Shown here piece by piece: positions 1 to 33,233 of a stretch of 33,233 bases of DNA. The notes below the pieces were generated by a model that was given only the letters and a program-made list of their open reading frames with translations, searched no databases and was not told the DNA's origin. Position numbers and translations under genes: made by a program. How positions within the stretch are numbered: the first letter of the stretch is position 1; each line of letters starts with the position of its first letter. Source of the stretch: Zoogloea sp. (GTDB lineage: Bacteria; Pseudomonadota; Gammaproteobacteria; Burkholderiales; Rhodocyclaceae); NCBI GenBank assembly GCA_017309145.1, contig JAFLDU010000018.1:1-33233 (forward strand), in the 5' to 3' direction.

Positions 1-12
1 GGTGGCAACCCC

Positions 13-444
13 TCAGCGCGCCGCGGGAGCGTTCGGGCCGGGCGGCTGCGGGGAGCGTACCCCGGCTGGGGCGGTGCCTTCGGCCGGGGCGGCGCCCGCG
101 ATGAGGATCATCGGCGCTTCCAGCCCACGATGGCGCAGGACGACCCGGTCGTTGAGTACCCGATCAACCCGCAGCTGCTCGTTGAAGCTTGCTCCCTCGG
201 GCACCAGCACGGGCGGATGCTGTCCATCTGCCAGAATGGCCATGCCCGGTGCGGCACCGCTGGCCGGGATGATGGCTTGCAGGACCAGCCCCGGTGGTGG
301 CGGGAGGACCTGCAAGGACGTACCGCCCGGCTGCGGGGCGACGTGCAGGATGCCAAACTCCTCGGCCGTCCACAGACCGACCACAACCAGCGCCCCAAGC
401 CCAAGCAGTGCGCGCTGCAAACGGACCATGTCGAATCCAGCCAT
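13..444 (-). CDS. Small inner-membrane protein, GspC/PilP-like
   Basis: The product is 143 aa with one hydrophobic segment at about residues 10-25 and a short periplasmic domain, followed by a Pro/Ala-rich tail. The stretch from about residue 55 to 115 reads like the homology region of type II secretion GspC proteins: it has an LQAII strand, a bounded loop, then DRVLNDRVVLRHRG and a closing hydrophobic strand. No PDZ domain follows, so if it is a GspC it is a short form. In secretion systems this protein links the inner-membrane platform to the outer-membrane secretin. The ATG at 444 has GGGAG and AAGGA just upstream; an ATG at 429 is an alternative start. The gene lies downstream of the hydrolase on the same strand with a 145-base gap. 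A gspD-like gene just left of the window would support the call. Family assignment is inference from the pattern. Confidence 0.5.
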   Translation of the reverse strand: MAGFDMVRLQRALLGLGALVVVGLWTAEEFGILHVAPQPGGTSLQVLPPPPGLVLQAIIPASGAAPGMAILADGQHPPVLVPEGASFNEQLRVDRVLNDRVVLRHRGLEAPMILIAGAAPAEGTAPAGVRSPQPPGPNAPAAR

Positions 445-589
445 TCCTTGCTCCCAGCACGGCCACGGCCGGTACAGACCGCGGGAAAGTCATCGTTGAG
501 GGTTTCGAGGGCGCTACCGTAACACCCCAGGCTTGCATGTGGAGTGGGGGTCACGATTCTTGACCCCACCACGGGCAGCCGGAAGGCAC

Positions 590-1534
590 CTAGGGCAAGG
601 CCAGAAACGCCCGCAGTTCCTGAACAAAGCGCTCCCGCTGCCCCAGGTGGGGAGCATGGTCCTGCGCGGCATACAGCCGCAGCCAGGATCCTGCCGTCCG
701 GTCCGCCACATAGCGGGCCGTCTCCACCGAATAGAAATTGCTCTCGTCACCATAGACGAGAAAGCTGGGCCGCGTGATCGTCGGCAACACATCGCGGTAA
801 TCCGCCGCGGTCAGGCTCGCCCAGCAGTCGATCAGGGGCTGCGGATCGAGGGCACGCAGGCGCTGGCGGGCCACCTGGATGCCGTTGCCGTTCTCAAGGT
901 ATTTCTCACGGGCCCGGGCGTTATGGCCGAAGGCCGCGAGGCGCAGCACCGCCTCGGCGAGATCTTCCGCCAGCTCGCCCATGAAGGCCGCATTGCGCGC
1001 GGCGTCGAAATCGCCATAGATGCCCAGCTTCCAGCCGGCGTCGGTGAGCAGGCGTGGTGACTGGTCGATGAAGCCCAGGTGGGACACCCCTTCCTCGCCC
1101 CAGTCCCGCAGGTATTGCCAGAGCGTCAGGGCACCCATCGAGTGGCCGATGATCGCCACATCGTCGAGCGCATAGTGCTGGATGAGGTTGCGCAGGTCGC
1201 GGGCCATCCGCGCCGCCGTCGGCGCGGCCTCGACACGAGGCGCGTGGCCGCCATGGCCGCGGGCATCCCAGCGGAAGATGCGGCAGCCGGATTCGAGGGC
1301 CGGTATGAAGGGGGTCCAGTCCCGGTGGGTCGAGGTCCAGCCATGCAGGAGGATCAGGGGACGCCCCTGACCGGAAATGCGGAGGTGGATTTCTTCGCCG
1401 TCATCGGCGACCCATGAGTCAGATAGCACTCTATGGACATGGTCAGAACCCGCGTGAGGAGGGGAGTTGCCCGCCTTCGCCGGATGTCCATGGAGTGCTG
1501 GCGTTTTTGTGCCTTTCGGATTGTGGATGTCCAT
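590..1534 (-). CDS. Alpha/beta hydrolase, 5' end remodelled by island insertion
   Basis: This is an alpha/beta-hydrolase fold enzyme of about 314 aa. Visible motifs are the oxyanion-hole HGW (LILLHGWTS), the nucleophile elbow GHSMG, the acid Asp in VYGDES and the catalytic His in AQDHAPHL. The substrate cannot be read from sequence; peptidase, esterase and lactonase relatives share this layout. The conserved fold starts near SWVADDGEEIHL, about 40 codons after the chosen ATG. The frame stays open upstream to an ATG at 1615, inside the mobile island. The ATG at 1534 lies inside the repeated core CTATGGACAT, and its only upstream SD-like element is a weak GAG. A GTG at 1429 is another possible start but has no SD. 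On the far side of the island (10845-10840, minus strand) an AAGGAG precedes an identical core with ATG, which suggests the original ribosome site is now 9 kb away. The CDS itself is secure; the start is uncertain. Confidence 0.85.
   Translation of the reverse strand: MDIHNPKGTKTPALHGHPAKAGNSPPHAGSDHVHRVLSDSWVADDGEEIHLRISGQGRPLILLHGWTSTHRDWTPFIPALESGCRIFRWDARGHGGHAPRVEAAPTAARMARDLRNLIQHYALDDVAIIGHSMGALTLWQYLRDWGEEGVSHLGFIDQSPRLLTDAGWKLGIYGDFDAARNAAFMGELAEDLAEAVLRLAAFGHNARAREKYLENGNGIQVARQRLRALDPQPLIDCWASLTAADYRDVLPTITRPSFLVYGDESNFYSVETARYVADRTAGSWLRLYAAQDHAPHLGQRERFVQELRAFLALP
1425..1499. repeat. Inverted repeat at left island boundary
   Basis: Arms at 1425-1440 and 1484-1499 match at 15 of 16 positions. 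Read outward they give ATGTCCATAGAGTGCT on the minus strand and ATGTCCATGGAGTGCT on the plus strand. They enclose 43 bases. Both contain the ATGTCCAT core that also marks the inner left end (1526-1536) and the right end (10819-10829) of the recombinase island. They may be extra recombinase binding or crossover sites, or the scar of an earlier insertion. Confidence 0.7.
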
Positions 1535-1536
1535 AG
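1526..1536 (+). other. Candidate left attachment core
   Basis: GATGTCCATAG is identical to the copy at the right end of the island (10819-10829). Its minus-strand reading contains an ATG (1534-1532) in frame with the hydrolase. A near copy, GATGTCCATGG, lies 43 bases further out at 1483-1493. Confidence 0.6.
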
Positions 1537-1595
1537 TAAATCTCGGATTGGTCTGAAAGCCTCGCAGAGAAACTGACGCGCTTCGCGTGTCTCCT

Positions 1596-1623
1596 GGCTC
1601 GTTTGGCTTCGCCAAGCCGAGCC
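1596..1623. other. Hairpin near left island end
   Basis: GGCTCG (1596-1601) pairs with CGAGCC (1618-1623), and TTGGC pairs with GCCAA around a TTC triloop, with a small internal bulge. It lies downstream of the 301-aa cargo gene. It could end that transcript, although no T-run follows on either strand. It could instead be a structural part of the element end. Confidence 0.4.
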
Positions 1624-1644
1624 CAGGTGGAGGTCGTTATGTTA

Positions 1645-1668
1645 CCCCTTGTATATAAATACACGGGG
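1645..1668. terminator. Hairpin downstream of the 301-aa cargo gene
   Basis: CCCC-T-TGTA (1645-1653) pairs with TACA-C-GGGG (1660-1668) with one mismatch, around an AT-rich six-base loop. It starts about 23 bases past the stop of the minus-strand cargo gene, so a terminator role is reasonable. There is no clear U-tract. Confidence 0.35.
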
Positions 1669-1691
1669 AAGGTGTATGAGCTTGATGGGGC

Positions 1692-2597
1692 TTAGCGTAA
1701 TGTTTGCTTAAGCCATTCGGAAAATTCTGGGTCATCGCCCGGATTGGGTGGGTCTATTGGAATGAGCGAGATGTGGCATAACCGAGGGCTTTCATTGAGG
1801 GCACACTCGCTGCCTGCTGGAGAAAGCAAAGGGCCAGAAACAGGTTCCTCCAGAAATGATGCGAGTCCATCAGAGATTTTGATATTGGTGCCATCTAGCC
1901 AGCCGTAGCATCGGCACCCATCCCTAACCACGACTTTTACTTCCTCACACCCAGCCGTCCGTGCTCGGCATAGCGTTTCAAAGCTACGTCTCAAAGTCTG
2001 GCAAGTTTCTAGCACTGCCGGGTGGTAGCGAATCCTCATGGCACTTTGGGCATCTTGCACTTGGTATTTCTCGTCCCACGTGCTGGCTTCTGTGATTTGG
2101 CTTGATGCAAGCCAAAGGTTCTGAATATCTTCAGGAGAGAAGTCTGATACATCTGGAGCAAATGGATAGCGGCTCAGTGCAGACAAGAGAGTCGATGTGA
2201 ACTCTTTGAGGGAGATTGGGTTCGGGGCTCTCAAACGCTCCTGACGTTCCGTGTGACGCTCGTTATCCTTGGTTCGCCGTAGAGCCTCTTCGGGAGTCTC
2301 CTTGTGGTTTATATTGGCATCTACCTTTGCCTGGAGTCGCGCTCTGGCCGTCTGCCATTCGGCTTCGGTACGCACTTCGTCCGCTGAAAGATAGCGCTGA
2401 ACGACAAAGTCCAGTGCTAAGTAATGGTCTTCTTTCGTCCAGCTTTGCGGTGGCAGAGCCTCTAGCCGTGCCTTCACGGTGGCCAACTCTTCTGAGCTCC
2501 AGCGGCGCATAGGGACATCACCGCTTTCCGAGGTATTGTCGGCAGCCGTCCCCATGGAAAGCATGCGCGCGAAGAGTTTTCGTATTTGCCAAATCAT
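1692..2597 (-). CDS. Hypothetical cargo protein, 301 aa
   Basis: I do not recognise this protein. It is soluble, with no signal peptide or membrane segment. Residues 30-135 are highly charged and helical, rich in Glu, Arg, Lys and Ala with several Gln, and look like an extended helix or coiled coil. The second half is mixed and has a Cys group (CRARTAGCEEVKV, then DGCRCYGWLDG) that could bind metal or form a small beta domain. The C-terminus is acidic and Pro-rich (IPIDPPNPGDDPEFSEW). Base composition is clearly lower in GC than the flanking core genes, and the gene lies inside the island. It is divergent from the DUF4236-headed gene, with promoter-like sequence between them. The ATG at 2597 has no strong SD; internal ATGs at 2564 and 2555 are alternatives. 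Confidence 0.7.
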   Translation of the reverse strand: MIWQIRKLFARMLSMGTAADNTSESGDVPMRRWSSEELATVKARLEALPPQSWTKEDHYLALDFVVQRYLSADEVRTEAEWQTARARLQAKVDANINHKETPEEALRRTKDNERHTERQERLRAPNPISLKEFTSTLLSALSRYPFAPDVSDFSPEDIQNLWLASSQITEASTWDEKYQVQDAQSAMRIRYHPAVLETCQTLRRSFETLCRARTAGCEEVKVVVRDGCRCYGWLDGTNIKISDGLASFLEEPVSGPLLSPAGSECALNESPRLCHISLIPIDPPNPGDDPEFSEWLKQTLR

Positions 2598-2599
2598 GG

Positions 2600-2628
2600 T
2601 GTTAACTGGGGGAGCCTAGGCCTATAAT
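2600..2628 (+). promoter_or_regulatory. Promoter in the divergent cargo intergenic region
   Basis: A perfect TATAAT lies at 2623-2628, with a weak TGTTAA -35 about 17 bases upstream. Transcription would begin near 2635, which leaves almost no leader for an ATG at 2638 but a normal leader for the ATG at 2689. The reverse strand of the same bases reads TATTATA, 26 bases before the minus-strand cargo gene, so both genes may fire from overlapping promoters. Confidence 0.5.
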
Positions 2629-2688
2629 ATCATTTGCATGAATTTATCGAACATAGAAAGTGCTGCATGTTCAGCAATGGAGCTTTTC

Positions 2689-4395
2689 ATGGGATTCAGG
2701 TTTCGTCAGCGCATCAAAATTTTCCCTGGAGTGCACGTCAATTTGACTGCCAAGGGAATGAGCAGTGTTTCGATTGGCGGGTCAGGCGCAACCATCAACG
2801 TCGGTAAGAAGATGCGTGTGACAGCGACTGCTGGCCTGCCTGGTACAGGGCTCTCATACCGACAAGTCGTGCACCCTGGAAGCTCGATGCCTGACAAGCA
2901 GAACGTCGAAAAAGCGTCTTCGGTTGTTGAGAGGCAGTTAGAACCGGTGTCGCTTTTGCCAGAACCGTCTGGGCCACAAGAGCTTTCTTATTCTACGGCG
3001 TCATGGGGCGAGAGTTCTACAGAAGAACTCCAAAGCCTGATTTTCGAAGCACATCAACAGCGCCTTTCCTTGGATGCAGAGCTTTCAGAGCTTCGAGCCC
3101 TGGTGCAGGAAGCCGAACGTGGCTTCGAACGAATGAATAAATGGTATCGCCGAATATTTCAACGAGTAGCCATTGATGAGGCCGCATCTAATCTAGCAAA
3201 GCTGCGCGACGATTTGAACGATGCAACACAAGCTGTGACTGACCAAGGCGTTGCTATTGATTGGACATTGCCCGAACGATTGAAGCACCTGTTTCAGGTG
3301 TTTGTCATCTCTATGCGCAAGTTATCGCAACAGTCACAGAGCATCTGGCGTATTGGGGGCAGCACGCAAATCGACCGGATACGAGAGCGAACCTCCTACA
3401 ACACGCTCCATGAACGTGAGCCGGCCTCACTGACTTTTGAGTGCCCGCCATTCATGCCAACCCGCCCAGGGGAGCCCTATGCTCAAGTCCCATGCTTGAA
3501 GGCCACTAACGGTTTTGCCCTGTACTTCTTCCCCAGTTTTGTCGCGGTCGTGCGTGGCTCCGAGTTTGGCTTAATACGGCCAACCAGTTTAGTCATCGAC
3601 ATGGAGTGGACGGATTTTGTAGAAACCGAGGTGCCACCTGGAGCGAGGGTGACCGGCCACACCTGGCGCTACGTCAATAAAGATGGCTCACCAGACCGCA
3701 GATACTCTGATAACCCAAGTGTGCCTATTGTGACGTACGAACAATTGCGACTGACGTCTGAGCTTGCCTTCGATGAAGTGTTCCTATTTACGGATGGCAG
3801 TGCCAACTTCTCATCTTGGGTAGAGATATGCGAATGGTTCAACGATGCCGAGAAAAGGAAGGAGCTTGAGGCCATGCCACAGACTTCGGTGGGATGGCAG
3901 CTTCGAAAAGAAGACGACGCGCACTACATAACCGCCCCGTACAAGGGTGAGGAGCTAATCGGGTTTGGCATCACACACAAAGACGCAAACCTTTGGGTCT
4001 GCCTTTCTGTCAGCCATCTGGGTGTGGAACTTCAACCCGGGACGACCATTCGTTATTGGTTGGATGATGAGCCGCTGGTTGTGGGGGCACTAAGCACATC
4101 CCGAAAGGTTTCGAAGGAGAGTGCAGCTCATCGGGCGTGGCCACAAGATTCAGACTACCCAGAGCCAGCGCCTTTCAAGCGGCTGGCAACTGCTCGAGAA
4201 CTGTTTATTTCTGTTGAGACTGAGGGGAAGCCGGTTTTACAGCTTCGGCTAGCTTTGGCCGGTGTCGCTGGATTCCTAGATTCGATTATTCCCGCTGCTG
4301 TGCACGAGGGGGACATTGGCTTTATCGATAACGAATCCCAAAAAGCAACCGCAACTGCTTGTCGTGATGCAAAAGTCTCCATCGTGGACGGCTAG
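2689..4395 (+). CDS. DUF4236-headed cargo protein
   Basis: The protein is about 568 aa. Its first 60 residues match the DUF4236 pattern: MGFRFRQRIKIFPGVHVNLT, then a GGSGATINVG turn and a GLPGTGLSY end, a short beta-rich module whose function is not established. Next comes a coiled coil at about residues 110-190 (Leu/Glu/Arg heptads), then a long mixed domain with no motif I can name. I chose ATG 2689 because DUF4236 proteins start exactly there, because GGAG lies six bases upstream, and because the TATAAT at 2623 leaves a leader only for this start. An in-frame ATG at 2638 would add 17 unusual residues. No signal peptide or membrane helix is seen. Lower GC and position place it in the island cargo. 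A structural or sensing role is speculation. Confidence 0.75.
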   Translation: MGFRFRQRIKIFPGVHVNLTAKGMSSVSIGGSGATINVGKKMRVTATAGLPGTGLSYRQVVHPGSSMPDKQNVEKASSVVERQLEPVSLLPEPSGPQELSYSTASWGESSTEELQSLIFEAHQQRLSLDAELSELRALVQEAERGFERMNKWYRRIFQRVAIDEAASNLAKLRDDLNDATQAVTDQGVAIDWTLPERLKHLFQVFVISMRKLSQQSQSIWRIGGSTQIDRIRERTSYNTLHEREPASLTFECPPFMPTRPGEPYAQVPCLKATNGFALYFFPSFVAVVRGSEFGLIRPTSLVIDMEWTDFVETEVPPGARVTGHTWRYVNKDGSPDRRYSDNPSVPIVTYEQLRLTSELAFDEVFLFTDGSANFSSWVEICEWFNDAEKRKELEAMPQTSVGWQLRKEDDAHYITAPYKGEELIGFGITHKDANLWVCLSVSHLGVELQPGTTIRYWLDDEPLVVGALSTSRKVSKESAAHRAWPQDSDYPEPAPFKRLATARELFISVETEGKPVLQLRLALAGVAGFLDSIIPAAVHEGDIGFIDNESQKATATACRDAKVSIVDG

Positions 4396-4582
4396 TCTGC
4401 TGCCCCTAATCTGTCATCCGGAGTAACCAAAATGACACACTGGACGTATGCCAGCGGGCGGCTTGAAGCCCGGAACACGGTCGGTACTTTACTGCTGGCT
4501 ATCCCGGCGGCGACGATGCGGGCATGCTTTGCGGTCCTACTGAATGTGAACCGCGCTTTAAGTCAGCTAATACTGACTGGGT

Positions 4583-5128
4583 ATGGCTATGCGACGCGAT
4601 AAGCGAGCGAATGAGCCGGTGGGGTATGTTGAGCACGCTGAGGAACTTAATGAATTAGCGAAGCACGCCCTTCGACTCGAAAGTCGTGATGCTACATATC
4701 TCGCTAGAAAAATTTCTCTTGGCCTGTCGCTACAAGCAATCGAACTCGCGGGAAAAGGGATTCTGTTTTCCTTAGGGCAAAGCACGAGGGAAATTCGCCG
4801 CAACCATAAGTGGCACAAATTGCCTGAACTGTTGCGGGCGGCGGAGCGGGCGCTACAAACCCGCCCAGAAGAGGAGTTCAGGAAATACCATCACTTTACT
4901 CTTTGGGTACCCACCATTGACGGCATCGAGTTTTATACGACAGTAGCAGCATATTTTGAGGCACACTTTAGTCGAGGCTCCTCCGCAGAGCCGCGCAGCT
5001 ATTTCTACCCGGACGAGCCCGTATTCACCGGGCCGAAACCTATTCAGGCAATTTGCATAATTGCTGATTACCTTATTAAGGTTGCTTCAGAAGTCGAGTC
5101 ACTTATCGAAAGCATTCGCGCACAATAA
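4583..5128 (+). CDS. HEPN-like domain protein, possible AbiV relative
   Basis: This 181-aa all-helical protein resembles HEPN domains of the AbiV type. A first helix (AEELNELAKHALRLES) is followed by ARKISLGLSLQAIELAGKG, where small residues and an E..GK pattern match the second HEPN helix. Next is REIRRNHKWHKL, which contains an R-x5-H that could be the RNase motif R-x4-6-H. HEPN proteins often cleave RNA in toxin-antitoxin and phage-defence systems; AbiV blocks phage translation in lactococci. The second half (residues 100-180) is less recognisable. The gene stands alone on the plus strand with 187 bases before it, including a perfect six-base stem (AGTCAG/CTGACT, 4561-4578). ATG 4583 has only a weak GGGT upstream; ATG 4589 is equally possible. 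The family call is inference. Confidence 0.65.
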   Translation: MAMRRDKRANEPVGYVEHAEELNELAKHALRLESRDATYLARKISLGLSLQAIELAGKGILFSLGQSTREIRRNHKWHKLPELLRAAERALQTRPEEEFRKYHHFTLWVPTIDGIEFYTTVAAYFEAHFSRGSSAEPRSYFYPDEPVFTGPKPIQAICIIADYLIKVASEVESLIESIRAQ

Positions 5129-5302
5129 GGCGCGCCAGGCAGCATGCTTTATCTTGGCTTTTGAACGTCTGCTTCTCCGAACTTGCAATTGCCGCTTAGG
5201 GTCGGAGTGAGACTATATATGCTTATGGCTTAATCCGAAAAATTGTGGCAGTCTGTTTTTATTAAAGCATGATTACCGCGTCAGCCACGGATTACGGATA
5301 CG

Positions 5303-5743
5303 CTATTTTTCTTGGGGAGCTTGAGTCCTCCTAAGGTCAACAACGGTAGGTTTCGGCTCCTTTCTGAGAAGCTCATCCAGTTGGCTGCGTAACTCTAAGA
5401 TGGTCATATCCGCTTCGCTGAGCTTGCTTGCGAGGATGTCCCGCTGGAGAGAAACCTCGGCCAGTCGCTCCTTCAGACTACGGTTCTTATTCTGTCTGGC
5501 TATACGAATTTGGCGGGCTGAGGCAGGTTTTATGTCTTCCTGACTGGATACGAACTGTTGAATTTCAGCAATTAAGGTTGGAAACCTGCTTTTCTTGAGA
5601 GCGCTTGGATCGGTCCCAGCTTCCCGGGCGACATTGTTCTGAGTGACCGGCGTGCCTTTGGAGAGCCGTACCGGCATATTGGATTTAAGGCGCTCGAAAG
5701 CAGCACGGTATTGGTCGGCTGCACTTTGTTGTGGGTTATTCAT
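5303..5743 (-). CDS. Small coiled-coil protein, TnpC/DUF6262-like
   Basis: The 146-aa product follows the third recombinase and overlaps its 3' end by eight bases. The N-terminal half has a helix-turn-helix flavour (VTQNNVAREAGTDPSALKK), where a plant-like TQ-N-VA-EAG-DPS pattern could contact DNA. The second half is a Leu-rich coiled coil (residues 90-135). Tn554 TnpC and DUF6262 proteins have this size, layout and position. Tn554 TnpC is an accessory that influences transposition efficiency and orientation, so a DNA-binding helper role is likely here. The ATG at 5743 fits the overlap arrangement; the frame remains open upstream to 5959, but that part shadows the recombinase gene. It is the last gene of the four-gene recombination operon and converges on the HEPN-like gene. 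Confidence 0.75.
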   Translation of the reverse strand: MNNPQQSAADQYRAAFERLKSNMPVRLSKGTPVTQNNVAREAGTDPSALKKSRFPTLIAEIQQFVSSQEDIKPASARQIRIARQNKNRSLKERLAEVSLQRDILASKLSEADMTILELRSQLDELLRKEPKPTVVDLRRTQAPQEK

Positions 5744-7760
5744 ATTTGCGTGTTGCACGGTAGTAGCTCTCCACACTACGTTTCTGGGCTTCAAGTGCTG
5801 CTCGTAAAGGACTGTCGGCAGGTGCCGATTGAAGGCGCTCGTTGAGCACACTCTCAAGCTTGGATACTTGTGACAGCTTGCTGCGGTCATACAAGACATC
5901 AGCACATGGCTTTGGGGCGTCACCTCCGCCGCAGTGAGCGATAGACTCGATGCCTCCATAGGGACAGGGCACCTTATTCATGCAAACCCCCAAGATAATC
6001 TCCCTGCAAGCAACGCCTCCTTTTTTGGCTAGACGTACAGATGCCTTAAGGTCGTCAGGCGAAATGAGCCGCACAATCTCCTCCTTGCGCCGCTCGCCGT
6101 GAGGACTGACAAAGCGGTTGCTGGCCAGTTGCTGAAGTTCGCGGCCAAGAACCTCGTACATTGTCTGGATGTACAGCGTCCGCGCAGATTCATCCAGCCG
6201 AATTTGTGCGTGATTTTGCCCGTAGTACAAGGACATGGCTCGTGACACATGTTTGAGCTGGAATTGGAGCGAGGCGTCTGAAACCATGCCTGATGCTTGC
6301 ATGTTGACGGCCCCCGTACGCCGAAGCTGATGCCATGCCAAAGGCCAAATGCTTCCAACAGCAAATGTTTCGGGAAGGGATGGTGTTGCTAGGCGAGCCA
6401 ATTCAAGGTCTCGCTCAGTGATGCGAAGTTCCTCTGGGTCGAATAGTTTTGGATAGCTCTCGACCACAAAGCAGTATCTCTTGAGGCGGGAGTGTACAAA
6501 TTCGTCCACCGCTCTAGCTCCTCCTGCCCAGGGCTCATTTTTTCGCCAGTACAGAGGAGTTCTATCGGGCACTCGGCTGGCACAAAGCCGGCGTAATTTC
6601 CCAACTGCCTGAAGTGCTGTAATGGCAATTTCGACCGAGGGGGCAGTAATCCAGATTGCTTCGTCATCGGTAACCGTTTTCGATGTTTTGCCTTGGATGA
6701 CATGGATTGGCCCAAAGCGAGGGTCCTTCTCAACCCTTAGGCAGTCAGCGGCAAGCGAGAGTGCCTCGTCACTACGCATAAGCGTGAAGTTAAGGATATA
6801 AGCTAACCCCACATAGGAAACCATGGTCAGATAGGCAGAAAGGGAGTCAACCGAAAGCGGTAGCAACTGGGTTTCTGCGCGTTCTCCAAGCCACCTATAG
6901 ATAAGGTCCGCGATACCAAAGCGTTCGGCAGTCTCGTGAAATGGGCCGAGAAACCGGCAACCGGGCTTGTCAGCACGGCCACCTTCGGGCCAATAGAATG
7001 GGCGAAGCTCCCCCTTGCGTTCACTATCTTTCGCTCCCTCCAAGCTGCCGTAATTGGTGATGTAGGCATCGAGGGAGAAACAGTAGCAATTTGTCAGTTG
7101 TTCTTGGTGCTGGAGAAAGTCATCCAGACATGCCTTGAGTCGACTTATCTGATACCGCCAAATGCGGGGAGGAATATACGGAGTCTGCCTGCCTTGATGG
7201 GCGGGTAGAGCTGCTGCCAGGCGGGCGATACCTGCCTCATCCAGCAAGGTAAACCCGAGCTTTTCTCTAACGGCATACAGCTCATGCAACAGAGATAGAA
7301 TTGCCCCGGCCATAGAGGGCATCAATGCCCCTGCCAATTTGTCAGCAACCAAGGGAAACCTGGTTAAATTGGAAGCCAGGATGCCTTCGGTTGCGCACAG
7401 GGCGAAGATGGGGCGCAGAGCACTGAAGCGAGTGAGCAGTGTCCTCGCTGCTTGAATTCCACCGGGGCCATACAGCCACCAGCCGACCACTTTTCGCAGC
7501 AGGTCGGCATTGGGTTTGTCTATAGGGTCAGTTCTTTCGACGAGGCCGTCCCCGAAATTTAGGACCATGCGCTGCTTGGCCCATGAATCGAGCACCCAAA
7601 CGGAATCACGCCAGCGTGTAATTACCTTTCCATCGGCGTCTTGAATGATGGGGATGTCGTCGCTTGGAGGCCAGTCTGAAGGGCGATAGAGACCTTCTTG
7701 CGGGCTAACAAGAGGGGAGTCAATGGCAGGCGTGGTCAAGGGAATGCGTGAGCCCATCAA
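5736..7760 (-). CDS. Tyrosine recombinase, third of trio (674 aa)
   Basis: This is a large tyrosine recombinase with an intact catalytic set: Arg329 in FTLMRSDEALSL, a possible Lys in the QGKTSK hairpin, His477 and Arg480 in WHQLRRTG, His504 in LKHVSR, and Tyr512 or Tyr513 in SLYYGQ. These residues cut and rejoin DNA through a 3'-phosphotyrosine. A C-terminal extension holds a Cys/His cluster (about residues 585-618; CREIILGVC, CPYGG, HCGG, C) that looks like a zinc ribbon, then a helical tail. Size and tail recall Tn554 TnpB-type recombinases. The start overlaps the stop of the second recombinase by four bases (ATGA), implying coupled translation. Confidence 0.88.
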   Translation of the reverse strand: MMGSRIPLTTPAIDSPLVSPQEGLYRPSDWPPSDDIPIIQDADGKVITRWRDSVWVLDSWAKQRMVLNFGDGLVERTDPIDKPNADLLRKVVGWWLYGPGGIQAARTLLTRFSALRPIFALCATEGILASNLTRFPLVADKLAGALMPSMAGAILSLLHELYAVREKLGFTLLDEAGIARLAAALPAHQGRQTPYIPPRIWRYQISRLKACLDDFLQHQEQLTNCYCFSLDAYITNYGSLEGAKDSERKGELRPFYWPEGGRADKPGCRFLGPFHETAERFGIADLIYRWLGERAETQLLPLSVDSLSAYLTMVSYVGLAYILNFTLMRSDEALSLAADCLRVEKDPRFGPIHVIQGKTSKTVTDDEAIWITAPSVEIAITALQAVGKLRRLCASRVPDRTPLYWRKNEPWAGGARAVDEFVHSRLKRYCFVVESYPKLFDPEELRITERDLELARLATPSLPETFAVGSIWPLAWHQLRRTGAVNMQASGMVSDASLQFQLKHVSRAMSLYYGQNHAQIRLDESARTLYIQTMYEVLGRELQQLASNRFVSPHGERRKEEIVRLISPDDLKASVRLAKKGGVACREIILGVCMNKVPCPYGGIESIAHCGGGDAPKPCADVLYDRSKLSQVSKLESVLNERLQSAPADSPLRAALEAQKRSVESYYRATRKYE

Positions 7761-9475
7761 ATTACGATACCCATTTCATTGATTTGAATAAGTCCATCCC
7801 AGGCCGGATGGTAAGCACCTTCTTCGATTCGAAATAGCGCCTCTTTAACCCAGGCGCCCCGTACTTCGCTGCTGCTTTCCAAAAACTGAAGCTTGTGGGT
7901 TACGCGTGTGACGACTGCCAAGGCAGGATGGGCTTCAATAGAGGCAGATTTGCCTTCTGGGGGCCGATGCCGGGCTAGCTCAATTGACTTCAGGTGGCGG
8001 AACGAAGCGAGAGACCAAATATGGTCGCTGCTGTCGATGTCTCGATGGTTATTGCAGAACAAACATCCGGCGCCAGAGGTGCAATCAGGGGCTGGTGTTC
8101 CCGCCGGAAGTTGCTCTTCAGCTCTGGGGACAGGGTTAACGCAACAGCCTGGCCCTGGAGGCACAAATGACGGGTCATTGCGCTCGTGGAAGCGGCTGAT
8201 TTCAACCATGGCCACCTGTGGGTGTGGCTCAGCATAGTTTCGAATAAGAGTTTCTACGTCATGCTGGGCGATTTCGGCCACGGCATCGGGTGATGCCATC
8301 TGCCGTAGAAGCCAGTTGACACGCCCTTTTCGTAATATGCGAGGACTGAAATATGGCACAGCCAAGGTTTTGGCGATTCTGCGTACTTGTGAGAATTCGG
8401 GTGGTCGCCAATGAATACGGCCGGCCAAGATAAGTGGAAAGAGGCGCTCGTCATCTAAGTCGCCGAACCAGTCATTCCGCCAACGAAGATAGTTTTCAAA
8501 ATGGGCACGATATTCCCCAAATATCTCGAAGAGGACCGTTCCCTCACGACGGGCCTTGTAGCTCAGCACTTGGTAACCATCCAGATGGCTGGCGTACCGG
8601 TAGTTGTCTAGTCTTAGTGAATAGGCTTGCTGAAGATTCATGCCGGTCTGGGCGATAAACATCAGCAATTCAGCTTCAATCCGTAGATTCACCAGCGGGC
8701 CTCTGGTGCGCAAGGATTTATCTTCAATCCAGGCTGTGCGCTTTTCCGCCGATATTTTCTTTTCTCTATTGTGCCGAATTGTTGTTCGCGGCTGGGCTCT
8801 AGTAGGTTTTGACAGTCCTGACCATAGCTCAATTTGTCCACTTCGAAGTTCAAGAACGAGTGGCAGGTTTCCTTTTATGCTCGAGGTCGAAAGGCTGATA
8901 CAGAGGTCAGTGACGAGGTGTCCAAAGCGGAACATTGCCGACAAATCTACCTTGCTTGCAGCAGAAGTATTGAAGCGTTTAGCCGACTTTGGTTTTCGGA
9001 TGCGGGTTTCTTTCAGGATAGAGTGTTTGCGCCCCAGAACCGGGTTCAGGATGGCGGCAAGATGAGACGCCCAACTGTGTAGAGTGATTTTGGTGGGGCG
9101 TCCGTCGATGCGCTGCCGTTGCTCCAAGTGTGCCGCCCACTTCAAGTAGACATCAGCAACCTTCTCAAGGTGGATTGGTGTGTCTGTGATGTCCACCCAG
9201 GAGAAGAAAGTGCGTAGGGCAGCTATCCGGCTATTTACCGTTTGGATACTGCCTCCACCAACTAAACAAGCAACCAGTTCTTCATGAACTTTAATTGCCA
9301 GGGTGAACCGATCGGTTAACGGGTTACCAAGGTCATTGTTAGCTATATGGTGAGATAGCCTATTTGCTTTTACTTCGGAACCGCCTTTGTACAAAATGAA
9401 ATCTAGGGTCCATGGAGTCTGTTTCGGCCCGAACTCGACCATCGGGAACGTCAGGCTTGGCAAAGTGTTCTGCAT
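7757..9475 (-). CDS. Tyrosine recombinase-like protein, degenerate active site
   Basis: The middle trio protein (572 aa) has the recombinase fold pattern but unusual catalytic positions. Box I reads QTGMNLQQAYSLRLD, with Asn280 where the first catalytic Arg is expected. Box II reads RILRKGRVNWL, with Arg379 in place of the usual His before Arg382. His405 and the probable nucleophile Tyr414 (HDVETLIRNYAEP) remain. A Cys cluster follows (Cys444, Cys445, Cys465, Cys471, Cys474; CLFCNNH), probably a zinc-binding element. The N-terminal 150 residues resemble a SAM-like core-binding domain. It may assist strand exchange or synapsis more than catalyse it, or use a variant active site. The start codon shares one base with the preceding stop (TGATG), and the stop overlaps the third recombinase. 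The frame is fully open, so this is a lineage feature rather than decay. Confidence 0.85.
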   Translation of the reverse strand: MQNTLPSLTFPMVEFGPKQTPWTLDFILYKGGSEVKANRLSHHIANNDLGNPLTDRFTLAIKVHEELVACLVGGGSIQTVNSRIAALRTFFSWVDITDTPIHLEKVADVYLKWAAHLEQRQRIDGRPTKITLHSWASHLAAILNPVLGRKHSILKETRIRKPKSAKRFNTSAASKVDLSAMFRFGHLVTDLCISLSTSSIKGNLPLVLELRSGQIELWSGLSKPTRAQPRTTIRHNREKKISAEKRTAWIEDKSLRTRGPLVNLRIEAELLMFIAQTGMNLQQAYSLRLDNYRYASHLDGYQVLSYKARREGTVLFEIFGEYRAHFENYLRWRNDWFGDLDDERLFPLILAGRIHWRPPEFSQVRRIAKTLAVPYFSPRILRKGRVNWLLRQMASPDAVAEIAQHDVETLIRNYAEPHPQVAMVEISRFHERNDPSFVPPGPGCCVNPVPRAEEQLPAGTPAPDCTSGAGCLFCNNHRDIDSSDHIWSLASFRHLKSIELARHRPPEGKSASIEAHPALAVVTRVTHKLQFLESSSEVRGAWVKEALFRIEEGAYHPAWDGLIQINEMGIVI

Positions 9476-10734
9476 CAGGTGCCTATTCCCGCGAAAGCCT
9501 TGGTAAACTCATTGGCGGCCGCCCGCTTTGCAGGTGTCGAGGCGATGAATTTGATGTATTTGAACGAAGTTGCTTCATCTTTGTGTAGCAGAGCGTTCTT
9601 CACCAATGCAATGGCATTGATGGGTTCGGTAGTTTTCAGCGCAAGCGTAGCTACCTCCGTAGCGAACGTGCATCGGGACTGGTGAAAATGGAAGGATTTG
9701 AGAACCTTGAGCCCAGCCGCAACGCCATTGCGCCGAAGGGTCGCCATCTCTGTATTGATGGCACTCGATTGCTCTGTATCACGCCGGCAATAAGGATTCC
9801 CGAATCGTGTAAGGAACAACAACCCTCTGTCACCCGGCTGGGCCTCCGCTTGCCGCTTCGAGCGTCGGAGTGAGGTCGCGTATTCCAGAAGGTCGTCCAG
9901 AAGAGCCCTCGGAATCCATACATGGCCTGTTACGCCAAATTTTGTATTCACGGGTGGCGAAGCGCTTGGGCCGAGAGCAAGACGCATCAACCCAGGTGCT
10001 TCGGGGTCCGGAACTGCATTCTTTAATGTCTGAATCTTGAGGTCACAAATGCTGCCAATACGCATTCCCGTGAAGAAACCAAGAGCGAGCATCCGGTAAA
10101 GTTCTGGAGAGGCATTGTTCTTTGCGAAATCGAGTATTAGTTCGCGGTCCTCAGCAGATACGGGGAGTAACCCATCTTCCAGGAGAACCCCGGGGCGCTT
10201 GCGGTTCGGAATCGCTAGGTCTGTCGAGACCTGGACCATAGTTCTTTCGAAGCCGACAGCATCGAAGTATTGGATGTATACCGCCCTATCCTGCCAGAGC
10301 TGCATGTCGGGGTCCAACAACCCTTTAGCCCTAGCCCAACGGTAGAACGAAACGGCATTCCGCATGTATTCCGATACCGTGGATGGCGACATCAATCCGG
10401 CATCTCGAGCCTCAACTAAGCTGCCCCGGTACTGAACAAGGCATCGGTTAGCTTTCCGGACAGGGAAAGCTAACCACAGGAGGTCATGCTCCTCTAGGAA
10501 GTTTGCGTAATGTAGTAAGCCATTAAGATTGCCAGCGACTGTCTTCAGCAAAGCTTCGTTGCTGGAGGCCCGTTCCAGTGCCCACAAATTGGCCTCACGC
10601 CAAGGAGAGCCGTCTGCCCAAAACAGCTGCGGCAGCCCAGCTATAACGCGCCGGCTGCTTTCAGAATACGACACCGTTCCATCTTCAACCACGATGGTTT
10701 GCGGCATGTAGCGGATACGTTCTAAGGTCGCCAA
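9475..10734 (-). CDS. Tyrosine recombinase, first of trio (419 aa)
   Basis: This is a canonical tyrosine recombinase/integrase. Motifs are Arg225 in FFTGMRIGSICDL, His351 and Arg354 in FHQSRCTF, His384 in LLHKDE, and the nucleophile Tyr393 in FKYIKF. An N-terminal SAM-like domain (residues 50-170) should grip the DNA arms. It is the promoter-proximal gene of the recombination operon and lies about 85 bases from the right attachment core, as is usual for integrases. The TTG at 10734 has GGGG five bases upstream; an ATG at 10707 would remove nine residues and has no SD. A weak promoter-like pair (TTGGTT, 18 bases, CATAGT) precedes it on the minus strand. Its size matches TnpA of Tn554-type elements. 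Confidence 0.9.
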   Translation of the reverse strand: MATLERIRYMPQTIVVEDGTVSYSESSRRVIAGLPQLFWADGSPWREANLWALERASSNEALLKTVAGNLNGLLHYANFLEEHDLLWLAFPVRKANRCLVQYRGSLVEARDAGLMSPSTVSEYMRNAVSFYRWARAKGLLDPDMQLWQDRAVYIQYFDAVGFERTMVQVSTDLAIPNRKRPGVLLEDGLLPVSAEDRELILDFAKNNASPELYRMLALGFFTGMRIGSICDLKIQTLKNAVPDPEAPGLMRLALGPSASPPVNTKFGVTGHVWIPRALLDDLLEYATSLRRSKRQAEAQPGDRGLLFLTRFGNPYCRRDTEQSSAINTEMATLRRNGVAAGLKVLKSFHFHQSRCTFATEVATLALKTTEPINAIALVKNALLHKDEATSFKYIKFIASTPAKRAAANEFTKAFAGIGT

Positions 10735-10818
10735 GAAATCCCCATTCGACTATGTTCCGTCGCCAGAAAAAGAACCAAGAACCCGACGACGTGTCCATGC
10801 TATGTCACTTGGTGATTA

Positions 10819-10829
10819 GATGTCCATAG
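10819..10829 (+). other. Candidate right attachment core
   Basis: GATGTCCATAG repeats the left core exactly. Its minus-strand ATG (10827-10825) is followed by only two codons before TAA, and a good SD (AAGGAG, 10845-10840) lies 12 bases ahead of it. Additional half-copies (TGTCCAT at 10792-10798, ATGTCA at 10802-10807) lie just inside and could be recombinase arm sites. Confidence 0.6.
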
Positions 10830-10919
10830 GGTGTAACTACTCCTTAGCGAGAAAGTGGTCCATGGTTCGGGCCCGTCACGTGGAAGGCCCGCAGTTTACC
10901 GGAGAGTCCGGGGCCGCAA

Positions 10920-11501
10920 TCAGGCGCCGGACGCCTCGCCGCCCGCATCACGCCGGTTGAACCAACGCAGCACCGTGCCCCAGTCATGCAGATCCAGGCG
11001 GGACACTTCGCCGCAGGCGAAATCGAGCCCCAGCCAGCGCTCCGGGGGCAGGCCCAGCAGGTGCCCGGCGATGGCCCGCAGCGGGCCGCCATGGGCCACC
11101 ACCACGGCCGCCGCAGGCGCTTCGTCGCGCAGGGCAGCCAGGAAATCGAGCACCCGCCCGGCCATCGCGCGGGGCGATTCACCGCCCGGGGGCGCGAAAT
11201 CCAGGGGCGAAGCCACCCAGGCATCCAGCGCCGCCTGGCCGATGTCCTCGAAGCTGCGCCCCTCCCATTCGCCGAAATGGATCTCCTTCAGGCGCGGATC
11301 CAGCCGTGGCACGCCCAAGGCCTCACCCAGCAGCCGGGCCCGGGCCAGGGGGCTGGCATGCAGGCTGAAGTCGGCCGGCAGCAGCGGACGCAGGCGCCGC
11401 GCCACCTCCACGGCCGACTCGGCCAGCCCGAGATCGGTCTGGCCATAGCAGATCCCCGACGCCACGGCGGGCCGGGGGTGACGGATCAGGTAGAGCTCCA
11501 T
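10920..11501 (-). CDS. cobC: Alpha-ribazole phosphatase CobC
   Basis: This is a histidine phosphatase family enzyme of 193 aa. The phosphohistidine motif is at the N-terminus (LIRHPRP), with the partner Arg in SPLARAR, the acid Glu in HFGEWEG, and the second His in VVAHGGPLR. CobC removes the phosphate from alpha-ribazole 5'-phosphate or from adenosylcobalamin phosphate, the last steps of lower-ligand assembly. Its neighbourhood with cobS and cobT makes this role much more likely than a phosphoglycerate mutase role. The start lies inside the cobS 3' end (16-base overlap), so translation is probably coupled. The mobile island begins about 90 bases after the stop; that gap holds a short CCGGA/TCCGG hairpin (10899-10911) that may end the transcript weakly. 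Confidence 0.92.
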
Positions 11502-12259
11502 GCGGCCAGGATTCCCAGGTAGATCGCGATTTCAGAAAGCTGCTGGACAGCTCCGAGGGTGTCGCCGGTGTAGCCCCCCAGGCGCCGCGCGAAGGTCCGC
11601 AGGGCCATCACCACCACCACGGCGGCCAGACCCAGCGCTGTCAGGGCCGCTGCCGCCGGCAACAGCAGCAGGGGCAGCACACCGGCCAGGGTGGCGATGC
11701 CCAGCTCGCCCGCATCCGGACGGCGGGCCACCGGTGCCGACTTGGCACTGTCGTCGCTGCGGGCGTAGTCCAGCAGGGCCATGATGCTCACGGCGGCGAG
11801 CCGCGAGAGCGGATGCGCCACCAGCAGCGCCGCCAGCAACGGGTAGTCCTCATCGGCACCCAGGGCACTCAGCACCAGGTACTTGGCCAGCAGCAGCAGC
11901 ACCAGGCCGATGGCCCCGTAGCTGCCGATGCGCGAGTCCTTCATGATCTGCAGCACCTGGTCGCGGGTCCACCCGCCGCCCAGGCCATCGCAGGTGTCGG
12001 CCCAGCCGTCTTCGTGGAAGGCGCCGGTGGCGCGGATCGTGGCGGCCATCGACAACACCACCGCCAGCTCCACGGGCAGGACTTGCACCGCCAGCCAGAA
12101 CACGGCCGCGCCGATGACGGCGATCAACCACCCCACCAGGGGCAGGAAGCGGGCCGCACGGCCCAGCTTGTCGGGGCTGAACTCGACCCAGCCGGGCACC
12201 GGCAGGCGGCTGAAGAAGCCGACGGCGATGAAGAAGAGTTCCAACTGGGACCGGATCAC
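11486..12259 (-). CDS. cobS: Adenosylcobinamide-GDP ribazoletransferase CobS
   Basis: A polytopic membrane enzyme of 257 aa that joins adenosylcobinamide-GDP and alpha-ribazole (or its phosphate) to give cobalamin (phosphate). The family signature [18 protein letters not shown] is near residues 80-97, followed by [10 protein letters not shown]. Hydrophobic segments appear at about residues 35-75, 110-135 and in the C-terminal half (a long Leu/Val/Ala run at 195-225), as expected for five to seven helices in the inner membrane. Length matches the family. It starts 27 bases after cobT, with GGCGGA about ten bases ahead of the ATG, and overlaps cobC. Confidence 0.95.
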
Positions 12260-12286
12260 GGGCTGTTCCGCCGGAGGCCGCGCCGC

Positions 12287-13321
12287 TCAGGCCTTGCCAC
12301 TGACGCCGGCCGACTCGAAGCTGGCCATCTCGTTGAGGAAGTTCACAGCCGCCTGGACCAGGGGATAGACCAGCGCGGCACCGGTGCCCTCGCCCAGGCG
12401 CAGGTCGAGCTCGACCAGCGGCTCGGCCCGCAGATGGGCCAGCTGCACGGCGTGGCCCTGTTCATGGGAGCGGTGGGCAAACACACAGTAATCGAGGATC
12501 TCCGGGCTCAGCGCGTGGGCCACCAGCAGCGCACTGGTGACGATGAAGCCGTCGATCAGCAGCAGGCAGCCGGCCTGTGCCGCGCCGATCATGGCACCCG
12601 CCATCATGGCGATCTCGAAGCCGCCGTACTGGGCCAAGGCCTCGAGGGGATCCGTCGGGCGGCCACCACGGGCCACCGCGCGGGCCAGCAGCTCACGCTT
12701 GCGGGCCAGGCCGGCATCATCCAGCCCGGTGCCCCGGCCGATCACGCTATCGAGATCGGCGCTGCTCAGACAATGGGTCAGCAGCGACGCAGCGGCGGTG
12801 TTGCCGATGCCCATCTCACCGAAGCCCATCACCGTGCAGCCCTGGCGCGCCAGCCCGCTGGCCAGCGCCTGCCCGCGAGCCATGGCCAGGTCGCGCTGGG
12901 CCGCATCCATGGCCGGCGCCTCCAGATAGTTGGCCGTGCCGGCGGCGATCTTGGCCGCCACCAGACCGGTGCGCTCACCGAAATCGTGGGCGACCCCGGC
13001 ATCGACCACCGACAAGGCCATGCCCATCTGGCGGGCGAACACGTTGATCGCCGCACCGCCGGCCAGGAAGTTCTCCACCATCTGCCAGGTCACGTCCTGG
13101 GGATAGGCCGAGACGCCCGCCTTGGCCGCCCCGTGATCCCCGGCGAACACCAGCATGTGCGGCTGCTGCAGGCTTGGGGAAAGCGTCTGCTGGACCAGAC
13201 CGATCTGCAATGCCAATGCTTCGAGACGACCCAGCGCGCCGAGCGGCTTGGTCTTGGTGTCGATGCGCCGCTGCAGGGCGGCGGCCAGGTTCTGGTCAGG
13301 ACGGGGAATGGCGAAGGACAT
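12287..13321 (-). CDS. cobT: Nicotinate-nucleotide--DMB phosphoribosyltransferase CobT
   Basis: CobT activates the lower ligand, transferring phosphoribose from nicotinate mononucleotide to dimethylbenzimidazole to give alpha-ribazole phosphate. Seen are the N-terminal [11 protein letters not shown], the FAGDHG loop, the phosphate-binding [12 protein letters not shown] loop, and the C-terminal [11 protein letters not shown] that carries the catalytic Glu. The product is about 344 aa, typical of the family. I chose the ATG at 13321 because the family begins with a similar short lead; the frame is open to a TTG at 13351, which has no SD. Its product and that of cobU meet at cobS, encoded just downstream. 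Confidence 0.95.
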
Positions 13322-13454
13322 GGGAGGAAAGACATCCGCGGAGGGTATCAAGGCAGCGGATGCTAGGACGCGGGCGCGTCAAACACAAGCCTGCCGGTAC
13401 GGGGAGACCCGCGTGGAAACCTCCCGCCCAAGACGGGGAATCCGCCGGAAACCC

Positions 13455-13748
13455 TCAGTGGGCGCTGGCGCGGCGCCCCGTGTTCTGAACGTGCAGCACC
13501 ACCCTGTGGCTGCTGCGCACCCGGGTCTCCCAGGCGCGCTTGAGCACGAAACGCAGTTCGTGGGCGCCGGGCAGCTCGCCGACCAGCACGAAGGTCTGCT
13601 GCCCCTCGCTCCCCATCCGGCCGCTCTGCTCGAGGTTGACCCTCACCGGCGCGCCCGCCGGCTCGACGTACCAGGTGGCACCTGCGCTGGCAGGCAGGAC
13701 GATGCGGCATGGCTGGCCGATATGGCTGGCGAGGCGCTGGGTGTACAT
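13455..13748 (-). CDS. Chagasin-like (I42) protease inhibitor domain protein
   Basis: A 97-aa beta-rich protein without a signal peptide. The centre and end match the chagasin/inhibitor I42 pattern: a GSEGQQTFVL loop, then LPGAHELRF and the closing KRAWE, close to the family's RPWE strand. The first loop, normally NPTTG, is not clearly present. Chagasin-type proteins inhibit papain-like cysteine proteases with three loops, and bacterial copies are usually exported, so a cytoplasmic form is unusual. GGGAG lies eight bases before the ATG. It lies between cobU (120 bases before it) and cobT (133 bases after it) on the same strand, although a cobalamin role is not known. The assignment rests on motif resemblance only. 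Confidence 0.65.
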   Translation of the reverse strand: MYTQRLASHIGQPCRIVLPASAGATWYVEPAGAPVRVNLEQSGRMGSEGQQTFVLVGELPGAHELRFVLKRAWETRVRSSHRVVLHVQNTGRRASAH

Positions 13749-13868
13749 GGCGAAGGCTCCCTGAATCTGACTTTTTGTATCTCGCGTTTACCCTCCACGC
13801 TGAGCCCGGCCGCCGCCATGAAATGCACCATCGGATCCGTGTGACCTAGTTCCGCCCACCCTGCCCGA

Positions 13869-14417
13869 CTAGGATGACTTGAGCATCAGAGGCAGGCCGG
13901 CGGCCACGAAGGTGACCCGCGGACAGGCCGCCGCCACCGCCTGATTGAGCCGCCCCGCCTCGTCACGGAAGAGCCGTCCCAGCGGGGTTTCCGGGACCAG
14001 GCCGAGACCGACCTCGTTGGCCACGAAGATCACCCGCCCCGGCAGGGTGGGGATCAGTTCGAGCAGCGCAGCGCGCTCTTCCAGCAGCCGCGGCAGGCCC
14101 TCGGCGCCCACCCCGGGCGGCAGGGTCTCGGCCCCTTCCAGCAGGTTGGCCAGCCACAGGGTCAGGCAATCCACCACCACGCAGCGGTCTGCCCGGGCTT
14201 CCCGGGCGAGGGTCCGGGCCAGCCCCCGGGGCGCCTCGACCACCCGCCAGCCGGCGGGACGATCGGCCTGGTGGCGGGCGATACGGGCGGCCATCTCGGC
14301 GTCCAGGGCCTCGGCGGTGACGATCACGCTGACCGCCAGGCCCGCCGCGCTGGCCAATGCTTCGGCGTGACGGCTCTTCCCCGAACGGGCACCACCGAGA
14401 ATCAATTCACAAGGCAT
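13869..14417 (-). CDS. cobU: Adenosylcobinamide kinase/guanylyltransferase CobU
   Basis: A bifunctional enzyme (CobU/CobP, 182 aa) that phosphorylates adenosylcobinamide and attaches GMP to give adenosylcobinamide-GDP for CobS. The P-loop GGARSGKSR is at residues 8-16. The HQADRPAGWRVVEAP segment carries the His that takes GMP in the family. DCLTLWLANLL and VANEVGLGLVPETP are further signatures. Length is normal. It is the first gene of the minus-strand cobalamin unit and diverges from the btuB riboswitch leader. The SD is weak (GAAAG). No second riboswitch is visible on this strand, so feedback control would need another route. Confidence 0.95.
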   Translation of the reverse strand: MPCELILGGARSGKSRHAEALASAAGLAVSVIVTAEALDAEMAARIARHQADRPAGWRVVEAPRGLARTLAREARADRCVVVDCLTLWLANLLEGAETLPPGVGAEGLPRLLEERAALLELIPTLPGRVIFVANEVGLGLVPETPLGRLFRDEAGRLNQAVAAACPRVTFVAAGLPLMLKSS

Positions 14418-14478
14418 AAGAGGCTTTCAAAAGTTCCGTGCACGTAAACCAGTTCATGGAAGTCCATGATTTTGGTGG

Positions 14479-14484
14479 TATTAT
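14479..14484 (+). promoter_or_regulatory. Possible -10 element of the btuB leader
   Basis: TATTAT lies just before the long leader that contains the cobalamin riboswitch. A -35 is not clear; TTCATG at 14453-14458 is 20 bases away, which is too far. The leader from here to btuB would be about 420 bases. It starts with an eight-base stem, GCCTGCCG (14493-14500) with CGGCAGGC (14526-14533). Confidence 0.35.
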
Positions 14485-14542
14485 CGCAGCCTGCCTGCCG
14501 ACGGAACTTGAGACTTTCCATTTCCCGGCAGGCAAACGTGCT

Positions 14543-14760
14543 CCAGGTGCTCCACGGGCTTTCCAGCCCAGGAGTTAAACGGGAAACAGGTGAGCGCGCT
14601 TCATCATCGAAGCTGCAATGCCTGTGCTGCCCCCGCAACGGTAAGCAAGCGCAAGGTGAGTCATTCCGCCACTGGGCCTCCGGCCTGGGAAGGCGACCCA
14701 CCGCGTCCGGTCCGGCATCCGCCGCACCGGCACAGCTTGCGAGCCCGGATACCGGCCTCG
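14543..14760 (+). ncRNA. Cobalamin riboswitch
   Basis: The conserved blocks of the B12 riboswitch occur in order: GGTGC (14546-14550), TTAAACGGGAAACAGGTG (14575-14592), CTGCCCCCGCAACGGTAAG (14627-14645), the B12 box CCGCCACTG (14667-14675) followed by GGGAAGGCG, and AGCCCGGATACCGGCC near 14742-14757. Adenosylcobalamin binding should reduce expression of btuB and the genes behind it. It stands 150 bases upstream of the btuB start, on the same strand. Confidence 0.93.
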
Positions 14761-14843
14761 ACCACACGATAAGCGGAAGTGCCACGGGGTGGTGGCGACG
14801 AGCGCGGTCATGGTGTGTCCTCCTGGCCTTTCTCCCTGTCTCC

Positions 14844-14899
14844 CCCGGCGCCTCCAGACGCAATCCACCCGGAGGCGGGGACGCCGCCGGGCCAGGGAG
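14844..14899 (+). promoter_or_regulatory. btuB: Leader stem next to the btuB ribosome site
   Basis: CGCCTCC (14848-14854) can pair with GGAGGCG (14871-14877), and outer CCCGG/CCGGG bases (14844-14848, 14887-14891) can close the same stem. The btuB SD, GGGAG (14895-14899), follows at once, nine bases before the ATG. Together with a GCCAC/GTGGC hairpin at 14781-14796 this is a plausible expression platform acting on translation. No U-tract terminator is seen. Confidence 0.4.
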
Positions 14900-14908
14900 A
14901 TTCCTTCG

Positions 14909-16735
14909 ATGACCATCCGCCTTTCCGCCACCGCCCTCGCGGTCGCTGCCGCATTCCCCTTCGGCTTCGCCCTTCCCGCCCTCGCCGCCTCCGTCGAGCA
15001 GCCCACCGTGGTGGTCACCGCCACCCGCCAGGCCCAGCGCGCCGATGAGGCCCTGGCCGATGTCACCGTGATCGACCGGGAACAGATCGAGCGGTCCGGC
15101 CCCAGCTTCTCGCTGCCCGAGCTGCTGTCCCGCCAGCCGGGCATCCAGATCACCAACAGCGGCGGCCCGGGCAAGGCCACCGACGTGTTCATCCGCGGCA
15201 CCAGCAGCAAGCACAGCCTGTTGCTGGTGGACGGCATGCGCGTTGGCTCCGCCACCCTCGGCACCGCCGCCTGGCAGGACATTCCCCTGTCTCAGATCGA
15301 ACGCATCGAGATCGTGCGCGGCCCCGCCTCGGCCCTCTACGGCTCCGATGCCATCGGCGGCGTGATCCAGGTGTTCACCAAGAAAGGCAGCGGCGCGCCG
15401 AAGGTGGACGCCTACCTCGGCGCCGGCAGCTACGGCACCCGCGATGTCTCGGCCGGCGTGTATGGCGGCACCGAGAAGCTGTCCTACGGCCTGCGCGGCG
15501 CCTACACCGAGAGCAAGAGCTACAGCGCCATCTACAGCAAGGCCAAGCAGCCCTTTTATTACAACGGCGACAAGGATCCGTACCGCAACAGCAGCTTCTC
15601 GGGCAACCTGAGCTACCGTCCGACAGCCGGCCACGAGCTGGGCGCCACCGTGCTGTATGCGGAATCGCGCAACCACTACGACTCCGGCGCCGGCTTCGAC
15701 AACTACGCCAACAACGTCACCAGCGCCTGGAACATCTTCAGCCGCAACCGCCTGCTCGACAACTGGACCAGCACCCTGCGCTTCGGCCAGTCCATCGACG
15801 ACGCCCAGAACTTCGCGTCCTACGCGCCCAATGGCGCGACCATCAAGACCACCCAGGACCAGCTGATCTGGCAGAACGACATCGGCCTGCCGGTCGGCAC
15901 CCTGCTGGCCGCCTACGAAAACCTGCACCAGAAGGCGGTCAACGAAGGCACCTTCGATGTGGGCCGCAGCATCAACTCGGCCCTGCTGGGCTGGACGGCC
16001 AGCTTCGGCGCCCACAAGATCCAGCTCAACGCCCGCCACGACGACAACAGCCAGTACGGCGGCAAGACCACCGGCTACGCCGGCTACGGCTACCAGATCC
16101 TGCCCAGCCTGCGGGTCCAGGGTAGCGTCGGCTCCGCCTTCCGCGCGCCGACCTTCAACGAGCTCTACTACCCCGGCTTCGGTAACCCGAACCTCAAGGC
16201 CGAGAGCGCCTACAACAAGGAAATCGGCCTGCTGTGGGAGAAGGCCGGGCACAGCCTGAGCGCCACCTACTACCGCAACCGGATCAGCAACCTGATCGCC
16301 AACGACCAGAACTTCATCCCCCAGAACATCGCCAATGCGCGCCTGGAGGGCATCAGCCTGGGCTACGGCGGCCAGCTGGCCGGCTTCGACCTGAACGGCA
16401 GCATCGACTTCCTCGACCCCGAAGACCTGGACACCGGCAAGCGCCTCCAGCGGCGCGCCAACAAGACCGCCAACCTGGCCGTCACGCGGCGCTTCCAGGC
16501 CCTCACCGTGGGCGCCGAATGGCAGGGTGCCGGTGGCCGCTACGATCGCGCCGCCGAGATCAACCCGATGGGCGGCTACGGCATCCTGAATGCCTTCGCC
16601 AAGTATGCGGTGAGCCACGAGTGGGCGCTGGAGGCACGCGCCAACAACCTGCTCGACAAGCAGTACGAGACCGTGCGCGGCTTCCAGACGGCCGGCGCGA
16701 ATGTCTTCTTCGGCGTACGCTACGCACCGAAATAA
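14909..16735 (+). CDS. btuB: TonB-dependent vitamin B12 receptor BtuB
   Basis: An outer-membrane receptor of 608 aa that takes up cobalamin and other corrinoids using energy from TonB. The first 27 residues form a signal peptide ending ALPALAA. A TonB box-like PTVVVTATR follows, then the plug domain with QIERIEIVRGPASALYGSDA and the GVIQVFTKKG end. The remainder shows alternating beta strands rich in Tyr, Asn and Gly, as in a 22-strand barrel. The C-terminal strand ends FFGVRYAPK rather than in a terminal aromatic residue. I chose ATG 14909 because it opens the signal peptide and follows GGGAG; the frame extends upstream to 14789 only through leader RNA. Riboswitch control and the following btuC and btuD support the substrate call. 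Confidence 0.95.
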   Translation: MTIRLSATALAVAAAFPFGFALPALAASVEQPTVVVTATRQAQRADEALADVTVIDREQIERSGPSFSLPELLSRQPGIQITNSGGPGKATDVFIRGTSSKHSLLLVDGMRVGSATLGTAAWQDIPLSQIERIEIVRGPASALYGSDAIGGVIQVFTKKGSGAPKVDAYLGAGSYGTRDVSAGVYGGTEKLSYGLRGAYTESKSYSAIYSKAKQPFYYNGDKDPYRNSSFSGNLSYRPTAGHELGATVLYAESRNHYDSGAGFDNYANNVTSAWNIFSRNRLLDNWTSTLRFGQSIDDAQNFASYAPNGATIKTTQDQLIWQNDIGLPVGTLLAAYENLHQKAVNEGTFDVGRSINSALLGWTASFGAHKIQLNARHDDNSQYGGKTTGYAGYGYQILPSLRVQGSVGSAFRAPTFNELYYPGFGNPNLKAESAYNKEIGLLWEKAGHSLSATYYRNRISNLIANDQNFIPQNIANARLEGISLGYGGQLAGFDLNGSIDFLDPEDLDTGKRLQRRANKTANLAVTRRFQALTVGAEWQGAGGRYDRAAEINPMGGYGILNAFAKYAVSHEWALEARANNLLDKQYETVRGFQTAGANVFFGVRYAPK

Positions 16736-16756
16736 GAGCACATGCCTGGAGGGACG

Positions 16757-17782
16757 ATGGCCCAAGGCCACAGCGCAACACCTATCGCGAGGGGCGGCAT
16801 GCCGTCCCAGCGGCGGCGCGCCATGCAGGTGCTGGCCGGCCTCGTCCTGGCCGCGCTGGCGGCCTTTGCCTGGTCCCTCACGGCCGGTGCGCTGCCGGTC
16901 GGCCTCAATGATCTGCTCGGTGCCCTGGGGGGCGGAGACGGCAGCATGGAGGCGGACATCATCCGCAGCCTGCGCCTGCCCCGCGCGGTGGCGGCCTTCG
17001 CCTGCGGCGGCCTGCTGGCCCTGGCCGGCGCCCTGATGCAGGTGCTGCTCCGCAACCCCCTGGCCGACCCCTATGTGCTCGGCATCTCGGGCGGCGCGGC
17101 GGTGGGGGCCCTGGGCGCCATCCTGGCCGGTGCCACCGCCGGCTGGATCGACGGGGGTGCCTTCATCGGCGCCCTCGGCGCCACCCTGCTGGTTTTCGGG
17201 CTGGCCCACGGCGATGGTTCGTGGACCCAGACCCGCCTGCTCCTCACCGGGGTCATCGTGGCGGCGGGCTGTGGTGCCGCCGTGGCCCTGATGCTCAGCC
17301 TGGCCCCGGAGGGGCGGGTCAAGGGCATGCTGTTCTGGCTGATGGGCGATGCCAGCGGTGCGACCCGCCCGTGGCCGGCCCTCGGACTGCTGGTCGTCGG
17401 CCTGGCCAGCGTGCTGCCCTTCGCCCGGGAACTCAACCTGCTGTCCCGGGGGGAGATCACCGCCCGCGCCCTCGGCGTGCGGGTCACCCGCCTGCGCGGG
17501 CTGGTCTATGGGCTGGGCTCCCTGCTCACCGCGGTGGCGGTCACCACGGTGGGCTCGGTGGGCTTCGTCGGCCTCATCGTGCCCCACCTGGTGCGCCTCG
17601 CCATCGGCAACGACCAACGCCTGCTGCTGCCGGCCGCCACCCTGGCCGGTGGCGTTTTGCTGTGCGCCGCCGACACGGCGGCCCGCACCGTGGTGGCCCC
17701 GATCCAGCTCCCCGTCGGGGTGCTGACCGCCCTGATCGGGGTGCCGGTCTTCCTCTTCCTGCTGACCCGGCACCCGCGATGA
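16757..17782 (+). CDS. btuC: Cobalamin ABC transporter permease BtuC
   Basis: FecCD-family permease of about 341 aa with roughly ten hydrophobic helices. Landmarks are RLPRAVAAFACGGLLALAG, QVLLRNPLADPYVLGISGGA and the C-terminal VGFVGLIVPHLVRL, the standard landmarks of BtuC/FecD/FhuB proteins. With BtuD it moves corrinoid from the periplasm to the cytoplasm. The start at 16757 follows GGAGGG with tight spacing; an upstream ATG at 16742 lacks an SD. The stop overlaps the btuD start by four bases. The substrate comes from context (riboswitch, btuB, cobO), since iron-siderophore permeases look alike. Confidence 0.93.
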   Translation: MAQGHSATPIARGGMPSQRRRAMQVLAGLVLAALAAFAWSLTAGALPVGLNDLLGALGGGDGSMEADIIRSLRLPRAVAAFACGGLLALAGALMQVLLRNPLADPYVLGISGGAAVGALGAILAGATAGWIDGGAFIGALGATLLVFGLAHGDGSWTQTRLLLTGVIVAAGCGAAVALMLSLAPEGRVKGMLFWLMGDASGATRPWPALGLLVVGLASVLPFARELNLLSRGEITARALGVRVTRLRGLVYGLGSLLTAVAVTTVGSVGFVGLIVPHLVRLAIGNDQRLLLPAATLAGGVLLCAADTAARTVVAPIQLPVGVLTALIGVPVFLFLLTRHPR

Positions 17783-18561
17783 AGATGGACGTACGCCCCC
17801 CCGTGCTGGCGGCCGAGCAGCTCACCGTCCATGTGGGCCGGCGCGACGTGCTGCGGGACCTGAACATCACCGTCCAGCCGGGCGAAACCCTGGTGATCCT
17901 GGGGCGCAACGGTGCCGGCAAGACCACTCTGCTGCACACCCTGGCCGGCCTGCGCGATCCGGCCCGCGGCCTGGTGCTGTTGTCCGGCCAGCCCTACGCC
18001 GCCTGGCCGCGGGGCCACGAGGCCTGCCTGCGCGGCCTGCTGGCCCAGAGCCAGCCCGACTTCTTCAGCGCCTCGGTGCTGGAGACGGCCCTGGTGGGGC
18101 GCCACCCCTACCTGGGCCGCTGGGACTGGGAGCGCCCCGAAGACGAGGCGATCGCCCTGGCGGCCCTGGCCAGCATGGGCCTGGAGGGCTTCGCCGAGCG
18201 GCAGGTGCCCACCCTCTCGGGCGGCGAACGCCAGCGCCTGGCGATTGCCGCCCTGTTGGCCCAGCAACCCCGCCTCTATCTGCTGGACGAGCCCCTGGCC
18301 CACCTCGACCTGCATCACCAGGTGGCCGTGCTCGACCACTTCCAGGCGCTGGCGGCCCAGGGTGCCGGGGTCGTGATGGTCCTCCACGACATCAACCTGG
18401 CGGCCCGCTACGCCAGCCATGTGCTGCTGCTGGATGGCGCGGGCGGCCATGTCTTCGGCGCGGCCCATGACGTACTGACCACCGAACGCCTGTCCAGAGC
18501 CTTTGGCCACCCCCTGAGAGCCGTTGCGGACGGGGCCCAGACCCTGTTCGTACCGACCTGA
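17779..18561 (+). CDS. btuD: Cobalamin ABC transporter ATPase BtuD
   Basis: An ABC ATPase of 260 aa that powers BtuC. Walker A is GRNGAGKTT (about residue 42), the Q-loop follows in LAQSQPDFF, the signature is LSGGERQRL, Walker B is LYLLDEPLAHLDL and the switch His is in VLHDINLAARYA. It begins at the ATGA overlap with btuC; the long open frame upstream is an off-frame shadow of btuC. Related heme and siderophore ATPases (HmuV, FecE) share this pattern, so the specificity comes from context. Confidence 0.93.
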   Translation: MKMDVRPPVLAAEQLTVHVGRRDVLRDLNITVQPGETLVILGRNGAGKTTLLHTLAGLRDPARGLVLLSGQPYAAWPRGHEACLRGLLAQSQPDFFSASVLETALVGRHPYLGRWDWERPEDEAIALAALASMGLEGFAERQVPTLSGGERQRLAIAALLAQQPRLYLLDEPLAHLDLHHQVAVLDHFQALAAQGAGVVMVLHDINLAARYASHVLLLDGAGGHVFGAAHDVLTTERLSRAFGHPLRAVADGAQTLFVPT

Positions 18562-18585
18562 ACCAACAGAAAAAGAGAAGAACCG

Positions 18586-19200
18586 ATGAGCGATCAGAAC
18601 GCCAGCGACCGCGACAGCCGCCACAAGAGCCGTATGGAACGCAAGAAGGCAGTGGTCGATGCGGCCATCGCCGCCGCCACCGACACCCGCGGCCTGCTGC
18701 TGGTCAACACCGGCAACGGCAAGGGCAAGTCCAGCGCCGCCTTCGGCGTGCTGGCTCGCGCCCTCGGCCACGGCATGCGGGCCGGCGTGGTGCAGTTCGT
18801 GAAGGGGCGCTCCGATACCGGCGAGGAAGCCTTCTTCCGCCGCCAGCCGGAGGTCAGCTGGCATGTCATGGGCGACGGCTTCACCTGGGACACCCAGGAC
18901 CGCAGCGCCGACATGGCCAGCGCCCGCGCCGGCTGGGAGCAGGCCCGCGCCTTCCTGCGCGACCCGGCGATCGGCCTGGTGGTGCTGGACGAGCTGAACA
19001 TCGTGCTCAAGTACGCCTACCTGAACGTGCAGGAGGTCCTCGCCGACCTGCAGGCCCGCCCGCCCCTGCAGCATGTGATCATCACCGGCCGGGGCGCCCC
19101 CGAGGCGCTGGTCGAAGCCGCCGACACGGTGACCGACATGGGCGTGGTCAAGCACGCCTTCAAGGCCGGCATCGCGGCCCAGCCGGGGGTGGAGTTCTGA
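18586..19200 (+). CDS. cobO: Cob(I)alamin adenosyltransferase, CobO/BtuR family
   Basis: CobO (204 aa) transfers the adenosyl group of ATP to the cobalt of corrinoids, giving the coenzyme form that CobU and the riboswitch recognise. The modified P-loop NTGNGKGKSSAAFG is at about residues 42-55, GVVQFVKG follows, and the Walker B-like VVLDELNIVLKY is near residue 130. ITGRGAPEALVEAADTVTDM is the typical end region. The N-terminus is charged and likely flexible. It follows btuD by 24 bases with an AGAGAAG SD, so it belongs to the riboswitch-controlled unit. Confidence 0.95.
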   Translation: MSDQNASDRDSRHKSRMERKKAVVDAAIAAATDTRGLLLVNTGNGKGKSSAAFGVLARALGHGMRAGVVQFVKGRSDTGEEAFFRRQPEVSWHVMGDGFTWDTQDRSADMASARAGWEQARAFLRDPAIGLVVLDELNIVLKYAYLNVQEVLADLQARPPLQHVIITGRGAPEALVEAADTVTDMGVVKHAFKAGIAAQPGVEF

Positions 19201-19285
19201 CGCCCCTGCGGTAAACCCGGGTTCAGCGGCGCCACCGGGGCAGGCTAAGCTCTTCCCCTGCCCCGTCCACGGAATGCCCTGCCCC

Positions 19286-20236
19286 ATGCACCACATCGTC
19301 TATCTCGAATCCGGCGCCCTGATCGCCGATCTCCGCCGCCCGACCTTTGCCCACACCTGGACGGAGCATGTCGCCACCGGCCAGGCGGAGGTGATCGAAC
19401 GCCTGGCCGGCGCCAGCATCGCGGTGGTGAACAAGCTGCGCCTCGACGCCGACACCCTGGCAGCCCTGCCCGACCTGCGGATGGTGGCGATTGCCGCCAC
19501 CGGCTACAACAACATCGACCTCGAGGCCTGCCGGGCGCACGGCATTGTGGTCTCGAACGTGCGCGGCTACGCCCGCGAGACGGTGCCGGAACACGTCTTC
19601 GCGCTGCTGCTGGCGCTGGCGCGGCAGATCGGCCCCTTCCACCAATCGGTGGCCGCGGGGCGCTGGCAGAAGAGCGAGCAGTTCTGCTATTTCGACTACC
19701 CGATCCGCGACCTGGCCGGGCGCACGCTGGGCATCCTCGGCAGCGGCGTGCTCGGCGACGGTGTGGCACGCCTGGCCGAGGCCTTCGGCATGCGGGTTCT
19801 GCGCGGCGAGCGCAAGGGCGTGGCGGAAGTCCGGGAGGGCTACACCGGCTTCGAGCAGTTGATCCGCGAGGCCGACGTGATCAGCCTGCACTGCCCCCTC
19901 AACGACAGCACCCGGCACATGATCGGGGCCGCCGAGCTGGCCGCCATGAAACCCGGCACCCTGCTGATCAACACCGCCCGGGGCGGGCTGGTGGACGAAC
20001 AGGCCCTGGCCACCGCCCTGCGCGCCGGACACATCGCCGCCGGCTTCGACGTGCTGACCGAGGAGCCCCCGCGGGACAACCCCCTGCTGGCCCCCGACCT
20101 GCTGGCGGCCGGCAATTTCATCCTGACCCCCCATGTGGCCTGGTCGAGCCGGGAGGCCATGCAGGTGCTGGCCGACCAGCTGATCGACAACATCGAAGCC
20201 TTCGCAACCGGGCAGCCGCGCAACCAGCTGGCGTGA
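19286..20236 (+). CDS. D-2-hydroxyacid dehydrogenase (hydroxypyruvate reductase-like)
   Basis: An NAD(P)-dependent dehydrogenase of about 316 aa from the D-isomer-specific 2-hydroxyacid family. The dinucleotide fold reads LGILGSGVLGDGVARLAEA. The catalytic Arg is in INTARGGLVDEQAL, the Glu in TEEPPRDNPLL and the His in LTPHVAWSS. It probably reduces hydroxypyruvate or glyoxylate, but relatives act on other 2-keto acids and sequence alone does not decide. It is 85 bases downstream of cobO on the same strand. It might be read through from the cobalamin unit, although no link with B12 is known. An ATG at 19274 would add four residues; neither start has a clear SD. Confidence 0.88.
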   Translation: MHHIVYLESGALIADLRRPTFAHTWTEHVATGQAEVIERLAGASIAVVNKLRLDADTLAALPDLRMVAIAATGYNNIDLEACRAHGIVVSNVRGYARETVPEHVFALLLALARQIGPFHQSVAAGRWQKSEQFCYFDYPIRDLAGRTLGILGSGVLGDGVARLAEAFGMRVLRGERKGVAEVREGYTGFEQLIREADVISLHCPLNDSTRHMIGAAELAAMKPGTLLINTARGGLVDEQALATALRAGHIAAGFDVLTEEPPRDNPLLAPDLLAAGNFILTPHVAWSSREAMQVLADQLIDNIEAFATGQPRNQLA

Positions 20237-20646
20237 GGACGGCAGGGCGGCGCAGCCTCCCTCGCACCCGGACCCGCCTTGGCCGGCGACCGAAGCGCCC
20301 GTCCTGGCCACCGTCCGCTCCCTCTCCCGGACGGGACTGCCCATTCCGCGAGCTGCTCGTGTCCCTCTCCGGGATAGGCCGGCCCTGTCCCCGATAGTGC
20401 GCGTGAGTGTCTCGAAGAGTCTCGCCAGGGCTCCGAAGTGTGTGTGGGCCGGTCTGCAGGATAGGGACCGCCTGTCCCGCAGACCCTCGCGAGAGACATG
20501 CGGACAGGACTTGCCATGTGTGCCGCTCAATGCGGGGGCAACGGCGGGCTATCAGGGAACGTGCAGGGCCGGTGTAGGGGCGGCTTCAGCCGCCCGCAAG
20601 TGCTTGATCGGAGTCCGCGGGCGGCTGAAGCCGCCCCTACACCGGC
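20237..20646. other. Non-coding intergenic stretch
   Basis: About 410 bases without a credible gene separate two convergent genes. It holds a bulged hairpin and a large inverted repeat, both listed separately. Between 20319 and 20385 the phrase TCCCTCTCCCGGACGGGA recurs in a looser form (TCCCTCTCCGGGATAGG) about 45 bases later. Short frames here lack SD sites and recognisable products. Confidence 0.6.
20451..20485. terminator. Bulged hairpin downstream of the dehydrogenase
   Basis: GGTCTGC (20451-20457) pairs with GCAGACC (20479-20485), and inside it GGGAC (20464-20468) pairs with GTCCC (20474-20478) around a five-base loop, leaving a six-base bulge. It could terminate or stabilise the dehydrogenase transcript, but it lies 215 bases past the stop and no U-run follows. 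Confidence 0.3.

Positions 20647-20647
<1 letters not shown>
20567..20647. repeat. Perfect 31-bp inverted repeat, REP/BIME-like
   Basis: Arms at 20567-20597 and 20617-20647 are exact reverse complements around a 19-base loop. Each arm contains its own near-perfect palindrome, GGCGGCTTCAGCCGCC, next to GTGTAGG. This resembles the paired REP sequences (BIMEs) of many proteobacteria, which are usually spread by RAYT transposases. The right arm ends on the last base of the helicase stop codon. It can fold in RNA from both sides and may act as a bidirectional terminator between two convergent genes. Confidence 0.8.
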
Positions 20648-24003
<3,356 letters not shown>

Positions 24004-24080
24004 GCCGTATCCGGGCAGCGAAAACCTGGGATTCTAGGCTTTGCGGCGCTGCAGCGAAACGGTGGGCCGGCAATGTGCGC

Positions 24081-24893
24081 TCAGCTGCTGGCGTCCCGTC
24101 CGCTGTCGAGGGAATAGCCGGCGGCATCGAGCATGGCCGGCAGCGCCTCGGCCGCACGCAGGCGCAGGCGGATGTCCACCTGCCCGCTGAGCGGCGTTTC
24201 GCCCGGGTTGATCTCGATGGTCGGCACACCGGCCGAGATGGCGTGAAGCACCGGCCCCGCGATGTAAGGGAAGGCACTGCCGGTACCGACCGAGATCACC
24301 AGGTCCGGCCCGGCGGCCAGCACCGCCTCGAAGCGATGCAACGCCGGGTCTGGCAGGCTTTCGCCGAACAGCACCACGTCGGGCCGCAGGGTGCCGCCGC
24401 AATAGGGGCATTCGGGCGGGATCGTCAGACCCGCATAGTTGTCCACCTGCCGGGAGCGACCGCAATCGACACAGCGCAGGCGGCGCAGCGTGCCATGCAT
24501 CTCGATCACGTCACGGGAGCCGGCCATCAGGTGGAAGCCATCGACGTTCTGGGTGAGCACGCTCACATGGCCATGCAGGGCCTCCAGGCGGGCGATGGCG
24601 TAGTGGCCGGCATTGGGTCGGGCATCCCGGCAGCTGGCCTCGATCTGCGCCAGGTAGCGCCAGGTGATGTCGGGACGACGGCGGAACACCTCGCCGGACA
24701 GGGCCTGCTCGATGGGCAGACCGATATCGGTGAGGGTGCCTTCGTACAGGCCGCCGACGCCGCGGTAGGTGGGCAGGCCGGAGTCCGCCGACAGACCGGC
24801 GCCGGTGATGAAGAGAATGCGCCTTGCGGTCGATAGCAGGCGACCTGCGGCGGTGATCTGGCCAGCGTGATCGGCTAAGGTGTTGTTTGTCAT
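24081..24893 (-). CDS. NAD-dependent protein deacetylase (sirtuin)
   Basis: A SIR2-family enzyme of 270 aa that removes acyl groups from lysines using NAD. Motifs are GAGLSADSGLPTYRG, the TQNVDGFH loop, the active His in EMHGTLRRL, and two Cys pairs (CVDCG and CPYCGG) for the structural zinc. The GTGSAFPY loop binds the ribose. It starts at ATG 24893 with AAGGGA seven bases before; the frame extends to 25043, but that part has no family similarity and overlaps the divergent leader. About 77 bases separate its stop from the helicase start on the same strand. The metabolic target cannot be told from sequence. Confidence 0.92.
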   Translation of the reverse strand: MTNNTLADHAGQITAAGRLLSTARRILFITGAGLSADSGLPTYRGVGGLYEGTLTDIGLPIEQALSGEVFRRRPDITWRYLAQIEASCRDARPNAGHYAIARLEALHGHVSVLTQNVDGFHLMAGSRDVIEMHGTLRRLRCVDCGRSRQVDNYAGLTIPPECPYCGGTLRPDVVLFGESLPDPALHRFEAVLAAGPDLVISVGTGSAFPYIAGPVLHAISAGVPTIEINPGETPLSGQVDIRLRLRAAEALPAMLDAAGYSLDSGRDASS

Positions 24894-25009
24894 GGGAAGT
24901 CCCTTGCGGGAGAATTCGATGCTCTTGGGCAGGCTGCCGGCATGCGGCAGCGAGAGTTTAATCCTGACCAGCATGACGGTCTCAAGCCATACGGGAATCG
25001 CAAAGAAAA

Positions 25010-25867
25010 ATGTGCCAGTTGCTGGGAATGAACTGCAATACACCGACGGACATCTGCTTCTCCTTCGCCGGCTTCCAGGCGCGGGGCGGGCTGACCGACG
25101 TGCATGGCGACGGCTGGGGCATCGCCTTCTTCGAGGGCCGCGGCGTACGCCTCTTCCTCGACCCCAAGGCCAGCGCGCATTCCCCGGTGGCCGAGCTGGT
25201 GCGCAGCTATCCCATCCATTCGCTCAACGTGATCGCCCACATCCGCAAGGCGACCCAGGGCTTCGTCAGCCTCGAGAACACCCACCCCTTCAAACGGGAG
25301 CTGTGGGGACGCTACTGGGTGTTTGCCCACAACGGCAATCTGAAGGACTTTGCACCGACGCTGCGGGGCTACTTCCAGCCCGTGGGGCAGACCGATTCCG
25401 AACTGGCCTTCTGCTACCTGATGGAAACCCTGCGCCGCCGCTTCCCGGACGGCGAGCCGCCCCGCGACGCCCTGTTTGCGGCGATCCGCGACATTGCGGC
25501 GGAGATCGGAGCCCATGGGGAATTCAACTTCCTGCTTTCCAACGGCACCTGCCTGTTCGCCCATTGCGCCTCACGGCTGGCCTACATCGTGCGGAAGGCC
25601 CCCTTCGACCGAGCCCACCTGAAGGATCAGGACATCACCGTCGACTTCAGGGAGCTGACCTCGCCGGCCGACCGGGTGGCCGTCGTGGCCACCACGCCGC
25701 TGACCGACAACGAGACCTGGACCCCTATTGAGCCGGGTACCCTGGTGCTGTTCGTGGACGGCGAAACGGTGGATTGCGGGCCCGCCGGAACCTGTGCCTT
25801 CATCCGTGATGACGCCGGGCAGCCCACGCCGTCCGCAGGCAGCGGAAACGCCTGCCTCAAGGAATGA
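25010..25867 (+). CDS. Class II glutamine amidotransferase (YafJ-like)
   Basis: A 285-aa stand-alone class II glutamine amidotransferase domain of the YafJ/EgtC type. The start Met is followed directly by Cys2 (MCQLLGMN), which becomes the N-terminal nucleophile after Met removal. GDGWGIAFFEG, the HIRKAT segment, HNGNL and the QTDSELAF glutamine-pocket region follow. These enzymes release ammonia from glutamine for a partner; the partner is unknown here. The Cys2 requirement fixes the start. The SD is weak (AAAGAA). It diverges from the sirtuin gene, sharing a 116-base promoter region. A C-terminal low-complexity tail is probably disordered. Confidence 0.88.
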   Translation: MCQLLGMNCNTPTDICFSFAGFQARGGLTDVHGDGWGIAFFEGRGVRLFLDPKASAHSPVAELVRSYPIHSLNVIAHIRKATQGFVSLENTHPFKRELWGRYWVFAHNGNLKDFAPTLRGYFQPVGQTDSELAFCYLMETLRRRFPDGEPPRDALFAAIRDIAAEIGAHGEFNFLLSNGTCLFAHCASRLAYIVRKAPFDRAHLKDQDITVDFRELTSPADRVAVVATTPLTDNETWTPIEPGTLVLFVDGETVDCGPAGTCAFIRDDAGQPTPSAGSGNACLKE

Positions 25868-25948
25868 AGTCACACCCGGTGACGGTGAGAATTAGCCGGG
25901 TATCCGGGCTAGAATCAATAAATATTGCCAACGCGGATCGAAACCTCC

Positions 25949-26392
25949 ATGCCGATTAATGCTCCCAAAGACTGCCCCCTATGCTTCCCCGAGCAGGAGA
26001 CCGTCCTCTGGCACGACGCAAGTTGCCGCGTGATCCGGGTTTCCGACGCGGACTACCCGGGCTATTGCCGGCTGATCTGGAAGGATCATGTCTCCGAGAT
26101 GAGCGATCTGACGCCGGCCGAACAACGCCACTGCTTCAACATCCTGATGGCCGTGGAGGTCGCGGTGAGGGAGTGCTTCCGCCCCGACAAGATCAACCTG
26201 GCAAGTTTCGGCAACGTGGTTCCGCACCTGCATTGGCATGTCATTCCCCGCTACCTGGACGACCTGCACTACCCGCAACCCGTCTGGGGGCAGGCCCAGC
26301 GCAAGGGTCGGGGTTCCCCGGCCCCCGAGGTCGATGATGCGCGCCTGGCCCTGGCCGTGCGCAATGCCATCGCCGAGCAGATCGCCGGCTGA
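25949..26392 (+). CDS. HIT family hydrolase
   Basis: A 147-aa histidine-triad protein. The triad reads HLHWHVIPR, with an N-terminal CPLCF that, together with a downstream His, may hold zinc as in some HIT proteins. HIT enzymes cleave nucleotide-linked bonds such as Ap4A or AMP-lysine; the exact substrate is open. ATG 25949 starts the conserved part; a TTG at 25925 would add eight residues. Upstream, TAGAAT at 25910-25915 may be a -10 element. It precedes the next gene by 18 bases, so the two are probably co-transcribed. Confidence 0.9.
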   Translation: MPINAPKDCPLCFPEQETVLWHDASCRVIRVSDADYPGYCRLIWKDHVSEMSDLTPAEQRHCFNILMAVEVAVRECFRPDKINLASFGNVVPHLHWHVIPRYLDDLHYPQPVWGQAQRKGRGSPAPEVDDARLALAVRNAIAEQIAG

Positions 26393-26410
26393 AGCGGAGA
26401 TCCGCCCATC

Positions 26411-28021
26411 ATGGAAACACCCCTGAACTACACCGAACTGCGCAGCGTGGAGCAATACCGCAAGCTGCTGCGCAATCTGCATACCCTCAACGCGGGGGAA
26501 AGCCACGCCACGCTGGTACGCATGCTCGAGGGCCTGCTGGCCAGCCCCCTGGGGCCGGAAGAACAGCTGGAGGTTCTGGAGTCGGCCCGCCAGACCATCA
26601 CCTTCGTGCAGCACGAGATGTCGTCCCGTTACGCGGCTCACCCCCTGCCGCCGGATAGTGCGGAAGACGCCACCCTGCGTCAGGTGGTCAAGCTATGGAC
26701 CGCCCTCAGCACCGCCTACGCCCGTCTCGCCGAGCACAGCAACGGTGGCGGAGACGAGTTCCGGGCCCAGTTACCCCTGCTTGCCCAACGGCGCATCCAG
26801 TATCTGGGCCAGGTGATCATCGAATACTTCCGCGCCCACCGGGCAGAACCGCCCGGCGCCTGGCATAGCGTGCATGCGGCCTACCAGGAAGCGGAACGCG
26901 CGGGCGTCACCCACAGCCGGGTCATCGACCCCCTGAACAACACCTGGAAGGCCCAGAGCCCCGACGAGGCCTACATCGCCCTGCTGCTGATCGACCTGAC
27001 CAACCCCTATGGCCGCAACCAGCGCGAGCTCAACTGGATTTGCCGCTGGGCCCAGCGCTTTGCACCCTACTGCATCCTCCAGTCCGAGTGGGACAAGGAC
27101 GACGCCCGCGCCTATGGGCTCGACCTGAACGAGGACCACGGCCTGCGCCCGATTGCACTGATCGGCACCCGCCCTGGCATGCGCCGCTTTGACGGCCATC
27201 GTCTGGCAGCCCAGATCAAGGCCATGCTGGCGGAGTTCAAGCAGGGCACCACCCCGGCCTCCCTCGGTCTGGGGGACGATTGCGCCCAACCCGCCTGCGC
27301 CCGCCTGTTGGTATCGCTCTACCGTCCCTGGGGCATGTCGGCGGCCGGACGGCGCTTTCCACGGCGCAGCAAGAAGGGGGGCAACGCCATCAGCACCGAC
27401 TGGGAAGCCATCGGACTGCTGATATCGGGGCGCGAGTTCGTGCCGCCCAACCGACGCCAGCTGATGAGCAACCGCTACGACATGAACGTGCTGACCTTCG
27501 GTGCGCGGGCGGACGACGAGGTTCAACCGGTGATGGACCCGGAGGCCGAGGCGCGGCGAAAAGGTTTCATCATCGAGGAATGGGCCACGGTGGATCACTC
27601 GGTGTCCGGATTCCGCTTGCAGCGCAGACATCCGGGGCAGCGGATCGAACACCACCAGCTGGTGGGGATCAAGCCCGGGGATGGCAACCAGTACCTGCTC
27701 GGCCAGGTCAGCTGGCTGATGTACGAGCCGGACGGTACTCTGATGGCCGGCATCCACCTGCTCTCCGGGCTGCCTTCTTCAGTGGCCGTACGCGGCACGG
27801 GCATCAATGTGGGCTCTCAGGAGCCTTACATCCAGGGCTTCCTGCTGCCCGAGATCGCCGCCATGCGGGCACCAGCGAGCATCGTGCTGCCGGGCGGCTG
27901 GTTCCAGGCGGATCGGGTCCTTGAACTGCACAACGGTGAGTCGCGCCAGGTCCGGCTGACCAGCCTGGTGGCCCGGGGCACCAACTTCGATCAGGCCACC
28001 TACGAGTCGGTAGCCATCTGA
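26411..28021 (+). CDS. Large protein with probable C-terminal PilZ-like domain
   Basis: A 536-aa soluble protein, mainly helical for its first 330 residues (many Leu/Ala/Gln helices). The last part has a beta pattern: EEWATVDHSVSGFRLQRR, then GQRIEHHQLVGIKPG, QYLLGQVSWLMY and GIHLLSGLP. This order resembles a PilZ-type barrel (DxSxxG box, G-VGW strand), which in other proteins binds cyclic di-GMP. The typical RxxxR motif is not clear; RRSKKG and RRKGF are basic stretches just before it. If real, it is a c-di-GMP-responsive or degenerate adaptor. It follows the HIT gene in an apparent operon and ends at a strong hairpin. Domain assignment is inference. Confidence 0.7.
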   Translation: METPLNYTELRSVEQYRKLLRNLHTLNAGESHATLVRMLEGLLASPLGPEEQLEVLESARQTITFVQHEMSSRYAAHPLPPDSAEDATLRQVVKLWTALSTAYARLAEHSNGGGDEFRAQLPLLAQRRIQYLGQVIIEYFRAHRAEPPGAWHSVHAAYQEAERAGVTHSRVIDPLNNTWKAQSPDEAYIALLLIDLTNPYGRNQRELNWICRWAQRFAPYCILQSEWDKDDARAYGLDLNEDHGLRPIALIGTRPGMRRFDGHRLAAQIKAMLAEFKQGTTPASLGLGDDCAQPACARLLVSLYRPWGMSAAGRRFPRRSKKGGNAISTDWEAIGLLISGREFVPPNRRQLMSNRYDMNVLTFGARADDEVQPVMDPEAEARRKGFIIEEWATVDHSVSGFRLQRRHPGQRIEHHQLVGIKPGDGNQYLLGQVSWLMYEPDGTLMAGIHLLSGLPSSVAVRGTGINVGSQEPYIQGFLLPEIAAMRAPASIVLPGGWFQADRVLELHNGESRQVRLTSLVARGTNFDQATYESVAI

Positions 28022-28024
28022 AAC

Positions 28025-28053
28025 AGTGATTGCCGGACCATCCGGCAATCACT
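28025..28053. terminator. Bidirectional hairpin between convergent genes
   Basis: A perfect 13-base stem, AGTGATTGCCGGA (28025-28037) with TCCGGCAATCACT (28041-28053), around a CCA loop. It lies four bases after the plus-strand stop and seven bases before the phoR stop, so it can serve both transcripts. No long U-tract follows. Confidence 0.75.
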
Positions 28054-28060
28054 CTGCAGC

Positions 28061-29407
28061 TCAATCCACCAGACGTCGGGCTGGAAAGCAGGCCGTGAAG
28101 GTGCTTCCGCGGCCCGGTTCGCTGTCGATCAGCAGATCGCCCTGGTGGCGGCTCAGCACATGCTTGACGATGGCCAGGCCGAGCCCTGTCCCGCCGGTCT
28201 CCCGCGAACGCCCGCGGTCCACCCGGTAAAAGCGCTCGGTCAAGCGGGGAATGTGCTCGGGGGCGATCCCGATGCCGTCGTCCTTCACCGCGTACTCCAC
28301 CACCGAGCCGCGCTGGCGCCAGCTGATCTGGATCCTGCCGCCCTCCGGGGTATAGCGCACTGCATTGATCGCCAGGTTGGCCATGGCACTGTAGAGCTCC
28401 TTGGCGTTGCCAAGCAGGCGCGCGTGGGTGCCGCACTCGAAGTCGATCCGGTGACGGCCAGCGGACACCGCCCGTGCCTCCTGCAAGACCTCCTGCAACA
28501 GGGATGCCATGTCCACCGGCTCCTCCACGAGGATCGGTGCATCGGACTCAAGCGCGGACAGGGTCAGCAGGTCCTGGATCAGGCGCTGCATGCGTCCTGC
28601 CTGCTCGTAGGCGAGGCCGAGATAGTGGGCGATGTCTTCCTTCTCCAGGTCGTCCAGCCCGTCGATGACGGTTTCCAGGAAGCCCGCGACCACCGTCAGG
28701 GGGGTACGCATCTCGTGGGACACATTGGCGACGAAGTCACGCCGCATCGTCTGCAGCCGTTCACCCTGGGTGATGTCCTCGGACATCAGCAGCAACATGT
28801 CCTCACTGAAGGGCACCAGATGGACCATCAGGTTGCGCCCGATGGGCCGCCCCATGCTCAGGGTGAGCGGCTTCTCATACCGGCCCTCCTGGAGGTAACG
28901 GACGAAATCCGGCTGGCGGACGATGTTGGTGATCGGGGTCCCCTGATCCCGCGCCTGATCGAGGCCGAAATGCTGCTCACCCTGATGATTGACCCACTCG
29001 ATGGTGTGGGTGTTGGACAGGAACAAGAGCCCGTGGGGCATGGCATGGCTGGCCTGGCGGAACCGCTCCAGGGCCGTCGAGAGATGCTGCTGACGCCGGT
29101 TGGAGCTCCGCACCCGGCTGCTCATCTCGGCAAAGACGTAATTCCACAGCCCGCTGGCACGGGGCATCGGGACAGCCATCTCGACCGGCGTGCGCAGCCA
29201 GCGGACGAGCTTGTAGATGTTGGCAAAGTGATGGGCACCCAGCACGATGGATGCCACTGCAAAGGCGAGCAGCGCCTCCTGCAGCCCCAGGAAAATCCAC
29301 ACCACCAGCGCGGCGGTGACCATCAGGAACAGGGACAGGACTGCCGCGACAATGATGTAACGGATCGACCGTATGGCCGGTACTCCTTCGAGTGACTGGA
29401 CTGTCAT
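28061..29407 (-). CDS. phoR: Phosphate regulon sensor kinase PhoR
   Basis: A membrane histidine kinase of 448 aa. Two hydrophobic segments near residues 15-36 and 42-62 hold it in the inner membrane with almost no periplasmic loop. A PAS domain (about 115-210) contains LLFLSNTHTIEWVN. The phosphorylated His is in NVSHEMRTPLTVV. The ATP domain shows the N box (NLAINAVRYTPEG), DDGIGIAPEH and GGTGLGLAIVKH. PhoR phosphorylates PhoB when phosphate is scarce and senses it through the Pst transporter, which is not in this window. It starts three bases after the phoB stop, so translation is coupled. Confidence 0.93.
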   Translation of the reverse strand: MTVQSLEGVPAIRSIRYIIVAAVLSLFLMVTAALVVWIFLGLQEALLAFAVASIVLGAHHFANIYKLVRWLRTPVEMAVPMPRASGLWNYVFAEMSSRVRSSNRRQQHLSTALERFRQASHAMPHGLLFLSNTHTIEWVNHQGEQHFGLDQARDQGTPITNIVRQPDFVRYLQEGRYEKPLTLSMGRPIGRNLMVHLVPFSEDMLLLMSEDITQGERLQTMRRDFVANVSHEMRTPLTVVAGFLETVIDGLDDLEKEDIAHYLGLAYEQAGRMQRLIQDLLTLSALESDAPILVEEPVDMASLLQEVLQEARAVSAGRHRIDFECGTHARLLGNAKELYSAMANLAINAVRYTPEGGRIQISWRQRGSVVEYAVKDDGIGIAPEHIPRLTERFYRVDRGRSRETGGTGLGLAIVKHVLSRHQGDLLIDSEPGRGSTFTACFPARRLVD

Positions 29408-29410
29408 CGA

Positions 29411-30121
29411 TTATCGCACGGGGGCCGGAGATTCCTGCTGGGTCGAGAAGCGGTAGCCACTGCCGCGCACGGTCTGCACAAGGTTGTCATGACCGCTCGG
29501 TTCAAGCGCGCAGCGCAACCGGCGGATATGCACATCGACGGTGCGCTCCTCGACAAACACATGGTCACCCCACACCTGATCGAGCAGTTGGGCACGGGAA
29601 TGGACCCGCTCCGGGTGGGTCATCAGGAAATGCAGCAGACGGAACTCGGTGGGCCCCAGGGTCACCGGCGCGCCGGCCGCGGTCAGGCGATGGGTCGCTG
29701 GATCGAGCCGCAGACCACCCAGCTCCACCGGATCCTCGGTGGTCTCGGGGGCGCGACGACGCAGTACGGCCTTGATGCGGGCCACCAGCTCACGGGGCGA
29801 GAACGGCTTGGTGATGTAGTCATCGGCGCCGGCCTCAAGACCGGAGACCTTGTCCTGCTCCTCGCCGCGGGCGGTCAGCATGATCAAGGGAATGCCACGG
29901 GTGCGCTCTTCCGCGCGTAGCCGCCGGGCGAACTCGACACCCGACATGCCCGGCAGCATCCAGTCCAGCAGGACCAGATCAGGCAGGGCGTCGCGCACGA
30001 TGCGCTGGGCGGTCTCGGCGTCGGATGCCCGCACCACGTGGTGGCCGGCCCGCATGAGATTGGCGGCGATCAATTCCTGAATGGCGGGCTCGTCTTCGAC
30101 GAGAAGGATGGTGGCGGGCAT
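29411..30121 (-). CDS. phoB: Phosphate regulon response regulator PhoB
   Basis: A response regulator of 236 aa: receiver domain with phospho-acceptor Asp in [11 protein letters not shown], the switch Thr in MLTARGEE and Lys in [10 protein letters not shown], then an OmpR/PhoB winged helix ending [11 protein letters not shown] and VRGSGYRFS. It activates phosphate-starvation genes at Pho boxes. The frame opens eight codons earlier, but [12 protein letters not shown] is the canonical start and GAGG lies five bases before it. A candidate Pho box 48 bases upstream suggests autoregulation. Confidence 0.95.
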
Positions 30122-30168
30122 GAAAACCTCAAAGAATGCTGGCAACCGGGGCAGTGTATTGCAGCAAG

Positions 30169-30186
30169 TTGAACTTTTGATGACAG
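30169..30186 (-). promoter_or_regulatory. phoB: Candidate Pho box upstream of phoB
   Basis: The minus strand reads CTGTCATCAAAAGTTCAA, 12 of 18 positions like the E. coli box with a perfect first half (CTGTCAT) and a weaker second half (TTCA). About ten bases later CAATAC (30160-30155) could be the -10 element. It lies 48 bases from the phoB ATG. The same interval serves the divergent DUF971 gene. Confidence 0.5.
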
Positions 30187-30277
30187 GTCACAGGTCTGCA
30201 ATCCGGCGCCGGTATCGGGAAGGCGGCCTGCCTTCGAGTATCATTCGGGCTCGCGCAATCAGAACACGGAGCCATCC

Positions 30278-30703
30278 ATGGCAGGCCTTCGCAAGGACGA
30301 TCCCGTCCCTACCGAGATCAAGCTGCACAAACTCTCCCGCCTCATGGAGGTGAGTTTCGATGACGGCAAGCGCTTCGAATACAGCTTCGAGTTCCTGCGG
30401 GTGCATTCCCCCTCGGCCGAAGTCCGGGGCCACGGTCCCGGCCAGGAAGTCCTGCAACTGGGCAAGCGCGATGTGGATATCGTCCGGATCGAGCCGGTGG
30501 GCAATTATGCGATCCGCCCGGTGTTTTCCGACGGACACGACAGCGGTTTGTATTCCTGGGATTACCTCTACGAGATCGGCGAGACCCGCGACGATCTCTG
30601 GCAGACCTACCTGCTACGCCTCGCCGAGGCCGGCGGCAGCCGTGATCCGGCCGATCAGCCGGCGCCCGCTCCCAAAGGCGGTGGCTGCGGCCATCACCAC
30701 TGA
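30278..30703 (+). CDS. DUF971 (gamma-butyrobetaine hydroxylase-like N-terminal) protein
   Basis: A 141-aa protein with the DUF971 fold: [66 protein letters not shown]. That is the small domain found at the N-terminus of gamma-butyrobetaine hydroxylases and alone in many bacteria, where iron-sulfur or metal-related roles have been proposed. The C-terminal tail ends GGGCGHHH, a likely metal-binding motif. It lies 56 bases before ubiE on the same strand, a recurring neighbourhood in betaproteobacteria, and diverges from phoB. Confidence 0.88.
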
Positions 30704-30759
30704 TTTCCTGCCGACGCCCCGCCGGGCCGGCCAACCGATATCGCTCCCGCAAGCAGATC

Positions 30760-31497
30760 ATGAACGACAAGACCACCCATTTCGGCTTCCAGAAGGTCGC
30801 CGAGTCCGAAAAGGCCAGCAAGGTTCGCGGCGTGTTCTCCTCCGTGGCCAGCAGCTACGACGTGATGAACGACCTCATGTCCTTCGGCCTGCACCGCCTC
30901 TGGAAAGCCTTCGCCGTCCAGATCGCCGGTGTACGTGCCGGTGACCGGGTGCTCGACGTGGCTGGCGGCACCGCCGACCTGTCCCTCGCCTTCGCCAAGA
31001 AAGTCGGGCCGAGCGGCCAGGTGTGGCTGACCGACATCAACCACGCCATGCTGTCGCGCGGCCGTGACCGGGTGGTGGACAAGGGCTTCCTGCTGCCGGT
31101 GGCCCAATGTGACGCCGAGAAGCTGCCCTTCCCCGACAATCACTTTGATTGCGTGACCGTCGCCTTCGGGCTGCGCAACATGACCCACAAGGACCAGGCC
31201 ATCGCCGAGATGCGCCGGGTGCTGAAGCCCGGTGGCCGGCTGCTGGTGCTGGAATTCTCCAAGGTCTGGAAGCCGCTGGCTCCGGCCTACGACTTCTATT
31301 CCTTCAAACTGTTGCCGATGATGGGCGAGAAGGTGGCCAAGGACGCCGACAGCTACCGCTACCTGGCCGAGAGCATCCGCATGCATCCCGATCAGGAATC
31401 CCTCAAGACCCTGATGGAAGAAGCCGGCCTGAGCCGTGTCGAATACTTCAACATGACCGCGGGCGTGGTCGCCCTGCATCGCGGCTACAAGCTCTGA
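30760..31497 (+). CDS. ubiE: Ubiquinone/menaquinone C-methyltransferase UbiE
   Basis: A SAM-dependent methyltransferase of 245 aa that methylates the ring carbon in ubiquinone (and menaquinone) synthesis. The N-terminal [19 protein letters not shown] and [17 protein letters not shown] are typical UbiE blocks. Motif I is [11 protein letters not shown] and later blocks include [14 protein letters not shown] and [13 protein letters not shown]. Length is normal. It is followed 13 bases later by ubiJ. Confidence 0.96.
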
Positions 31498-31510
31498 ACG
31501 GTAGGCAGCC

Positions 31511-32086
31511 ATGCTTTCCTCCTCCGTGATCAGGGGCCTGAATCATCTGCTGAAGGACGCCCCGTGGGCCCGCGAGCGTCTCCGCCCCTTCACCGGGCGT
31601 AAGGCCAGCCTGGTACTCAAACCGGTCGAGATCGGCCTGGGCATCGATGCGGAAGGTTATTTCACCGAATCGGCCGACGGCGATCCAGACGTCTCCCTGG
31701 AACTGCCGATCGGCAGCCTCCCCAAGCTTGCCGGCGGCCCCGACGCCCTGATGTCCGACATCAGGATCAGCGGCAACGCCGATCTGGCCGATGCCCTGGG
31801 CTTCGTTCTGCGCAAGCTCCGCTGGGACGGCGAGGAGGCCCTGTCGCACCTTACCGGCGACATCCTGGCCCACCGCGCCGTCGCCACCGCACGGAGCCTG
31901 GCCGACTGGCAGCGCCAGACGGCCCGCAATGTGATCGACAACCTGGCCGAGTACTTCAGCGAGGAGCAACCGGTGCTGGTCAAAAGGGTGCTTCTGGAAG
32001 ATCTGGGCAGGGAGGCCGCCGCCCTGCGGGACGATCTCGCCCGCCTCGAGAAACGCCTGAAGAAGCTCGAACCCCCACGGCGCTGA
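31511..32086 (+). CDS. ubiJ: Ubiquinone biosynthesis accessory protein UbiJ (SCP2 domain)
   Basis: A 191-aa protein with an SCP2-like lipid-binding domain (about residues 15-110: RLRPFTGRKASLVL, the DVSLELPIGSL strand and ISGNADLADAL) followed by a helical C-terminus rich in Arg/Glu/Leu that could form a coiled coil. UbiJ binds ubiquinone intermediates and helps assemble the soluble Ubi complex in E. coli. Position directly after ubiE supports this. No ubiB follows; a terminator and the atp genes do. Confidence 0.9.
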   Translation: MLSSSVIRGLNHLLKDAPWARERLRPFTGRKASLVLKPVEIGLGIDAEGYFTESADGDPDVSLELPIGSLPKLAGGPDALMSDIRISGNADLADALGFVLRKLRWDGEEALSHLTGDILAHRAVATARSLADWQRQTARNVIDNLAEYFSEEQPVLVKRVLLEDLGREAAALRDDLARLEKRLKKLEPPRR

Positions 32087-32105
32087 CCGACGACCGGTCA
32101 ACGAC

Positions 32106-32135
32106 AAAAGGGCAGACCAGTCGGTCTGCCCTTTT
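32106..32135. terminator. Bidirectional intrinsic terminator
   Basis: AAAAGGGCAGACC (32106-32118) pairs with GGTCTGCCCTTTT (32123-32135) around an AGTC loop. The T-run on each strand makes it a good intrinsic terminator for both ubiJ (plus) and atpC (minus). Confidence 0.9.
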
Positions 32136-32159
32136 GCCTTGTTACTGCGACTGCCTTGC

Positions 32160-32585
32160 TCAGTGGCCGCGCTTCTTCAGCTTGTTGATGGCTGCGATCT
32201 GCGCAAGCGCCGAAGCGAGTTCGGACTGGGCCTTTGCATATTCCAGGGCGGAACCCTGGTTGCGCATGGCTTCCTCCGCGATACGCTTGGCTTCCAGGGC
32301 CTTGGCCTCGTCCAGATCCTTGCCACGGATGGCGGTATCCGCCAGGACCGTAACCAGGTTGGGCTGGACTTCCAGCAGGCCGCCAGCCACGAAGACGAGT
32401 TCTTCTTCAGGCTGGTTCTGGACCTTGACGCGCACGGCACCCGGCTTGATCCGGGTCATCAGCGGCATGTGGCCGGGCAGGATGCCCAGCTCGCCGGCTT
32501 CGCCGGGGAGCGCCACAAACTCGGCCAGGCCGGAGAAGATCTGCTCTTCTGCGCTGACGATGTCGACGTGAATGGTCATTGCCAT
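32160..32585 (-). CDS. atpC: ATP synthase epsilon subunit
   Basis: F1 epsilon subunit of 141 aa: the N-terminal beta sandwich ([45 protein letters not shown] and [11 protein letters not shown]) and two C-terminal helices that can inhibit ATP hydrolysis. It sits in the rotor stalk and couples the F1 motor to the c-ring. GGAGG is placed about eight bases before the first ATG; ATG at residue 3 is an alternative. It is the last gene of the atp operon, 61 bases behind atpD, and ends before the terminator at 32106-32135. Confidence 0.96.
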
Positions 32586-32646
32586 AGCTATTTCCTCCTC
32601 AAACCGGCGGGCCCGCTAGAGCGCCGCCGGGCGATGGTCGCATTGA

Positions 32647-33233
<587 letters not shown>

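Follow-up and report, generated by a model that had tools for sequence, protein, structure and literature searches.

Four overlapping genes on the minus strand of a 33,233-nucleotide stretch of Zoogloea sp. DNA (the whole stretch that was analysed, hereafter the window) raise the question of whether they represent a distinct class of mobile element or a class that has already been described. Our analysis indicates that they form the core of a 9434-bp element (1413-10846, minus strand, with the intA end at 10846 and the distal end at 1413, each boundary being accurate to about one base), which is probably an SE, a site-specific mobile element of a described class, and not a GInt or a member of a new class, with a probability of roughly 90%. 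The GC content of the element was 52.6%, compared with 67.8% outside it in the window.

The four-gene core

The overlaps of 1, 4, and 8 bases between the four genes, as recorded in the initial annotation, were confirmed from the coordinates. The same four genes were found in the same order and on the same strand in 70 of 77 loci obtained by a Tfp-profile scan of genome contigs, with one or two of the genes missing in the other 7, indicating that the arrangement did not arise by chance. The reference for comparison was SE-PaeBT2436 of plasmid pBT2436, described in PMC10214605. The first gene, intA (9475-10734, minus strand), encodes a tyrosine recombinase of 419 aa that shares 63% identity with IntA of SE-PaeBT2436 and has the full catalytic set of R-K-H-R-H-Y (R225, K265, H351, R354, H384, and Y393), which was kept in all 74 loci having intA. 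The third gene, intB (5736-7760, minus strand), encodes a large tyrosine recombinase of 674 aa, which is 56% identical to the SE-PaeBT2436 protein and also has a full catalytic set (R329, H477, R480, H504, and Y512/Y513).

The second gene, tfp (7757-9475, minus strand), encodes a recombinase-fold protein of 572 aa, with 50% identity to the Tfp published for SE-PaeBT2436 (WP_034039553.1; PMC10214605). Its active site was found to be a variant, in which Asn (N280) takes the place of Arg I and the box-II His is absent, with Arg II, His III, and Tyr present. Hence, the earlier statement that three of the genes carry tyrosine recombinase boxes holds in full for the first and third genes and for the second only with respect to these three residues. 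As counted over ungapped cells of the 77 loci, the Tyr of Tfp was conserved in 77 of 77, His III in 76 of 77, and Arg II in 76 of 76, and both the variant active site of the second protein and the first Arg of the third were present in every scorable row. When profiles of all three recombinase-type proteins (IntA, Tfp, and IntB) were searched against PDB sequences, no significant match was obtained.

The fourth gene, srap (5303-5743, minus strand), encodes an auxiliary protein of 146 aa with N-terminal helices and a long C-terminal helix, and its identity to the Srap published for SE-PaeBT2436 (WP_023443007.1; PMC10214605) is 57%. In its predicted structure (mean pLDDT, 87.9; pTM, 0.50), three shorter helices are followed by one of 53 residues, in agreement with the helix-turn-helix flavor and coiled coil noted previously, and a Foldseek search of the PDB with this model gave no significant match (best E value, 0.95). 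A 218-aa open reading frame starting at 5959 was rejected as a longer reading of srap into intB, the ATG at 5743 being the start that gives the 8-base overlap. One Srap search, for which this 218-aa reading was the query, found 101 records, a number that cannot be taken as a clean tally of Srap because the first 72 residues of the query overlap intB in another frame.

Insertion site and ends

The element interrupts an alpha/beta-hydrolase gene, the body of which (590-1412, minus strand; Pfam PF12697) is cut off from its start codon at 10861-10863. Congeneric genomes indicated that the unoccupied target corresponds to codons 5-6 of this gene, and the hydrolase N-terminus was intact in 19 of the 19 congeneric stretches fetched, a set that leaves aside genome G002, whose hydrolase match has stops; a strong hydrolase match was absent from genomes G007 and G008. 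A blastn search with both element ends gave no match in the G002 locus or these 19 stretches. The limits of the element were determined from the empty site in one congeneric genome, G011, and from the closely similar ends of an element in Dechloromonas sp. CZR5 (NZ_VUYQ01000011.1). The 6-bp spacer of attL (10847-10852, minus strand), which adjoins motif C, reads TCTCGC, the same six bases being present in the unoccupied gene of G011, and that of attR (1407-1412, minus strand), which adjoins motif C', reads GGTCGC and is unlike the former, although the placement of the spacers may be wrong by about one position. The two spacers were also unequal in the Dechloromonas element, where attL has CCTGGC and attR has GCTTGC, and the first position of the target motif was matched by the attR spacer of neither element, with that of the window also missing the second. 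As it differs from the attL spacer, GGTCGC is a candidate for the footprint left by a previous donor site.

Motif C (10820-10846, minus strand), the intA-proximal arm, and motif C' (1413-1440, minus strand), the distal arm, pair as an imperfect terminal inverted repeat with a local score of 15, a value attained in 3 of 5000 shuffles and in none of 5000 random pairs. The corresponding pair in the Dechloromonas element scored 13, which was attained in 1 of 5000 shuffles and in 7 of 5000 random pairs. A terminal iteron, YATGGACAY, was found at 10791-10799 (minus strand), with further copies at 10820, 1527, and 1484 and an inverted one at 1432, these five being all the copies in the whole window and every one lying within the two ends. 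We also considered whether the distal end supplies the hydrolase with a new start, as an in-frame extension of 67 codons is common to both elements. This reading was rejected, because 16 of the 21 changed codons between the two were nonsynonymous and third positions were not favored, showing no sign of coding constraint.

These features also bear on whether the element is a decayed, immobile remnant, which we regard as very unlikely. Only one copy was found in the host assembly (89% complete), which would fit a remnant; however, all four reading frames are open, IntA and IntB have every catalytic residue, and both ends are recognizable.

Assignment among described elements

The SE assignment rests on the match of all four proteins to those of SE-PaeBT2436, the SE layout, and the published features of SEs. 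The gene order given for the class is intA-tfp-intB-srap (PMC10214605), and the window has the operon of intA, tfp, and intB plus srap, with a Tfp that lacks the RHRY set and one ordinary and one large recombinase that have it. Three further published features are present, since the split attB is retained in attL and attR, the two ends form the imperfect inverted repeat expected of the joint, and the spacer is of 6 bp, as placed to within about one base. SE-PaeBT2436 shares the gene order, the catalytic pattern, and 50-63% protein identity with the element, but it resides in another host class and carries tmexCD3-toprJ1 as cargo. The element of Dechloromonas sp. CZR5 is far closer, its core DNA being 88.4% identical over 5564 bp, with the same target codon and similar ends, but it is 9930 bp long and its cargo reads, by eye, as an ars gene cluster. 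Thus, the same gene order with different cargo, for which a search of other genomes had been proposed, was found in another genus with an 88%-identical core, nearly the same module being inserted there at the same codon. The view of a single mobile-type module with cargo holds.

The proposal that the four genes define a separate class of element has become extremely unlikely. It is true that the module is neither plain Tn554-type nor a plain recombinase trio, as was pointed out earlier. Tn554-type elements (tnpA, tnpB, and tnpC) likewise have a TnpC-like fourth gene and a 6-bp footprint, but they have two recombinases and no counterpart of Tfp, which the window adds (PMC10214605); RIT elements (recombinase in trio) likewise have three recombinases in a row, but their module is described without a fourth gene (PMC10214605), whereas the window has srap. 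Nevertheless, its sequence, layout, and ends place the module within the SE family, and all four proteins fall inside that described family with the same gene order, as seen from SE-PaeBT2436, which is the outcome that the initial annotation itself had named as contradicting a distinct class.

The element was at first assigned to the GInts (ginABCD), which are genomic islands that excise and integrate site-specifically and that carry cargo along with genes for three integrases and a helix-loop-helix protein. This assignment was dropped once the accession pair in the SE paper matched the second and fourth genes, and we now consider it quite unlikely. GInts (PMC5385486) resemble the element in the number of genes and their operon, the small fourth gene with cargo after it, insertion at the 5' end of a gene, and imperfect flanking repeats, and they are reported in Betaproteobacteria. 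However, the protein without the first Arg is the third in GInts, by their published description, and the second here, where the third has R329 and the second N280. In addition, an SE is the closest of the accession-named matches, and blast searches by the authors of the SE paper found no similarity between SE and GInt genes (PMC10214605). Regarding the short AT-rich 3' end, which is a GInt trait, the AT content was 45.5% at 1413-1691, 47.4% in the element, and 32.2% in the host flanks. No operon of GInt layout was found among five operons examined (L135-L139, of which L135 and L139 were judged from annotation only) from the 60 listed of 208 weak plasmid relatives of IntA. In L136 (Stutzerimonas) and L138 (Paraburkholderia), the third gene had recombinase boxes and matched the IntB profile and the second matched Tfp, with a Srap match of the fourth gene in L138 and not in L136; in the Vibrio operon L137, the second gene was annotated in two pieces, neither matching Tfp.

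Distribution, proposed mechanism, and cargo

Besides the uncertain placement of the spacers and the mismatches of the attR spacers to the target motif, the published survey counts against the SE assignment, as it reported no SE homologues in Alpha- or Betaproteobacteria (PMC10214605). Uliginosibacterium aquaticum, which the NCBI taxonomy places among the betaproteobacteria, belongs to the same GTDB family as the host of the window. By that taxonomy, the host lies outside the Gammaproteobacteria, which are a reported host range of SEs and not a mechanistic definition. Of the 77 related loci, 36 were betaproteobacterial, an occurrence that apparently goes beyond the published survey. In the IntB tree, built from rows of at least 550 aa, the betaproteobacterial SE-type elements fell in several well-supported clades; therefore, the argument for host-dependent movement, which was drawn in the survey from absence outside Gammaproteobacteria (PMC10214605), needs revision.

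By analogy with published work on other SEs, IntA and IntB would act as the catalytic tyrosine recombinases, Tfp as their partner, with a recombinase fold but a variant active site, and Srap as an auxiliary and probably DNA-binding protein, and the four may act together on both ends at motifs C and C' with their iterons. One strand would be exchanged between attL and attR, with the strand bias of other SEs, and a circular copy carrying the 6 bp beside C would be released by their copy-out route. On integration, the carried 6 bp would stay beside C' in the new attR, with the 6 bp of the target itself beside C in attL. The two elements, which share a target codon and a nearly identical core but differ in cargo, offer a clean system for testing this 6-bp footprint rule. 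We tentatively propose, at somewhat short of even odds, that SEs are an old family that has diversified in both beta- and gammaproteobacterial genomes. On the same proposal, Tfp is not a dead recombinase: its variant active site (Asn - no His - Arg - His - Tyr) is conserved and keeps the nucleophile, and the protein may join in strand exchange. If so, the strand bias would come from the pairing of complete and variant active sites, and the conserved Tyr makes the role of Tfp directly testable by mutation.

Three cargo genes accompany the core, none of which was recognized as a transfer gene. A 301-aa protein (1692-2597, minus strand) had no convincing family match in Pfam, NCBIfam, PHROGs, or PADLOC, and a 181-aa protein (4583-5128, plus strand) was without a match in these four or in plasmids. 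A protein of 585 aa (2638-4395, plus strand), for which a weak PADLOC match (E value, 0.0013) was not accepted, has a DUF4236 N-terminus (Pfam PF14020; E value, 1.9e-18) and matched phrog_17982 with an E value of 1.7e-45.

Assignment of the operon to the SE family

The operon comprises four minus-strand genes, intA (10734-9475), tfp (9475-7757), intB (7760-5736) and srap (5743-5303), which overlap by 1, 4 and 8 bases, as had been stated in the initial annotation. The GC content is 52.6% in the stretch holding the operon, compared with 67.8% in the surrounding context. Among the four core genes, Pfam matched gene 1 alone, as a phage integrase scoring 26.9 bits against a cut-off of 27.1; NCBIfam gave no match for any of them at E up to 1. 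The annotation had also raised the possibility of a distinct element class, which was not borne out by the comparison with SE-PaeBT2436. This element is identified in the relevant part of the SE report by the Tfp-Srap pair WP_034039553.1 - WP_023443007.1 (PMC10214605), and these proteins were located on plasmid pBT2436, where the second and fourth genes of an operon with the same four-gene order encode them. All four window proteins match their SE-PaeBT2436 counterparts, with identities of 63, 50, 56 and 57% for proteins 1-4, respectively.

The position of the variant recombinase distinguishes SEs from GInts, the ginABCD islands. In the description of GInts (PMC5385486), it is the third protein, GinC, that lacks the first Arg, whereas in that of SEs (PMC10214605) the protein without catalytic residues is the second, Tfp. 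The window operon has the SE layout, with the variant active site in gene 2 and the first Arg kept in gene 3. Judged from its sequence, the window element is a member of the already known SE kind.

For residue counts, we used the 77 loci that a scan of genome_contigs yielded for a ten-protein Tfp alignment, leaving out gapped cells. IntA kept R, K, H, R, H and Y in all 74 loci having it. In Tfp, Asn replaced the first Arg in 75/75 scored rows (2 gaps) and the box II His was present in 0/76 (1 gap), with Arg II in 76/76 (1 gap), His III in 76/77 and Tyr in 77/77. IntB, present in 76 loci, had the first Arg in 74/74 rows (2 gaps) and His II, Arg II and His III each in 73/73 (3 gaps), and its two adjacent Tyr positions were occupied by Tyr in 72/73 and 73/73. 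Tfp is characterized by the SE authors, in their account of the protein, as being without the RHRY motif (PMC10214605); as read from the present alignments, it retains Tyr, His III and Arg II. The predicted Tfp model (mean pLDDT, 81.1; pTM, 0.59) matched XerA, XerH and Cre in Foldseek, with a best E of 1.4e-4 and low TM scores (query-normalised, 0.18-0.30).

Target gene and element ends

The element extends over about 1413-10846 and lies at codons 5-6 of an alpha/beta-hydrolase gene, with cobC and cobS homologues on its intA side (Pfam, NCBIfam). The hydrolase start, ATG-GAC-CAC-TTT-CTC-GC, is retained on that side, and the other end continues with CGATGACGG. The hydrolase gene was matched strongly (E below 1e-100) in 20 of 22 congeneric genomes, and 19 of these stretches were compared, that of G002, in which the match contains stops, being excluded. 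The N-terminus was intact in all 19, being of the type M-x-x-F-x-(A/T)-D-D-G, and neither element end was found by blastn in the 19 stretches or the G002 locus. At the unoccupied congeneric site of G011, cobC adjoins the hydrolase gene and both window flanks join within a few bases.

In Dechloromonas sp. CZR5 (L057, NZ_VUYQ01000011.1), the hydrolase gene carries a 9930-bp element at the same codon. When the two ends were joined, the window element gave an imperfect inverted repeat with a local score of 15, reached by 3/5000 shuffles and 0/5000 random pairs from the element, and the CZR5 element gave a score of 13, reached by 1/5000 shuffles and 7/5000 random pairs. Five copies of the 9-base motif YATGGACAY are present in the 33,233 bases of the window, all of them in the two element ends; of the five copies at the CZR5 locus, four are in the element ends and the other lies outside the element. 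Beside the terminal arm C, the 6-bp spacer is TCTCGC in the window, identical to the 6 bp of the unoccupied gene in G011, and CCTGGC in CZR5; the spacer beside C' is GGTCGC in the window and GCTTGC in CZR5. In these two elements, with a boundary uncertain by about one base, the unequal spacers appear to match the prediction of the SE footprint rule as formulated in the pertinent sections of PMC9345347 and PMC10214605. The distal end (1413-1680) also contains GC-rich hairpins around GGCTCGGCTTGGCGAAGCCAAACGAGCC, which are kept in CZR5, and forms an in-frame hydrolase extension in which signs of coding constraint are absent.

The components, ends, target, spacers and differing cargo can be read directly from the sequence. 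As far as the accounts of SE-6283 and SE-6945 extend (PMC9345347, PMC10214605), a one-strand attL x attR exchange requiring IntA, IntB and Srap would produce a nicked double-stranded circle, and the 6 bp of the donor left flank would be carried into the new attR. SEs are termed putatively non-mobilizable by their authors in the corresponding text (PMC10214605).

Distribution among hosts

The window assembly, in 416 contigs, is 89.07% complete with 5.87% contamination and belongs to the same GTDB family as Uliginosibacterium aquaticum, whose NCBI class is Betaproteobacteria. The SE survey of complete RefSeq genomes of 2020 gives, in its statement of host range, none in Alpha- or Betaproteobacteria (PMC10214605), and the host class thus lies outside the range reported in that survey. 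With the own genome counted, gene 2 was matched in 2 of 149 relatives and, within the GTDB class, in 5 of 369 genomes, three of the latter matches being weak; 93 of 72,556 plasmid records were also matched. The 77 loci of the scan, some of which are in metagenome bins, comprised 39 from Gammaproteobacteria and 36 from Betaproteobacteria, plus an unassigned locus and another under a Streptomyces label; the scan patterns were drawn from the ten-Tfp alignment, and remoter SEs would therefore be missed. The same four-gene order was indeed present elsewhere, with all four genes in order in 70/77 loci, and all four genes were found in 32 of the 36 betaproteobacterial loci.

A quick tree was built from 81 IntB rows, with SH-aLRT as the sole support and supported branches starred; in it, the Betaproteobacteria label (33 rows) takes 7 changes, at least 5 of which are forced by starred branches. 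The tree has five starred clades, each with 3 to 8 rows, that are betaproteobacterial only; among them is that of the window, whose own row was unlabelled in the class table. Because of these label changes and the several exclusively betaproteobacterial clades, the tree indicates that the betaproteobacterial elements do not stem from one recent transfer.

The label of the locus assigned to Streptomyces sp. IBSBF 2953 is probably due to contamination, because its SE IntB is identical to two Pseudomonas rows. The phages record MT835978.1 (14 kb, 'Bacteriophage sp.'), encoding a Tfp 47.5% identical to that of the window, is perhaps an SE mistaken for a phage. Deeper four-gene operons of SE-like layout, only distant kin of the window operon, were observed on Stutzerimonas and Paraburkholderia plasmids.

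Cargo of related elements

The core of the CZR5 element is 88.4% identical to the window core over 5564 bp, and its cargo (L057, 14289-18295) reads as an ars cluster (ArsR, ArsC, ACR3-type pump, ArsD and ArsA), with ORFs assigned by eye. The four-gene order with different cargo, which the annotation had proposed to look for in other genomes, is present in this element. The same strain has a second, different SE-type operon (NZ_VUYQ01000001.1), in which the IntB frame is short and Srap was not found. In the window, partial relatives of the DUF4236 cargo protein (2638-4395), none covering 80%, were detected on 2693 plasmid records.
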